Shown piece after piece: positions 1 through 64,000 of a DNA stretch of 64,000 bases. Numbering within the stretch: position 1 is the first letter of the stretch; each line of letters opens with the position of its first letter. The stretch is taken from contig JAJSLK010000014.1 in assembly GCA_021272165.1 (NCBI GenBank), positions 1-64,000 on the forward strand, read 5' to 3'. The notes beneath the pieces were generated by a model. That model was not told where the DNA came from. It did not search any database and worked only from the letters and a program-made list of their open reading frames with translations. The translations under genes and the position numbers were made by a program. This stretch comes from Methylacidiphilales bacterium. Its GTDB lineage: Bacteria > Verrucomicrobiota > Verrucomicrobiia > Methylacidiphilales > UBA1321.

Positions 1-1215
1 GATGGTGTAGGTGCCCGCAGGGAAGGTGACAGCCTGGGCCATTGATCCCAGGGTGCCGGAAGCGCCCTGAATCAAGCCGGTCTGGACTCCATCCGGCGGA
101 GTGGGCGCGCCATAGGCCCCGCCGATTCCCGTGATGCCGGCATTATTGACGAAGGTCCAGCTCGCCCCGCTGGAACTGTAGGTGAAACTGCCACCCACCG
201 AGGGCGTTTCGAAGCTGTTGTTGGCAAACGTTACGCTGCCGCTGCCGGTGGGGGTGGGCGTTGGGGTCGGAGTAGGCGTCGGCGTTGGGGTATGAGTTGG
301 GGTAGCGGTTGGTGTCGGTGTCGGAGTTGGCGTGGGAGTTGGCGTTGGGGTGGGAGTAGACGTCGGCGTCGGAGTTGGCGTGGGCGTCGGAGTCCCGGAG
401 GGAAGTGAATAGACGCGAACCCAATCGACCTGGAAATCGGAATCGTTGACCATGCCGCTCAGGGACCATCCACCGCCGAGGGCATAATCGAGCTCAACGA
501 GAAAGGGTGTATTGAGATAGCTGGTCGGCGTTGAAATTTGGTTGGTCTGGACGCCGTCAATGTACCAAGTCACATGCACCGGATCGACCTGACAACCGTA
601 GATGTGATACCCCAGCCAGGGATAGGCGCCGCCCGGCATTGGGGTTCCAGGTGAATAGAGATAGGGGGCCGTCTGGTTCTGGCTGCCGTCGGCATTCCAG
701 TTGTGCGAAGCTTCCTGTATCAGCGCCTGGTCGTTGCCCGGGGTATTGCAGACGCCATACCATTCGAAGATATCGATTTCCTCATTCGCGTTGTAGGAGA
801 TGCCGCTGGTAGTGTCGAGCCAGAAGGCGGGCCACGCGCCACTACCCGAATTGGGCATTTGGCAACGGATTTCAAAATAACCGTAAGTTTGAGTAAAACC
901 AGCCCCGGTGGGGTCGACGGAAAGGAGTTCGCCCGAATGCCAATTGTTGGAGGCATCGAGATAAGCCAGATCGTTCAGGACGCCGCCGCTGACGCTCATA
1001 GCGCTGATGTCCCAAGTCGACGCTGAATAATAACCTGCGCTATTGAGCGGTTGGGCGTACCAGGTGGCGGATCCCTTCGGGGAGGTAGTGGTCGCACTAA
1101 GGCTATTGAATTCCTCATCAAAGGTCATAGTATAGCCTGAGAGATTGATGTCTTGGGCTTGGACCGAGCAAGCCAGAGCCAGAGTAAGACCAAGGGTGAG
1201 GAGGAAGGTTTTCAT
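1..1215 (-). CDS. Secreted glycoside hydrolase family 16 (laminarinase/beta-glucanase-like), Thr-Pro repeat linker and C-terminal accessory domain; 3' end truncated by window edge
   Basis: Hand translation from ATG at 1215 (-): [39 protein letters not shown]... with GH16 catalytic motif EIDIFE ([13 protein letters not shown]), then (TP)n linker, then SFETP...W.F...GI...; frame stays open to base 1. Missing from the ORF track, probably because it has no stop in the window. Confidence 0.88.
248..393 (-). repeat. Degenerate hexanucleotide-type tandem repeat encoding a Thr-Pro linker
   Basis: Repeated ggcgtnggngtn units translating to [18 protein letters not shown]... on the minus strand. Confidence 0.9.
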
Positions 1216-1461
1216 ACCGATTACAACTATTTCATCTTTAGGAGATAGTGAAGCAAAATAATTCCTTACGTCAGGTTAAAGTCTCGTACCTAGGCAACAT
1301 TATAGCGAGTGATGCGTGAGAAACGGAGTCATGTTACCACGCCTACCAGAGAGCAGATGGCGGACGCTCTTTTTAGGCTATCGCTTTCATCGCTCCCTTG
1401 GGCGATCTTGCGCTGTGACGATTTATGCGGTGATTTCAGGGTTGGCGAAAGAAGCTCGTTA

Positions 1462-2496
1462 TTACGCAACCTGAATTTGCATACTCAGTTCAAACAGCCG
1501 GATCACCTGCGTCATCAGTTTTGCTCTCGCGCCGGACAGATGCTTCTCATCGCGAGGGTGGTTTGGCCAGAAGTGATCTGGAGTCGTGACCAAGATGTTT
1601 CCGGGCTTATCGTTAAAAATGATTGCAGGGCTGACTACATCGACAAGAGGTCCATCCAGGTGTCTATGTGGTTGAGCCATCACAACGTAGAGGTCCAAGC
1701 GGTGGGCTGCGTAAAGTGCATCGAGGCTGCGAATCGTTTGATCGAACAGTCTTATATCCAGCGTTGGCGGGTGAAGAGCCGGGCGGCCGAGGACATGAGG
1801 AGAGACCTCGGTTAAGAGTTGGTGAAAATCGACCCTCCCTCTATTTATTACGTCAACGGCTGCAAATCGCTGACATAAACCGACGAAAGTTTCCACAGGT
1901 TTTGAAGTCCAGAACGACATTGCGGCAAAGAGGGGGAAAACCGTGAAGGCCGTGTTTTCTCCCAAGATGCTAACGGCGACATCATAGGCCAGCGTGTATT
2001 CGACGCACTCTCCTGCTCGCTCATCTTGATACTGCGCTGGGGTGAGATTTCGCAGGTGGTACCGCTTTTGCATATAAAAGGCTGCGGCTTCTAGTATGTG
2101 CAGTGGCGTCAATCCTTCAGGGCCAGCGATATTAAGGATGCTTGTGTGGAACTGGAATTCTTCACGCAACGATGTCATCTGCCAACTCGCCAGATTTTCA
2201 TATGTTAGTATGGGATGTTGGATGAGGTGTTTGGATAACGCATCGTGAAGTCTTCGAACCAAATTATAAAGATAAGCCGAAGTACATATCTGAAGATAAT
2301 GAAAGGACTCATGCGTGACAGTCTCCAGCAAGAGCGCCTCGTCTTGTTTGAGAGTTATGTTATCCGATTTCAGAGTTTTTTCTCGGAGTGAGAAATAGTC
2401 TGAAGACGAGCGATTAATCCGCACGACGCCCGTGATCCAGTCCAAGAATGCCCAGCCATTGGGTTGCAGAATTTTCGGTTGAAAATTCTTTGTCAT
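1462..2496 (-). CDS. Hypothetical protein with zincin-like HExxH motif (HESFH)
   Basis: 344-aa ORF, ...LLLETVTHESFHYLQICTSAYLYNL...; start overlaps the stop of the upstream ORF (TAATG). Confidence 0.7.
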   Translation of the reverse strand: MTKNFQPKILQPNGWAFLDWITGVVRINRSSSDYFSLREKTLKSDNITLKQDEALLLETVTHESFHYLQICTSAYLYNLVRRLHDALSKHLIQHPILTYENLASWQMTSLREEFQFHTSILNIAGPEGLTPLHILEAAAFYMQKRYHLRNLTPAQYQDERAGECVEYTLAYDVAVSILGENTAFTVFPLFAAMSFWTSKPVETFVGLCQRFAAVDVINRGRVDFHQLLTEVSPHVLGRPALHPPTLDIRLFDQTIRSLDALYAAHRLDLYVVMAQPHRHLDGPLVDVVSPAIIFNDKPGNILVTTPDHFWPNHPRDEKHLSGARAKLMTQVIRLFELSMQIQVA

Positions 2497-2888
2497 TACC
2501 GATGGAATAGGTCGAGGAAATCGGCGGGCGGAGTATCCGGTAACTCGCGTGGATCGAGCACCACCTTGGTTTCGTTAATGATTATCACAATCGTTTTTGG
2601 AATTTTGTCGGGAGGTGTCTTCTGGAAGAACTTTTTCAGCCGATCCCAAAGCAGCTTACCGATACCAGCTCCTATGGCTTCTGCGGCGGCTTCACCAAGC
2701 TTAGAAAGGATAATAATCGCTTCGGATGGTAAAACCAAAGCAAGGCCGCCACGCGCTTTAGCTGTCGGCTGGAAAATCGCAACGGGAGCCGTTACCCCGG
2801 CAGCTTTCATCTCGGCATTCCAGTATGCGCAAAATTCCTGTTCGATTAAGCCCCCCATTCGGAGGCGAGGGTTGTTTTTATCATCCAT
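2496..2888 (-). CDS. Hypothetical protein, partner of the HExxH protein
   Basis: 130-aa ORF MDDKNNPRLRMGGLIEQEFCAYWNAEMKAAG...; 1-nt stop/start overlap with the downstream gene. Confidence 0.65.
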   Translation of the reverse strand: MDDKNNPRLRMGGLIEQEFCAYWNAEMKAAGVTAPVAIFQPTAKARGGLALVLPSEAIIILSKLGEAAAEAIGAGIGKLLWDRLKKFFQKTPPDKIPKTIVIIINETKVVLDPRELPDTPPADFLDLFHR

Positions 2889-3046
2889 AGAGGCCCCTAT
2901 AGCCGCTTTTTCTGCTTGTTAAGCGTAACAAGTTAAACTGCGAATTAAAGAAATTGTTCAGCCGTCGCGGGATCATTCATACCGACATAATTCGGTCTCT
3001 CGTGCGGGGGGCCTTGCGACTGCCTATATTTGTCGTGAGAGGTAAA

Positions 3047-3120
3047 TCGGGCTGCAGGGATTTGAACCCTGGACCTCTCCGACCCGAACGGAGCGCTCTA
3101 CCAAGCTGAGCCACAGCCCG
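3047..3120 (-). tRNA. tRNA-Pro(CGG)
   Basis: Reverse complement CGGGCTGTGGCTCAGCTTGGTAGAGCGCTCCGTTCGGGTCGGAGAGGTCCAGGGTTCAAATCCCTGCAGCCCGA; cloverleaf with 7-bp acceptor, anticodon loop TTCGGGT. Confidence 0.95.
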
Positions 3121-3248
3121 TGTAACGACTAAACTGCGTCCCTTTCGGGAAGGAAGGGACGAGAGGCCACTTTGCCACGTCCAGCGTGGCTGGCAAGCTT
3201 GGTATGATGAAGGGGAATGGGGGGGCAACGGAGTTGCCATGACGATGG

Positions 3249-3273
3249 CGTTCCCAAATGGAGTTTGGGAACG
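3249..3273. repeat. Perfect palindrome, possible dispersed intergenic repeat
   Basis: CGTTCCCAAA-TGGAG-TTTGGGAACG, 10-bp perfect stem with 5-nt loop. Confidence 0.7.
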
Positions 3274-3292
3274 AGGGAAGGCAGGCTGAACT

Positions 3293-3320
3293 GATCCCTC
3301 AACTTCGCTCGGGATGACGG
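3293..3320. repeat. REP-like dispersed repeat arm
   Basis: gatccctcaacttcgctcgggatgacgg, related to arms in 38694-38841 and 22195-22223. Confidence 0.6.
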
Positions 3321-3416
3321 ATGGGGAAGGCAAGAAAGCCATGGCCGGCGGGTTGATGGCTACCGCAATAGCAACGCGGTCTTGTCGCGGTTCGGGGGGA
3401 AGGGGTAGGATGGGTC

Positions 3417-4148
3417 ATGGGACGTCAATGGTTACTCGCCAAGCGCGAAGTCAATTCGCTGCGCAAATCGCAGGCCACCGGAAAATATCTTAAGGAAATC
3501 ATGGTGGCCGCCAAGCATGGCGGAGCCGATCCGAGCGGTAACGCGCGGCTGGCGGCGGCGGTCGAAAAGGCGCGCAAGGAGAGCGTGCCCCGTGACAATA
3601 TCGAGCGCGCGATCAAGAAGGGCGCGGGTATCGGCGGCGAGAAGATGACGCTTGAGCACATGGCCTTTGAGGGTTACGCGCCGCACAAGGTGCCGGTGAT
3701 CGTGGAGGTGCTGACGGACAATCACAACCGGACCGCGCCGGAAATCCGGGTGCTATTCAAGAAGGGGCAGTTGGGAGCGGCGGGGAGCAACAAGTTTCTT
3801 TTCGATCACGTGGGCCTGGTCGAAGCGCATCATCCCGATGCCTCTGCGGATATCGAAGCGGCGGCGATCGAGGCGGGGGCGAATGAAGTCGAGCCGTTGC
3901 CTCCGGGTCAGAATGACGACATTCCGGAGGGTGCCACGGGCGCGCGGTTCATTACGGACCGGACGGCGGTACATACCGTGTCGCAATGGCTTTCCAAGAA
4001 CGGCTGGACGGTGGTGACGAGCGAGATGGGCTATGTGCCCAAGAGCGTTCCTTCACTGACTGCAGACCAGCGGGCCGAGGTCGGCGAGTTTTTACAACAA
4101 CTTGACGACCACGATGATGTGCATCGCGTCTGGGCGGCGCTGAAATAA
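3417..4148 (+). CDS. YebC/PmpR family transcriptional regulator
   Basis: SQATGKYLKEIMVAAKHGGADPSGNARLAAAVEKARKESVPRDNIERAIKKGAG..., characteristic YebC core. Confidence 0.93.
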   Translation: MGRQWLLAKREVNSLRKSQATGKYLKEIMVAAKHGGADPSGNARLAAAVEKARKESVPRDNIERAIKKGAGIGGEKMTLEHMAFEGYAPHKVPVIVEVLTDNHNRTAPEIRVLFKKGQLGAAGSNKFLFDHVGLVEAHHPDASADIEAAAIEAGANEVEPLPPGQNDDIPEGATGARFITDRTAVHTVSQWLSKNGWTVVTSEMGYVPKSVPSLTADQRAEVGEFLQQLDDHDDVHRVWAALK

Positions 4149-4170
4149 CGCCACCCTCGGCGAAGTTGGC

Positions 4171-4845
4171 TTACCGCTTGCCGTCGAGAAGCTCGTAGAG
4201 ACGTTCAGTGGAGCGGGGAATCTGGACGCTGCCTTCGAGGATGTCGCGAACATGGATGTGTTCGCCGTAAGCCTGCTGGTTGATTTCATCCTTCACCTCG
4301 ATGGAGCTGCCGCCAAAGGTGGCACCGCCGAAAAGGCCGCCAGAATCGCGGTAAACGAGCACGGCGCGTTGTTCCAGGTTGCGGGTTGATTCGCTTTCCA
4401 CTCCGGTATCGCCACCGGCGGTTCCGGTGGCTGTGGCGTCCCACTTGATTTTTCCGGTGCCGACGAACTGGCCAATGGCCGGTTCGGTGTTGAGAATGAT
4501 GATGTAGCGGATGGTGGAGAAGCCGAGTTGCGCCCCCAGACTGGCTCCGCTGATGTTAAAAGCGGAGGGAGCGCGCCAGACCTGGTTGCCGCTCGGGTCG
4601 ATGTGGCGGACCATGACGATGCCTTCGCCACCCTGACCTCCGATGCCGATGCCGCCCTTGGTAATGGTGCAGATGGCAATGCCCTTGGCGTGCTGAAGAA
4701 TTTCAGCGGGAATGGGGTCGACTGAACCTTGCCGTTTTTCGAGAATCCGGGTCGCGTCGTGGATGCGTTCATCCATGTCGGCGGCACGGATAAAAAGGGT
4801 GGAGGAAACGAGAAGAACCAGGACGGTTGAGAGGATGAGTTTCAT
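4171..4845 (-). CDS. SYLF/Ysc84 domain lipid-binding protein, secreted
   Basis: Signal peptide; AKGIAICTITKGGIGIGGQGGEGIVM...FSTIRYIIILNTE pattern of SYLF domain. Confidence 0.8.
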   Translation of the reverse strand: MKLILSTVLVLLVSSTLFIRAADMDERIHDATRILEKRQGSVDPIPAEILQHAKGIAICTITKGGIGIGGQGGEGIVMVRHIDPSGNQVWRAPSAFNISGASLGAQLGFSTIRYIIILNTEPAIGQFVGTGKIKWDATATGTAGGDTGVESESTRNLEQRAVLVYRDSGGLFGGATFGGSSIEVKDEINQQAYGEHIHVRDILEGSVQIPRSTERLYELLDGKR

Positions 4846-4994
4846 GGTTAGATGCTCTTAAGCCTTGCGTCCGAAAAGCGTCCCGTCAATAGCGGGAAAA
4901 GTCCCCCGTCGGAACCATTTTACCCCCAGGGGGTTTAATGATGAAGTGGAAGTCTACGTAGAAATTAGCATCAGGAATGATGCCCCATTAAGCT

Positions 4995-5708
4995 ATGCAG
5001 AAGGAACCAAGGAAAATGCAACGTTATGATTATGGGAAACGGAACCGCGGGTTTACCCTGGTTGAGCTGCTGGTGGTGATAGGTATTATCTCGATTTTGG
5101 CCGCGCTGGCTTTTCCGGCTTATAATTCCGCCATCGCCCATGCGAAAATAGCCAAATGCGCCTCCAATCTTCGCTCGATTGGTACGGCCATGCTGAGCTT
5201 TGCCGGGGACAATAACGGGGAGCTGCCGCAGTCGGGAGGAGTGATTTATTACAACACCAGCGGGGCCGGTACGATGGGTTGGACGCAGCAGTTGGAGGGA
5301 TACATCGGAACGGACCGCTCGGTGTTCCAATGTCCCGACGCAAGCAAGACGATCGGGGCTGATGCGAATTACAGTTATTTCAACGGCGCGCATGCGGCCA
5401 TGTCCCAATCGGGCGGATTTGCCGCGGTGTCTCTTCCGAAAATGCAGGCACCGAGCAAGCATATCATCGCCGGGGATATTGCATTTACCAAAGGGTTGGA
5501 AGATCCGAACGACGCGGACAAGGATGACTACAGTCAGGATCCGGCCTTTGGCGGCGGAACGATCACCACCCCGACGAATATTCCGATTCACCTCGGCTCG
5601 GTAAATCTCCTTTACGCTGACGGTCATGTGCAGAACGCCAAGGGATTCGATCCGAACAATATGACCACGGTCTACGGTGATAATAATACGACTTATCTGA
5701 ATCCCTGA
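4995..5708 (+). CDS. Type II secretion/type IV pseudopilin-like protein (prepilin N-terminal motif, H-X9-DG)
   Basis: GFTLVELLVVIGIISILAALAFPAY...; C-terminal HLGSVNLLYADGHV. Confidence 0.92.
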   Translation: MQKEPRKMQRYDYGKRNRGFTLVELLVVIGIISILAALAFPAYNSAIAHAKIAKCASNLRSIGTAMLSFAGDNNGELPQSGGVIYYNTSGAGTMGWTQQLEGYIGTDRSVFQCPDASKTIGADANYSYFNGAHAAMSQSGGFAAVSLPKMQAPSKHIIAGDIAFTKGLEDPNDADKDDYSQDPAFGGGTITTPTNIPIHLGSVNLLYADGHVQNAKGFDPNNMTTVYGDNNTTYLNP

Positions 5709-5723
5709 CGACGGAGCCGCATT

Positions 5724-6488
5724 TTAACCGCCGAGGACAAGGTGGCGCAGGTCGGAGAGCTTGCGGGCCTCCCGCTCGCGGAAGTCGGGCGCGGAGACGA
5801 GATGGGCGATGAGCCGGGCCGATTCCTCCAGCGAGACGCGGTCCGTGTTGAAGAGAAGGTCGTAGTGGGAAGGGTCGTCAATGTCGGAGTGGAAATAGGT
5901 TGCGACGAACTGCCGGCGGCGCTCATCCGCGGCACGGACTTCGGCGGCGGCCTCGTGCAATGAGCATTGCTTGCCTTCGGCGACCCGCTCCACGCGGCGC
6001 TTGAACGATCCGAAGATGCGGATGTGCGCGGCCCGGGGGAAGTTGAGGGTGATCAAATGAGAGGCACGCCCGACGAGAATCACATGGCCGATGCGGGCCA
6101 GGTGGACCATGGTTCGGGTCATCTTTTCGATCATGGTGCTGCCTGACGTGGAAACGCCGAGGATTCCTTCAACGTGCTGTTCGATAGAGAGTTTCTGTTC
6201 CTCGGAGAAAAAGCTTCGGATACGCTGAGGAAGATGGTGGTCTTCAATGACTCGTTCCGCGATGTTCTTGTCGACGACAACCCATGGGTATTTGCCATGG
6301 CTCATGTCAGTAAGAATTTCCGCGGTGCGGAAAGCGATGGCCTCGCCCAGGGCGCCGCGTTGGCGCGAGATGGTGACAATGGGATTGGTGCCGTCCGCCG
6401 CCCATTTTTCCTGTTCCTTGGCCTTGATGAAGGCCGCCACAATGTAAGGATCGTTTTTCATATCAACCATCCTTTCGATTGAACTCAA
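5724..6488 (-). CDS. Cytidylate kinase-like family protein
   Basis: 254 aa; NPIVTISRQRGALGEAIAFRTAEIL... family pattern. Confidence 0.8.
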   Translation of the reverse strand: MSSIERMVDMKNDPYIVAAFIKAKEQEKWAADGTNPIVTISRQRGALGEAIAFRTAEILTDMSHGKYPWVVVDKNIAERVIEDHHLPQRIRSFFSEEQKLSIEQHVEGILGVSTSGSTMIEKMTRTMVHLARIGHVILVGRASHLITLNFPRAAHIRIFGSFKRRVERVAEGKQCSLHEAAAEVRAADERRRQFVATYFHSDIDDPSHYDLLFNTDRVSLEESARLIAHLVSAPDFREREARKLSDLRHLVLGG

Positions 6489-6598
6489 TTTTTTGTGCTA
6501 ATGACCCACATGCAACTTAAGCCCAAAAAAGGCCCTCGCTTGCTTTATTTTGCCGACTATTGAGCACTTCTTGGCGGTAGTTTGCGGGAGGGGGGAGG

Positions 6599-7498
6599 TT
6601 GAGCGATAGTGCAAGTACCATGTCGGAAGGCAATTTGCTGGCGGCACACCTGGATCACCGCCGGGTCTACGACGACTTTAGTTACGTCTATCCAGTGATT
6701 TCGCGGCGGTCACAGGGCGTTTCCATCGGGGTCAATTTGAATCCTGATAAAACGTGCAACTTCAACTGCGTCTATTGCGAGGTCGATCGGGAAAGTCCGC
6801 CGCGGCGAAGGAGCGTTGAGGTGGACATGCTGCTGGAGGAATTGCGCGCGATGTTGCGGATTCATTCGGACGGCACCTTGTTCGAGCGGGAGCCGTTTTC
6901 CGCGATGCCGCTGACGTGGCGGACGCTGCGGGACATCGCCTTTAGCGGTGAGGGCGAGCCGACGACGTGCCGTTTTTTTGAACAGGCGGTGGAGGCGGCG
7001 TGGCGGGTGCGCGAGGAAATGGAGCTGCCGGAGCTGAAGCTGGTGTTGATTACGGATGCGGCCTGCCTGGACCGGCCCGGAGTGGTGCGGGGCCTGCGGC
7101 GAATGCAGAAGGGGGCGCACGAGATCTGGGCGAAGCTGGATGCGGGAACGCCCGATTATTATCACAAGATCAACCGGAGCCATGTGCCGTTCGTCTGGAT
7201 TTTACGGAATATTTTCAAGACGGCGAGTTGGTGCCCGCTTTACCTCCAGTCGATGTTTCTGCGCATTTCGGGCGAGCCGCCGGATGAGGCCGAGGTTTTC
7301 GCCTATTGCGACCGGCTGAATGAGATGAAGGAGAGCGGCGGAAAAATCCTGGGCCTGCAGCTTTACACCATCGCGCGGCCGCCGGTCATGCCGTGGGCCA
7401 CGGCACTTTCGGATGAGGAGCTGAACCGGATTGGCCAGCAGATCCACGAGGAAACCGGACTTCCCTACCGAGTCTTTTACGGGAAGCAGTGGAATTGA
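6599..7498 (+). CDS. Radical SAM protein
   Basis: CNFNCVYCEVD (CX3CX2C) and AFSGEGEPT; TTG start as called, in-frame ATG at 6620 is an alternative. Confidence 0.88.
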   Translation: MSDSASTMSEGNLLAAHLDHRRVYDDFSYVYPVISRRSQGVSIGVNLNPDKTCNFNCVYCEVDRESPPRRRSVEVDMLLEELRAMLRIHSDGTLFEREPFSAMPLTWRTLRDIAFSGEGEPTTCRFFEQAVEAAWRVREEMELPELKLVLITDAACLDRPGVVRGLRRMQKGAHEIWAKLDAGTPDYYHKINRSHVPFVWILRNIFKTASWCPLYLQSMFLRISGEPPDEAEVFAYCDRLNEMKESGGKILGLQLYTIARPPVMPWATALSDEELNRIGQQIHEETGLPYRVFYGKQWN

Positions 7499-7507
7499 AG
7501 TTACGTC

Positions 7508-8878
7508 TTATTTTCCGGCGATGAGGACGCTTTTGGCGTTCATGAATTCGCGGATGCCGACGGCGCCGAGTTCGCGACCGTAGCCGGAATGCTTGATGCC
7601 GCCGAAAGGCAGTGCAGGTTGCGACGCGACCATGCTGTTGACGAAAACCTGGCCGGACTGGAGATATCGGATGGCGCATTCCTGCTCGGCGGAATCCTGA
7701 GTCCAGATGCAGGCGCCGAGGCCGTAGGGCGTGCCATTGGCGATCTTGATCGCTTCGTCGAGATCGCGGACGCGAAAAAGAAGGGCGACAGGGCCGAAAA
7801 GTTCCTCTTCCACGAACGGGCCGTCAATGGGAGCGTCGGCGAGGATCGTGGGCTCGAAATAGAAACCCGGGCCGGGAATGCGATGGCCGCCGGTGAGCAC
7901 GCGGGCCCCGGATCGGCAGGCGAAATCGATTTGCTTTTCGAGGGTCTCAACCGATTGGGCCTGGGCGAGGGGACCCATGTCGGTTTCGGGCAGCATGGGA
8001 TCGCCGACGCGCAATTTCTGGAAGGCGGCGATGAAAAGCTTTTCGAATTCGTCGTAGACGGAGGCGTGGACGAGAAAGCGTTTGGCCGCGATGCACGATT
8101 GACCGTTGTTTTGGGTGCGGGCCTTGACCGCCGTTTCCACCGTTTTGGTCAGCGGCGCGCTGGGCATGACAATGAAGGGGTCGCTGCCGCCGAGTTCGAG
8201 GACGGTGCGTTTGATTTCCCGGCCCGCAATGGAGGCGACCGCCGCGCCCGCCGCAACACTGCCCGTAAGCGTCACGGCGGCAATGCGCCGGTCCTCGATG
8301 ACCCGTTGCACCGTTTTGCTCTCGATGGCCAGATATTGAAACGAGCCTTCGGGAAAACCGGCGCGGAGGAAAACGTCCTCGAGCGCCAGGCCGCATTGGG
8401 GAACATTGGCCGCGTGTTTGAGGAGCCCGATGTTTCCGGCCATGAGCGCGGGCGCGGCGAAACGGACGGCCTGCCAGAAGGGAAAATTCCAGGGCATGAT
8501 GGCGAGCACGATGCCGAGTGGATCGTAACGGATAAAGCCGCGGCCATCTGCGATCTTCGCCGGTTCATCGGCAAGGAAGGATTCGGCGTGCTCCGCATAA
8601 AAGCGGCAGGCGGTGGCACACTTGGCGGCCTCGGCGCGGGCCTGCCGGATCGGCTTGCCCATTTCGAGGGTCATCAAGGAGCCGAGGCGGTCCTGTTCGT
8701 TTTCGAAAATTTCCGCGGCGGCCAGCATCCCTTTTTTGCGAAGGGAAAAACCGTCGAAGCGATGCCGGTGGAAGGTCGCTTCGGCCAGGGCGAGTTTCGC
8801 TTCCAGCCGGGCGGAGCTCAGGGGCTCGAAGGTCCGGACCGTTTTGCCGGTGGCGGGATTGATGGTGGCGAGGGCCAT
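7508..8878 (-). CDS. Aldehyde dehydrogenase, succinate-semialdehyde dehydrogenase-like
   Basis: PWNFPFWQAVRFAAPALMAGN, VTLTGSVAAGAAV, ELGGSDPFIVM, NNGQSCIAAKRF motifs. Confidence 0.93.
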   Translation of the reverse strand: MALATINPATGKTVRTFEPLSSARLEAKLALAEATFHRHRFDGFSLRKKGMLAAAEIFENEQDRLGSLMTLEMGKPIRQARAEAAKCATACRFYAEHAESFLADEPAKIADGRGFIRYDPLGIVLAIMPWNFPFWQAVRFAAPALMAGNIGLLKHAANVPQCGLALEDVFLRAGFPEGSFQYLAIESKTVQRVIEDRRIAAVTLTGSVAAGAAVASIAGREIKRTVLELGGSDPFIVMPSAPLTKTVETAVKARTQNNGQSCIAAKRFLVHASVYDEFEKLFIAAFQKLRVGDPMLPETDMGPLAQAQSVETLEKQIDFACRSGARVLTGGHRIPGPGFYFEPTILADAPIDGPFVEEELFGPVALLFRVRDLDEAIKIANGTPYGLGACIWTQDSAEQECAIRYLQSGQVFVNSMVASQPALPFGGIKHSGYGRELGAVGIREFMNAKSVLIAGK

Positions 8879-9063
8879 GGCGCAATATCGGCCGCGGGGA
8901 CGAAATGGTCAATGTGGTGCGAAGTGGTCAGATTTGGCCTTTCTGGCCAGGCCATCGCAATCATACATGAGCCTGGCGGTTGTTGTATCTATTGACGGAA
9001 GGCCCAAGGTTTGGCATGAAGCCAGCTCTCGCAGTTCCACCATAAACTTTTTCTCTTCCGACG

Positions 9064-9597
9064 ATGGCGCTTGAATCCACTATTTCCAGCACCGCCGAGG
9101 GCTACTACGAACTGACTCTTTCCGGGCGGCTTCACCGGCCGCACTGGGTGGCACAGCTTTTCGCGGCCCTCTCGCAACTTCATGTTTCGATCATTTCGGG
9201 AGAGGCCACCCAATACAAGGGAGGCGAGTGGAAATCGAAATTTCTGCTCAATTTCGCGGGGAGCTCGGCTGATCCCAAGAGTCTGGATTACAATGCATTG
9301 GCAGAGAAAAGCCTGCCCAATGAGCGCACCGCCACGCCGAAGCTGAGCCGGTTTGAGCTTTCACGCCGGCCCGACCAGTTGATCGAGGTCAAGCTGGAGG
9401 GCCCGGACCAGATGGGGTTCCTGGCAGCGGTCCTGGCCAAGGTTTCGGGTCTGGCGCTTTTCCCATCGGCATTGGTTATCGACACGATTGCAGGGAGGAT
9501 CAGCGACAGCGTCGTCTTGCGGGGTATTGCCGACCGGGGCCCGAGCGAAGCGGCGTATCAATCGCTGGATCGGATGCTCAAGAGTTTCGTTACATAA
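9064..9597 (+). CDS. ACT-like domain protein
   Basis: 177 aa; C-terminal VEVKLEGPDQMGFLAAVLAKVSGLALFPSALVIDTIAGRISDSVVLRG, ACT-like. Confidence 0.6.
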   Translation: MALESTISSTAEGYYELTLSGRLHRPHWVAQLFAALSQLHVSIISGEATQYKGGEWKSKFLLNFAGSSADPKSLDYNALAEKSLPNERTATPKLSRFELSRRPDQLIEVKLEGPDQMGFLAAVLAKVSGLALFPSALVIDTIAGRISDSVVLRGIADRGPSEAAYQSLDRMLKSFVT

Positions 9598-9667
9598 ATA
9601 CAAGCGGTCGTCTCTGAACAGTCGAAATAGAAGCTTTTTGTTACTTAAAAGGCCTAGTTCCAACGTA

Positions 9668-9685
9668 TTGGCATAACCAGTGCTT
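9668..9685 (+). promoter_or_regulatory. Candidate sigma-54 promoter upstream of chemosensory operon
   Basis: TTGGCATAACCAGTGCTT: GG-N10-GC spacing, ~96 nt upstream of the Hpt gene start. Confidence 0.3.
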
Positions 9686-9780
9686 CACCCTCGGGACATG
9701 AATCCGACGAGGCTCCCGGGAGCGGACGCATGGGAGCGCCGCCGGCTCGGTGAATCACGGGTGGATTCAGGATCAACCGC

Positions 9781-10272
9781 ATGAACCCGTACGGAGTCAC
9801 GCTCGATAAGATCATTCCGCTTTCTCTCGACCGGCTGGAAGCGGGAGCGTCCACCCTGGATGAAATCGACAAGGAACTGTTCCCGTTTTTTGAGGAGGAG
9901 GCGAAGACAGAACTGAAATCGATCGAGACGCTGTTGCATGGATGGGACAAGCCGCCGCCGCCGATCAACGACCTGGTGCGGCAGTTTCACACCCTGAAAG
10001 GCGCGGCCAACAGCATCGGTCATGTGCGGATTGGCGCGCTTGCGGGCGGAATCAAGGATTTGCTCGAGCAGATGCCGCCGGACCATGCGACGGCACTGCA
10101 GCCACAGATCATCAAGACCAACATCCAGGTGATTGGCGCGATCCAGGCGCTTTTACAAGAAGCTCGTGATCCTGAACACAATGCCGTAAAGAAGGAGCAA
10201 ATAGTGCTGGCGATCCAGGCGATTTTGCGGTTACAGGAGATGGAAATAAGTCTGCGCGACGAACAAACATGA
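9781..10272 (+). CDS. Hpt domain phosphotransfer protein
   Basis: QFHTLKGAANSIGHVRIGALAGGIKDLLEQ; phospho-His motif HTLKG. Confidence 0.85.
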   Translation: MNPYGVTLDKIIPLSLDRLEAGASTLDEIDKELFPFFEEEAKTELKSIETLLHGWDKPPPPINDLVRQFHTLKGAANSIGHVRIGALAGGIKDLLEQMPPDHATALQPQIIKTNIQVIGAIQALLQEARDPEHNAVKKEQIVLAIQAILRLQEMEISLRDEQT

Positions 10273-10985
10273 ACAAAACCTTCCCGATCCTTATCGTCGA
10301 GGACGACCTGCGCCTGAGCGAAACGATCCGAGCTTACCTGGATCATTCGCTGCCGCAGGTGAGTCCGATGATCGCGCGTTCGGTCGCGGAGGCGCATGTG
10401 TTCATCTATCAGTACGAATTTTCGGCGTTCCTGATCGACCTGACGCTTCCCGATGGCGACGGTCTCGAATTCATCGTTGATCTGCAGACGGTGCTGCCCG
10501 ATGCGAAGGTGGTGCTGATGACGGGCCGAGCCTATGAGGATGTGGAGGAACAATTGCAGCAACTCGGCTCGGTCCGGTTCCTGCAAAAGCCGTTCGACAT
10601 CCTGGCGCTGGATCGCGAATTGCGGGCGATGCTTCCGGAGACGGAGGAAGCCAAACCGACGTTCCAGGGCTCGCTGCGGCAACTGCGGCTGGTCGACCTG
10701 ATCCAGGTGAAATGCCTCGGCCACGACAGCTGCAAACTCCATATCACGGGCGAAAACGGAATGCATGGGGTGATTGCGATCAGCGGCGGTGCGATCCTGC
10801 ATGCGGAGACCGACCGGCATACGGGCATCGCCGCGTTCAACGAGATTCTGTCATGGAAAGGCGGCGTGTTTTACGAGGAGGATTTCCGGGGCGGCGTGGA
10901 GGTCAACATCGAGGGAAGATGGGAGATGGTGCTGATGGAAGCGGTACGTCTGTCCGACGAATGTCATGCGATGAGGGCGGCTTAA
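10269..10985 (+). CDS. Response regulator with C-terminal DUF4388 (PATAN-like) domain
   Basis: REC: ILIVEDD...FLIDLTLPDGDG...VLMTG...KPF; then FQGSLRQLRLVDLIQVKCLGHDSCKLHITGENGMHGVIAISGGAILHAETD. Confidence 0.88.
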   Translation: MNKTFPILIVEDDLRLSETIRAYLDHSLPQVSPMIARSVAEAHVFIYQYEFSAFLIDLTLPDGDGLEFIVDLQTVLPDAKVVLMTGRAYEDVEEQLQQLGSVRFLQKPFDILALDRELRAMLPETEEAKPTFQGSLRQLRLVDLIQVKCLGHDSCKLHITGENGMHGVIAISGGAILHAETDRHTGIAAFNEILSWKGGVFYEEDFRGGVEVNIEGRWEMVLMEAVRLSDECHAMRAA

Positions 10986-11004
10986 TGCTGCGGAGCCATG
11001 AGCC

Positions 11005-12177
11005 ATGAAAAAAGTCCTCCCCAAGAACGTCCTGGCCATCGACGACAGCCTGACGTTGCGGAAATTTATTGAGAAGTCGCTGGCGCATGAGGACTGCGTC
11101 AACCGGCTTCTTCTCGCCTCCGACGGTGCGAGCGGCCTGGAACTGGCGCGGACGTCGCTGCCCGACCTGATTCTTTGCGATTATACGCTGCCCGATATGT
11201 GGGGCGACGAACTATGCCGCCGGCTGGCCGCGCAGCCGGAAACGGCGCACATCCCGATCATCCTGATGAGCAGCAACGGCAGGGAGATCGCCTCGCTGGC
11301 CGCGCGCCAGAGCAATATCGTCCGGCTGCTGGTGAAACCGTTCAGCCGCGAACTGTTGGTCGCAACACTTTCCTATGTGCTGAGCCACTGGGAACAGAAA
11401 CAGACGGTCACGCAGGCGGCGACGGATGTCGGGACAATCCTCATGCGGGGCACCACCGATATTTCACCGATGTGCAGCGCCCTGCGGTTCATCGCGCGGC
11501 AGAAGATGACCGGCGTGCTGCGGGTGGTGGTACGGAAGGAGACGCTGCATGCCTTTTGCCGGGAGGGCGCGGTGCGGGTCGTCTCGACGCGGAATGTTGA
11601 AACCTACCTTGATGGAACGCCCTACCTGACCAACGGCCGCAAAAGCGCGATCTGGAGAAAGTGCGAGGAGCTGCAGCGCCAGACGCTTTCGCCCTTCCTG
11701 TTGAATCTAAGCAAGGAGGGGGTGCTGCCGGCGCAGACCGCTCGGACGTTGACCGATCTTTACGGCCATCGTCTTTTCGCGCGGGTCTGGACCGAGCCGG
11801 GTGGCGTGAATTATGAATTCGAGGAGACCATGCTGCCTGCCTTCATCCATGAATGCCTTCCGCCGCGGCCGCGGATGAACGATTGGATTTTGGAAAACTT
11901 GCGCAACGTCGATTCGGCGGACGACATCCGTTCGATTGTCGATGATCCGATGGGCGTGCCGGCGTTTACACCGGTCGGCTACCGGCAGCTTCAGGAAGTG
12001 GAGCCGAAGCAGGACGAGTGGGATATCCTCTCGCAGATCACCGGCGTGATTTCACTGAACGAGATTTCGCAGCGGCTGCGGGTCCAGCCCGATTCGGTGG
12101 CGCGGAAGATTTTCTGTTTCCAGCGGCTCGGGTTCCTCGACTACTGGCCCTCGCAAATTCTTCAAGCCCAAAACTGA
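11005..12177 (+). CDS. Response regulator with DUF4388-like C-terminal region
   Basis: LAIDDSLTLRKFIEK...LILCDYTLPDMWGDEL...ILMSSNGREIA...VKPFSRE, then long DUF4388-like region. Confidence 0.85.
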   Translation: MKKVLPKNVLAIDDSLTLRKFIEKSLAHEDCVNRLLLASDGASGLELARTSLPDLILCDYTLPDMWGDELCRRLAAQPETAHIPIILMSSNGREIASLAARQSNIVRLLVKPFSRELLVATLSYVLSHWEQKQTVTQAATDVGTILMRGTTDISPMCSALRFIARQKMTGVLRVVVRKETLHAFCREGAVRVVSTRNVETYLDGTPYLTNGRKSAIWRKCEELQRQTLSPFLLNLSKEGVLPAQTARTLTDLYGHRLFARVWTEPGGVNYEFEETMLPAFIHECLPPRPRMNDWILENLRNVDSADDIRSIVDDPMGVPAFTPVGYRQLQEVEPKQDEWDILSQITGVISLNEISQRLRVQPDSVARKIFCFQRLGFLDYWPSQILQAQN

Positions 12178-12178
12178 C

Positions 12179-14323
12179 ATGGCCGCCAACGATAACAACG
12201 ATATCATCCAGGAGTTCCTCGCCGAGACGCGGGAGAACATGGACCAGATGGAACGCGACCTGATGGTCTGGGAAAAGCAGCCCGGCGACCGGGAGACGCT
12301 CGACCGGATTTTTCGCGCGGTCCATACGCTGAAAGGAACGTGCGGCTTTCTCAGTTTCAGCAAGCTGGAGGGAATCGCGCACCAGGCGGAAAATCTCCTG
12401 AGCCATGTGCGCGAGCAGAAGCGGGCGGTCGATCCCAAGGTGGTCACGGTGCTGCTGCAGGTCCTCGACGCGGTGCGGCGCAATTTGAGCAAGATCGAGC
12501 GGACGGGGAGCGAAGACCCTCAGATTTTCGGTTCCGTACTGGCGGAATTGCAGACGTTGCAAAGTGAAACGACCGAGACTCCTGCTAATGCCGTTCTGGA
12601 ACTGGAGGAGGAATCTCCGCGCGCGACCGCAACGGAAAACAGCCTGCGGGTGGAAGTCGGTCTGCTCGACCGTCTGATGAACCTGGTCGGCGAGCTGGTG
12701 CTGACGCGCAACCAGATTTCCCAGATCGGGATTTCGGAAGAAAATCCGAGCCTGACCAGCGCTTCGCAGAAGCTGAGCCACATCACGTCCGAATTGCAGG
12801 CGAGCATCATGAAGACGCGCTTGCAGCCGATCGGCAACGTCTGGTCGAAATTCCCGCGACTGGTGCGCGACGCAGCCATGGCGGGCGGAAAGAAAATCCG
12901 GATCGAAATGACCGGCCAGCAGACGGAGCTAGACAAAAGCATCATCGAGGCAATCAAGGACCCGCTCACGCACCTGATCCGCAACTGCATCGATCACGGC
13001 ATCGAAATTCCCGAGCGCCGCATGGCGGCGGGCAAGCCCGAGGAGGGCGTGATTCGGCTGAAGGCGTTTCATGAGGGTGGACTGGTGCTGGTGGAGATTT
13101 CGGATGACGGCGCGGGGATTCGTCCCGAGCTGATCCGCGAGGCGGCGTTGCGGCGCGGTCTCATCACCACGGCCAAGGCCGACGTGATGACCGATCACGA
13201 CCTGATCCAGTTGATTTTTGTGCCGGGATTTTCCACCGCGCGCGAGGTGACGATGCTCTCGGGCCGCGGTGTGGGCATGGACGTGGTGAAGACGAATCTG
13301 GAGCGGATCAGCGGCACCATCGACGTGATCAGCACGCTCGGCGAGGGGACCCAGTTCAAGATCAAGCTGCCGCTGACGCTGGCGATCATTCCGGCGCTGC
13401 TGGTGAAGAGTGGCGGCGAGCGGTTCGCAATTCCGCAACTGAGCCTGCTCGAGCTGATCCGGCTCGACGGCGCGAAGGCGGAGCAGAAGATCGAATGGAT
13501 CGACGATGTGCCGGTTTATCGCCTGCGTGGACGCCTGTTGCCGCTGGTTTACCTCAATGAGGAGCTGAAGCTGGCCAAACGGCACGAGCCGGGGCCGGAG
13601 GAATCGGTGAATATCATCGTGCTCGAATCGCATAACGGCCCGTTTGGTTTGATCGTCGACGAGGTGCGCGACACGGAAGAAATCGTCGTCAAACCGCTGG
13701 GACGGCAGTTGAAGTCGCTCTCGGTTTTTGCGGGTGCGACCATCATGGGCGACGGCGGCGTGGTTTTGATTCTCGACGTGATGGGGTTGGCGCAAAAAGT
13801 CCGGCCCGGCGAGACCGTCGAACAGCGTCAGGCCCAAAAGCGGGCCCGGGCCGAGGAAGCGGCAACGCCGGTGGATACAGGCGAAAATCTGCTCCTTTTC
13901 CAGTTGGGCGATTCGAGCCGCTGGGCGGTCGAGTTATCAGATGTAACACGGCTGGAGGAATTTTATGCGCATGAAATTGAACGGGCTGGAACGGTTCCGG
14001 TAGTTCAATATCGAGGCCAAATCATGCTACTAATGCCTTTGCAGCAATTGCTTATGCCTACTGGAGAGCGTTGGCAGCCTGAATTCTCCGCGGACAAACT
14101 TCAGGTCATCGTCCACTCTAGGAACGGAGTTTGCTATGGCTTATTGGTTGACAGGATTATCGATATTGCCCGGGAACCGCTGGTACTGCAACGACAGAAG
14201 AGCAGCGTTGGAGTTCTCGGTTCTATAGTAATTCAGCGACAAGTTACACAGATCATTGATATCGAAACTCTTGTAAAACTTGGTACAGTGGCGGAAGAAA
14301 TAGACGGTATTAGGAAAAATTAA
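12179..14323 (+). CDS. cheA: Chemotaxis histidine kinase CheA with an extra C-terminal CheW-like domain
   Basis: FRAVHTLKGTCGFL (P1), DPLTHLIRNCIDHGIE (N box), SDDGAGI, GRGVGMDVVKTN, P5 domain, plus second CheW-like region. Confidence 0.96.
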   Translation: MAANDNNDIIQEFLAETRENMDQMERDLMVWEKQPGDRETLDRIFRAVHTLKGTCGFLSFSKLEGIAHQAENLLSHVREQKRAVDPKVVTVLLQVLDAVRRNLSKIERTGSEDPQIFGSVLAELQTLQSETTETPANAVLELEEESPRATATENSLRVEVGLLDRLMNLVGELVLTRNQISQIGISEENPSLTSASQKLSHITSELQASIMKTRLQPIGNVWSKFPRLVRDAAMAGGKKIRIEMTGQQTELDKSIIEAIKDPLTHLIRNCIDHGIEIPERRMAAGKPEEGVIRLKAFHEGGLVLVEISDDGAGIRPELIREAALRRGLITTAKADVMTDHDLIQLIFVPGFSTAREVTMLSGRGVGMDVVKTNLERISGTIDVISTLGEGTQFKIKLPLTLAIIPALLVKSGGERFAIPQLSLLELIRLDGAKAEQKIEWIDDVPVYRLRGRLLPLVYLNEELKLAKRHEPGPEESVNIIVLESHNGPFGLIVDEVRDTEEIVVKPLGRQLKSLSVFAGATIMGDGGVVLILDVMGLAQKVRPGETVEQRQAQKRARAEEAATPVDTGENLLLFQLGDSSRWAVELSDVTRLEEFYAHEIERAGTVPVVQYRGQIMLLMPLQQLLMPTGERWQPEFSADKLQVIVHSRNGVCYGLLVDRIIDIAREPLVLQRQKSSVGVLGSIVIQRQVTQIIDIETLVKLGTVAEEIDGIRKN

Positions 14324-14324
14324 C

Positions 14325-14792
14325 GTGAACAAGCAAGTCTGCACTTTCAATCTTGGTGATACGCTTTTTGGCGTGGATGTTCCTGTCATCCAGGAAGTGC
14401 TCCGTCCGCAGGCGATGACCCGGGTTCCTCTGGCGCCGTCGGTGGTGCGTGGCCTGATTAATCTTCGCGGGCAGATTCTCACGGCAATCGATTTGCGCGA
14501 ACGGCTCAGCATGCCTCCGGCTCCCGCGGGCGTCGAAGGGATGAACCTCGTCGTGCGACTGTCCGAGGACACGGTGAGCTTTCTCGTCGATGACGTCGGC
14601 GAGGTGCTGGATTTGGAAGCCGAACAATTTGAAGAAACGCCGCCGACGTTGTCGAAGGCGTTGAGCGAAGTCACCTCGGGTGTTTACAAACTTAGCGACA
14701 AGCTCCTGCTGCTTTTAAACGTGAACGCCGCGGCGGTGCCGCGAGAAGAAGAACCCAACTTTATTCCCCAACCCCTCAACTCATCGTTATGA
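14325..14792 (+). CDS. cheW: CheW adaptor
   Basis: [53 protein letters not shown]. Confidence 0.94.
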
Positions 14793-16099
14793 AGACAACA
14801 TCCGCCAAAAACTCACGAAAAACCGTGGTCCTGAACTCGCGCCAAAATGGTCACGCGGTGCCGGCTCCGCTGCTCAATGGCAACGGCTCCGTCCGTCTCC
14901 GTGCGCCGAAAACCACGGAAAAGAAACCAGCTTGGGGCAACGGCCTGCAGTCGATGCTCGATCTCTGCCCGCTGAACATTATCTACGCGGATCTCGACCT
15001 GAATATCCGCTACCTGAATGAGTCGTCGAAGCTGGTGCTCCAATCGCTGGCGTCGCACCTGACCGTTCCGGTGGCCGAGATGATTGGCCAGCCGCTGAGC
15101 CTGTTCCATACCGATGCCGAGGCACTGCGGCGCGCGTTGGCCACCCCGGCGAACATGCCCATCCGGGATTCGATCCAGATCGGGCCCGAAACGGTCGAGA
15201 CGCTTTACACGGCGATCCACGATGCCAGGGGCACGTGCATGGGAACGATGCTGACGTGGCGGATCGTGACGCAAAAGCGGCATACCGAAAAGAAGATGCG
15301 GGACACAGCCCATATGCTGGCCTCCTCGTCCGAGGAAATGAAGGCGATCAGCCAGGCAATGAGCTCGAACGCCACGGAGACGGCGGCCCAGGCCAACGCG
15401 GTTTCCGCGGCGGCGGAGCAGGTGAGCCTGAACATCCAGACGGTGGCCACCGGGGCGCAGGAAATGACCGCGGGCAATCGCGAAATTTCGAAGAACGCGA
15501 GCGAAGCGGCGCGGGTCGCGACGGCGGCGGTGAAAGCGGCCGAGGCGACGAACTCGACGATTACGACGCTTGGCGAAAGCGGCGCGGAGATCGGCAAGGT
15601 GATCAAGGTCATCACATCGATCGCGCAGCAAACGAACCTGCTGGCACTCAACGCCACCATCGAGGCGGCGCGGGCGGGCGAAGCGGGCAAGGGTTTCGCG
15701 GTCGTGGCGAACGAGGTCAAGGAACTGGCCAAGGAAACCGCGAAGGCGACCGAGGAAATCAGCCGCAAGATCGAGGCGATCCAGGGCGACACACAGAGCG
15801 CCGTCCGGGCCATCGCGGAGATCAGCGCGATTATCAACCAGATCAACGATATTCAAAACACCATCGCGAGCAGCGTCGAGGAACAGACCGCGACGGCGAA
15901 CGAAATCAGCCGCAACGTGGCCGATGCGGCCCGCGGCAGCACGGAGATCGCCCGGAACATCACCGGCGTGGCCCAGGCGGCCGCGAGCACAAACAAGGGA
16001 GCGCTCGATTGCGAAAAGGCGGCGAGTGATCTCCTGAAGGTGGCGGAAGAACTCCAGTCCCTGGTGGGGCAGGGAGCTGCCATTACCGCGAAAGCATAA
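14789..16099 (+). CDS. Soluble methyl-accepting chemotaxis protein with N-terminal PAS-like region
   Basis: Hairpin [35 protein letters not shown]; no hydrophobic TM segment seen. Confidence 0.94.
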
Positions 16100-16103
16100 A
16101 GCT

Positions 16104-16508
16104 ATGGAACCAAACAGGCGCACACTAGTTGTCGACGATTCGCGGGTCATCCGCACCATCGTCAGCCGGGCGTTAACGGAACTGGGTTTTCAACCTGAAG
16201 AGGCGGGCAATGGCCGCGAGGCCCTCGAACGGCTGAAACAGGGCCTGTTGCCTGTGGTGGTGATGATCGACTGGAACATGCCTGAGCTGAATGGGCTGGA
16301 GATGGTCCAGGCCGTCCGGGCCAATCCGGACTGGGAAGACGTGCGCCTGGTCATGATTACCAGCGAAAACGAGCTTGACCGTGTGCAGACGGCCCTGATG
16401 GCCGGCGCGGATGAATACATCATGAAGCCGTTCACCAAAGAAATGATCCAGGAAAAGCTGAATCTCCTGGGTGTTCCCATTCCTGCGGCGGCCGCACCCG
16501 CGGCCTAG
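16104..16508 (+). CDS. CheY-like response regulator
   Basis: LVVDDSRVIRTIV...VMIDWNMPELNGLEMV...MITSE...KPF. Confidence 0.93.
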   Translation: MEPNRRTLVVDDSRVIRTIVSRALTELGFQPEEAGNGREALERLKQGLLPVVVMIDWNMPELNGLEMVQAVRANPDWEDVRLVMITSENELDRVQTALMAGADEYIMKPFTKEMIQEKLNLLGVPIPAAAAPAA

Positions 16509-16521
16509 AGCTCAGCTCGTC

Positions 16522-17604
16522 ATGAGGCGTTTGCGCGTATTGATTGTCGATGATTCGGTAGTCATGCGCCGTATGATTTCGGACATGCTTCAGAGCGATC
16601 CGGCCCTCGAAGTCGCCGGCATTGCCCATCATGGCCACATTGCGTTGGCCAAGATTCCGCAGGTTTCGCCCGATATCGTCACGCTCGACCTCGACATGCC
16701 GGAGATGGATGGGCTGGAGACGCTGACCCGGATTCGCGAGGACTATCCGCATCTCCCGGTGCTGATCGTTAGCGCTCTGACCGAGCACGGCACCCGGCTG
16801 ACGCTCGACGCGCTGGCCATGGGCGCCAGCGATTACGTGACGAAGCCGTCGAGCATCGGGCCTCATTCATCCAACGTCGACGAAGTGCGCAAGGAACTGC
16901 TGGCCAAGATCAAATCCCTCGGCGCGGCGCATCTGAGCCGGTACGCGGGGCGGCCCAAAACGGCTTCTGAGGAGGATTCCTCCCGCAGCCGCATCGACAT
17001 TGTGGCGATCGGAATTTCGACCGGCGGCCCCAACGCGCTGATGAAGCTGCTGCCGGAAATTCCCGCCGATTTTCCCATTCCGATTGTCGTGGTGCAGCAC
17101 ATGCCGCCGCTTTTCACCCAGTTTTTGGCCGAGCGCCTGGGCAAGGTCTGCGCGCTCAAGGTGAAGGAGGCCGTTCACGGCGATCTGCTGGAAGGGGGAA
17201 CGATCTGGATTGCGCCCGGGGATCATCACCTCGAAATGGAACGGACGGAGAAGGGCGTCGCGGTGCGGCTGCATCAGGGGCCGCTGGAGAATTCGTGCCG
17301 TCCGGCGGTCGATCCGACGTTCCGTTCGGCGGTCGAGTGTTATGGTTCGCGCGTTTTGGGGGTCATCATGACCGGCATGGGGCAGGATGGCCTGCAGGGA
17401 ACGCGCTGCATTTATGACAGCGGCGGACAAATCCTGGCCCAGGACGAGAAGACTTCGGTGATTTGGGGCATGCCCCGTTTTGTGGTGGAGGAGGGGCTGC
17501 CGGACGAGGTTCTGCCGCTTGACAAACTGGCGGGCGCCATCGTGGCCCGGACCATGGGCGGTCACTTGCCGGCGACCGATCATCACGCGGAGGTCAAACG
17601 ATGA
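16522..17604 (+). CDS. cheB: Chemotaxis protein-glutamate methylesterase CheB
   Basis: REC + ISTGGPNALMKLLPEIP, VVQHMPPLFTQFLAERL, MTGMGQDG; start moved to 16522 to avoid overlapping the previous CDS. Confidence 0.95.
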   Translation: MRRLRVLIVDDSVVMRRMISDMLQSDPALEVAGIAHHGHIALAKIPQVSPDIVTLDLDMPEMDGLETLTRIREDYPHLPVLIVSALTEHGTRLTLDALAMGASDYVTKPSSIGPHSSNVDEVRKELLAKIKSLGAAHLSRYAGRPKTASEEDSSRSRIDIVAIGISTGGPNALMKLLPEIPADFPIPIVVVQHMPPLFTQFLAERLGKVCALKVKEAVHGDLLEGGTIWIAPGDHHLEMERTEKGVAVRLHQGPLENSCRPAVDPTFRSAVECYGSRVLGVIMTGMGQDGLQGTRCIYDSGGQILAQDEKTSVIWGMPRFVVEEGLPDEVLPLDKLAGAIVARTMGGHLPATDHHAEVKR

Positions 17605-18473
17605 TTGCCCCCGTCGCGACTCTGGAGCGGGAGGAGTTTCATTTCATCCGCGACTTTGTCTACAAGACGGCGGCGATTGTGATCGATGAGGACAAGCATT
17701 ACCTGGTGGAGTACCGGCTGGGGCCGCTGATTGAGCGGGAGGGAATTCGTTCTTTCCGGCATCTGGTGTCGGAGCTGAGGCAGCCGACCTCGGGGCCGTT
17801 GCGGAGCCGCGTGGTCGACGCGATGACGACCAATGAGACCTCCTTTTTCCGCGATGCCCGCCCCTTCGATCATCTGCGCCGGGCGGTTTTGCCGCAACTA
17901 ATCGAGCGGCGCCGCTCGGAGAAGTGCCTCACGTTCTTTTTTGGCGGTTGCTCGAGCGGGCAGGAGCCCTACAGCATCGCGATGATCCTGCGGCAATTTT
18001 TCCCCGAGCTGGACACCTGGAACCTGCGCCTGACCGGGGCCGATATTTCGAGCGAAATGATCCGGCGCGCGCGCGAAGGCGTTTACACGCAGTTTGAGAT
18101 CAACCGCGGCCTGCCGGCGCGGCTGTTGGTGCAGTTTTTTGAGAAGGCAGGGATCCATTGGCGCCTTTCGGAGTCGATCCGTTCCATGGTGCAGTTCGAG
18201 GAGAGGAACCTGACGCATCCGCTGGGACTCACTGGGAACGTCGACATCTTTTTCCTCCGCAATGTTCTCATTTACTTCGATCAGGAGGAACGGCGGCGGC
18301 TGTTGCAGCAGGTTCGGGATGGATTGCGTTCCGACGGATTCCTGATGCTGGGCGCGGCTGAGACGACCGTGTTCTGTAACGATCTCTTTGTTCCGGTGCC
18401 GATGGAATTTTCCAACCTGTTTCACCTGAAGGGAACGCCGAATCCGATCAACCTGAATCCATGCCAAGCCTGA
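17601..18473 (+). CDS. cheR: Chemotaxis protein methyltransferase CheR
   Basis: TNETSFFRDARPFDHLR...FFGGCSSGQEPYSIAMIL...GADISSEMIRRAREGVY...IFFLRNVLIYFD; ATGA overlap with cheB. Confidence 0.95.
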   Translation: MIAPVATLEREEFHFIRDFVYKTAAIVIDEDKHYLVEYRLGPLIEREGIRSFRHLVSELRQPTSGPLRSRVVDAMTTNETSFFRDARPFDHLRRAVLPQLIERRRSEKCLTFFFGGCSSGQEPYSIAMILRQFFPELDTWNLRLTGADISSEMIRRAREGVYTQFEINRGLPARLLVQFFEKAGIHWRLSESIRSMVQFEERNLTHPLGLTGNVDIFFLRNVLIYFDQEERRRLLQQVRDGLRSDGFLMLGAAETTVFCNDLFVPVPMEFSNLFHLKGTPNPINLNPCQA

Positions 18474-18477
18474 AGCC

Positions 18478-18975
18478 ATGAGCACACTCTCGCCCGACCA
18501 GAACCTGAAGTTCTTCATCGATGACGCCGCCATCACGGTTTTTGATACGATGCTGGCGATTGATCTCCAGCCGTCCGATAGGGGCGCCCGTTTCAAGCCG
18601 GGTGTTTCGCAGGTGGTCGGCACGGTGGGAATCGCAGGGAGCGTCACGGCGGTGCTTTGCCTGCGGGTGACGGAATCCTTTGCCTGCCATGCGGCCACGG
18701 GGATGCTGGGCATCGAGCCCGGCGAAGCCGTCTTGGAAAGCGACGTGAACGACGCCATCGGCGAGCTGGCCAACATCATGGCGGGCAAACTGAAGTCGTG
18801 CCTGCGTACGCCGGGTCGGCCCTGCAGCCTCTCCCTGCCGGCCATCATGCGCGGCTATTCGATCGACCTCGAATCGATGTCGGGCACGGAACGCCACAGC
18901 TTTACCTTTTACCACGGCGGCGAGCCGGTGGTGGTTGAATTTTACTCGCTTAATCAGAAAGAGAACATGCTATGA
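18478..18975 (+). CDS. CheX-like chemotaxis phosphatase
   Basis: VLESDVNDAIGELANIMAGKLKSCL, resembles CheX E-x2-N motif region. Confidence 0.8.
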   Translation: MSTLSPDQNLKFFIDDAAITVFDTMLAIDLQPSDRGARFKPGVSQVVGTVGIAGSVTAVLCLRVTESFACHAATGMLGIEPGEAVLESDVNDAIGELANIMAGKLKSCLRTPGRPCSLSLPAIMRGYSIDLESMSGTERHSFTFYHGGEPVVVEFYSLNQKENML

Positions 18976-19382
18976 AAACACCCCGGATATTGCTCGTAGA
19001 CGATAGCAAGGCCACACGTGCCATCGTTGCCAAAATGTTGCGCAGCTATGACTGCGAAATCCTTGAGGCCGCCAACGGCGCGCTGGGGGTGGAATCAGCC
19101 CGGCAGCACCAGCCGGATCTGATCGTCCTCGACATGACGATGCCGGTGATGAACGGCGTGGAGACACTGCAAACGCTGCAAGCGGATGAGACGCTGAAAT
19201 CGATCCCGGTGATCATGCTCACGGCCAATTCCAACCCGGAGGAAATCGAGCAGATGAAGGCGCTCGGGGCCGCCGAGTACATTACCAAGACGCAGAAACC
19301 GCGGCTGATTTTGGAGAAGGTGATTGCGCTTATCGGCCTTCAGGCCAAGCCGGGTGAGGTTCCGAGCGAAGTTTCGACCTGA
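18972..19382 (+). CDS. CheY-like response regulator
   Basis: ILLVDDSKATRAIVAKML...LIVLDMTMPVMNGVETL...MLTANS...TKTQKP; ATGA overlap with cheX-like gene. Confidence 0.93.
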   Translation: MKTPRILLVDDSKATRAIVAKMLRSYDCEILEAANGALGVESARQHQPDLIVLDMTMPVMNGVETLQTLQADETLKSIPVIMLTANSNPEEIEQMKALGAAEYITKTQKPRLILEKVIALIGLQAKPGEVPSEVST

Positions 19383-19442
19383 AAAGTTGAAATCTTCTGT
19401 TTCCGCTGACTTTTCCCTCGGTAGAGACCGGGATTGGTCTTA

Positions 19443-19460
19443 AAGCTGCTTCGAGGCAGC
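19443..19460 (+). other. Hairpin in the leader of the DUF4388 gene
   Basis: AGCTGC-TTCGAG-GCAGCT, 6-bp perfect stem ~22 nt before the ATG. Confidence 0.4.
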
Positions 19461-19482
19461 TAAGCCTTTTACGCGAATTAAT

Positions 19483-20211
19483 ATGCCTATCGTGGGAAAT
19501 CTCTCCGAGTTTCCATTGCCCGAAGTTTTGCTGCTGATCGGGTCGCGGACGGGGCGGCTTCGTCTCCTCGATGTGCCTGAATTCGGCGTGCTGGAGATCG
19601 AGATTTCCAATGGCTCGGTGCAGACGATGCGGATCGGGGCCAGCGCCATCAACGAGACGCCGCAGATGCTGGAGAAGCTGGGCACGATTATCCAAAGCCA
19701 GAGCGGGATGTTTGATTTTCAGATCGTGCCGGTTTCCTTCTCAAAAAATCCGCAACCGCTGAAGATTCACGATCTCGCGATGCAACTTGTTTGTCATGTA
19801 GACGAGCAGGCGACGCGGCAGTCGCTGGCGGTGCTGGCCCGAAAACGGCATCGCCTGGTTGATCCGCTGCCCGACAGATGGATGGATCCGGACCTGGATC
19901 GATTTTTCTGCCACGCCTACCCGCTTTTGAAAGAGGATGTGCCGATGGGCGAGCTGGCGCGGAGCCTGGAGATGGATATCCGGTTGGTCGATGAAAACGT
20001 GAACAAGCTGATGTTGCTGGGAGTGGTGGAAGCCGTTGAGGCGAAGACCACCGTGATTCCGATGGAGCCGAAGGAGGAATTAAATGCCGAGTCCGAGCAG
20101 GATACGGCGCAGATTTCCCAGGGCATCGTCGAAAAGAGCAATGCCTATTTCCGCGTGGCGCGCATGTCGGACAGCATTCGGAAGCTTTCATCGCGGCTGC
20201 CGGCGATTTGA
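19483..20211 (+). CDS. DUF4388 domain protein
   Basis: MPIVGNLSEFPLPEVLLLIGSRTGRLRLLDVPEFGVLEIEISNGSVQTMRIG. Confidence 0.8.
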   Translation: MPIVGNLSEFPLPEVLLLIGSRTGRLRLLDVPEFGVLEIEISNGSVQTMRIGASAINETPQMLEKLGTIIQSQSGMFDFQIVPVSFSKNPQPLKIHDLAMQLVCHVDEQATRQSLAVLARKRHRLVDPLPDRWMDPDLDRFFCHAYPLLKEDVPMGELARSLEMDIRLVDENVNKLMLLGVVEAVEAKTTVIPMEPKEELNAESEQDTAQISQGIVEKSNAYFRVARMSDSIRKLSSRLPAI

Positions 20212-20234
20212 TCCTCTTTCGGAAAATCAGGGCG

Positions 20235-20283
20235 TGCGCCCATCGAGATTTGAACTCGAAACCCCTTCCTTCGTAGGGAAATA
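20235..20283 (-). pseudogene. Displaced 3'-half of a tRNA-Arg (anticodon loop to discriminator), putative att remnant
   Basis: tgcgcccatcgagatttgaactcgaaaccccttccttcgtagggaaat aligns to the 3' part of the tRNA-Arg at 21160-21233 with few mismatches; the expected 5' half (acceptor/D arm) is absent. Confidence 0.75.
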
Positions 20284-20343
20284 GGCGGTTTTTTAGGAGC
20301 GCTCGGTCAACTCAGGGGCCATGTCCTTTATTTCTCGTGTAAG

Positions 20344-20910
20344 CTATTCGATTCGAACCTGATGGGAAGCTGTAGGTTCAGACGAGTGCTTTTTAAATGC
20401 TTCCGCAAGCTCAAACCTGGCGTAGGCAGCTGCAATTTCCCGATGAAAATAATCGTTGGGCTTGCTTCGTCCTTTTTCAATCAGCGCCTGCTTTTCGCGG
20501 TAAAGACGAACCGGATCAAGCGTGGCAAAGTTTGTCCCCGCATGAGTTTTGAAGATGCGCGATTTCTCAAACGCTTCTTCGGGATCAAAAGTCACACCTA
20601 CCTGGGCGAAACCGATTCTGATGCCCGCGACTTCCAAATAGGGTTTCCCCGTCGAAGGCCGTACGACGAAATCGGGATAAGCATCGAAAAAGTCCTCGCT
20701 CCAAACGTGAGTGAAATCGAGGTCTTTTGAAACTAATCTCGCCGCACTATCCGGTGTCGGGGCTGGGAACAACGAATCATTTTTGAGTGCCAGCAACCGA
20801 TGGTAAAGCAGGGCCGCCCATCCTCCAATTAGAAGGCTTCTGGAAAACAACGCCGGATTTTTATGGTTGAGCGTGTCGAGAGCAATCTCGACGTTGCTCC
20901 ATGAGATCAT
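20344..20910 (-). CDS. Putative nucleotidyltransferase-fold protein (AbiEii/MenT-like toxin candidate)
   Basis: 188 aa; LLIGGWAALLYHR...VSKDLDFTH...; GG and DxDF-type motifs, though spacing is longer than typical. Confidence 0.5.
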   Translation of the reverse strand: MISWSNVEIALDTLNHKNPALFSRSLLIGGWAALLYHRLLALKNDSLFPAPTPDSAARLVSKDLDFTHVWSEDFFDAYPDFVVRPSTGKPYLEVAGIRIGFAQVGVTFDPEEAFEKSRIFKTHAGTNFATLDPVRLYREKQALIEKGRSKPNDYFHREIAAAYARFELAEAFKKHSSEPTASHQVRIE

Positions 20911-21080
20911 GGAATAGTCTCGGCTTCCGATTCAATGAGTTCGAACCGGGGGCCTTTCCCGACGGCGAGGATTTCCGTCGCCTCCTGAGGCGAGCACCAG
21001 CCCTCCTGTTCGCGCCAAGCTGCTTTTTCGGCTCGGTCGAGCGCGTCTTGGTTTGCAGGAATGACAACGTCACGATTCAT
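20907..21080 (-). CDS. 57-aa protein, candidate antitoxin/partner of the nucleotidyltransferase
   Basis: Hand translation MNRDVVIPANQDALDRAEKAAWREQEGWCSPQEATEILAVGKGPRFELIESEAETIP*; ATGA overlap with 20344..20910; below the track's size cutoff. Confidence 0.65.
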   Translation of the reverse strand: MNRDVVIPANQDALDRAEKAAWREQEGWCSPQEATEILAVGKGPRFELIESEAETIP

Positions 21081-21159
21081 TGAGAAAAACTACCACAGAG
21101 GGGAGGAGAAAGAAAGTTTTTATGATTTTAGGTTAAGCGATGAGCGCCATGTTAACGTG

Positions 21160-21233
21160 TGCACCCGTCGAGATTTGAACTCGAAACCTCTTCCTTCGGA
21201 GGGAAGCGCTCTATCCAGTTGAGCTACGGGTGC
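21160..21233 (-). tRNA. tRNA-Arg(CCG)
   Basis: GCACCCGTAGCTCAACTGGATAGAGCGCTTCCCTCCGAAGGAAGAGGTTTCGAGTTCAAATCTCGACGGGTGCA; anticodon loop CTCCGAA. Confidence 0.95.
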
Positions 21234-21382
21234 TCGGCTTTTTGGCGACGATCAGGAAACTTTCAGGAAAGACTTCCAGCTTCGCCGAAGCATTCGGATA
21301 GAAGGGAATATTACATCAAAGGGGGTGCGGGAAGTCACCAACAAACAGGAATCGGCGGCCCGATTTGGAAACATCGCGGGGA

Positions 21383-22135
21383 TCAAGCGGAATCCGATTT
21401 TTTGGGCGCAGCCTCATCCGGCTCCTCGGCGTGATGGAGATCGATGCCGTAAAGTTTGGAGTTGAGGGTCAGGTCCTTGACGAGCGTAAAGAGGTAGACT
21501 TTGCCGGAGTGAAGGTCACGGTACTTGGTGACCTCGCGCTGGTCGACGAGGCGGAAGCCGTACCGCTCGAACATGCGGTTGCCGCGGCGCGATTCGTAGA
21601 CGACGACTTGACCGTAGACCGATTTTTCGCCGCATTTCACGAGGTAGTTCAGAAAGATGTCGACGAGCTCGCGGGTGGCGCTGACGCTGCGGGCCTCGGG
21701 CCGGATGTTGAAATGAAAATGGGGCATATCGGGCGGGGTGAAGGGGACTTCCTTGCGCGCCTGGGTGAGGATCCAGCGGACGTAACGGCGACTGGCGGCG
21801 TTGTAGGGCCGGGTGATGTAACGCCAGAGGCCGCGCAGGACGAGGCCGGGGAGCACGCGGGTTTCGTAAGCGGCTTTTTTCTTCGGAAAGCGCGAGCCCA
21901 TGATGTAGCCCTTCACCTCGCCATCGAGTTCGCAGACGAAGGTCGATTCGGGTTCGGCGTCGGTATAGTAGGAGGTGAGGTAGTCGGCGAAAAGCTCGCG
22001 GTCCTCGAAAACGGGATCGATGGGCCGGCCGAGGAACCCGGTGTCGGCGCAGATGGCGCGGATGGCGGGACGGTCGTCCGGGCGATAGGGGCGGATGATT
22101 CGATGAGATGGGGAGGTCGAAGAAGCAGCATCCAT
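21383..22135 (-). CDS. GNAT family N-acetyltransferase
   Basis: IIRPYRPDDRPAIRAICADTGF...FVCELDGEVKGYIMGSR...NYLVKCGEKSVYGQVVVYESRRGNRMFERYGFRLVD. Confidence 0.85.
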   Translation of the reverse strand: MDAASSTSPSHRIIRPYRPDDRPAIRAICADTGFLGRPIDPVFEDRELFADYLTSYYTDAEPESTFVCELDGEVKGYIMGSRFPKKKAAYETRVLPGLVLRGLWRYITRPYNAASRRYVRWILTQARKEVPFTPPDMPHFHFNIRPEARSVSATRELVDIFLNYLVKCGEKSVYGQVVVYESRRGNRMFERYGFRLVDQREVTKYRDLHSGKVYLFTLVKDLTLNSKLYGIDLHHAEEPDEAAPKKSDSA

Positions 22136-22194
22136 GATTTCTCGTAGCGAAAGGATAGTAGCCTGCTTCGGGACGCCTCTGGAATAAATAGTTA

Positions 22195-22223
22195 GAGATC
22201 CTTCGACGAGCTCAGGATGACGG
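22195..22223. repeat. REP-like dispersed repeat arm
   Basis: gagatccttcgacgagctcaggatgacgg, related to arms at 38713-38740/38780-38807 and 3293-3320. Confidence 0.65.
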
Positions 22224-22268
22224 CTTTATCAAGTCGCTGGCGCGACTCTCGCACGACGGGCGCGCAAG

Positions 22269-22937
22269 TCAGGCGGGTGCGTAAACGCCGTCGGGCAGGG
22301 GACGCTTGGCGACTTCGTTGACGGCCTTGGCGATGGCTTCCTGGAGCGCCTCGCTGCGGATGAGGCTGTTGTCGTTGAGCAGGTGAACGGAGGCGATGTC
22401 CTCCGCCTGGAGCAGCTCGGGCGGAACGCGGAGAAAGACGCGGTAGACGAGGAGATGGCCCAGCGAGGTATTGCCGGAGAGCGATGTGATATAGTCAACG
22501 ACGCTGCTCAGGCGCATCGGGCCGCGCGAGACCTTGGGTGACGGAGAAGGTATTCCGGAAGTGGAAGAGGGCGCGGGTTGAGCAGGCGTAATGGGCAAGG
22601 TGGGAGGCGCCGGGGAAGGGGAGGAGCCCTCCGGTCTGGGTTCATGCAGGACGACGACGGGAGGCACGACGGCGCCCGAGGCCAGTGTCGGCGTGCCGGT
22701 ACGCTTGAGATATTGATCGAGCGTGATCGGCTGCTCCTCGATCCAGCCCTGGGAAAGAAATTTTTCGGTGAGGGGAATGGCATCGGCGAAGGTGGTGTCG
22801 GAACTCAGGGCCACCTCGGAGAGCGAGCGCTGGCCATCGAAGGTGAGGAGAAATTTCCACTGCGGCGCATGGAGGCGGATCGAGGGAGCGTCGCTCTCGT
22901 AAGCGGGGGTGCGTTTGTAAATTTCTGTGCCGGTCAT
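22269..22937 (-). CDS. Hypothetical protein with Pro/Ser-rich linker (wHTH-like N-terminal region)
   Basis: 222 aa: IRLHAPQWKFLLTFDGQRSLSEVALSSDTTFADAIPLTEKFLSQGWIEE... then PSPAPPTLPITPAQPAPSS. Confidence 0.6.
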   Translation of the reverse strand: MTGTEIYKRTPAYESDAPSIRLHAPQWKFLLTFDGQRSLSEVALSSDTTFADAIPLTEKFLSQGWIEEQPITLDQYLKRTGTPTLASGAVVPPVVVLHEPRPEGSSPSPAPPTLPITPAQPAPSSTSGIPSPSPKVSRGPMRLSSVVDYITSLSGNTSLGHLLVYRVFLRVPPELLQAEDIASVHLLNDNSLIRSEALQEAIAKAVNEVAKRPLPDGVYAPA

Positions 22938-22949
22938 AGAGGCGAAAGG

Positions 22950-23414
22950 TCAGGTCGATTCGGGTGCAACGAGGCCGAGGACGAGATAGGCGTTTTCCTT
23001 GCGCCAGAGCATGGGCTGGACGAAGACGGCGGGCGGCATCTCGATGGGATCGTCGGGAACGGTGCTGAAGACGCGCGGCTCGGAAACGTGCAGGCCAGGG
23101 CCGAAGCGCTTGTGGACGTTGTGCGCAATGGTGCCGGTGATGTCGGTCATGACGTCACGGCAATTTTCCTCGGTGAAGCGGCCGCGGCTGTGGCGCGAGG
23201 TGTAGAGATGCTGAAGAAAGGGCTGGGAGGAGGTGAGATAAACAAAGCCCTCGGCATCGCCCTTGAGATGAATCAGCCCGGTGTAGGCCGAGAAAACGAG
23301 CGATTGAAATTCGATCGACGGATCACGCAGCGAGATTTCGTTACCCGTGATCTTGTTGAGATAGGTCAGGGTGACATCGATGAAGTAGTAGATGTCTCGT
23401 TCGTGCATCGGCAT
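22950..23414 (-). CDS. CheX-like domain protein (second copy)
   Basis: 154 aa; ENCRDVMTDITGTIAHNVHKRFGPGLHVSEPRVF. Confidence 0.6.
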   Translation of the reverse strand: MPMHERDIYYFIDVTLTYLNKITGNEISLRDPSIEFQSLVFSAYTGLIHLKGDAEGFVYLTSSQPFLQHLYTSRHSRGRFTEENCRDVMTDITGTIAHNVHKRFGPGLHVSEPRVFSTVPDDPIEMPPAVFVQPMLWRKENAYLVLGLVAPEST

Positions 23415-23438
23415 AAGCCTCTTAAAGAATATGCCAAA

Positions 23439-24236
23439 TCAATGAGTGATGGAAAGTGTCTTGTCGGCATGGGTCAGATCGATATTAAAAGAGCCGTAGC
23501 GGAACTCGAGCTCGGCATGGATGGGCAGGTGCCGGGCATCGTCGGTCATCCAGAGCAACAAATGGCCCCGATGATGGGTTCCCTTGCCGGGCAGGGCGGA
23601 GAGGCGCAGGAGAGGCTGGACCGGCCATGTGCCGAAGGCGCGGGTTTCGCGGGTCTGGCATTCGACCATGCCCTCTTTTTCCGAATTGTCCTCGTAAACG
23701 AAGAGCGTGCGCTTGTCTCCCGGCGACCAGGAGGCGGCGCGGATGTGGTAAAGCATGGAGCCGATGTCATCGACCGCATCCTCAGCAATGGGAAACGTCC
23801 TGGTTTTGCCTTCTGACCAGACTTCGCGGGTGCCCTGGTGGGCGGTGTAATCGATGCGGGTCCGCTCGCGGATGACGCGGTGGGGCTCGAAACGGTATTC
23901 ACCATATTCGACCGATTTCCACTGGGAGGGGGCAAGGATCGACCAGAACGTGCCGGTGAAGGGATAAAAGCTGTCGACGAGTCCACGGGAAGCAAGGGCC
24001 AGCTTGAACTCCCAGTGATCGTCCTTTTGCCGGGCGGTGAAAGTTCCTTCAGCGGCCTCGAAGACGCCCCAGGAGACGAGGTAGGTGACGCTTTCTCCAT
24101 CTTTCCAGGGAAGGTGATGAAAATCGACCGGAGCGATGGGTGGTGGCGGCGGCGTCGGGGTGGGCGATGGCGCGGCGGCATAAGTTGGGGCCGGAAAAAG
24201 GCACCAAAGGAGAACGAAAAGAAAGGCGTGCCTCAT
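23439..24236 (-). CDS. DUF3108 domain protein, secreted
   Basis: DGESVTYLVSWGVFEAAEGTFTA...GLVDSFYPFTGTFWSILAP...DDIGSMLYHIRA. Confidence 0.75.
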   Translation of the reverse strand: MRHAFLFVLLWCLFPAPTYAAAPSPTPTPPPPPIAPVDFHHLPWKDGESVTYLVSWGVFEAAEGTFTARQKDDHWEFKLALASRGLVDSFYPFTGTFWSILAPSQWKSVEYGEYRFEPHRVIRERTRIDYTAHQGTREVWSEGKTRTFPIAEDAVDDIGSMLYHIRAASWSPGDKRTLFVYEDNSEKEGMVECQTRETRAFGTWPVQPLLRLSALPGKGTHHRGHLLLWMTDDARHLPIHAELEFRYGSFNIDLTHADKTLSITH

Positions 24237-24262
24237 GCAAAGACCGGACGGAAAAGAAAATG

Positions 24263-25099
24263 CTAATGCTTGTCGCGCTTGATGAGATCGGCTCGGGTCC
24301 GTTCCAGCACGGCGCGTTCACTGGCGTTGAGGCTGCCAACGCCATGCTTGGAAATCTTTTCAAGAACGGCGTCGACCGATTCCTCGACTTTCCGGTCCTC
24401 GAGCACCCTGAGGTTGCGCTGGCGGATGAGCTTTTGGGCCCGGCGCTCTTCCAGCCAGTCGGTGAACCAGGTCGCGCCACGGCCTGCGCCGATCACTCTC
24501 ATGCCGAGATAGCCTACGGCGGCGCAGATCCAGAGGACCAGCAAAGAGGACCACTGGTGATAGGCGACATCGATGAGCGAGTAGATGCCGAGGAGCCCCC
24601 AAGCCCAGCCCTTGGCAGTGAGGTTGGTGAACCAGATGTTGAGCGTCATGCCGGGGTAGAGCGTGGCGAAGGCGATGAACACGCCAAAGACGCTTTCAGT
24701 TCCGCCGAGGTGTTCCTGCGGGCTGATGAGGCCGGCTAGAGAGAGGAGGATCGACGGAATAAAGATCAGGGCGAGGTAGAGCTTAAGATAGGTGCGGCGG
24801 CCGATGTATTGCTCCACTTCGCGACCGACGAAAAAGAGAAAGCCCATGGCGAAGATGAACCAGATCGAGGGCGGAAAGACGACGTAGGAGAAGAGCCGCC
24901 AGACCTGTCCGTAATAAAGGACATCGGTCGAACTCAGGTCGATGAATTCCAGGACGCCGGGGCCGAGAAAAGACATGGCGATGGCCACGCCGATGAATGC
25001 GAGCACGTGCAGGATGATTAGCAGCGTGTTGACATAGATCGGCTGGCCATTCATCCAGAAAAGCGGACGGTAGTCTTCCGATTGTTCGTGGTAGAGCAT
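24263..25099 (-). CDS. Rhomboid-like membrane protein, apparently lacking catalytic residues
   Basis: Multi-TM; GQVWRLFSYVVFPPS..., YIGRRTYLKLYL; GGTESVFG replaces GxSG and GYLGM replaces the catalytic His region. Confidence 0.7.
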   Translation of the reverse strand: MLYHEQSEDYRPLFWMNGQPIYVNTLLIILHVLAFIGVAIAMSFLGPGVLEFIDLSSTDVLYYGQVWRLFSYVVFPPSIWFIFAMGFLFFVGREVEQYIGRRTYLKLYLALIFIPSILLSLAGLISPQEHLGGTESVFGVFIAFATLYPGMTLNIWFTNLTAKGWAWGLLGIYSLIDVAYHQWSSLLVLWICAAVGYLGMRVIGAGRGATWFTDWLEERRAQKLIRQRNLRVLEDRKVEESVDAVLEKISKHGVGSLNASERAVLERTRADLIKRDKH

Positions 25100-25176
25100 G
25101 ACCGGTTATCCCCGACAAGGGTAAGCCTGCCGGGCGGCGCTGTCCAGAGCCGGACAGCCTCTAGGTTGTAATCCGG

Positions 25177-27024
25177 TTACGGAACCGTGACCGACTTGGC
25201 GAGGTTGCGGGGCTTGTCGACGTCCCGGCCCAGGATGACCGCCATGTGATAGGCGAAAAGCTGAAGCGGGATGACGCTGAGGATCGGCGTGACGTATTCC
25301 GGGGCCGCGGGGATGCAGATGATATCGTCGGCATGCTGGTGGATTTCCTCGTCGCCTTCGGTCGCGACCGCGATGACGGGGCCCTTGCGCGCCCGGACCT
25401 GCTGCATGTTGTTGCTGTTTTTGTCGTAGGCGCCGTCACGGGGACAGAGGAACACGCTGGGTGTGTCCTCATCGACCAGGGCGATGATGCCGTGTTTCAG
25501 CTCGGCGGTGGGATGGCCTTCGGCATGGATGTAGGTGATTTCCTTCATCTTCAGCGCGCCTTCCAATGCGATGCCGTATTGCATCTGGCGGCCGAAAAAG
25601 AGCATGGAGTCGGCCTTCCGGTATTTTTCCGCAATGCTTCGGATGTGGGCGCTCTGTTTCAGGATCTGCGTAATCTGGTCGGGAAGCGCCTCGATGGCCT
25701 GAATGATTTCCTTGCCCTGCGTGCCGGAAAGGAAACGCATCCGGCCGAGGAGCAGGGCCAGAAGCAGGAAGATGACGGCCTGTGAGGTGAATGATTTGGT
25801 CGCGGCGACGCTGACCTCGGGCCCGGCGTACATATAGACACCGCCGTCGGTCTCGCGGGCGAGGGTGCTGGCGACATTGTTGCAGATGCCGAGGACACGG
25901 TGGCCCTTGCGACGGGCCTCGCGCAGCGCCCCTAGGGTATCTTCGGTTTCCCCGCTCTGGCTGACGGCGATGACGAGCGTGCGGCGATCGAGGGGGGAAT
26001 TGCGGAGGCGGAACTCGCTGGCCCATTCGACCTCGACGGGGACATGGGCGAGCGATTCGATGATGTATTCTCCGACCATGCCGGAATGCATGGCGGTGCC
26101 GCAGCCGGTGATGACGATGCGGTCGATCTCGCGGATTTCCTGCGGCGTGAGGTTCAAGCCGCCGAGCTGGGCGGTGCTTTCCTCGATATTGAGGCGGCCG
26201 CGAACGGCGTTCTGGATGGAGATGGTCTGCTCGAAGATTTCCTTGAGCATGAAGTGGGGAAAATCGCCCAGTTCAGTGTCAGCAGCCTGGTAATCGATGC
26301 GGCTGATTTCAAGCCCGGCCTTGTTGTGGGTAAGCGATTTGAGCCGGTAGCCATTGCGGTCGATGGTGACCACGTCAAAATCGCGCAGGTGGGCAACGGT
26401 CTGGGTATGGGCGGCCACGGCGGAGACGTCGCTGGCGAGAAAATGTTCGTGCGGGCCAATGCCGAGAACGAGCGGGCTGCCGCGGCGGGCGCCGACCATG
26501 ATCCCGGGCTGGTCCTGGTGGATGGCGACCAGGCCATAGGTTCCGGTGATTTCGCGCAGGGCCTCCATGACTGCCATTTCGAGGCGATTTTCGGTTTCAG
26601 TATCGAGGGTATCGAAATGGAAGCCGATGAGGACGGCCAGGACCTCGGTATCGGTTTCGGTCCGGAAGGAATAGCCCTTTTCGGCCAGCTTTTTCTTCAA
26701 AACGCCATAATTCTCAATGACGCCATTATGAACAATGGCCAGCTTGCCGGAAGCGTCGGTATGGGGGTGGGCGTTGATATCGGTGGCCTTGCCGTGGGTG
26801 GCCCAGCGGGTATGGCTGATGCCGAGGCTGCCGTGGAGGGGATGGGAAGCCAGGGCGCGTTCCAACTGCTGAATCCGGCCGACTTTTTTGACCAGTTCGA
26901 GGCCCCCGCCATTGAGGACGGCGATGCCGCTTGAGTCATAACCACGATATTCGAGACGGCGGAGCCCTTCGAGCAGAAGGGGCTCGGCTTCCTTATCTCC
27001 CAGATAGGCAACGATTCCACACAT
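25177..27024 (-). CDS. glmS: Glutamine--fructose-6-phosphate aminotransferase (isomerizing)
   Basis: MCGIVAYLGDKEAEPLLLEGLRRLEYRGYDSSGIAV...; C-terminal KPRNLAKSVTVP; start corrected to MCGIV. Confidence 0.97.
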   Translation of the reverse strand: MCGIVAYLGDKEAEPLLLEGLRRLEYRGYDSSGIAVLNGGGLELVKKVGRIQQLERALASHPLHGSLGISHTRWATHGKATDINAHPHTDASGKLAIVHNGVIENYGVLKKKLAEKGYSFRTETDTEVLAVLIGFHFDTLDTETENRLEMAVMEALREITGTYGLVAIHQDQPGIMVGARRGSPLVLGIGPHEHFLASDVSAVAAHTQTVAHLRDFDVVTIDRNGYRLKSLTHNKAGLEISRIDYQAADTELGDFPHFMLKEIFEQTISIQNAVRGRLNIEESTAQLGGLNLTPQEIREIDRIVITGCGTAMHSGMVGEYIIESLAHVPVEVEWASEFRLRNSPLDRRTLVIAVSQSGETEDTLGALREARRKGHRVLGICNNVASTLARETDGGVYMYAGPEVSVAATKSFTSQAVIFLLLALLLGRMRFLSGTQGKEIIQAIEALPDQITQILKQSAHIRSIAEKYRKADSMLFFGRQMQYGIALEGALKMKEITYIHAEGHPTAELKHGIIALVDEDTPSVFLCPRDGAYDKNSNNMQQVRARKGPVIAVATEGDEEIHQHADDIICIPAAPEYVTPILSVIPLQLFAYHMAVILGRDVDKPRNLAKSVTVP

Positions 27025-27164
27025 AAGACAATCCCCTAGTTTCCACGATAGGCAGGCAGCGTCAAGGGCGGTAACGGACACGATCAATTTGTTTGCATGA
27101 ACTTGAATTAACCTAATTTCTCAAAAAGTTGGCAAAGCGGATTTGTCCGCTTAAGGTAGGCTCA

Positions 27165-28475
27165 ATGGAACTGCCCAACCGCTATTCTTTGGTTCATGCC
27201 CGCGATGTTATTTCGGTCATTCTTGGTGGAGGGGCCGGCACCCGACTTTTTCCCCTGACCAAGGACCGGTCGAAACCCGCCGTGCCGCTGGCCGGAAAAT
27301 ACCGGATCGTCGACATCCCGATCAGCAACTGTCTCAATTCCGGCCTGAAGCGAATTTTCCTGCTGACCCAGTTCAACAGTTCCTCGCTGCATCGGCATAT
27401 CCAGCAGAGCTACCGTTTCGACGATTTTTCCGCCGGATTCGTGGAAATCATGGCCGCCCAGCAGACGCTGGACAGCACGGCCTGGTATCAGGGGACGGCC
27501 GACGCGGTGCGCCAGAACCTTTGCCACTTCGCCAATTCTTCCCACAAATATGTCCTGATCCTTTCCGGCGATCAGCTTTACCAGATGAATTTCCGCCAGG
27601 TGCTGGAACAACACATTACGAGCGGAGCAGAAGTGACGGTGGCGACGATTCCGGTGAACCGGGCCAATGCCGGTTCCTTCGGCATCATGCAGATCGATCA
27701 GGAAGAGCGGATTGTCCGTTTTGTTGAGAAGCCGAAGGACCCGGCGTTGCTCGACAGTCTGAACATCAGTGGAGGCCTGCTGTCCCGATTGGATATCCAT
27801 TCCCAGGAGGATCTTTATCTTGCCTCGATGGGTATCTATGTCTTTAACCGTGAGGTCTTGCAGAAGGCCTTGAGCGGCAAGGATGTCGACTTCGGCAAAC
27901 ATGTGATTCCGAAGCTGATCGATACGGGCCGGCTCTATTCCTACGTTTATCAGGGCTATTGGGAGGATATTGGGACGATCAAGGCGTTTTATGATGCCAA
28001 CCTCGATCTGGCAAGCGAGGTGCCACAGTTTAATTTCTTCGATACTCAGGCGCCGGTTTACACGCATGCGCGTTATCTCCCGGCCAGCAAGATCGTCCGG
28101 GGCCGGTTTGACAAGGCGGTGGTGGCCGATGGTTGTGTGATCGTCGATGCTCATATCGAGCACTCGATCATCGGAATCCGGAGCCGGATCGAGCCGGGGG
28201 CGATCATCCGGAACTCGATCCTGATGGGACTTGATGATTATGAAACAGCCGGCGAGTTGCAGGCCGGTTTGGCACGTGGATTGCCACCACTCGGGGTGGG
28301 GTGCAATACCCACATCGAGCGCGCGATCATCGACAAGAACGCGCGGATCGGGGAGAACGTTCGCATCTCTCCCTTTGGCAAGCCGGAAAACTTTGACGGC
28401 GATAACTACTACATCCGAGACGGGATTGTGATTGTGCCGAAGGGCGGCGTGATTCGCAATGGCACAGTGCTTTGA
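27165..28475 (+). CDS. glgC: Glucose-1-phosphate adenylyltransferase
   Basis: VILGGGAGTRLFPLTKDRSKPAVPLAGKYRIVDIPISNCLNSG...QQTLDSTAWYQGTADAVRQ. Confidence 0.96.
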   Translation: MELPNRYSLVHARDVISVILGGGAGTRLFPLTKDRSKPAVPLAGKYRIVDIPISNCLNSGLKRIFLLTQFNSSSLHRHIQQSYRFDDFSAGFVEIMAAQQTLDSTAWYQGTADAVRQNLCHFANSSHKYVLILSGDQLYQMNFRQVLEQHITSGAEVTVATIPVNRANAGSFGIMQIDQEERIVRFVEKPKDPALLDSLNISGGLLSRLDIHSQEDLYLASMGIYVFNREVLQKALSGKDVDFGKHVIPKLIDTGRLYSYVYQGYWEDIGTIKAFYDANLDLASEVPQFNFFDTQAPVYTHARYLPASKIVRGRFDKAVVADGCVIVDAHIEHSIIGIRSRIEPGAIIRNSILMGLDDYETAGELQAGLARGLPPLGVGCNTHIERAIIDKNARIGENVRISPFGKPENFDGDNYYIRDGIVIVPKGGVIRNGTVL

Positions 28476-28516
28476 TCTTTCCTCCGGATAGAAACTTTCG
28501 CTAATCTGGGCTGGAG

Positions 28517-28789
28517 ATGGAATTTGAGTGGAACCTTTATAAGGGTACGAAGCTGGCACCGGTGGAGATTTCCGAGAGCTTCGAGGATCCATTCAGCCTG
28601 CGGCTCCTGCCCGATTCTCTCCGGTTTTCGTCCCAAAACCGCTTTTTCAGCCTCGGCTGCAGCAATGGGGGAAAGGGTATCTTTGCCGTCTATACCTCCA
28701 CGGGCAAGATCGTCCGCGTGCTGGTGGCCCGTCTGATGACCGAGGAGGAGACCTTCTTTTACGAACGCAAAAGCCAGGAGCACCTCTAA
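28517..28789 (+). CDS. BrnT family toxin-like protein
   Basis: MEFEWN...SESFEDPFSLRLLPDS...RFFSLGCSNGGKGIFAVYTSTGKIVRVLVARLMTEEETFFYE, BrnT-like architecture. Confidence 0.75.
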   Translation: MEFEWNLYKGTKLAPVEISESFEDPFSLRLLPDSLRFSSQNRFFSLGCSNGGKGIFAVYTSTGKIVRVLVARLMTEEETFFYERKSQEHL

Positions 28790-29062
28790 ATGAGCCTTCC
28801 CGTTGTGACCGATTGGGACTCGGTCCCCCTCTTTACCAACCTGATTGAGGAGGCCCAATTCTGGGAAGAGCACCAGATCAGCCAGCGGTTGATGCAGACG
28901 GCGCTGGTCGGTACCGATACCAACGAATCGACGACGATTACGCTCCGGATGGATCCCCGGATGCTTTCGCGGCTGAAACGGCTGGCCCGGCAGCGTTACC
29001 TTAATTATCAGAGTATGCTTAAGCAATGGGTGGCGGAGCGCCTGGAAAAGGAGCTCGACTGA
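28790..29062 (+). CDS. CopG/BrnA-type ribbon-helix-helix antitoxin-like protein
   Basis: EEAQFWEEHQIS...TTITLRMDPRMLSRLKRLARQRYLNYQSMLKQWVAERLEKEL; abuts the toxin gene. Confidence 0.78.
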   Translation: MSLPVVTDWDSVPLFTNLIEEAQFWEEHQISQRLMQTALVGTDTNESTTITLRMDPRMLSRLKRLARQRYLNYQSMLKQWVAERLEKELD

Positions 29063-29179
29063 GCTATTCTGGATTGACTTGAGAGTGGAAGCGCTCCTTT
29101 TTCAAAAACCCCTCGCTTAAAAGTCACTAGTGAGCTATTTTACGCTTAAGCTGTGATACCTCTTTTCCCCATTCCTTCC

Positions 29180-29833
29180 ATGAAAAAATCTCTCTTTCGT
29201 TCCCACCTCGGCAAACCTTCCAGCTTCACTCTGGTGGAGTTGCTGGTGGTAATCGGCATCATTGCGATTCTGGCGTCGGTGGCTATGTATGGAGCCAGTT
29301 CCGCCATTAAGGCGGCCAAGCGGGCCAAGGCGCAGGCTCTGGCCAATTCCATTCAAACGGCATCCCTGGCCTATTATACGGAGTATGGAGTTTATCCGGT
29401 TCCAGGCGATGCCGTAACAGGGCAGGATTATTCGATCGCGGACAACCAGAGTGCTGATTGGAAGGCGTTACTTTATGGTTTGTGCGGCAACATCAATCCC
29501 TATGATTCAAGCACAACTGCGCCGGCAAACGCAGTTGCCAACACCCATGGCGTGGCTTTTCTGAGTCTAAAGAACAGCGATGTCGATGTTAACGGAGGAC
29601 CTCTTAATCCATTGCCTTCAGATACAACTCACATCTACTTCAATATCGCCATTGATAATGATTATGACGGGATTTTGGGTGTACCTCCGAGCCATGTTCT
29701 GAACATGCCCAAATTTGGGAGTACGTTTAGCGCCACCGGTGGCGGCAGCAGCACAGCGGGCATTGCGCTTTGGGCCAACTGCAACGGCAGCACGACCAGC
29801 ACGAACCAGAATTTTTACGTCAAGACCTACTAA
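29180..29833 (+). CDS. Prepilin-type (type II secretion G-like) protein
   Basis: SFTLVELLVVIGIIAILASVAMYGASSAIKAAKRAKAQALANSIQTASLAYYTEYGVYP. Confidence 0.9.
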   Translation: MKKSLFRSHLGKPSSFTLVELLVVIGIIAILASVAMYGASSAIKAAKRAKAQALANSIQTASLAYYTEYGVYPVPGDAVTGQDYSIADNQSADWKALLYGLCGNINPYDSSTTAPANAVANTHGVAFLSLKNSDVDVNGGPLNPLPSDTTHIYFNIAIDNDYDGILGVPPSHVLNMPKFGSTFSATGGGSSTAGIALWANCNGSTTSTNQNFYVKTY

Positions 29834-29844
29834 GTCAGACATCC

Positions 29845-30456
29845 ATGCCACGTTTTCTTTCCTTTCGTCTGCAGCAGGCCAGGCAGCGCCCGAATTCATT
29901 CACCCTTGTCGAGCTCCTGACGGTCATAGCCATCATCGCGATTCTCGCTGCCCTTACCCTGGCGGCTTCCTCAGGCGTTTGGCAGAGGGTCGCGCGGAGC
30001 CGCGCTTCGGGCGAGATTCAAGCCATGTCGAGTGCGCTCGATAGCTACAAGACAGATAATGGCACTTATCCGACCGCGGACACATTGACGACCAATCAAT
30101 ACACGACTTATGACGGCAGCGGCGGAACGACGAATTACGTTTATTCCGCGCAGGTTCTCTATTTGAGTTTGTCCGGGAAGACCAATTACGCGGACAATCC
30201 AACGACGGGGGTCAAGTCCTACATGCAATTCAAGACTTCCCAGCTAGGTAACTACAAGGCCAATGCCGGAACGACTTTAGGATCAGGATCGACTTACGTC
30301 CAGGATCCCTGGAGTTATGCTTATGGTTACTACACGGGCGACGGCGTGAGTAACTTCCCTTATAACGGGAACGGATTTTTTGACCTCTGGTCGACGGGCG
30401 GTCTGGTTTTGCCCAAGGCAACAAACATGAATGCCTGGGTGGCAAACTGGCATTGA
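29845..30456 (+). CDS. Prepilin-type (type II secretion G-like) protein
   Basis: SFTLVELLTVIAIIAILAALTLAASSGVWQRVARSRASGEIQAMSSALDSYKTDNGTYP. Confidence 0.9.
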   Translation: MPRFLSFRLQQARQRPNSFTLVELLTVIAIIAILAALTLAASSGVWQRVARSRASGEIQAMSSALDSYKTDNGTYPTADTLTTNQYTTYDGSGGTTNYVYSAQVLYLSLSGKTNYADNPTTGVKSYMQFKTSQLGNYKANAGTTLGSGSTYVQDPWSYAYGYYTGDGVSNFPYNGNGFFDLWSTGGLVLPKATNMNAWVANWH

Positions 30457-30507
30457 GGGAAGGGGCTCGCGTCGGAGTTGTCCCGGGCCTAGGATGATGC
30501 GATTCGC

Positions 30508-32718
30508 ATGCCCCGAATTGCCCGCGTCGTCCCCGAAGTTTCCCTTGACCGCGCCTTTGACTACGAGATTCCCGCGGAACTGGAGAGCAAGGTCACGCTG
30601 GGCGCCAAAGTGCGGGTCCCTTTTCGTTCGCGGGAAATTGTCGGCTACGTCATCGAATTTCCAGAACAAAGCGAGGTTTCAAAGTTCAAAGCGATCACGG
30701 AAGTCTTCGGCGCGGGCGCGTTTTTGCCGCCGATCCTGATCGAACTGGCCCAGTGGATGGCGGGTTATTATTGTGCGCCGTTGACCGTGGCGTTGATGAG
30801 CGTTTTGCCCAAGGCGGTTCGCCGGGCGGACGCGGCGTTCAAGCAGAGGCTCTGGATCGCCTCGCTGACGGACACTCTGCCCGAGGAAGCGGCCCAGGCG
30901 ATGAAGAACGCGCGCGCGCAGATGAAGGCCTGGGAGTATCTCCAGCAAAACGGGCCGGGCTGGCTGGCCGACCTGACGGAAATTGCCGGGGCGGCGGCAT
31001 GGCGCGGACTGGCCGAGCGCAACCTGATATCGATTGAGGCGCGCACACAGGAGCGCGATCCCTTTTCTCATGCTTCCGCCGCGGAATCGACGCCGCACAT
31101 CCTGAACGATGAGCAAAAGGCGGCAATGAGCGCGATCCGAACCGAGCTGGATGAGGAGCGGCCGCGCGTGGTGCTGGTGCGTGGCGTGACCGGCAGCGGC
31201 AAGACAGAGATTTATCTCCAAGCCATCGCCGAGGTGCTTTCGCGCGGCAAAAGCGCGTTGGTCCTGGTACCCGAGATCGCGCTGACTCCGCAGACGGTGG
31301 AGCATTTTCGCTCGCGATTCATCGGGCGAAAGGTTGGTGTGGCGGTTCTGCACAGTCATCTCTCTGCGGGCGAGCGTCACGATCAATGGCAGCAGATTCG
31401 GGCGGGGCGGGCGCGGATCGTCATTGGCGCGCGGTCGGCGGTGTTCGCGCCGTTGGAGAATCTGGGCATCATTGTGGTCGACGAGGAGCAGGAGCATTCC
31501 TACAAGCAGGAGGAATCTCCCCACTATCACGCCCGCGACGTGGCCGTCATGCGCGGACACCTGGAGCGGGTGGTCGTGGTCCTCGGTTCGGCGACGCCTT
31601 CACTCGAATCGTACCATCATGCGCGGGAGGGGAAGTACCGGCTGGTCGAGCTGCATCAGCGGGTCGAGGAGGGTGAAATGCCGGTAACGCATGTTCTCGA
31701 CATTCGGAGCATCAAGAAGGGCGACGCACCGGTGCTGCTGGCACCGCGACTGGTCGAGGCGATCCAGGCCCGGCTGGACCGGCATGAACAGGCGATTATT
31801 TTTCTGAACCGGCGCGGCTATTCGTCATCGCTCCAGTGCCCGCAGTGTGGCCAGGTGGAGATGTGTCCGAATTGCAGCGTGGCACTGACGTATCATCGCC
31901 GGGCGGCCAAATTGCGCTGTCATCTTTGCGATTTTTCCAGCGCCGTGCCCCATGCCTGTCCCCAATGCGGTTTCGCACCTTATAAATATGCGGGCAGCGG
32001 CACGGAAAAGGTCGAGCAGGCACTGGTCGATGCCTTTCCCACGGCGCAGATCGCGCGCATGGATTCCGACAATATGCGGGGCAAGGACGCCTATGCGAAG
32101 ACGCTGGGGGATTTTGCCGATGGGAAGATCGATCTGCTGGTTGGCACGCAGATGATCGCGAAGGGGCTCCATTTTCCTCGGGTCACCTGTGTCGGCGTGA
32201 TTAATGCCGACCTGGCGCTGCAGATTCCCGATTTCCGGGCCAGTGAACGGGTGTTTCAACTGCTGATGCAGGTCTCGGGTCGCAGCGGACGGGGCGAAGT
32301 GCGGGGGGAAGTCTTCGTACAGACGCGAGTTCCCTTTCATCCCGCGATCCAGTTTGCGCGGCATCACGATTATGTCGGTTTTGCCGAGCAGGAGCTCGGG
32401 TTTCGGCGCAGCCTGCATTATCCGCCTTATGAGCGCTTTATTTTAATCACGGCGCGAGGCCGGAATGAGGAGAAGACGCAATTTGTCATCGAACAATTGG
32501 CCAAGGAAATAGAGAAACTTCATTTGCCGGAGACCGAAATCACCGGGCCGTCACTGGCGCCGATCGCGCGGATCGAGGAGCGCTACCGTTTCCAGATTTT
32601 CCTGCGGACCAAGCGGATCACCGCTGTTACTCCGCGCCTGCGGCCGTTGCTGATGGACCGCGCGTGGCCCGACGACACTCGCATCACCATCGATGTTGAT
32701 CCCGTCGATTTGCTTTGA
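30508..32718 (+). CDS. priA: Primosomal protein N' (PriA helicase)
   Basis: RGVTGSGKTEIYLQ, VVDEEQEHSYKQEESPHYHARDVA, zinc-binding CPQCGQVEMCPNCSVALTYH...CHLC. Confidence 0.96.
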   Translation: MPRIARVVPEVSLDRAFDYEIPAELESKVTLGAKVRVPFRSREIVGYVIEFPEQSEVSKFKAITEVFGAGAFLPPILIELAQWMAGYYCAPLTVALMSVLPKAVRRADAAFKQRLWIASLTDTLPEEAAQAMKNARAQMKAWEYLQQNGPGWLADLTEIAGAAAWRGLAERNLISIEARTQERDPFSHASAAESTPHILNDEQKAAMSAIRTELDEERPRVVLVRGVTGSGKTEIYLQAIAEVLSRGKSALVLVPEIALTPQTVEHFRSRFIGRKVGVAVLHSHLSAGERHDQWQQIRAGRARIVIGARSAVFAPLENLGIIVVDEEQEHSYKQEESPHYHARDVAVMRGHLERVVVVLGSATPSLESYHHAREGKYRLVELHQRVEEGEMPVTHVLDIRSIKKGDAPVLLAPRLVEAIQARLDRHEQAIIFLNRRGYSSSLQCPQCGQVEMCPNCSVALTYHRRAAKLRCHLCDFSSAVPHACPQCGFAPYKYAGSGTEKVEQALVDAFPTAQIARMDSDNMRGKDAYAKTLGDFADGKIDLLVGTQMIAKGLHFPRVTCVGVINADLALQIPDFRASERVFQLLMQVSGRSGRGEVRGEVFVQTRVPFHPAIQFARHHDYVGFAEQELGFRRSLHYPPYERFILITARGRNEEKTQFVIEQLAKEIEKLHLPETEITGPSLAPIARIEERYRFQIFLRTKRITAVTPRLRPLLMDRAWPDDTRITIDVDPVDLL

Positions 32719-32734
32719 GAGGATCGATCAGGCC

Positions 32735-33445
32735 ATGTTCGCGAAATTCATCAAGTTCCTCATCGCACTGGCCCTGATTCCGCTCGTCTCGGGTGAAATC
32801 TGGACGTTGATTGATTTGTCCCAGGCCGCCATTCCTGCGGGCCAATGGCGTTCGGCCTGGTTTGCCAGCCTGGGCGCCGGTTTTGTCACCTGGCTGCTGG
32901 TTTTTTTTATCATGCCGAGGACACTTTGGCTGTATGTGCTGGGTCACGAATTCACTCACGCCTTGGCGGCGATGCTCGCGGGCGGCAAGGTGAGCGCGTT
33001 CAAGGTCTCGGCGAAGGGAGGCCACGTGATGACCGACCGGGTCAACTGGTGGATCACCCTGTCGCCTTATTTTGTGCCGATCTACGCGCTGATCTGGCTG
33101 GGACTCTGGGTGACAGTTGATTTTTATTATCCACTGAAGGAATGGCAGCCGATTCTTTACTTCGGGCTCGGGCTTTTCTGGGCCTTTCATCTCACGTTTA
33201 CGGTCAGCATGTTCAACCTGCAACAGACCGATCTTTTCCGGGAAGGTTATATTTTTTCGACCATTGTCATCCTGCTGATCAATCTGCTGACCATGCTGCT
33301 GCTGCTGGGCCTGCTCACGCATGATCTCCCGGCGGCGGGAAAACTTTTCGTGCATCGAGTGGGACAATGCTATCTCTTTACTGGAAGCGAACTCATGCGC
33401 GCGGCAACCTGGGCGCGAGGGGAATTGCATCAGCCTCCAAGATAG
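32735..33445 (+). CDS. Integral membrane protein with M50-like HExxH motif
   Basis: LYVLGHEFTHALAAMLAGGKVSAFKVSAKGGHV within TM helices; start chosen at MFAKFIKF. Confidence 0.7.
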   Translation: MFAKFIKFLIALALIPLVSGEIWTLIDLSQAAIPAGQWRSAWFASLGAGFVTWLLVFFIMPRTLWLYVLGHEFTHALAAMLAGGKVSAFKVSAKGGHVMTDRVNWWITLSPYFVPIYALIWLGLWVTVDFYYPLKEWQPILYFGLGLFWAFHLTFTVSMFNLQQTDLFREGYIFSTIVILLINLLTMLLLLGLLTHDLPAAGKLFVHRVGQCYLFTGSELMRAATWARGELHQPPR

Positions 33446-33463
33446 AGTCTAATTTTCTTTCCG

Positions 33464-35218
33464 ATGAATACGCCCCGCCAGGAACTGGAAGCACGTGTTG
33501 CGCAGGCTGTGCAGAAGCTTTTTCCGCCCGCGCCGCCGGCGCCTTATGTCCGGCCTTGTCCCGATCCGCGTCACGGCGATTTTCAAACCAATGTCGCGCT
33601 GGTGCAGGCCAAGGAGGCGAAGGCAAATCCGCGCGATCTAGCGGCAAAGCTGGCCGAGGCGCTGGAGATTGATGATGTGTCCGAAAAACCGGAAATCGCC
33701 GGCCCTGGCTTTTTGAACTTTCGGCTAAAGCCCATTTATCTGGCCGAACAAGTCGCCCGGCGCGGAAAGGACGACCGGCTGGGTGTTCCCGTGGCGGCCA
33801 AGCCGGAGGCTATTGTCATCGATTATAGCAGTCCGAACATCGCGAAGGAAATGCACGTCGGTCATTTGCGCAGCACGGTGCTGGGAGATGCGCTGGCGCG
33901 GATCCATTGTTTCCTCGGGCACAAGGTCATCGCGGACAATCATATTGGCGACTGGGGCACGGGCTTCGGCATGATCCTGTTCGGCTTCAAGCGGGAAGGG
34001 GATGCGGAGAAACTGCGGCACGATCCTTTCGGCCATCTGGAGGCAATCTACCGGAAAATCCAGGCCGAAGCAAAAACGGATGAGGCGATAAACGAAGCGG
34101 CGAAGCGCGAGTTGGTCCTGCTTCAGCAGGGTGATGCGGAGAATCGCAAACTTTGGGAGCAGTTTCTCAAGTATTCCCTCGATGCGCTGGAGGTGATTTA
34201 CCAGAAGCTCGGCGTCCAGTTTGATTATACACTCGGTGAGAGCTTTTATAACAACGCCTTGCCGGAAGTTGTGGCGGAGCTGGTGCAGCGGGGTCTGGCG
34301 CGGGAAAGTGAAGGCGCCATTGCCATTTTTTCCGATGGGACGCTGCCGCCCAAGGAAGACCCTTTTCTGGTCTCGGAAAAAGGCGAATTCCGGAACAATC
34401 CACTGCTGATCCGTAAGTCGGACGGCGGTTACAACTATGCCACGACCGATCTGGCCACGATTCGCTACCGGCATGAGCATTTTCATGCACAGCGGGTGAT
34501 TTATGTTGTCGATGGCCGGCAGCAGATGCATTTCCGGCAGCTTTTTGATGCCGCGCGGCGCTGGGGCTACGGCGACATGAAGCTGGAGCACGTCTGGTTT
34601 GGTACGATTCTCGGGCCCGACAAAAAACCGATCAAGACGCGCGAAGGCGGTGACGTGAAGCTGAAGGCTCTCGTGGCCGAAGCCGAGGACAGGGCGGAAA
34701 AAATCATCGAGGAAAAGCGGCCGGAGCTTTCGGAAACGGAGCGTTTGCGGTTGGCGCGCGTGGTTGGTCTGGGGGCGCTGAAATATGCCGATCTGGCCCA
34801 GAACCGGAATCTTGATTACGTCTTCAATTGGGAGAAGCTGCTTGCCTTCGACGGCAATACGGCGCCTTACGTGCAAAACGCCTATGTGCGCATCCGGGCC
34901 ATTTTTCGCAAGGCCGGCCTGGAGGAAGCACCTGAAGCATCGGTCATTTTGGCCGAACCGACCGAACTCGCGCTGGGCCGCAAGCTGCTCGATTTCGGCG
35001 ATTCGGTGCAGTTAGCCGCGGACGAATACCGGCCTCATTACCTGTGCCTCTATCTTTTTGATCTGGCGACGCTGTTCCACAAATTCTACGAGGCATGTCC
35101 CGTCCTGACCGCGGAGGCTGCGGTGCGTGATTCACGGCTCGTGCTAGGTGACGTTACGGCCCGGACTTTGCGCCAGGGGCTTCACCTGCTCGGAATCGAC
35201 GTGGTCGAGCAGATGTAG
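33464..35218 (+). CDS. argS: Arginine--tRNA ligase
   Basis: VIDYSSPNIAKEMHVGHLRSTVLGDALARI, GDWGTGFGM, ALKYADLAQNRNLDYVFNWEKLLAFDGNTAPYVQNAYVRIRAI. Confidence 0.97.
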   Translation: MNTPRQELEARVAQAVQKLFPPAPPAPYVRPCPDPRHGDFQTNVALVQAKEAKANPRDLAAKLAEALEIDDVSEKPEIAGPGFLNFRLKPIYLAEQVARRGKDDRLGVPVAAKPEAIVIDYSSPNIAKEMHVGHLRSTVLGDALARIHCFLGHKVIADNHIGDWGTGFGMILFGFKREGDAEKLRHDPFGHLEAIYRKIQAEAKTDEAINEAAKRELVLLQQGDAENRKLWEQFLKYSLDALEVIYQKLGVQFDYTLGESFYNNALPEVVAELVQRGLARESEGAIAIFSDGTLPPKEDPFLVSEKGEFRNNPLLIRKSDGGYNYATTDLATIRYRHEHFHAQRVIYVVDGRQQMHFRQLFDAARRWGYGDMKLEHVWFGTILGPDKKPIKTREGGDVKLKALVAEAEDRAEKIIEEKRPELSETERLRLARVVGLGALKYADLAQNRNLDYVFNWEKLLAFDGNTAPYVQNAYVRIRAIFRKAGLEEAPEASVILAEPTELALGRKLLDFGDSVQLAADEYRPHYLCLYLFDLATLFHKFYEACPVLTAEAAVRDSRLVLGDVTARTLRQGLHLLGIDVVEQM

Positions 35219-35434
35219 CTAGAGAGAGTTGACCTGTTCCTTGCTGGACTCGGAAAGGTCCATGCCCTTGGCAATTTGGGCCAGGGTCGCCGGTGACTTG
35301 GAAATGGTCATCGGTGTTTCGGACCCGGCAAAATAGATTTCAATCGTCGAGCTGCTGACCGCGATGTTGGCGACATGGTCGAAGTTAATGCAAACCGTCT
35401 TGCCTTCGTTCAAGGGCAGAATGTAAAAACGCAT
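35219..35434 (-). CDS. Hypothetical protein, 71 aa
   Basis: MRFYILPLNEGKTVCINFDHVANIAVSSSTIEIYFAGSETPMTISKSPATLAQIAKGM...; divergent from the FUSC gene. Confidence 0.5.
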   Translation of the reverse strand: MRFYILPLNEGKTVCINFDHVANIAVSSSTIEIYFAGSETPMTISKSPATLAQIAKGMDLSESSKEQVNSL

Positions 35435-35509
35435 GATCGAAGGATGCGCGCAAAGAGGGCTTCTGGCAACCGTCTTGCGCAGGTTGCGGCAGGCTGCTTA
35501 CCTGTGGTC

Positions 35510-37609
35510 ATGGAAACGGGAATGTCACCCGGGATGAGTTGGCTGGCCACTTCCTGGCGGGAAGTTCTTTCCCTCTTGCAATTCCGTTTTATGCCGGAAA
35601 AGAAACGCGAGGCCCTGGCCTTCGCCATCCGGGGTTGGGTTGCGAGCATGCTGGCGATGTACCTGGCCTTTTACCTGGAGCTCGATGAACCGTATTGGGC
35701 GCCGCTTACGGTCTGGATTGTCCTGCAACCGACGCCGGGCATGTCGATCTCAAAGGCGTTCTATCGAATCGTCGGCACCATCATCGGCTCGTTTATGGGC
35801 GTGGTTTTGATCTGCTTTTTTGTCCAGACGCCGGAGCTGTTCATTGCGGCGCTCGCCCTGTGGGTCGGGGCCTGCACGATGGTTTCCAACCTGCTTCGGA
35901 ATTTTCGCGCCTATGGCGCGGTCATGGCTGGTTTTACCGCCGCCATTGTGGCCAGCGGAGCAATTGAGAGACCGAACGAGATTATCCAGATCGCGCTGGC
36001 TCGTTGCGCGGCGACACTAATCGGTATTGCCTGTGCCACGATAATTACCGCGATCTTCGCCAAGCATGAGGCGCGAACAAGGGTCCGAATGCTTTTGGCC
36101 AAGGCCATTGGCGATACGATCCGGCGGTCGGCCCTTCCCGTGACTGCCACGACCGCTGAACGCCTGGCACTGGGCAAGCCTCTCATCGACGAACTCATTG
36201 CGCTCGATGCCGAGATCGATTATGCGGCGGCGGAATCGGCGGGCGTGCGAATTCACGAGGATTGCGCACGAAGTCTGGTGGCGCATTTGTTTCAGGCGAT
36301 AGCGGCGCGACGGTCGCTGGAGGAAGAATTGCCGCGGGGTGGGACCTCCGCTGATCCGGAAGTGGCGCAGTTGCTCGATTCGACCCTGCAATTTTTTCGG
36401 AATGCTCCGGAACTGATGGCGGCGGACCAGTGGCTGACGCTCCAGCAGCAGATGGAGGAATTGCGCCGGAAGATCGAAAAGGCGATGCCGGAGGAACGAG
36501 TCAGCGACTTCAGGCCGGCTGCCTCGTCCCGCATGGTGTTGGATCGCCTGGATGAATTGTTGGAGCACCTGGCCCGGGCCATCAGCGACTGGCAGCTTTT
36601 GCTCGGTGGATGGAAATGGAGTCCAAGCCTGAGTCTCAATTTTCATCGGGACCGCCGTCGCGCGGTAATCAATGGGCTGCGGGCGGCGATTGCGGTGGGC
36701 GTGGCGGGCGCCTTCTGGATTGCCAGCGCCTGGTCGATGGGGCCTTCGTTGCTGATTTGGGTGTCGGTTGGCGCCAGTTTCTTTGCTTCGGCCCCGCAAC
36801 CGGATCGCCTGGGAAATCTGTTTCTGAATCTCGTCATGGTGGCCTGTGTTGCCGCCTTTATCGTCAATTATTTCGTGCTGCCGGGCACGAGCGCCTTTCC
36901 CATTCTGGCCTTCGCCTACGGCTTGGTTCTCGTTCCCGCGACGGTCCTTCTTTACAATGCACGAAATCCCATACCCATAATGGCTTTCTGCGCCAATTTT
37001 ATCGCCCTTTCCCAGCCGGTCAACGCGATGACATACGATACGGCGGCGTTTCTGAACAACGCAATGGCTCTCTACCTCGGATGCGGCGCCGGGGTGCTTT
37101 CCTATAGTTTATTTATGCCTGCCGACCCGCGCGTGGCACGGCGTTACGTGGTTTACCGGATCCGGCTTGGGCTGGAACGCATTTCCCGGCTCGAACCGAT
37201 TCCTTCCTTTGATGTCTGGCAAACCCGGATGTTTGATCGCATCAACCGGCTGCACGATCCGGCCAATCCTTCCGGCTGGCCGACGGACGAATGGTTCAAC
37301 GGCGGCCTGGCGGCTCTCGGCCTCGGGACCGAGGTGCTTCGGCTTCGTCATCTTTTGACGGAGGCGCGCCTGGCATCGAGAACCGCAGGCTTGATTCGGA
37401 CCGTCCTGCAATCTTTCCGGGAAATTACGGCGAGACCGGATGTGGCCCGGAAATCAGTCCGGCATGCGCTGACGGAATTGGAGCGGAATGTTCCCGAGGG
37501 ACGGGAAGAAAAACTCTCGTGGTTTCGCGTTCGCGGAATCCTTGAAAAAATGGAATCCTTTTTTGCGGATCATCCCACTTTTCTTACCGGCCGAACGGAG
37601 ATGATATGA
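35510..37609 (+). CDS. FUSC family inner-membrane efflux protein (AaeB-like)
   Basis: RGWVASMLAMYLAFYLELDEPYWAPLTVWIVLQPTPGMSISKAFYRIVGTIIGSFMGVVL; two TM modules; followed by DUF1656 and HlyD genes. Confidence 0.88.
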   Translation: METGMSPGMSWLATSWREVLSLLQFRFMPEKKREALAFAIRGWVASMLAMYLAFYLELDEPYWAPLTVWIVLQPTPGMSISKAFYRIVGTIIGSFMGVVLICFFVQTPELFIAALALWVGACTMVSNLLRNFRAYGAVMAGFTAAIVASGAIERPNEIIQIALARCAATLIGIACATIITAIFAKHEARTRVRMLLAKAIGDTIRRSALPVTATTAERLALGKPLIDELIALDAEIDYAAAESAGVRIHEDCARSLVAHLFQAIAARRSLEEELPRGGTSADPEVAQLLDSTLQFFRNAPELMAADQWLTLQQQMEELRRKIEKAMPEERVSDFRPAASSRMVLDRLDELLEHLARAISDWQLLLGGWKWSPSLSLNFHRDRRRAVINGLRAAIAVGVAGAFWIASAWSMGPSLLIWVSVGASFFASAPQPDRLGNLFLNLVMVACVAAFIVNYFVLPGTSAFPILAFAYGLVLVPATVLLYNARNPIPIMAFCANFIALSQPVNAMTYDTAAFLNNAMALYLGCGAGVLSYSLFMPADPRVARRYVVYRIRLGLERISRLEPIPSFDVWQTRMFDRINRLHDPANPSGWPTDEWFNGGLAALGLGTEVLRLRHLLTEARLASRTAGLIRTVLQSFREITARPDVARKSVRHALTELERNVPEGREEKLSWFRVRGILEKMESFFADHPTFLTGRTEMI

Positions 37610-37797
37610 AGGAGATCAATCTCTTTGGCGTTTATTTTTCGCCGTTTGTTGCCGTTCTGGCTCTGGCTCTTATCATTTTTTTCGCGTTGCGGGTCTGGCT
37701 TGACCGCATCGAAGTCCAGAAATGGTTCTGGCACCGCTCCTTGTTCGATGCGGCGGTCTTTGTCATTATTCTATCCGTCATCGGACTGATGTTTTAA
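37606..37797 (+). CDS. DUF1656 (AaeX-like) small membrane protein
   Basis: MKEINLFGVYFSPFVAVLALALIIFFALRVWLDRIEVQKWFWHRSLFDAAVFVIILSVIGLMF; ATGA overlap with FUSC gene. Confidence 0.9.
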   Translation: MKEINLFGVYFSPFVAVLALALIIFFALRVWLDRIEVQKWFWHRSLFDAAVFVIILSVIGLMF

Positions 37798-37808
37798 CGA
37801 GGCCTGAA

Positions 37809-38693
37809 ATGGACAAGGATTATTGGAAACGCGTGGCAAGGACGGCTGTGATCGTGGCTCTGGCCCTGATTCTTGGCTGGGTGCTCTGGTGGCACTACAT
37901 GCGATCGCCATGGACGCGCGATGGCCGGGTGCGCGCGGAGGTAGTCGACATCGCGGCGCAAATCGCCGGGCAGGTGGTCAATCTCCGCGTGGTCGACAAT
38001 CAATTCGTGCACCGGGGCGATGTCCTTTTCATCGTCGATCCCGATAACTACCGGCTGGCACTGGAGGAAGCCGAGGCAACGGTGCAAAGCCGTCAAGCCG
38101 ACCTGGCTATTCGAAAACAGGAACTCAAGCGTCGGCAGGACTTGGGCGCGCAGGCGATTTCCACGGAGGACATCCAACTGGCCCAAAATGCCGTCACGGT
38201 AGCGGAGGCATCCGCTAACGATGCCCTGGCCGTCCGCGACCTGGCCAAGCTGAACATGGACCGGACAACGGTGACCTCGCCGGTGAATGGTTACGTGACG
38301 AACCTGCATTTGCGGGTAGGGGATTATTCGACGCCGGGCCAGACCAAGCTGAGCATCATTGACAGCGACTCATTCTGGGTGGCCGGTTATTTTGAGGAGA
38401 CCAAGCTGCCGCGGATTCATATCGGCGACTACGCCCACGTGAAGCTGATGGGCGTAGGGCCGGAGATCGCCGGGCACGTCGAAAGCTTCAGCCGCGGCAT
38501 TGCCGACGCGAACGGCGGCGCCAGCGGTCAGGGGCTTGCCAGCGTCGACCCGATTTTCACCTGGGTGCGGCTGGCGCAGCGGATTCCGGTGCGGATCCAC
38601 ATCGATCACGTTCCCGACGGCGTGAAAATCGCCGCCGGGCAGACGTGCACCATCGTCCTCGGTCCACCGAGGAAGCAGGAGCAGGTCCGTTAG
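37809..38693 (+). CDS. HlyD/AaeA-like membrane fusion protein
   Basis: SPWTRDGRVRAEVVDIAAQIAGQVVNLRVVDNQFVHRGDVLFIVDPDNY...DRTTVTSPVNGYVTNLHLRVGDY. Confidence 0.92.
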   Translation: MDKDYWKRVARTAVIVALALILGWVLWWHYMRSPWTRDGRVRAEVVDIAAQIAGQVVNLRVVDNQFVHRGDVLFIVDPDNYRLALEEAEATVQSRQADLAIRKQELKRRQDLGAQAISTEDIQLAQNAVTVAEASANDALAVRDLAKLNMDRTTVTSPVNGYVTNLHLRVGDYSTPGQTKLSIIDSDSFWVAGYFEETKLPRIHIGDYAHVKLMGVGPEIAGHVESFSRGIADANGGASGQGLASVDPIFTWVRLAQRIPVRIHIDHVPDGVKIAAGQTCTIVLGPPRKQEQVR

Positions 38694-38841
38694 GAACTTG
38701 CTGAAAAAGGTCGTCATCCTGAGCCTGTCGAAGGATCTCTAACCATTTCGCTCATTGAGCTTCTCTGAGAAAAATAGCGAGAGATCCCTCGACAAGCTCG
38801 GGATGACTGCGTTTTTTAATAAAGGCTTTTTCAGCAAGCTC
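38694..38841. repeat. REP/MITE-like long imperfect palindrome between convergent genes (possible bidirectional terminator)
   Basis: Outer arms GAACTTGCTGAAAAAGG / GCTTTTTCAGCAAGCTC (15/17) and inner arms GTCATCCTGAGCCTGTCGAAGGATCTCT / AGAGATCCCTCGACAAGCTCGGGATGAC (24/28). Confidence 0.85.
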
Positions 38842-40866
38842 TTAGAGCAGGCTCTTGGCCACTTCGAGAACGTGGTCCACCGTCAGGCCGTATTCCTTGA
38901 GGATGCGCTCGTAGGGAGCCGACGCGCCGAATTTCTCGACGCCGACAAACTTGCCCGCGCTGGTGGTGTACCGTTCCCAGCCGAGACGGACGCCCGCTTC
39001 AACCGCGACGCGCTTGGTCACCGACGGAGGCAGAACGCTGTCGCGATAGCTTTGCGGCTGGGCCTCGAAAAGTTCCCAACTCGGCAGCGAGACGACGCGC
39101 GCGGCCTTGCCTTCGGCGCCAAGCTTCTGCGCCGCTTCGTAGGCCAGCGAAACTTCCGACCCGGTGCCGATGAGGATGATGTCCGGCGTGGAGCCGGGTT
39201 TCGATTCCCAGAGCGTATAGCCCCCCTTGAGCACGCCCGAGGCGGGAGCGGTCTTGGTCCGGTCGAAGACCGGAACATTCTGGCGAGTAAGCATGATGGT
39301 GCTCGTCTGTGTGGTGGCCTGCAGGGCGGCCAGCCAGGCGTACCCGGCCTCGTTGGCATCGGCGGGGCGCAGCACCAAAACGCGCGGAATGGCGCGCAGC
39401 GTGGCGAGATGCTCAACCGGCTCATGCGTCGGGCCGTCCTCGCCCACGCAGATGGAATCGTGCGTGAAGATATAGATCGTCTGAAGACCGCTGAGTGAAG
39501 CCAGCCGGATGGGCGGGCGCATGTAATCGGTGAAGACGAAGAAGGTCGAGCCGAACGGGATGAGTCCGCCGTAATAGGCGAGCCCGGCGCAAATAGCGCC
39601 CATGCCGTGTTCGCGGATGCCGAAGTGAAGATTTCGTCCGCCGTAATTGCCTTTCTCGAAAGAGCCGAATTCCTTGATCCAGGTTTTGGTCGAGGGGGCG
39701 AGATCGGCCGAGCCGCCGATGAGGCTGGGCACCGCGCCGAACAGCACTTTCAGGATTTCGCCGCCGGCATTGCGCGTGGCAATGGCTTTTTCCGGCCCGT
39801 ATTTGGGCAGCAGCGATTCAAGATTAGCGGGAAGCTTTTTGGCCAGGACATCTTTCCACGTTTGTGCCTTCTCGGGATTCTTTGCGGTGTAATCGGCGAA
39901 AAGCTTGTTCCAGTCGGCCTCTTCCTTCGCCCAGCCCTTGCGCTTTTCAGCAAAGAAATCCTTCACGCGCTGCGGGACGAGGAACTGCGCATCTTCCGGC
40001 CATCCGATGTTCCGTTTCGTCGCGGCGACTTCCTCAGGACCAAATGCATCCGAGTGGGCCTTTGGCGTGCCCTGCAGCTTGGGCGATCCCTTGCCGATGA
40101 CCGTTTTCCCGATGATGATCGTGGGCTGGCCCTTGGTCGCAAGCGCCTCGCGCAGCGCCGCGTCGATCTGCGTCTGGTCGTTGCCGTTGATGGAAATGAC
40201 ATGCCAGTGATAACCCTTAAAGCGGGAAGGAACATCGTCGCTGTAGGAGAGGCTGGTCATGCCTTCGATGGAGACGCTGTTGTCATCGTAGAACCAGACG
40301 AGATTGTCGAGGCCGAGATGCCCGGCCAGCGAGGCGGCCTCATGCGAGATGCCTTCCTGCAAATCGCCGTCGGAGACGATGGTGTAAACGCGATGATCGG
40401 AGACCGCGAATTCGGGCGTATTGAATGTTGCGGCAAAATGCTTTTGAGCGATGGCCAGCCCGACCGAATTGCCGGTGCCCTGACCGAGAGGCCCGGTCGT
40501 GACTTCGACGCCTTCGGTCTCGTGGCTCTCGGGATGGCCGGGGGTCAGGCTGCCCCACTGGCGGAAATTCTTGAGCTGGTCGAGCGTCATTTTCTCGAAC
40601 CCGGTCAGATGCAGCAGCGAATAAATGAGCATCGAGCCATGGCCGGCGGAGAGGACGAAGCGGTCGCGATTGGCCCAGTGGGGATTGGCCGGGTTGAATT
40701 TCAGGTACTTGGTCCAGAGAACGAAGGCGAAGTCGGCGCAGCCCATGGGCAGGCCGCAATGACCGCTGTTCGCCTTTTGCACCGCATCGACGGTAAGGGT
40801 GCGGATGGTGTTGGGAACGAGGGTTTCGAGTGGCTCGGTGGCGAATTGGGCGGGTTCCTGGCTCAT
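38842..40866 (-). CDS. tkt: Transketolase
   Basis: ANSGHCGLPMGCADFAFVLW, DGDLQEGISHEAASLAGHLGLDNLVWFYDDN, GIREHGMGAICAG, THDSICVGEDGPTHEPVEHLA. Confidence 0.96.
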   Translation of the reverse strand: MSQEPAQFATEPLETLVPNTIRTLTVDAVQKANSGHCGLPMGCADFAFVLWTKYLKFNPANPHWANRDRFVLSAGHGSMLIYSLLHLTGFEKMTLDQLKNFRQWGSLTPGHPESHETEGVEVTTGPLGQGTGNSVGLAIAQKHFAATFNTPEFAVSDHRVYTIVSDGDLQEGISHEAASLAGHLGLDNLVWFYDDNSVSIEGMTSLSYSDDVPSRFKGYHWHVISINGNDQTQIDAALREALATKGQPTIIIGKTVIGKGSPKLQGTPKAHSDAFGPEEVAATKRNIGWPEDAQFLVPQRVKDFFAEKRKGWAKEEADWNKLFADYTAKNPEKAQTWKDVLAKKLPANLESLLPKYGPEKAIATRNAGGEILKVLFGAVPSLIGGSADLAPSTKTWIKEFGSFEKGNYGGRNLHFGIREHGMGAICAGLAYYGGLIPFGSTFFVFTDYMRPPIRLASLSGLQTIYIFTHDSICVGEDGPTHEPVEHLATLRAIPRVLVLRPADANEAGYAWLAALQATTQTSTIMLTRQNVPVFDRTKTAPASGVLKGGYTLWESKPGSTPDIILIGTGSEVSLAYEAAQKLGAEGKAARVVSLPSWELFEAQPQSYRDSVLPPSVTKRVAVEAGVRLGWERYTTSAGKFVGVEKFGASAPYERILKEYGLTVDHVLEVAKSLL

Positions 40867-40947
40867 AAGTCCGGTCAAGCTAACGCGGCACACGCTGCAT
40901 GTCTAGAGGCTATCGGGAAATAGGCATGTGACAAAAAGGAGTCATTC

Positions 40948-41655
40948 TTACCACGGAATCTCGCCGTGCTCCTCAAGATAATGGTTCGTCAGGGAATGGG
41001 GGACCTCAGTAATAAGGCGGATGATGTTGTGCGCGCCTTTTTCCACCGGCAGGGGCGCATTTTCCGTCCCCATTTCCGTCCGCACCCAGCCGGGCGAGGC
41101 GGCGTTGACGCTGATGCCGCGCGGCTGAAGCGCCTCGGCCAGCTTGCGCGTAGCGGCGTTCAGGGCGGCCTTGGAGATGCCATAGCCGGCCCAACCATCG
41201 CCCATGTTGGCCATGGAACCGAGCTGGCTGCTGACATTGATGACGCGCGACGGCTTGCCCGCCTCTAGCAGCGGCAGCAGCGCCTGGGTCAGCAGGACGG
41301 GGCCGAGGGTATTGGTGACGAAGCAGTCGCGCAGATCGGCGGCGGTCGCCTTCAAAATCGTGCCCTGCCAGGTATCGAGAATCGCCGCATTGTTGATCAG
41401 GACATTGAGGGCCTTGAGCCGCTGTTTGAGTTCGCGCGCCGCGTTCTGGATACTCGTTTCGTCCGAGGTATCGAGCAGGAGGAAGTCGACTTTCAGGCCA
41501 TCTCCGGCCAATTCCTTGACCGCAGCCTCGCCCCGCTGGGCTGAGCGGGCGCTGAGAATGACGTGATGGCCGAACCGGGCCAACTGGCGGCAGATTTCGA
41601 GTCCGATGCCTTTATTGGCGCCGGTGACGAGAATGGTCTGGGGCGATTTGCTCAT
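40948..41655 (-). CDS. SDR family oxidoreductase (carbonyl-reductase-like)
   Basis: ILVTGANKGIGLEICRQLARFG...LINNAAI...GYGISKAALNAATRKLA. Confidence 0.92.
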   Translation of the reverse strand: MSKSPQTILVTGANKGIGLEICRQLARFGHHVILSARSAQRGEAAVKELAGDGLKVDFLLLDTSDETSIQNAARELKQRLKALNVLINNAAILDTWQGTILKATAADLRDCFVTNTLGPVLLTQALLPLLEAGKPSRVINVSSQLGSMANMGDGWAGYGISKAALNAATRKLAEALQPRGISVNAASPGWVRTEMGTENAPLPVEKGAHNIIRLITEVPHSLTNHYLEEHGEIPW

Positions 41656-41783
41656 AATGGGAAAAGCTAACACGATTCGCCCGGAGGGAAAGGGACGACG
41701 ATGACAGACATTTAATCTGGCCCGAGCCAGCCCGGCTCGACATGACCCCGGGGCCCGATAGGCTCATTTTCAGTCTTATTCTT

Positions 41784-42683
41784 ATGATTGATGAAACGGT
41801 ATCGACCGTCGACCAGATGATCCATCCGCCTTCCGCACCCGAGCTTCTGGTCGAGGAAGCCGGGCAGGCCGCGCAAAATCTCTGGTGGGACGACCGTGAC
41901 GAATCACTCTGGTGGACCGACGTAGCGGGCGGCGCCGTTTACCGGCTCAATTGGAAAACCCGCATCCAGAGCGCGGTGTATGAAGGGCCGACGGTTGGCG
42001 CTTTTGTGCCGCAGGAGGACCACAGTTGGCTCCTATTCCGGGACAAGGATATCGCGTTGCTGGATTTTGAAAGCCATTCCCAGATCATGCCGCTGATTGA
42101 GAATGTCCGTTTCGACGGCGATCGCTTTAGCGAGGCCGTGGCTGATGTCGAAGGCCGAGTTTTAGCCGGTACCGTCCGCAATGAACGTCCGAACGGCGCC
42201 GGGATTTATCTTCTGGAAAAAAACGGCACGCTGGGCAAGGAACTGGGCGGCACCGGCCAATCCAATGGCATGGCCTGGAATGCCAAGGGCGACGCGCTCT
42301 ACTGGTGTTGCGGCACCACCAAGACGATCTGGCGCTGCCGTTACGATGCGAAACGGGGCGCAATCTCAAACCGGCAGGTTTTTCACGAATGTCTGCCGGA
42401 GGAAGGGACGCCGACCGGTCTGGCGCTCGATTCGGAGGGCACGCTCTGGTCGGGCCGCCGCGACACCGGGGTGATTCTCAAGATTGGCGAGAATCGCCAG
42501 TTGCTCGGACAGGTGACTTTTCCCGCCAAGCACCTGACCTCGGTCGCCTTTGGCGGTCCGGATCACCGCACCGTCTTCGTGACCGGAATAACGGATGAGG
42601 GCCGCTCGAAAATCTTCACGCTGCAATCGCCCGTTCCGGGGATGACCTTGAGGCGTTCCAGGATCGAGCGGGTGAAGGCTTAA
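41784..42683 (+). CDS. SMP-30/gluconolactonase family protein
   Basis: EAGQAAQNLWWDDRDESLWWTDVAGGAVYRLNW...GQSNGMAWNAKGDALYW...PTGLALDSEGTLWSG. Confidence 0.88.
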   Translation: MIDETVSTVDQMIHPPSAPELLVEEAGQAAQNLWWDDRDESLWWTDVAGGAVYRLNWKTRIQSAVYEGPTVGAFVPQEDHSWLLFRDKDIALLDFESHSQIMPLIENVRFDGDRFSEAVADVEGRVLAGTVRNERPNGAGIYLLEKNGTLGKELGGTGQSNGMAWNAKGDALYWCCGTTKTIWRCRYDAKRGAISNRQVFHECLPEEGTPTGLALDSEGTLWSGRRDTGVILKIGENRQLLGQVTFPAKHLTSVAFGGPDHRTVFVTGITDEGRSKIFTLQSPVPGMTLRRSRIERVKA

Positions 42684-43975
42684 TTGCCTGGCACCACCTG
42701 CGCAGCTTCTTCCTCGACGGGCTGATTCATCAGCGTCTCGACAATGGTTTCAGCGGCGCGGGGGCGGCCATAGGCAAGCGCCTTGGTCCGCATGGCTTCG
42801 AGCTGCGCCGGTTGGTCGAGCAGGCCGTCGATTTTGTAGGCCAGAGTGGTGAATTCGTTGCACTTCATCGCGATGCCCTTTTCAAGCAGGTGATCGCTAT
42901 TGCGGTCTTCCTGTCCGGGAATTGGCGCGACAATCACCATGGGCAATCCGGAGGCAAGTGACTCGGCGGTAGTCAGTCCACCCGGCTTGCCGATGAACAG
43001 GTCGGACATTTGCATCCAGCGATGCATTTCGTTGGTGTAGCCAAGGACCTTGAAACTGAGCGCCGGATTGACCGCTTCGATGGCCCGAACCTGTTTTTCC
43101 AGGTCAGCCTGAAGGTCGGGATTTTTTCCGCAGATCACCACCGCCTGGGCCGGATGGCGCAGGCGGGAGAGGCCCTCGAGGACCCCCGCAGCCGGGCTGA
43201 CGCCCAGTGCCCCGCCGGAGATCAGGAAGAGGGGCCGCTCGGAATCGAAACCGGCCTGGGCCCGGAGCAGGGAGCGGTCTTCTTTTTGACTGAAAGCGGG
43301 ATCGATCGGAATGCCGCTGACGGTGATGTTTTGTTCTGGCAATCCAAGGACCTGGAGATGGACTTTGCTTTCCTCCAGGGCGACGAAATAGCGGTGGAAC
43401 GTGCGGCAGAGCCACATGGCATGGACGTCGAAATCGGTGACGACAATGGATAGCCGCGCGTTGAGTTTTCCCTTGCTGATGAGATACGAAATAATTTCCG
43501 CGGGGAGGAAGTGGGTGCAGACGGTGATGTCGGGCTTGTACCGGGCGATGAACCGTTCCAGGGGGCCGGTGTTGAGCCGGTCGAGCATGAGCCGCATCCG
43601 GTCGGTTTTCCACGGCTCGTCCGTGCTGTTGTAGACCCAACCAAGCACCGTGGGTGCTTTTTGCACGAGCTGGATGTAGAGCTTGGAATAGAAATCGCGG
43701 AAGAGTTTGTTCGTGAACCGGAGGGCGTCGACGTTGCGCACTTCGCCAACGCCGGGTTGGAGACGGAAGACTTTTTCCAGTGCCTCGGCCGCGCGGACAT
43801 GGCCGGTGCCGGCGCTGGTGGAAAGAATCAGGACCCGGCGTCCGTCGGAGCTGGCTGTGTTCGGCACTTTCAAGGGGCCGAATTTGCGGCGAAGAAAATT
43901 AATGCCGAAGACGGAACGCCGAAGCGTGCCGAACGTGCGCTGCGGGCCCTCGCTTTCTGAGGCAACCGTGTCCAC
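42680..43975 (-). CDS. MGDG-synthase-type (GT28) glycosyltransferase
   Basis: VLILSTSAGTGHVRAAEALEKVF...DFDVHAMW...FLISGGALG...MSDLFIGKPGGLTTAESLASGLPMVIVAPIPGQEDRN. Confidence 0.88.
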   Translation of the reverse strand: MDTVASESEGPQRTFGTLRRSVFGINFLRRKFGPLKVPNTASSDGRRVLILSTSAGTGHVRAAEALEKVFRLQPGVGEVRNVDALRFTNKLFRDFYSKLYIQLVQKAPTVLGWVYNSTDEPWKTDRMRLMLDRLNTGPLERFIARYKPDITVCTHFLPAEIISYLISKGKLNARLSIVVTDFDVHAMWLCRTFHRYFVALEESKVHLQVLGLPEQNITVSGIPIDPAFSQKEDRSLLRAQAGFDSERPLFLISGGALGVSPAAGVLEGLSRLRHPAQAVVICGKNPDLQADLEKQVRAIEAVNPALSFKVLGYTNEMHRWMQMSDLFIGKPGGLTTAESLASGLPMVIVAPIPGQEDRNSDHLLEKGIAMKCNEFTTLAYKIDGLLDQPAQLEAMRTKALAYGRPRAAETIVETLMNQPVEEEAAQVVPGN

Positions 43976-44653
43976 TTAGTGGAGCGCCTTTTTCAGGCCG
44001 CCGATAAAGAGGCAGTGAACGCCGCCAAACTGAAGGCTGTCCTGCACGCCGAGCCAGCGTTCCTTGACCGATTGCCCCGCGACGTAGGTCCCGTTGGTCG
44101 AGCCGAGGTCCTTAAGAAAAACACCATTGCGGGAGTACTCGATGCTCGCGTGGCGCTGCGAGATCGTCGGGTCATTGATCACGATGTCATTGACGGTGGA
44201 ACGCCCGATGTAGGCGAGTCCGGGGCGGATCGGAAACGTTTTAATCTCGGTGCCCAGCGTGATGCGGAGGTAGGGATTCGTGGGCGCAATCCGGATCGGC
44301 TCGGTGGGTCGGCTGTCCGGATCCTTCGAGAGCTCGTCGCGGACCCGGGCGGCCTCGCACAGGACTTCCATGTAGGGAATCTCGATGGTGCGGCGTTGCG
44401 CTTTTTCACCGACGATGAATTCCGTCTGCGGATCGGTCAGGTTGATCAGGGCCACGGCCGCTTCCAATCCCGAGCGAAGCCCAAATTGTGCATCGACGAT
44501 TTCGCCGTCGACCAGATTGATGCGCGCGGGAGGAGCTACGTTCGTGATGTAGATTTCCCCGGTTTTGCGGCCCAAGCCGAAGGCCTGAATTTGTTCGGCA
44601 ATGCTAAGGAGGTTGCCCAACTTGACCGTGTCCCTGCGCATGTCGGGAAGCAT
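43976..44653 (-). CDS. DUF4388-like + FHA domain protein
   Basis: N-terminal LGNLLSIAEQIQAFGLGRKTGEIYI; FHA: AYIGRSTVNDIVINDPTISQRHASIEYSRNGVFLKDLGSTNGTYVAG. Confidence 0.87.
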   Translation of the reverse strand: MLPDMRRDTVKLGNLLSIAEQIQAFGLGRKTGEIYITNVAPPARINLVDGEIVDAQFGLRSGLEAAVALINLTDPQTEFIVGEKAQRRTIEIPYMEVLCEAARVRDELSKDPDSRPTEPIRIAPTNPYLRITLGTEIKTFPIRPGLAYIGRSTVNDIVINDPTISQRHASIEYSRNGVFLKDLGSTNGTYVAGQSVKERWLGVQDSLQFGGVHCLFIGGLKKALH

Positions 44654-44756
44654 ACGGGTTTATCTTAATCACGTTTGGACAAAGGTCGAGTAATTCTCGA
44701 GAGGAAGCTCTTGAGTCTTGCCCCTGACGCGGCGTTGTTACATAAAGACGGCTGTA

Positions 44757-45431
44757 ATGTCGGGCAAGCTTTACGTTGTCGCCACCCCCATCGGTAATCT
44801 GGAGGACATGCCTCCCCGCGCCTTGCGGGTGCTGCGCGAAGCCGACCTGATTGCGGCGGAGGACACCCGCCATACTGGTCTGTTACTAAGCCGATTCGAA
44901 ATTCGTAAACCGCTAATCAGTTATCATCAGTTCAGTGAAGCAAAACGCACTGCTGAGTTCCTGGAGAAATTTGCGCAGGGACAATCAATTGCCCTGGTTT
45001 CAGACGCCGGCCTGCCGGGCGTGAGCGATCCCGGAGAACGGCTAATCCACGCGACCATTGACGCGGGGGTACCGGTGGAGATCGTGCCCGGTCCCTCCGC
45101 GCCCTTGCTGGCCCTGGCCGGATCGGGCTTTCCCATGGTGCCTTTTTATTTTGGCGGTTTTCTGCCGGTCAAAGGCGGCCAGCGCCGCAAGGAACTCCAG
45201 GCTGCGGCGGCCCGGACTTGTACCAGCATCTATTTCGAGTCGCCCTACCGGATTGTGAGAATGCTGGAGGACGCCGTGGCCGAGATTCCCCAGTGCCGGT
45301 TGTGTCTGGCCCGGGAATTGACGAAAAAATTCGAGGAATACCGTCGCGGAACGCCCGCCGAATTACTGGCCCATTTTCAGGCCCATGAACCTCGGGGCGA
45401 ATTCTGCGTGGTCGTGGCGGCGACTGATTAG
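44757..45431 (+). CDS. rsmI: 16S rRNA (cytidine(1402)-2'-O)-methyltransferase
   Basis: MSGKLYVVATPIGNLEDMPPRALRVLREADLIAAEDTRHTGLLL...SDAGLPGVSDPGERLI. Confidence 0.95.
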   Translation: MSGKLYVVATPIGNLEDMPPRALRVLREADLIAAEDTRHTGLLLSRFEIRKPLISYHQFSEAKRTAEFLEKFAQGQSIALVSDAGLPGVSDPGERLIHATIDAGVPVEIVPGPSAPLLALAGSGFPMVPFYFGGFLPVKGGQRRKELQAAAARTCTSIYFESPYRIVRMLEDAVAEIPQCRLCLARELTKKFEEYRRGTPAELLAHFQAHEPRGEFCVVVAATD

Positions 45432-46618
45432 ACCAGCGCCAGCAGAATACCGGTCAGGAGAATATTGCCGAGCGAAATGGGCAGGATGTATTTCCAGCCG
45501 AGGCTCATGAGCTGGTCATAGCGGAAGCGCGGCAGCGTCCAGCGCACCCAGATGAAGAGCACAATGAACATGCACATCTTGATCAGGAAGACGATCGGAT
45601 AAATGAGCAGGCTCCAGCAGCTTGTCTGGAGGTCGAGATATCCCTTGAAAGGAAGGCTCCAGCCGCCGAAGAAGAGCGTCACCATTAGACAGGAGGCGAC
45701 CATCATCGCGGCATATTCGCCGAGGAAGAAGAGGGCAAACTTCATCGCGGCGTATTCGGTGTGATAGCCGCCGACGAGTTCGGTTTCACTTTCCGGCAGA
45801 TCGAAGGGCAATCGGTTGGTTTCCGCAAAGGCCGAGATAAGGAAAATAAGGAAGGAAAGGAGCATCGGAATCCAGAGCAGATAGCTCGCGAAAGTCTGGT
45901 GTGTGGAAAGAATGGGGAATGCCGTCCAGCCGTAATCGATTTGGTACTGGACCACGTCGGCCAGCCGGAGATTGCCCATGACCAGGAAGACGGGGATGAC
46001 GGAGAGGCCCATCGAAACTTCGTAGGAGATCATCTGGGCGCTGGAACGGATACCGCCGAGGAACGGATATTTGGAATTCGAGGCCCAGCCGGCGAGCACG
46101 ATGCCGTAGACGCTGAGCGAGGCGATGGCAAAGACGAGCAGCACGCCGATGCCGACATCGGCGATCACGCCGGGCGAATGCATCGTGTAACCCCAAGGCC
46201 AGGTGACCGGTGTCGAGCTGGCAAAGGGAATGACGCAGATGGTCAGCAGGGCCGGAACCATGGCCATGGTGGGAGCCAGCCAGAAATAGAATTTGTTCAC
46301 GTGCGCGGGAGTGAATTCCTCCTTGAGCATGAACTTGAGCGCATCGGGCAGCGGCTGGCCCAGGCCCCAGAGGCTCCACTTCGGCATGGTGAACAGGCCG
46401 AGGATATTGACTCCACCCAGCGGCACGCCGACGCGATTTGGGCCGATGCGATCCTGAATGGCGGCGCTGATCTTCCGCTCCGCCATGACTGCGTAGGAGA
46501 CGAGACCGAGGACCGCATTAACGACGATGAAAATCTTGATGACCGAAGCCAGGGCGTCCCATACCCACAAAGGAATGTCGGCGGGAGCATCGGCGAAGGG
46601 GAGGGGAGAGAGAATCAT
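45428..46618 (-). CDS. nuoH: NADH-quinone oxidoreductase subunit H
   Basis: AERKISAAIQDRIGPNRVGVPLGG...AETNRLPFDLPESETELVGGYHTEYAAMKFALFFLGEYAAM. Confidence 0.96.
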   Translation of the reverse strand: MILSPLPFADAPADIPLWVWDALASVIKIFIVVNAVLGLVSYAVMAERKISAAIQDRIGPNRVGVPLGGVNILGLFTMPKWSLWGLGQPLPDALKFMLKEEFTPAHVNKFYFWLAPTMAMVPALLTICVIPFASSTPVTWPWGYTMHSPGVIADVGIGVLLVFAIASLSVYGIVLAGWASNSKYPFLGGIRSSAQMISYEVSMGLSVIPVFLVMGNLRLADVVQYQIDYGWTAFPILSTHQTFASYLLWIPMLLSFLIFLISAFAETNRLPFDLPESETELVGGYHTEYAAMKFALFFLGEYAAMMVASCLMVTLFFGGWSLPFKGYLDLQTSCWSLLIYPIVFLIKMCMFIVLFIWVRWTLPRFRYDQLMSLGWKYILPISLGNILLTGILLALV

Positions 46619-46639
46619 GTAGTCGATGAGGGTGACAAA

Positions 46640-48325
46640 TTATTTGGCCGCGGTTGCGGGCAGATTTTTCAGGTCGACGCCCAGGTCGCCGATCCGGCTC
46701 AAGGAGAGGCCGGAAAGCGCGGGGGTTGCCTCGGTCATCGCCTTGAAGACTTCCTCAATGGTGTGAAGGCCGTTGCCACCGCCGAGCGCCGCTTTGAGCT
46801 GGAGCAGAATCTGCCAGTCGTCCAGGGCCTGACCTGGAATTGAGATCGCCTTGTTCAGGCGCTGTAAACGGCCGTTGCCATTGATCATCGAGCCCCGCTT
46901 TTCAGCGAAGCTGGCGCCGGGGAGAATATAATCGGCCAGCTCGGAGGTCGGGCAGGCGAGGATCGATTGAACCACGAGCAATTTCACGTTTTGCACCGTG
47001 CTGAGCGGCCAACCCGCATCGCCGAGAAGATTTTCATGCAGGACGATCAGGGCCTCGATGCGACCGGTATCAATGCCGTGGCGAATTTGGCCCAGCGTTT
47101 GGCCGCCGTTGGAAAGACCGAAGAGTTCGAGGCCGCGCGCGTTGGGATTCAGATCGGCGCTACGCAGGATGCCGTCGGCTTCGCCCTTGCGCGGGACGAT
47201 GTCGGAAAGGACCGCGTCGCCGCCGAGAATCTTGCGAATCTGGCTGAGCAGGAAAGCTTCCTCGTTAGTCATCCGGCCCGAAGCGACGATGGCAATCTTG
47301 CCGGCCGGAAGTTCGCGCAGTTGCGCGGCCAGCCGGGGAATCAGTTCGGTCCAAGGCGTCGGAAGCTTGCCATGGCCGACCTTGGATACTGGCTCCAACA
47401 GCCGTTCCGGCGCGTGGATATAATGGAAGCCGAGCCGGCCCTGGTCGCACATCCAATGGGAATTGACCGCCTCATTCTCGCGCGGCGTCTGGCGATAAAC
47501 GAGGTTTTCGCGGCTGCCGATGAGCGTGTTGCAGCCCGTGGCGCAGCCGGTGCAGACGCTCTTGGTTTCCTTGAGGAACCAGACGCGCATCTGGAAGCGG
47601 AAATCCTTGCTCGTGAGCGCGCCGACGGGGCAGATGTCGACCGTGTTGAGCGAGTAATTATTATCGAGCCGCTTGCCGGGATGGACGGCGAGGGTGGTAT
47701 GGCTGCCGCGGTCGATGAAGCCAAGCACGTCGTCCTTGACCATTTCCTTGGAAAAACGGATGCAGCGCGAGCACATGATGCAACGTTCGTCATCGAGAAC
47801 GATCCGCTCGCCGATGTCGACCCGCTTCGGTTTCTTCACCTTGTCGTCGGTGAAGCGGCTTCCCTCGCTGCCGTACTGGACCGAGTATTCCTGCAGCTTG
47901 CATTCGCCGGCCTGATCGCAGATCGGGCAGTCGAGCGGGTGATTGATGAGAAGAAATTCCATCACGCCCTTGCGGCATTCCTCGACCAATGGCGACTGGG
48001 TGCGGATGCCCATGCCCTCGGAAATCTGGGTCGCGCAGCCGATTTGCGGGCGCGGCATCCAGGCAATTTCAGGCTTGTTGCCGGCGTCGAGCACCGGCTT
48101 GCGGTTGGCGTCGAGCTTGGGCGTGCCGAGTTCGATCAGGCACATGCGGCAATTGCCGGGAATGGAAAGCTTGGGGTGGTAGCAATAATGGGGAACGAAT
48201 TTCCCGACACGTCGGGCCACCTCGATGACGTTAAGACCTTTGGGAAATTGCATCCATTCGCCGTCGACCTGCACGTTGAGCAGGGGCGCGTCGGGGGCGG
48301 TAACGTCGTGGTTGAAGGGATTCAC
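46640..48325 (-). CDS. nuoG: NADH-quinone oxidoreductase subunit G
   Basis: Cys ligands PHYCYHPKLSIPGNCRMCLIELG, CPICDQAGECKLQEYSVQYG, CIMCSRCIRF. Confidence 0.94.
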   Translation of the reverse strand: MNPFNHDVTAPDAPLLNVQVDGEWMQFPKGLNVIEVARRVGKFVPHYCYHPKLSIPGNCRMCLIELGTPKLDANRKPVLDAGNKPEIAWMPRPQIGCATQISEGMGIRTQSPLVEECRKGVMEFLLINHPLDCPICDQAGECKLQEYSVQYGSEGSRFTDDKVKKPKRVDIGERIVLDDERCIMCSRCIRFSKEMVKDDVLGFIDRGSHTTLAVHPGKRLDNNYSLNTVDICPVGALTSKDFRFQMRVWFLKETKSVCTGCATGCNTLIGSRENLVYRQTPRENEAVNSHWMCDQGRLGFHYIHAPERLLEPVSKVGHGKLPTPWTELIPRLAAQLRELPAGKIAIVASGRMTNEEAFLLSQIRKILGGDAVLSDIVPRKGEADGILRSADLNPNARGLELFGLSNGGQTLGQIRHGIDTGRIEALIVLHENLLGDAGWPLSTVQNVKLLVVQSILACPTSELADYILPGASFAEKRGSMINGNGRLQRLNKAISIPGQALDDWQILLQLKAALGGGNGLHTIEEVFKAMTEATPALSGLSLSRIGDLGVDLKNLPATAAK

Positions 48326-48379
48326 GGGGTAAAATTGAAGCGCCGGGCCATGAATGACCCGGCGCAGCTTCAGATCAGC

Positions 48380-48514
48380 TTAGGAATTCGGATGAACCGG
48401 TTCCGGAGCGGGGGGCGGCGGCTGGGGAGGGGGATTCGAATCGCAGGCCGACAGCATGGCGGCCGCCAGCGACACCGCGCAGATCATGGCAAAGAGTTTG
48501 AGATATGATTTCAT
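48380..48514 (-). CDS. 44-aa Pro-rich lipoprotein
   Basis: Hand translation MKSYLKLFAMICAVSLAAAMLSACDSNPPPQPPPPAPEPVHPNS*; lipobox LSAC; too short for the track. Confidence 0.6.
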   Translation of the reverse strand: MKSYLKLFAMICAVSLAAAMLSACDSNPPPQPPPPAPEPVHPNS

Positions 48515-48592
48515 AATTTGATGTATTGATTGTTGAACTGACGGTTTGAGTCTAGCGAGAAGTACCGTGAGAGCAAGAAGAGGTCGCGATTT

Positions 48593-49957
48593 TTAGACGG
48601 CCTCCAGTTTTTGTTCGGTCGATTTTTTGGCCGTGCCGAGGGCATGGGCCTCGAACTCGTTCTTGAACTTTTCGACAAAGCTTTGCACCGGCCAGGCGCA
48701 GGCCTCACCGAAGGCGCAGATGGTTCGCCCGGCAATATTGTCGGCCACGTTTTTGAGCAGCCCGACATCGTCGGGATGACCCTTGCCGTTCGCGATGCGG
48801 CTGGTGATCTTCTTCATCCAGAGCGAGCCCTCGCGGCAAGGTGTGCACTGGCCGCACGACTCGTGCGCGTAGAAAGTGGAGATGTTCGCCAGGCACTCGG
48901 CCATGTCGCGTGTCTCGTCCATGACAATGACGCCGCCGCTGCCCGCCATTGACCCGGCCGCGGCGAGGGTATCGAAATCGAGAGGGATGTCCTCCAGGCC
49001 CATTTCTTTTTCCTCCATGGTCCCGTCCGGCTTCTTGGTCTTGATCTTATAGCGGTCGCCCGCCTTCATCACCTTGGCCGAGGAGCCGCCAGGGATGAGG
49101 GCCTTGAGTTTCCGGCCGTCTTTGATTCCGCCGCAGACGTCGTTGAGGAGCTGGCCGATGGTCAGCGCACCCACTTCAAATTCATAGTAGCCCGGCTTTT
49201 CGACATCGCCGCTGACACAGAGAAGGCGCGTGCCGGTATTGTTCGGCTTGCCGATCTTGGCATAGGCCGCACCGCCCATGGCGACGATGTGCTTGATGTT
49301 GCAGAGCGTCTCGACGTTGTTGACGATGGTCGGGCACATGTAGAGTCCGAGCACCGCCGGGAAATAGGGCGGCTTGATGCGCGGGTAGGCACGCTTGCCT
49401 TCCAGCGACTCGATCAGGCCGGTCTCCTCGCCGCAGATGTAGGCGCCCGCGCCGCGATGGACGTAGATTTCGAGGTCGTAGCCGGTGCCGCAGATGTTTT
49501 TCCCGAGGTAATTCTTCGCCTTGGCCTCGGCGATGGCCTTTTCGAGGATCTTCGCGCCCAGGGTGAACTCGCCGCGGATGTAGATGTAGGCGAGATGGAC
49601 GTTGTTCGCGTAGCAGGCAATGATCATCCCCTCCAGCATCTGGTGCGGATCCTTGTAGATGATCTGGCGGTCCTTGAACGTGCCCGGCTCCGACTCGTCG
49701 GCGTTGCAGATCAGGTAGACCGGCTTGGTGTTCTTGGTTGGGTCGATAAAGCCCCACTTCACGCCGCAGGGGAATCCGGCGCCGCCGCGTCCGCGCAGCC
49801 CGGAGGTTTTGACCTCGGCCACGATGTCGGGGCCCTTCATCGTCAGGGCCTTCTTCAGATCCTTGTAGCCATCATGGCGCAGGTAACAATCGATGTCGAT
49901 GGCATATCCCGGCTGATCGATATTCTTGAAAATGAGGCGTCGTTCGGTGATCGGCAT
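48593..49957 (-). CDS. nuoF: NADH-quinone oxidoreductase subunit F
   Basis: LRGRGGAGFPCGVKWGF, CNADESEPGTFKDR, GAGAYICGEETGLIESLEGKRAYPR, ESCGQCTPCREG. Confidence 0.97.
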   Translation of the reverse strand: MPITERRLIFKNIDQPGYAIDIDCYLRHDGYKDLKKALTMKGPDIVAEVKTSGLRGRGGAGFPCGVKWGFIDPTKNTKPVYLICNADESEPGTFKDRQIIYKDPHQMLEGMIIACYANNVHLAYIYIRGEFTLGAKILEKAIAEAKAKNYLGKNICGTGYDLEIYVHRGAGAYICGEETGLIESLEGKRAYPRIKPPYFPAVLGLYMCPTIVNNVETLCNIKHIVAMGGAAYAKIGKPNNTGTRLLCVSGDVEKPGYYEFEVGALTIGQLLNDVCGGIKDGRKLKALIPGGSSAKVMKAGDRYKIKTKKPDGTMEEKEMGLEDIPLDFDTLAAAGSMAGSGGVIVMDETRDMAECLANISTFYAHESCGQCTPCREGSLWMKKITSRIANGKGHPDDVGLLKNVADNIAGRTICAFGEACAWPVQSFVEKFKNEFEAHALGTAKKSTEQKLEAV

Positions 49958-49969
49958 GGGGGGTGGGCA

Positions 49970-50008
49970 GAGTTACGGAATTACCAAATGGGCCAAATTA
50001 ACGGAATG
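49970..50008 (+). repeat. Left inverted repeat of GxxExxY cassette 1
   Basis: GAGTTACGGAATTACCAAATGGGCCAAATTAACGGAATG; 33/39 identity to the reverse complement of 50433-50471. Confidence 0.9.
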
Positions 50009-50435
50009 AGGAATGGAGGTTGGGTGGCTCCTGCTGAGCGGGATAGGTTCTGGTTTTGGTCTTAAATTCCAGGCTCGAAGCCCCAAAGTTCAGAAGCAAG
50101 CCATCCTCAATGCCAGTGGCAGCGGGATAGTTAACCAATTGAGCCGAATGGGCCGTGTTAAGTGCGTCGACAGCTTTTAGTTCGATAATCAGACGCTTTT
50201 CCACAATAAGATCGGCTTGAAAAAGTCCCACTTCAACATCCTCGTACATAACGGGGAGGGCAACGTGGCAGTCGAAAGCGATGGGAGTATTGCGAAATTC
50301 CACCATCAAAGCGTTGCGGTATACCGTCTCCGCAAAGCCGTGACCAAGGGTGCGATGCACCTTCATCGCCAAACCGATGATCCGCCGGGCAAGCGGATTT
50401 TGCGATTTTTGCATGGGAAACACCCGGTTTTTCAT
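49998..50435 (-). CDS. GxxExxY (PD-(D/E)XK-like) protein, cassette 1
   Basis: LGHGFAETVYRNAL; nuclease-like ADLIVEKRLIIELKAV; MKNRVF start codon overlaps the first 3 nt of the right IR and stop lies inside the left IR. Confidence 0.88.
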   Translation of the reverse strand: MKNRVFPMQKSQNPLARRIIGLAMKVHRTLGHGFAETVYRNALMVEFRNTPIAFDCHVALPVMYEDVEVGLFQADLIVEKRLIIELKAVDALNTAHSAQLVNYPAATGIEDGLLLNFGASSLEFKTKTRTYPAQQEPPNLHSSFR

Positions 50436-50471
50436 TTCGTCAATTTGGTCCATTTGGAAATTCCGTGATTC
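50433..50471 (-). repeat. Right inverted repeat of GxxExxY cassette 1
   Basis: Reverse complement GAATCACGGAATTTCCAAATGGACCAAATTGACGAAATG. Confidence 0.9.
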
Positions 50472-50485
50472 AGTTCGAAATCGAG

Positions 50486-51064
50486 TCACCCCTGGTACTT
50501 TAGCAGTAATTCGTCCGCCTTGACGTTGCTGACGTCCTCGTAGAAATCGTCGTTAATCATGATGACTGGCGCGGTGCCGCAGGCGGCGAGGCATTCGACG
50601 AACTCGACCGAATATTTGCCATCGGGGCTGGTGGCGAGGCCATGGGCGTCCGGCTCGCCGACGTTGCACTTCTTGCGGAAGTAATCGCAGAGGGCATAAC
50701 CGCCGCCGAGGGCGCAGGAAAGCGTCCGACAGACCTTGATCTGGATTTTGCCCGCCGGATGCTGGCGGAACATTGGGTAGAAGGTCACCAGTTCGAGAAT
50801 ATTGATTGGCTGCAGTTCCAGCTTCGCCGCAATCCATTCGATGCCTTCCGGTGAAACATAGCCGAATTTCTCCTGCCAGAGATGGAGCAGCGGCAGTGAC
50901 GCGCTCCGCTTCGATACCGGGTAGTGGGTGATGACTGTATCAACCTCGGCTTCGAAATCCTTCGGGATGACCGGCGCGGGATGATGGGAATCGTGCGCGC
51001 CGGGATAGACCGCTTCCGGCGGAATATTTTGCGTGGCAGGGACAGTGACGCGATTGATGCTCAT
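50486..51064 (-). CDS. nuoE: NADH-quinone oxidoreductase subunit E
   Basis: ALPLLHLWQEKFGYVSPEGIEWIAAKLELQPINILELVTFYPMF...KVCRTLSCALGG...VEFVECLAACGTAPVIMIND. Confidence 0.95.
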   Translation of the reverse strand: MSINRVTVPATQNIPPEAVYPGAHDSHHPAPVIPKDFEAEVDTVITHYPVSKRSASLPLLHLWQEKFGYVSPEGIEWIAAKLELQPINILELVTFYPMFRQHPAGKIQIKVCRTLSCALGGGYALCDYFRKKCNVGEPDAHGLATSPDGKYSVEFVECLAACGTAPVIMINDDFYEDVSNVKADELLLKYQG

Positions 51065-51339
51065 GACTTGGCTCCGGGGACAAACTCCGCCTTAAAGACG
51101 GCATGGTTGAGGAAAGTAACGCGGCCTTCGCCCTGGGAGGCCGGATAATGATCAACTTCACCGGTCAGAAGTTGATCGGCAGTCTCCGACTGGTCGATAT
51201 GCGCCGGACGACCCAGAATTGCCTCGACCTGGTCGGAAGTCATGCCGGTCTTGATCTGGGCCATCTTGTCCGGCGTGACGGCGGAGGAACAGGCGGTCAA
51301 GGCCAGGGCGGTTCCGATAAAAGGCAGGCGCGAGATCAT
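51061..51339 (-). CDS. SmpA/BamE-like lipoprotein (2)
   Basis: Lipobox LTAC; PDKMAQIKTGMTSDQVEAILGRPAHI; 4-nt overlap with nuoE start. Confidence 0.75.
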   Translation of the reverse strand: MISRLPFIGTALALTACSSAVTPDKMAQIKTGMTSDQVEAILGRPAHIDQSETADQLLTGEVDHYPASQGEGRVTFLNHAVFKAEFVPGAKS

Positions 51340-51611
51340 TTAAACTGGCCCTCCGTCGCAATGACCTTGTCGTTGAGAAAGGTGATTTTAACGTCCGAAC
51401 TGCCGCTATGGTAGCTGTAGGTCGTGCCGGTGATGCCCAGCGCGCCCGATGATTCCGTTTCGGACGGAGGTCCCAGGATCGCCTTCACTTCATCGGTCGT
51501 CATGCCGTTGTGGATTTTCTCCAAGTTGGCCTCGGTCAGTCGGGAACAGCCGGCCAGCAGCACAACCGCCGCGGTGATGAGAGCGAGGCGGCAGGCGGTC
51601 ATCGGTCGCAT
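51336..51611 (-). CDS. SmpA/BamE-like lipoprotein (1)
   Basis: Lipobox LAGC; LTEANLEKIHNGMTTDEVKAILGPPSETESSGALG; overlaps nuoD 3' end and the next gene's start. Confidence 0.78.
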   Translation of the reverse strand: MRPMTACRLALITAAVVLLAGCSRLTEANLEKIHNGMTTDEVKAILGPPSETESSGALGITGTTYSYHSGSSDVKITFLNDKVIATEGQFK

Positions 51612-52849
51612 TCTCCCATGACGAAATCGAGGCTGCCCAGAATGGCGACCACGTCGCTCATCATGTGGCCGGGCAGGAGTTTCGAAAGAATGCTCAGATT
51701 GACGAAGGAAGGGGCGCGGATTTTCAGGCGGTAGGGAACGCCGCCGCCCTTGCTCATGATATAGAAGCCAAGTTCGCCCTTCGGATTTTCCGCGCCGAAA
51801 TAAACTTCACCTTCCGGAGCCTGAATGCCTTCCGTGACGAGGATGAACTGATGAATCAGCTCTTCCATCTTGGTGAGGACTTTCTCCTTCTTGGGCAGGA
51901 AACCTTTGCCGTCGCCGACATTGATCGGCCCGCTCGGGATGTTCCGCAATGCCTGTTCAAGGATGTGCGTGCTTTGGCGCAGTTCCTCCAGCCGGCAGAG
52001 GAAGCGGTCGTAGGCGTCGCCGACCGAGCCGGTCGGAATGGAGAAGCTGTACTCGGAGTAATTGAGGTAGGGCTTGTCCTTGCGCACGTCGTAGGAAACG
52101 CCCGAGCCGCGCAGATTGGGACCGGTCAGGCCGAAATCGATCGCATCCTCCTTCGTGATATAACCGATGCCCTTGTTACGATCGACGAATATCTTGTTGC
52201 GGGTCAGCAGGCGGTCGAGCTCGTCGATCTTGCCCTTGAACTGCTCGACGAAGGCCTTCGCCTGGTCGACGAATCCGGGCGGCAGATCGCGAATCTGGCC
52301 GCCGATGCGCGTGTAGCTCGTGGTGAAGCGGGCGCCCGTCAGCAGCTCGATCAGGTTATAAATCTTTTCGCGCTCGGTGAAGATGTAGAGGAAGACGGTC
52401 ATGGCGCCACAATCCATGGCCAGCGCGCCCATGCCAAGCAGGTGCGCCGAGATGCGGGCCAACTCGCAGCAGATCACGCGAATGACCTGGCCGCGGGGAG
52501 GAACCGTCCAGCCCATGAGCTTTTCCACCGCGAGCGAATAGGCGACGTTGTTGGCCAGTGGCGCCAGGTAATCGAGCCGGTCCGTGTAGGGCACGAACTG
52601 GTTGTAAGTCATGTTCTCGGCGATTTTTTCGTCGCCGCGGTGGAGGTAACCGATATCCGGAATCGCGCGGATGACGATTTCGCCATCGAGTTCAAGCACC
52701 ACGCGCAACACGCCATGCGTGCTGGGATGGGACGGGCCCAGGTTCAGGATGAGCTTTTCACCCATCTCGCCGATCTTCGTCTGGGCGTGCTCGAACTGCT
52801 GCGCCGCGCGCGTCACGCTGTCGGGTGTTTCAATGATCGTCTCAGGCAT
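51599..52849 (-). CDS. nuoD: NADH-quinone oxidoreductase subunit D
   Basis: LNLGPSHPSTHGVLRVVLELDGEIVIRAIPDIGYLHRGDEKIAE; C-terminal AILGSLDFVMGECDR; start corrected to MPETIIET. Confidence 0.97.
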   Translation of the reverse strand: MPETIIETPDSVTRAAQQFEHAQTKIGEMGEKLILNLGPSHPSTHGVLRVVLELDGEIVIRAIPDIGYLHRGDEKIAENMTYNQFVPYTDRLDYLAPLANNVAYSLAVEKLMGWTVPPRGQVIRVICCELARISAHLLGMGALAMDCGAMTVFLYIFTEREKIYNLIELLTGARFTTSYTRIGGQIRDLPPGFVDQAKAFVEQFKGKIDELDRLLTRNKIFVDRNKGIGYITKEDAIDFGLTGPNLRGSGVSYDVRKDKPYLNYSEYSFSIPTGSVGDAYDRFLCRLEELRQSTHILEQALRNIPSGPINVGDGKGFLPKKEKVLTKMEELIHQFILVTEGIQAPEGEVYFGAENPKGELGFYIMSKGGGVPYRLKIRAPSFVNLSILSKLLPGHMMSDVVAILGSLDFVMGECDR

Positions 52850-52858
52850 ACAAATTTG

Positions 52859-52885
52859 GACAGAATTAACAAGATTAACAGGATT
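52859..52885 (+). repeat. Left inverted repeat of GxxExxY cassette 2
   Basis: GACAGAATTAACAAGATTAACAGGATT; 25/27 identity to the reverse complement of 53322-53348. Confidence 0.9.
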
Positions 52886-53321
52886 GGGAGCCAATTAGCT
52901 CGGAGATTTCGCGGTCACGGGGAAGATCAAGTGTCCGACTCTTTCTTTTGAACTCCAAACTTTTTGTTCCGAAATTTAAGAGCAGTCCGGTTTCAATTTT
53001 AGTGGCGGTAAGATAGTTCACCAACTGGACCTCATGAGCTGAGTTAAGTGCCGAGACAGCCTTGAGCTTCAAAATAAGCCTTTCTTCGACAATAAGATCG
53101 GTCGCAAAATCTCCAATGATTTCACCTTCAAAATAAACAGAAAGCGGTTTTTGGCTTTCAACCTTCAGCCCGAGCTTTCTTAGACGAATGAGCAAGGCAT
53201 GATGATAAATCGACTCCAAAAAACCTGAGCCCAGAGTACGGTGAACATACATGGCTTCGCCAATGACCTTTTGGGTTAATGGATCAACCTGAGTTGAAGA
53301 TTTAGCCAAGGTTGGAAGCAT
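52875..53321 (-). CDS. GxxExxY protein, cassette 2 (degenerate nuclease motif KLK)
   Basis: LGSGFLESIYHHALL; TDLIVEERLILKLKAVSALNSAHEVQLVNYL; ATG abuts right IR, stop in left IR. Confidence 0.88.
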   Translation of the reverse strand: MLPTLAKSSTQVDPLTQKVIGEAMYVHRTLGSGFLESIYHHALLIRLRKLGLKVESQKPLSVYFEGEIIGDFATDLIVEERLILKLKAVSALNSAHEVQLVNYLTATKIETGLLLNFGTKSLEFKRKSRTLDLPRDREISELIGSQSC

Positions 53322-53348
53322 AATCCTGTAAATCTTGTTAATCCTGTC
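53322..53348 (-). repeat. Right inverted repeat of GxxExxY cassette 2
   Basis: Reverse complement GACAGGATTAACAAGATTTACAGGATT. Confidence 0.9.
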
Positions 53349-53354
53349 AAAAGT

Positions 53355-53960
53355 TCAGATGCTGGCGGGGTTGGCGCGGGGTTCGCGGGTGGTCGTGGGC
53401 GCTTCGCCGATTTTCGGCGGCTTTTCCGCTGGCGCGGCGACGAAGGGACCACCTTCCAGCGGGGCGGGACGGCTGAAGGCCTCGCCCGGCATATCACTGG
53501 GAAGGCCTTCCAGCGGGAAATCCTTGCGGAGCGGATAATAGGGATAACCCTCCCACATCAGGATGCGGCGCAGGTCGGGATGGCCGGCGAAACGGACTCC
53601 CATCATGTCGTAGACTTCGCGTTCATGCCAGTCGGCGCCCTGAAATACCGATATGATGGAATCGACCGAGGCGTCATCCTCGCTCACCTTGACCTTGAGG
53701 CGAACATGCTCCTGATCCCGCGGGCCACCGAGCGCGCAAAATTCGTAAACAACTTCATACCGCGGTTCGTTGCCGAAATGGTCCACCGCGGAAATATCGA
53801 GGAGCAGGTTGTAGCCGAGGTCGTTCTTGAGATAAGCCGAGGCGGCGCGGATGATCTCGCGGTCGACCTCAACGCTCGATTCGCCGCGAAATTCCTTCGC
53901 CTGACCGACCTTGCCGGGAAATTGTTTTTGCAGAAGTGCGATAGCGTCTGTGGCGGACAT
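53355..53960 (-). CDS. nuoC: NADH-quinone oxidoreductase subunit C
   Basis: MSATDAIALLQKQFPGKV...DWHEREVYDMMGVRFAGHPDLRRILMWEGYPYYPLRKDFPLEG; start at 53960, not 54221. Confidence 0.95.
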   Translation of the reverse strand: MSATDAIALLQKQFPGKVGQAKEFRGESSVEVDREIIRAASAYLKNDLGYNLLLDISAVDHFGNEPRYEVVYEFCALGGPRDQEHVRLKVKVSEDDASVDSIISVFQGADWHEREVYDMMGVRFAGHPDLRRILMWEGYPYYPLRKDFPLEGLPSDMPGEAFSRPAPLEGGPFVAAPAEKPPKIGEAPTTTREPRANPASI

Positions 53961-53971
53961 AGAAAAGAATC

Positions 53972-54571
53972 TTACACTGCCGCCATGCTCGGGCCCATCC
54001 GGCCGACAGGCAACTTGGGCAACTGCTTTTGTTCCGTGATCGACGGCTCGGCCATGATCTTGTTCTGGAGCCGCATCAGGCCCTCCAGCAGCGCCTCGGG
54101 GCGGGGAGGACAACCGGAAATATAAACGTCCACGGGAATCATCTGGTCGACACCCTGCAGCACCGCGTAGCTCCGATACATGCCGCCGGTCGACGCGCAG
54201 GCGCCCATGGCGATGACCCATTTCGGATCGGGCATCTGGTCATAAATCCGCTTTGTGGACAGCGCCATTTTGTAGGTCACCGTGCCCGCGACGATCAGGA
54301 GGTCGCTCTGGCGCGGAGAAAAGCGCATCACTTCCGCGCCGAACCGGGCGATGTCGAACCGTGCGCAGGAAGCCGCCATCAGCTCAATGGCGCAACAGGC
54401 CAGGCCCATCGGCATCGGCCAAAGCGAGTTCTTCCGCATCCAGTTGATCGAGGCGTCCAGGGTCGTCATGACGACGTTTCCCTCTACTTTGGAATTATAG
54501 GTAAGATCGCGGCCATGAACCATAGGGGCCAACATAGGCGGAGCGATGAAGGCGGCAAGGCGAATTGTCAA
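53972..54571 (-). CDS. nuoB: NADH-quinone oxidoreductase subunit B
   Basis: [73 protein letters not shown]. Confidence 0.97.
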
Positions 54572-54650
54572 AAAATTACATGCTTTTTACAACCGCCGCC
54601 TACCCCGAGACTTGCCGGCTGTCCGGCCTGAGGTAGACTCCGGGAAATCC

Positions 54651-55025
54651 ATGGAAAGAAAGGGCTTCGTTGCTGTTTTTGAGACCGTACTCGACCGCAA
54701 ACTGGTTTCCGAGTGCGTCGGCTCGTGGCTGGAGCGGTTCGAAAAAGTCGAGCAGGTGATTCCCAGCATGGCCGGCACCCTGGAGGTCAAAAAGTCCGAC
54801 GAGATCATGTGGGAACCTCATCTCCAGTTCCGCGTCCTCAACGGCGAGCAGTTTTCCTGGGTTTACGTTTCCCTCGACAGCCGCGCCATGGAAACCACCG
54901 GCTTTCAGGACGCCGAAATCTCCTTCTGCCTCGAAGTCCTGCTTGAGCTGCCCGATGTCGCCGAGGTCATCGACGAAAAGAACCAGCGCCGCCTGGGCGA
55001 ACTCGAAAAGGCGGGGATTATTTGA
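54651..55025 (+). CDS. Hypothetical protein, 124 aa
   Basis: MERKGFVAVFETVLDRKLVSECVGSWLERFEKVEQVIPSMAG...; 3' end overlaps the convergent PIN gene by 8 nt. Confidence 0.6.
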   Translation: MERKGFVAVFETVLDRKLVSECVGSWLERFEKVEQVIPSMAGTLEVKKSDEIMWEPHLQFRVLNGEQFSWVYVSLDSRAMETTGFQDAEISFCLEVLLELPDVAEVIDEKNQRRLGELEKAGII

Positions 55026-55455
55026 CCTCGTTCAGATCGATCCAGTCGAGTTTCTTGAATCGGCTGAATCCTTGATCGAAGCTTACCAACCGAGCTTGGG
55101 CAAGTTGCGCAAAGGCGGCCAAGTAGGCATCCATCCAAAGATGCGTCGACGGTTTCTCTGCCGAGGCCAACTCAAACCAGAGAGGCTCGAGATTTGCAGG
55201 TTCTTCCTGCCATGAGATTCGTTCGTGGCGCATGAACTCGCAAAATACCCGTGTGGCACGGGAATTCGTCATCGCCACGTCTCTGAAGATGGCCGTATTG
55301 GTGCTGAGACGGAGAAAACCTTGCTGTGTTACCCGGCAAAAAAGCGCAATATCCGATCCGTGAAGGCGGTCGAACCATGAACGTGCCTTGCCATGATGCT
55401 CGTGATTAATTAAGGAAAGCGCCAGCCAGACGTTAATGTCGCAAAGAAGCTTCAT
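55018..55455 (-). CDS. PIN-domain VapC-like toxin
   Basis: MKLLCDINVWLALSLINHEHHGKARSWF...STHLWMDAYLAAFAQLAQARLVSFDQGFSRF. Confidence 0.85.
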   Translation of the reverse strand: MKLLCDINVWLALSLINHEHHGKARSWFDRLHGSDIALFCRVTQQGFLRLSTNTAIFRDVAMTNSRATRVFCEFMRHERISWQEEPANLEPLWFELASAEKPSTHLWMDAYLAAFAQLAQARLVSFDQGFSRFKKLDWIDLNEVK

Positions 55456-55696
55456 AACGCTCGCGATCTTCGCTTTCGTCCATGCGATGAACAATATCGT
55501 TAGGAACTTTGATCGTGCCCGCCTTTTTGTCACCCCAAAGCGGCAGTTTGACTACCTTTTTTCGGCTGGTGCCCTTTTGCCGTAGAGACTGGCGAATGGC
55601 ACTTTCCACCAAATCTCGGAAACGGATGCCTTTTAGCGCCGCCTGCGCTTTGGCCTGGCGAAAAAGCTCATCATCCAAATCAACCGTGGTTCGCAT
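55433..55696 (-). CDS. VapB-like RHH antitoxin
   Basis: MRTTVDLDDELFRQAKAQAALKGIRFRDLVESAIRQSLRQKG; 23-nt overlap into the PIN gene start. Confidence 0.83.
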   Translation of the reverse strand: MRTTVDLDDELFRQAKAQAALKGIRFRDLVESAIRQSLRQKGTSRKKVVKLPLWGDKKAGTIKVPNDIVHRMDESEDRERYEASLRH

Positions 55697-55734
55697 AAAA
55701 GCATATTAGCATCAATATGCTTTTATGCAAAAGC

Positions 55735-56820
55735 TTAATCGATGGTGACGGCCCGCTGTCTCAGCCAATGATCGACCAATACCAGCCGCGTCATCGCCTC
55801 GACCATCGGGACGGCCCGGGGAAGGACGCACGGATCGTGCCGGCCGCGGGCCTTGAGTTCAGCCGCTTCGCCCGTCACGGAAACCGTCTGTTGCGCCTGG
55901 GCAATCGTCGCGGTGGGCTTGAAAGCCACGCGGAAAACGATGTCCTCGCCGTTGGAAATCCCGCCCTGCACGCCGCCGCTCCGGTTCGTCGCGGTGCGGA
56001 CCCGGTCGCCTTCCTTGATGAAGGCGTCGTTGTGCTCGGAGCCTTTCAGCTTTGTCCCGGCAAATCCTGACCCGATCTCGAAGCCCTTGGTTGCGGGCAG
56101 GCTCATCATCGCCCCGGCCAGGTCGGCCTCCAGCTTGTCGAAGACCGGCTCGCCTAGCCCCACCGGCGCGTTGCGCACCACGCAGGTCACCACGCCGCCG
56201 ACTGAATCGCCGTTGGCGCGGACTTTCTCGATCAGGGCGATAACCCGTTCCGCATCGGCGCTATCGGGCCAGCGGACGATGTTGCTTTCCACTTCCGTGA
56301 AGGAAATCTTTTCGAGAGGTACGACCGCCGTCAGGTCATGGACCTGCGAAACGAACGCAACAATCTCGAGCTTCGGCAGAAATTTCCTCAGCACCTGATG
56401 AGCGACAGCGCCGCCTGCCACGCGCCCGATCGTCTCACGCGCCGAGGCCCGTCCGCCGCCCTGCCAGTTTCGGATGCCATATTTCGCCTGATAAGTGTAA
56501 TCGGCGTGGGACGGCCGATAAAGCGTCTCCATTTCCTTGTAGGCTTCGGGCCGCTGGTCCTCGTTTTTTACGCAAATGGAAATCGGCGTGCCCAGGGTCT
56601 GGCCCTCGAACGTCCCGGAAAGAATCTGGCACGTATCGGCCTCCTTGCGCGGCGTCACGATCTTGCTTTGACCAGGCCGTCGCCGGTCGAGATCGACCTG
56701 GATGTCGGCCTCGGTCAGCGGAATGCGCGAAGGGCAGCCGTCGACGACCACACCGACCCCGCCCCCGTGGGATTCGCCCCACGTGGTGATCCGGAAAAGA
56801 TGGCCAAAGGTGTTCGGCAT
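55735..56820 (-). CDS. aroC: Chorismate synthase
   Basis: [35 protein letters not shown]...[19 protein letters not shown]. Confidence 0.97.
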
Positions 56821-56891
56821 GAAGACGGAAGGATAGCAGATGGATGGAATTACGGAATGACAGAATTGCGGGTTGCTATTAGTTTGCCGTC

Positions 56892-57266
56892 GTGAAGTCC
56901 CTGTTCTCCGGCATCACGTTGGCAGTCCTGGCGGCGGGGCTCGTCTCCTGCGCGCCGCTTAGCCAGAGAGCGTTGCTGGATAATCCGCCTCTGCCGCTGG
57001 TTTTTCAGGATTCGGCGAGACAAACGCTGTTCTATGTCGAATCGGACCGTAACCACGTCTCGGCCATTCGAAACGGGAAACTTCTCTGGATCCGCGACAT
57101 GAGCGCCGAATTGGAGAAGCTGCGGCATGTGCGGCCCAGTATCATTGGCATCGGTGGAGATGGCCACTGGCAGAATCAGGATTGGGGATTCGTCAGCTTC
57201 GATACCGGTGACTTTGGTCGGTTCAAGATGAGCAATGGTGACTTTATGTGGGGTGGGGAGGATTAG
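56892..57266 (+). CDS. Hypothetical lipoprotein
   Basis: [25 protein letters not shown]..., lipobox-like LVSC. Confidence 0.6.
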
Positions 57267-57317
57267 ACCCGATCTCCTCCCATTGTCAAAAGCGGCCAAA
57301 AAGCGCATCTTAAGGCC

Positions 57318-57839
57318 ATGGCCAAGCACCTAACCCTCATCGGCATGCCGGGCGCCGGGAAAAGCAGCGTCGCCCCGCTCATCGCCGAACTTCTCAAGCG
57401 CAAGGTCATCGAGGTCGATGCCCTGATCGAGCAACAGGAAGGTATGCCCATCAACGAAATCTTCCTGGCCAAGGGTGAAGCCTACTTTCGCCGCGTGGAA
57501 AGGGAGCTCATTACCCGTCTGGCCGGGGAACCACCCGCCGTTCTTTCCCTCGGCGGCGGCGCTTTCCTGTGGGAGGCCACGCGCGAGCTGCTTCTGGCCA
57601 AAACGGTCGTCTTCTATTTGTCCGCCACCCTCGACGTCCTTTGCGCCCGAGTCCAGTCCGGGGCCGCGTCTCGTCCGCTCCTCAATCTTCCCGGCGTCTC
57701 GCTCCAGGATGCCATGCGCGATCTCCTCGAACGCCGTGGTAATTATTATGGCATGGCCCATTACCGGGTGGAGACTGATTTCCACAGTCCTGAAGACGTG
57801 GCCAAGGCGATCTATCTCATGCGCGAGGCCTATGAATGA
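57318..57839 (+). CDS. aroK: Shikimate kinase
   Basis: LIGMPGAGKSSVAPLIAELL...EVDALIEQQEGMPINEIFLAKGEAYFRRVERELI...LSLGGGAF. Confidence 0.93.
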   Translation: MAKHLTLIGMPGAGKSSVAPLIAELLKRKVIEVDALIEQQEGMPINEIFLAKGEAYFRRVERELITRLAGEPPAVLSLGGGAFLWEATRELLLAKTVVFYLSATLDVLCARVQSGAASRPLLNLPGVSLQDAMRDLLERRGNYYGMAHYRVETDFHSPEDVAKAIYLMREAYE

Positions 57840-58858
57840 ACGCCCTCGTCGCCGCTCCTGATTCTGTTGCGATCAAGGCCCGGGCCCGCGAGCTCGGCTT
57901 CGATGTCTGCGGTATCACGAGCGCCGATCCGGCCCGCCACGCCGATTTCTTTCGGCAATGGAGTGCCGATGGCAAAGCCGGTGAGATGCAATGGCTCGCC
58001 CGCAATCCCGACCGCCGGACCGATCCGCAGGCCGTCCTGCCAGGCGCCCGCAGCATCATCGTTGCCGGTCTTAATTACTGGCAGCCGCAGCCGGAGGGCA
58101 GGGGACGAGTCGCCCGCTATGCTCTCGGCGACGATTATCATCACATCCTGCTTGAAAAGCTCGCGGCACTCGCCGCCGCCATTACCGAAGCCGGGGAACA
58201 GTCCAAGGTCTACGTGGACACCGGCCCTATTCTGGAAAAGCCGCTCGCCGAGCGGGCCGGAATCGGTTGGCAGGGCAAAAGCACCATGCTCATTCATCCG
58301 AAACTCGGCCCGTGGCTGCTCATCGGCGAAATTCTCACCACACTTGAACTGGAGGCCGATCCGCCCGCGCGCGACCACTGCGGCTCCTGCTCCCGCTGCA
58401 TCTCGGCCTGCCCCACCGGCGCCATCACGGCGCCCTACCAGCTCGATGCCCGCCGCTGCATCGCCTACCTCACAATTGAACTGAAGGGCTCCATTCCCGA
58501 GGAGCTGCGGCCCCTCATCGGCGACCGTGTTTACGGCTGCGACGAATGTCTTGATGTTTGTCCCTGGAACCGGTTCGCCCAAACCACCCGCGAAGCCCGC
58601 TTTCTTGCTCCGCCGGAAGAATCAGGCCGTGACCGCCTCCGCGATTTGCTCGAAATCACACCCGCCGAATTCAAGCGCCGTTTTGCCAACAGTCCGATTC
58701 TCCGCGTCAAACGCCGTGGCCTGCTTCGCAACGTCTGCGTCGTTCTCGGCAATATCGGCACTGCCGAGGATTTGCCTGCCCTGGAAAAGGCTGCCCGGGA
58801 AGAGGAACCCCTCGTCCGCGAGCACGCCGAATGGGCAATCAGACGAATTAAAGGTTGA
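57836..58858 (+). CDS. queG: Epoxyqueuosine reductase
   Basis: Fe-S motifs CGSCSRCISACPTGAI and CDECLDVCPWN; HEAT-like C-terminus; ATGA overlap with aroK. Confidence 0.95.
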   Translation: MNALVAAPDSVAIKARARELGFDVCGITSADPARHADFFRQWSADGKAGEMQWLARNPDRRTDPQAVLPGARSIIVAGLNYWQPQPEGRGRVARYALGDDYHHILLEKLAALAAAITEAGEQSKVYVDTGPILEKPLAERAGIGWQGKSTMLIHPKLGPWLLIGEILTTLELEADPPARDHCGSCSRCISACPTGAITAPYQLDARRCIAYLTIELKGSIPEELRPLIGDRVYGCDECLDVCPWNRFAQTTREARFLAPPEESGRDRLRDLLEITPAEFKRRFANSPILRVKRRGLLRNVCVVLGNIGTAEDLPALEKAAREEEPLVREHAEWAIRRIKG

Positions 58859-59075
58859 TAAACACCCGAACGCCGTCGTTGCGGCGATACCAGTAACCGT
58901 CATGGTCATGGTACCGTGCCCAGTGATGATAGCCGTGATGTTCATCCCAATAGCCATTATGGCCATACGCATAGGGATGATACGGTCCGTAATAGTCCGC
59001 CTTGGCTGATCCGGAGAAAGCAAACAGTGCAATCGCAGTCAGTAGGCCTAGTCCCGACAAATGAAGAGTCTTCAT
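58848..59075 (-). CDS. Small secreted His/Tyr-rich protein
   Basis: Signal peptide + DYYGPYHPYAYGHNGYWDEHHGYHHWARYHDHDGYWYRRNDGVRVFINL. Confidence 0.6.
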   Translation of the reverse strand: MKTLHLSGLGLLTAIALFAFSGSAKADYYGPYHPYAYGHNGYWDEHHGYHHWARYHDHDGYWYRRNDGVRVFINL

Positions 59076-59228
59076 GCGGATGAAGTGGCATTGTCTATGC
59101 CATGAAAATACTGATTACTATAAGTTGTTTGATATCAGTATCTTCAGATAAGTATAATAAATACTCATCGGCCCATTTCCGCCGCAAATCGCTTGGAGCC
59201 CACCCTTCGAGTTGCACTCCGCAAGGCC

Positions 59229-59471
59229 TTATCGGCCGTCCAGCTTGTCCGGGGTCGCCAGCGGTTTGCCCTGATCTGAAACCGAAGCCGGATAGGAGGG
59301 ATCACCACCGACATGCGAATTTTGATCGGCAACGGGACTATTTAAAGTCGATTCGGTGTAGCTCCCATTCGGTTCGGTCTCGTACCGGGAACCGACCTGA
59401 TAGGAAGTGCATCCGGCAAGAAAAAGAAGTGAAATGACAAGCGCTGTTGCGGTGATTTGTGTCCTGGCCAT
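59229..59471 (-). CDS. Small lipoprotein
   Basis: MARTQITATALVISLLFLAGCTSYQVGSRYETEPNGSYTE; lipobox LAGC. Confidence 0.6.
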   Translation of the reverse strand: MARTQITATALVISLLFLAGCTSYQVGSRYETEPNGSYTESTLNSPVADQNSHVGGDPSYPASVSDQGKPLATPDKLDGR

Positions 59472-59579
59472 TAGGTAAAGTTAGAACTCTTTTCCCGCCG
59501 GGTAAACAAGACTTCTAATCACATTTTCTTTTGCGAACCCTCTTGATCTAATCGCCTCTCACAGGCATATTTCCGCGAT

Positions 59580-60638
59580 ATGCCCGCCGCCGATCCTGCC
59601 GTTAAAAACGCCAAGAATAACGCCTCGTCCCGACTTCCCGATTTAAAACCCGTTGAGAAAATAGCGCTTTTCCGTCAGATGCTCATCATCCGCCGGTTTG
59701 AGGAAAAAGCGAAGCAGGCTTTCACCCAGGGCAAGATCAAGGGTTTTTGCCATCTCTACAACGGTCAGGAGGCGGTCGCTGTCGGAACGATTTCGGTCCT
59801 CAACGAGGACGATGCGGTCATCACGGCCTATCGCGACCATGCGCACGCCCTCACGCGCGGTTCGGATCCGAACGCCTGCATGGCCGAGCTCTTCGGCAGG
59901 ATCACCGGCTGCTCCCGGGGCAAAGGCGGCTCGATGCATTTCTTCGATGCCAAGCGCCATTTCTACGGCGGACACGGCATTGTCGGCGGCCAGATTCCCC
60001 TCGGCACCGGCCTCGCCTTCGCCCAGAAATATCTCGGTACTAGTCGAGTTACGCTCGCCTACATGGGTGATGGCGCCATCAACCAGGGCTCCGTCCATGA
60101 GGCGATGAATCTTGCCGCTCTCTGGAAGCTCCCCGTTGTTTACATCATCGAGAACAACGAGTACTCGATGGGCACCAGCCAGGCCCGTTCCTCCGCCGGC
60201 GATCCTCTCACCAAACGCGCGGGGGCCTTTGATATGGCCGCCATTCAGGCCAACGGCATGGACATCGATGACGTCCGCGCCAAGACCTTCGAGGCTGTCT
60301 CGCTCGCCCGCACCGAGAGCCTGCCGACGCTGATGGAAATCCGCACCTACCGTTACTTTGGCCATTCGATGTCCGATCCCGGCAAATACCGCTCGAAGGA
60401 GGAGATCGAAGCCCGCCGCCGCAACGACCCGATCGAACTTTACAAGGCCCGCCTCATCGAGCAGAAGGTCGCCACCGAAGAAAGTCTCAACGCCATTGAC
60501 GAAGAGGCCCTCGCTATCGCCCAGGCCTCCTACGATTTTGCCGATCAGAGCGCCGATCCTGAAATCGAGACCGTTTTCGAGGATATTTTCGCGCCCGAAG
60601 ACCAGATCGCCGAATTTCGTCCCAGCCCGCACGGCTGA
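59580..60638 (+). CDS. pdhA: Pyruvate dehydrogenase E1 component subunit alpha
   Basis: FCHLYNGQEAVAVG...GGHGIVGGQIPLGTGLAFAQKY...MGDGAINQGSVHEAMNLAALWKLPVVYIIENNEYSMGT. Confidence 0.95.
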   Translation: MPAADPAVKNAKNNASSRLPDLKPVEKIALFRQMLIIRRFEEKAKQAFTQGKIKGFCHLYNGQEAVAVGTISVLNEDDAVITAYRDHAHALTRGSDPNACMAELFGRITGCSRGKGGSMHFFDAKRHFYGGHGIVGGQIPLGTGLAFAQKYLGTSRVTLAYMGDGAINQGSVHEAMNLAALWKLPVVYIIENNEYSMGTSQARSSAGDPLTKRAGAFDMAAIQANGMDIDDVRAKTFEAVSLARTESLPTLMEIRTYRYFGHSMSDPGKYRSKEEIEARRRNDPIELYKARLIEQKVATEESLNAIDEEALAIAQASYDFADQSADPEIETVFEDIFAPEDQIAEFRPSPHG

Positions 60639-60689
60639 TTTGCCGCCCCCCGCGGCCAACCGTTTCCCAACCAACCGAATCCTTTTCCC

Positions 60690-61664
60690 ATGCCCACCCT
60701 GACCTATCGCGAAGCCCTGAACCAAGCCCTCTCCGAAGAGATGGAGCGCGACGAGCGCGTCATGCTCATGGGCGAGGAAGTCGCCGAGTATGACGGCGCC
60801 TACAAGGTCAGCGAAGGCCTCCTCAAAAAATTCGGTCCGAAACGGATCATCGACACCCCCATCAGCGAGACCGGCTTCAGCGGTCTGGCCGTCGGTGCGG
60901 CGATGTACGGCCTGCGCCCCATCGTCGAGTTCATGACCTGGAGCTTCTCGCTCGTCGCCTACGACCAGATCGTCAACAACGCGGCCCAGGTCCGCTATAT
61001 GTCCGGTGGCCAGTTTTCCGTCCCCATCGTCTTCCGCGGTTCCTCTGGCGGCGGCCTCCAGGTCGGCGCGACCCATTCGCACACGCCGGAAAACTGGTAT
61101 GCCAACGTCCCCGCACTGACCGTCATCACGCCCGCTTTTCCTGATGACGCCAAGGGCCTGCTCAAGAGCGCCATCCGCAGTAACAACCCGGTTTGCTTCC
61201 TCGAAAACGAAAAGCTTTACGGCTATAAGGATGACGTTCCCGAAGGGGAATATCTCACCGAGATCGGCAAGGCCCGCGTTCGCCGCGAAGGCAGCGATTT
61301 TACCATCGTCAGTAACAGCGGTTCGACCCATCGCGCGCTCAATGCCGCCGCGAAACTCGCCGAGGAGGGGATCAACGCCGAAGTCATCGATCTCCGCACG
61401 ATCAAGCCGCTCGATTTCGACACCATTGCCGCCTCGGTCTCCCGCACGAATCGCCTCCTCATCGTCGAGGAGAACAAGCCTTTCGCCGGCTGGGGCGCGC
61501 AGGTCGCCTACCAGGTGCAGCGCGAACTCTTCGATGACCTCGACGCGCCCGTCCACCGCGTCACCTCACTCGACGTTCCGCAGCCCTACAACGGCCGCCT
61601 CGAACAGGCCGTCCTCCCCAACGAGGATCGGATCATCGCGGCCGTCCGGGAACTTTTGGCCTGA
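60690..61664 (+). CDS. pdhB: Pyruvate dehydrogenase E1 component subunit beta
   Basis: TYREALNQALSEEMERDERVMLMGEEVAEYDGAYKVSEGLLKKFG...DTPISETGFSGLAVGAAMYGLRPIVEFM. Confidence 0.96.
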   Translation: MPTLTYREALNQALSEEMERDERVMLMGEEVAEYDGAYKVSEGLLKKFGPKRIIDTPISETGFSGLAVGAAMYGLRPIVEFMTWSFSLVAYDQIVNNAAQVRYMSGGQFSVPIVFRGSSGGGLQVGATHSHTPENWYANVPALTVITPAFPDDAKGLLKSAIRSNNPVCFLENEKLYGYKDDVPEGEYLTEIGKARVRREGSDFTIVSNSGSTHRALNAAAKLAEEGINAEVIDLRTIKPLDFDTIAASVSRTNRLLIVEENKPFAGWGAQVAYQVQRELFDDLDAPVHRVTSLDVPQPYNGRLEQAVLPNEDRIIAAVRELLA

Positions 61665-61674
61665 TCTCCTTGCC

Positions 61675-62418
61675 ATGAGCAAACTCCCGAACGGCATCCG
61701 CGTTCGCTGGCTCGGTCACGCCACTTTCGATATTACCGGGCCCGACGGCCGGAAATATCTCATCGATCCCTATATCAAAGGAAATCCGAAGTTCCCCAGG
61801 GAACTCACCCATGAGGTTTTCGCCAAGGGCGCTTACGCCTATCTCCTCATCACCCATCCTCACACGGACCATTTCGAGGACGCGCTGCCGCTCCTCAAAA
61901 ACGACCCCAATCTCAAGTCGATCTCCCAGTTTGAAATTGGCCGCTGGCTGACCAGCCAGGGCGTCAAGGATGACCAGGTCACCGGCATGAACACCGGCGG
62001 CACGCTCAAGCTCCCCGGCCTCCGCGTCACCATGGTCAATGCCGTCCATACCAGCTCCATTACCGAGAACGGTATTCAGCGCGCGCTCGGTTTCCCCATC
62101 GGCTACGTCCTTCGCTTTGATGCCGGCTTTTCCCTCTACGTTGCCGGGGACACCGCCGTCACCATGGACATGCAGATCGTCCACGACCTCTACCATCCCG
62201 ATCTCGTCATTCTCCCGATCGGCGATTTTTACACCATGGGCGCCGAGCAGGCCGCCTATGCCCTCAAGCTCCTTCAGCCCAAGTTCGCCATCGGCTGTCA
62301 TTGGGGCACCTATAACGGCATGCCGCCCGGCACGCCCGACGAACTTGAAAAAGAACTGGCGCGTTACCAGCTCTCCACGCAAGTTATCAAGCTGCAACCC
62401 GGCGAATCGCTCACCTAG
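61675..62418 (+). CDS. Metal-dependent hydrolase (UPF0173-like, MBL fold)
   Basis: VRWLGHATFDITGPDGRKYLIDPYIKGNPKFP...LLITHPHTDHFEDALPLL...YVAGDTAVTMDMQ. Confidence 0.87.
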   Translation: MSKLPNGIRVRWLGHATFDITGPDGRKYLIDPYIKGNPKFPRELTHEVFAKGAYAYLLITHPHTDHFEDALPLLKNDPNLKSISQFEIGRWLTSQGVKDDQVTGMNTGGTLKLPGLRVTMVNAVHTSSITENGIQRALGFPIGYVLRFDAGFSLYVAGDTAVTMDMQIVHDLYHPDLVILPIGDFYTMGAEQAAYALKLLQPKFAIGCHWGTYNGMPPGTPDELEKELARYQLSTQVIKLQPGESLT

Positions 62419-62424
62419 ACATTT

Positions 62425-63675
62425 ATGGCCAAAGACATCCTCATGCCCCTCCTCAGCCCCTCCATGACCGAGGGCACCCTGGTCAAATGGCTCAAAAAGG
62501 AGGGCGATACCGTCAAGTCGGGCGACATCCTCGCCGAAGTCGAAACCGACAAGGCGACCATGGACCTCGAATCATTCGATTCAGGTGTCCTGCGCAAGAT
62601 TCTCGTGACCGAAGGCAACAAGGTTCCCGTCCAGTCCCGCATCGGCATCATCGGCACCAAGGACGAAAAGATCGACGAATCAGCTCCCTCCGCTCCGGCC
62701 AAGTCGGCGGCCCCGGCGGAAGCGTCGGCCAAGAAAGAAGAAGCCAAAGCCCCCGCAGCGGTTCCGGCCAGTTCCGCTCCCGCGCCTGCTCCGAGCGGTG
62801 GCCGGGTCAAGGCCTCGCCCCTGGCCAAAAAACTCGCCAAGGCCGCCGGCATCAATCTCGCCACCCTCACCGGCTCCGGTCCCGGCGGGCGCGTCGTCAA
62901 GAAGGACCTCCTCAACGCCCCCGCCAACGGCCATGCGCCCGGCGGCGGCTCATCCATCTTCGCCCGCGGCCCCGTGGCTAAGGAAGGTAGCACCAAGCTT
63001 ACGACGATGCGCTCGGTCATCGCCAAGCGCTTGATTGAAAGCAAGACCACCATTCCCCATTTTTATCTCGAGATCGAGGTCGATGCCGGCCCGCTGCTCA
63101 CCCTGCGGGCCCAGCTCAACGACTCGCTCGGCAAGCTCAACCCTCCGGTCAAACTCAGCCTGAACGACTTTGTCCTCAAGGCCGCCGCCGAAGCCGTCCG
63201 CCGCGTTCCCGCCGTCAATGCCTCCTTCGAGGGCGATTCGATCCGGCAGTTTGCCGACGTCCAGCTCTCCTTTGCCGTCGCCATCGCCGAGGGCCTCATC
63301 ACGCCGATCATCAGGGAAGCCCAGAACAAAACGCTCATCCAGATCAGCGCCGAGGCCAAGGCCCTTGCCGCCAAGGCCAAGGACGGCAAGCTCAAGCCCG
63401 AGGAATTCCAAGGCGGCACCTTCACCGTCTCCAATCTCGGTATGCTCGGCATCGACCGCTTCAGCGCCATCATCAATCCGCCCCAGGCCGGCATTCTTGC
63501 GGTCGGCAATATCGTCAAGAAGCCCGTCGTCGGGCCGAACGATGCCATCGTGGTTGGCCATCGCCAGAGCATCACCCTTTCCTGCGATCATCGTGTCATC
63601 GATGGCGCGATCGGCGCCGCCTACCTCAAGGAACTCCGCGAGCTCCTCGAGAAACCAGCGCTGCTGTTGCTTTAA
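62425..63675 (+). CDS. pdhC: Dihydrolipoamide acetyltransferase (PDH E2)
   Basis: Lipoyl domain VETDKATMDLESFDSG, PSBD SPLAKKLAKAAGINLATLTGSGPGGRVVKKDL, C-terminal LSCDHRVIDGAIGAAYLKELRELLEKP. Confidence 0.95.
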   Translation: MAKDILMPLLSPSMTEGTLVKWLKKEGDTVKSGDILAEVETDKATMDLESFDSGVLRKILVTEGNKVPVQSRIGIIGTKDEKIDESAPSAPAKSAAPAEASAKKEEAKAPAAVPASSAPAPAPSGGRVKASPLAKKLAKAAGINLATLTGSGPGGRVVKKDLLNAPANGHAPGGGSSIFARGPVAKEGSTKLTTMRSVIAKRLIESKTTIPHFYLEIEVDAGPLLTLRAQLNDSLGKLNPPVKLSLNDFVLKAAAEAVRRVPAVNASFEGDSIRQFADVQLSFAVAIAEGLITPIIREAQNKTLIQISAEAKALAAKAKDGKLKPEEFQGGTFTVSNLGMLGIDRFSAIINPPQAGILAVGNIVKKPVVGPNDAIVVGHRQSITLSCDHRVIDGAIGAAYLKELRELLEKPALLLL

Positions 63676-63678
63676 AAA

Positions 63679-64000
63679 TCAGTCCGGTGGTGACGTTGGA
63701 GCTGCCGCAGGGGCAACGTAGACGGGCGGAACCGGCGCGGCGGCAGGAGCCGGCGAGAAATGGGCGGAAGCCTCTGGCGCAGGCGACGGTTTGACGTGGG
63801 CGATTCGATGCGGCACGGGCGGCATATCCTTCCGGTCCACGGTCTTCAGCACCTCGATGTGCATGTTCTCCATCATCTGCAGAATCGGCGCGTTCAAATC
63901 GACCAGCGGATTGATCTCGGACAGGGCCGTTTTCACCACGGCGATGTGCCCCACATCAAATCCGTCGAGCGCGGCATCCATCGGCACCCATTCATCCGGC
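63679..64000 (-). CDS. Hypothetical protein with Ala/Pro-rich C-terminus, 5' end beyond window
   Basis: Frame stays open upstream of the called GTG (…PDEWVPMDAALDGFDVGHIAVVKTALSEINPLVDL…). Confidence 0.55.
   Translation of the reverse strand, partial: PDEWVPMDAALDGFDVGHIAVVKTALSEINPLVDLNAPILQMMENMHIEVLKTVDRKDMPPVPHRIAHVKPSPAPEASAHFSPAPAAAPVPPVYVAPAAAPTSPPD

Follow-up and report, generated by a model that had tools for sequence, protein, structure and literature searches.

A GxxExxY gene between inverted arms and dispersed hairpins with the same arms: a probable RAYT/REPIN-like system built on an unrelated nuclease

The junction between nuoC and nuoD in a genome of the order Methylacidiphilales is filled by an element in which a gene of the GxxExxY family lies between two inverted arms. 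Our analyses suggest that the element probably belongs to a gene-plus-cognate-hairpin system, which would resemble RAYT/REPIN systems in its working while being built on an unrelated nuclease. The system would have two parts: (i) a gene, passed on vertically, that encodes a Cas4/RecB-like PD-(D/E)XK nuclease (GxxExxY) and is set between inverted arms, and (ii) a population of short hairpins that bear the same arms without the gene and are dispersed between genes. In the literature searched we found no description of flanking arms or cognate hairpins of GxxExxY genes, and searches for the arm sequences as text in papers gave no relevant match.

An Element with Inverted Arms Fills the nuoC–nuoD Junction

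The DNA analyzed here, referred to as the window, is a stretch of 64,000 nucleotides. The features under study are as follows:

52852..53355, minus strand: whole element, ~504 bp, filling the nuoC–nuoD junction (sequence and repeat search)
53322..53355, minus strand: 5′ inverted arm, tandem units (GACAGGATT)(AACAAGATT)(TACAGGATT), beside the start codon (inverted-repeat search)
52875..53321, minus strand: GxxExxY/PDDEXK_3 ORF, 148 aa (profile matches, motifs, AF2 model)
52852..52885, minus strand: 3′ inverted arm, with the TAA stop inside, 2 nt short of the nuoD ATG (sequence, repeat search)
51599..52849, minus strand: nuoD, host gene downstream (ORF, nuo operons of relatives)
53355..53957, minus strand: nuoC, host gene upstream (ORF, nuo operons of relatives)
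About 49975..50466, minus strand: paralogous element at the nuoE–nuoF junction, ExK intact (profile and repeat searches)
49975-50008 and 50433-50466, minus strand: arms of the nuoE–nuoF element (ACGGAATTNCCAAATGGNCCAAATTNACG) (repeat search)

A preliminary description of this DNA had noted that positions 52859-52885 match the reverse complement of 53322-53348 at 25 of 27 positions, and that the ATG (53319-53321) abuts one arm and the TAA (52875-52877) lies within the other; both statements can be read directly from the sequence. The repeat search gives arms of 34 nt (52852-52885 and 53322-53355) that are 88% complementary and form the longest inverted repeat within the surrounding 3.5-kb region. 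The element occupies the gap between its host genes completely, with the nuoC stop codon touching 53355 and the nuoD ATG at 52849. Allowing up to three mismatches, the 26-nt nuoC/D arm occurs at only two sites in the 64-kb window, with none expected from 100 shuffles, and window shuffles together with displaced-flank controls ruled out a chance origin of the arms. The cassette described earlier at nuoE–nuoF proved equally real in profile and arm searches. However, the claim that the repeats of the two cassettes are unrelated found no support, as the arms of both consist of tandem 8- to 9-nt units. The window's genome (G000, 88 contigs) contains three GxxExxY genes, all on the same contig (C42); two are the nuo copies and the third lies at position 69939, beyond the window.

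Two further features were observed in the surroundings. Between nuoD and nuoE (51061-51611 in the window, and in relatives) lie one to four small SmpA/lipoprotein-like ORFs, the number of which varies within the genus. Upstream of the nuo genes, at 55018-55696, inspection of ORF translations by eye pointed to a possible VapB/PIN-type toxin–antitoxin pair.

The GxxExxY Protein Has a Cas4/RecB-Like Fold

The nuoC/D ORF scores 134.5 bits against the TIGR04256 GxxExxY profile (cutoff 35) and 129.8 bits against PF13366 PDDEXK_3 (cutoff 22). These were its only matches in Pfam and NCBIfam scans, which revealed neither an HUH/Y1 (IS200/IS605-type) tyrosine transposase domain nor an S23 four-helix-bundle domain. 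The AF2 model of the ORF (pLDDT 87) matches Cas4 SSO0001 best among PDB structures, followed by lambda exonuclease, at modest TM-scores; a PDB sequence search with the GxxExxY profile gave no match. The GxxExxY protein is a Cas4/RecB-like PD-(D/E)XK-fold protein and a putative nuclease. Its relatives number at least 574 in a multi-phylum scan and come from many phyla, while tblastn searches with the protein found no match in phages and seven on plasmids, all below 60% identity.

The family motifs are GxxExxY, D, ExK, and QxxxY, and the nuclease residues are nearly invariant in the 112 proteins compared. The first position of ExK is Glu in 108 of these, Asp in three, and Lys in one, the nuoC/D copy of the window (LILKLKAV), in which the D...ExK motif is thus not intact. 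Unless the Lys base is an assembly error, this copy is predicted to be catalytically dead.

The nuo Copies Are Old

Within the window's genus, a GxxExxY unit occupies the nuoC/D junction in G000, G001, G002, and G004 (G numbers denote the genomes compared). No gene is present in G003 or G006, where 23 and 41 nt, respectively, separate nuoC from nuoD, and in G005 and G007 the junction contains inverted-repeat units without a gene. At the nuoE/F junction, G000, G002, G004, and G007 carry a unit, as do G010 and G011 of another genus; G003, G006, and G009 do not. In the protein tree, all nuoC/D copies group together (SH-aLRT 96), as do all nuoE/F copies (82), the two groups being neighboring clades. 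The two cassettes had been called independent, which the tree refutes: their proteins form sister clades, each vertically inherited within the family. The same tree rules out a recent move of the two nuo copies, and the pattern points to old vertical inheritance with losses. The GxxExxY ORF is under purifying selection. Among the nuoC/D orthologues dS is saturated and dN is 0.12-0.24, i.e., far below dS, and the 5′ nuoC/D arms of G000 and G002 are identical at 26 of 27 positions despite the saturated dS.

At the nuoB/C junction of relatives, four loci (L079, L080, L082, and L083) hold a different small ORF, probably encoding a membrane protein (MKALPMLDHV... in several). This ORF, which in most cases has the same 3′ arms behind it, is a possible alternative cargo.

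The Arms Recur across Phyla and Diverge with the Protein

Flanking arms were tested at 65 loci of the order and at 75 usable loci from the multi-phylum scan, which covered SAR324, Geobacter, Cyanobacteria, Bacteroidota, Planctomycetes, Acidobacteria, Chloroflexi, Sphingomonads, one methanogen bin, and others. In the broad set, arms at 62 of the 75 loci lay above the maximum of 58 displaced-flank controls. In the order-level set, 41 of the 65 loci lay above 99% of a cross-locus null, which is conservative because arms are common to several loci. Across 106 elements, the ATG is found a median of 4 nt past the 5′ arm and the median span is 472 bp. Each arm is built from two to four units repeated in tandem every 8-9 nt. 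One GxxExxY gene (L128, G008:C56:516167-516517) has a 121-nt imperfect inverted repeat, far longer than those of the other elements.

Arm similarity correlates with protein identity over all pairs (r = 0.39, P ≤ 0.002, Mantel test) and among pairs from different genomes with less than 60% identity (Mantel r = 0.35, P ≤ 0.002), compared with r = 0 for the outer-flank control. In the broad-phylum set alone the trend was weak (Mantel r = 0.12, P = 0.08) because that scan sampled mainly one subfamily. Part of this codivergence can arise simply from the physical linkage of arm and gene within a unit. The preliminary description had proposed that arms should flank other GxxExxY genes and that their sequence should track the protein subfamily; arms are indeed present in relatives and across phyla, and the tracking was borne out. 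Its suggestion of a general element class is likewise supported, with a preference for extragenic sites.

Inverted arms within an operon could also act at the RNA level, as in the 23S rRNA intervening sequence (IVS). Base pairing of the arms in the polycistronic mRNA would then offer a substrate to RNase III or another double-strand ribonuclease, which would free the nuo messages from the ORF. Such an element would fit the orientation of the units, which agrees with that of their neighbors at 61 of 69 codirectional junctions (crude ORF calling), and the complementarity kept in orthologues, as in four concordant changes between the nuoC/D arms of G002 and G004; moreover, RNase III cuts the 28-bp terminal stem of the Coxiella IVS (PMC4990558). 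However, selection for an RNA stem predicts more G·U- than A·C-type mismatches on the sense strand, and the reverse was observed (78 vs. 113, a mild excess of the A·C type, P = 0.014), which disfavors the stem reading and leaves IVS-like selection unsupported. In addition, 8 placements are antisense and 40 divergent or convergent, the gene-less hairpins of G020 and G010 described below occur in all or most strand configurations, and the loci scanned contained no tRNA or Rfam gene (20 loci for Rfam). We consider an RNA-level element quite unlikely. In the gene-plus-hairpin system, a promoterless ORF relying on read-through could explain the co-orientation with the operon.

Gene-less Hairpins Share the Arms of GxxExxY Genes

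Arm-specific patterns revealed inverted pairs between genes, ~65-170 bp in length, that have the same arms as GxxExxY genes and lack the gene; the occurrence of such hairpins elsewhere in the genome goes beyond the preliminary description. Arms of the ACAGGATT type are found throughout the window's genus, and CACGGAT arms number 163 in G020, 169 in G033, and 67 in G012. The G020 CACGGAT hairpins span ~65-150 bp and have the ends TTTAACC...GGTTAAA. A reading of CACGGAT hairpins as terminators was rejected, as the sequence past the stem (GGTTAAAA) is an A-run, not a U-run. Hairpins lie inside ORFs much less often than expected (6 of 20 and 3 of 12, against 17.6 and 10.3).

The arm variants of hairpins and genes were compared genome by genome, and in several genomes the hairpins carry the variant of the resident gene. 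Among the arms listed, 100 of 100 from G010 begin GACGAAATT, as does its nuoE/F gene, and those of G007, G002, and G005 are mostly GACGGAATT. T-type ATAGGATTAATATGATT arms number 20 in G001 and 16 in G004, both with T-type nuoC/D arms, as compared with 0 in G000 and 2 in G002, both with C-type genes. The unusual CCAAAT arm variant of G000 recurs as a hairpin in that genome.

Arm numbers also differ with the gene. G010, which has the nuoE/F gene, contains 141 arms, compared with 5 in its sister G009, which does not have it and is 95-96% identical in the nuo region. Hairpins differ in presence at orthologous junctions: when G010 hairpins were aligned to the corresponding G009 junctions, none of eight was intact in G009. 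Half a 3′ arm was found at one of these sites, so some G009 absences reflect decay rather than empty sites, and the contrast may reflect gain in G010 or loss in G009. No target-site duplication was visible at these eight loci, the flanks of which are eroded, and a simple insertion sequence with target duplication found no support, none being seen in comparisons of G020, G033, G030, and G025 or of G010 and G009. Across 12 family genomes counted by hand, the genome with the nuoE/F gene had more arms than the one lacking it in 33 of 36 pairs.

Some genomes do not fit. The 34 C-type arms of G006 and the 163 CACGGAT arms of G020 come from assemblies (91% and 92% complete, respectively) in which no cognate gene was detected; G033, a relative of G020, has a gene of the CACGGAT type. 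For the nuoE/F type, G005 (65% complete) and G001 each have ~30 arms and no nuoE/F gene. Missing contigs, recent loss of the gene, or another mobilizing source could account for such genomes, which are the main weakness of the gene-plus-hairpin proposal.

Two other forms of arm were observed. In G000, unpaired single 3′ arms lie directly upstream of the start codons of ordinary genes (L065, L068, L071, and L072), the start-proximal arm alone being kept, as if it were leader sequence. In G010, a further inverted repeat (AATCAGGAACTCAGGAAAGCAGGAA...) is nested inside many hairpins (L367-L402), with a sequence conserved between copies, which suggests a recently spread family.

The genomes with hairpins and no gene bear on a reading in which MITE-like elements carry the GxxExxY ORF as a passenger and owe their movement to an unrelated enzyme or to slippage during replication and repair. 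S23 genes bracketed by arms of the same type, the different small nuoB/C ORF followed by the same 3′ arms, and the conserved interiors of the G010 hairpins, which by eye seem not to be gene derived, could all be accommodated by it. It accounts poorly, however, for the codivergence of protein and arm across genomes, the match of hairpin variant to resident gene, the G009/G010 contrast, and a gene under purifying selection with near-invariant nuclease residues in 112 proteins; we think it unlikely. Less probable still, and in our view improbable, is a nonmobile regulatory or chromosome-organizing system, in which the protein would bind dispersed hairpins and affect expression or repair while the hairpins disperse by other means. 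The ancient vertical inheritance of the nuo copies, the extragenic placement, and the loss of the catalytic Glu from the otherwise intact window copy would be in keeping with such a role, but hairpin numbers differ greatly between close genomes, and the catalytic residues are almost invariant in the other copies.

A Proposed Gene-plus-Hairpin System and the S23 Genes

In the gene-plus-hairpin system that we favor, the GxxExxY protein would recognize its own arm sequence and cut or process the arms in DNA, leading to the copying or dispersal of hairpins with cognate arms; hairpins would thus be gained through the action of the gene. If so, a large protein family so far named by a motif alone would acquire a function and a partner DNA, and a set of short intergenic repeats would be explained. 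It would also represent a second, unrelated enzyme family with a REPIN-like lifestyle, implying that long-lived gene-plus-hairpin populations arose more than once. The sister genomes G009/G010 and G020/G033 provide material for testing the relation of gene to hairpin.

At the PF05635 loci of relatives (L144-L172), S23/23S-rRNA-IVP genes lie at ordinary loci with inverted arms on either side. The period of these arms is strictly 7 nt (autocorrelation 0.68 at 7 and 0.70 at 14), and the S23 proteins are predicted four-helix bundles with no nuclease domain. Because S23 genes have the same layout without a nuclease domain, the chemistry need not reside in the ORF product. Tentatively, GxxExxY elements and S23 elements (the classical 23S rRNA IVS among the latter) could be two branches of one undescribed class, although we lean against this. 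The class so conceived would comprise a small protein gene, arms of family-typical unit length (8-9 vs. 7 nt), and hairpins dispersed in trans. Were it one class, environmental bacteria would owe many of their short intergenic repeats to a shared source, and the chemistry would perhaps be partly host supplied.

Comparison with Known Systems

The elements share with insertion sequences and MITEs their inverted terminal repeats and short gene-less copies. However, the GxxExxY ORF has no known transposase domain, no target-site duplication was found, and the gene copies are few and old rather than many and nearly identical. The 23S rRNA IVS is similar in being ~430-500 bp long, with terminal inverted arms and one small ORF, and the tandem heptamers that precede the S23 ORF in the Coxiella IVS (PMC4990558) resemble the 7-nt units around the S23 genes of relatives. 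In contrast, the GxxExxY elements encode a different protein family, have 8- to 9-nt units, and show no RNA-stem signature, and the element described here lies between protein genes, at the nuoC–nuoD junction, not in an rRNA gene.

The closest parallels are with RAYT genes, which are flanked by two inverted REPs, coevolve with them, and correlate with the abundance of cognate REPs (PMC2817692), and which are single-copy, vertically inherited genes that duplicate REPINs (PMC8049555). As in that system, one gene lies between two inverted repeats with which it codiverges, cognate short inverted-repeat hairpins are dispersed extragenically, inheritance has long been vertical, and single arms occur as apparent remnants. 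Hairpin abundance goes with the gene in some genomes: the association is strong in G010/G009, G011, G008, and the G000-G004 variants, and G006, G020, and G005 are exceptions. The arms differ from REPs in being arrays of 8- to 9-nt units rather than small palindromes, and the protein is Cas4/RecB-like PD-(D/E)XK with no HUH/Y1 transposase. Since it is not a tyrosine transposase, the system is not a member of the RAYT group; as far as sequence can show, it works like one.
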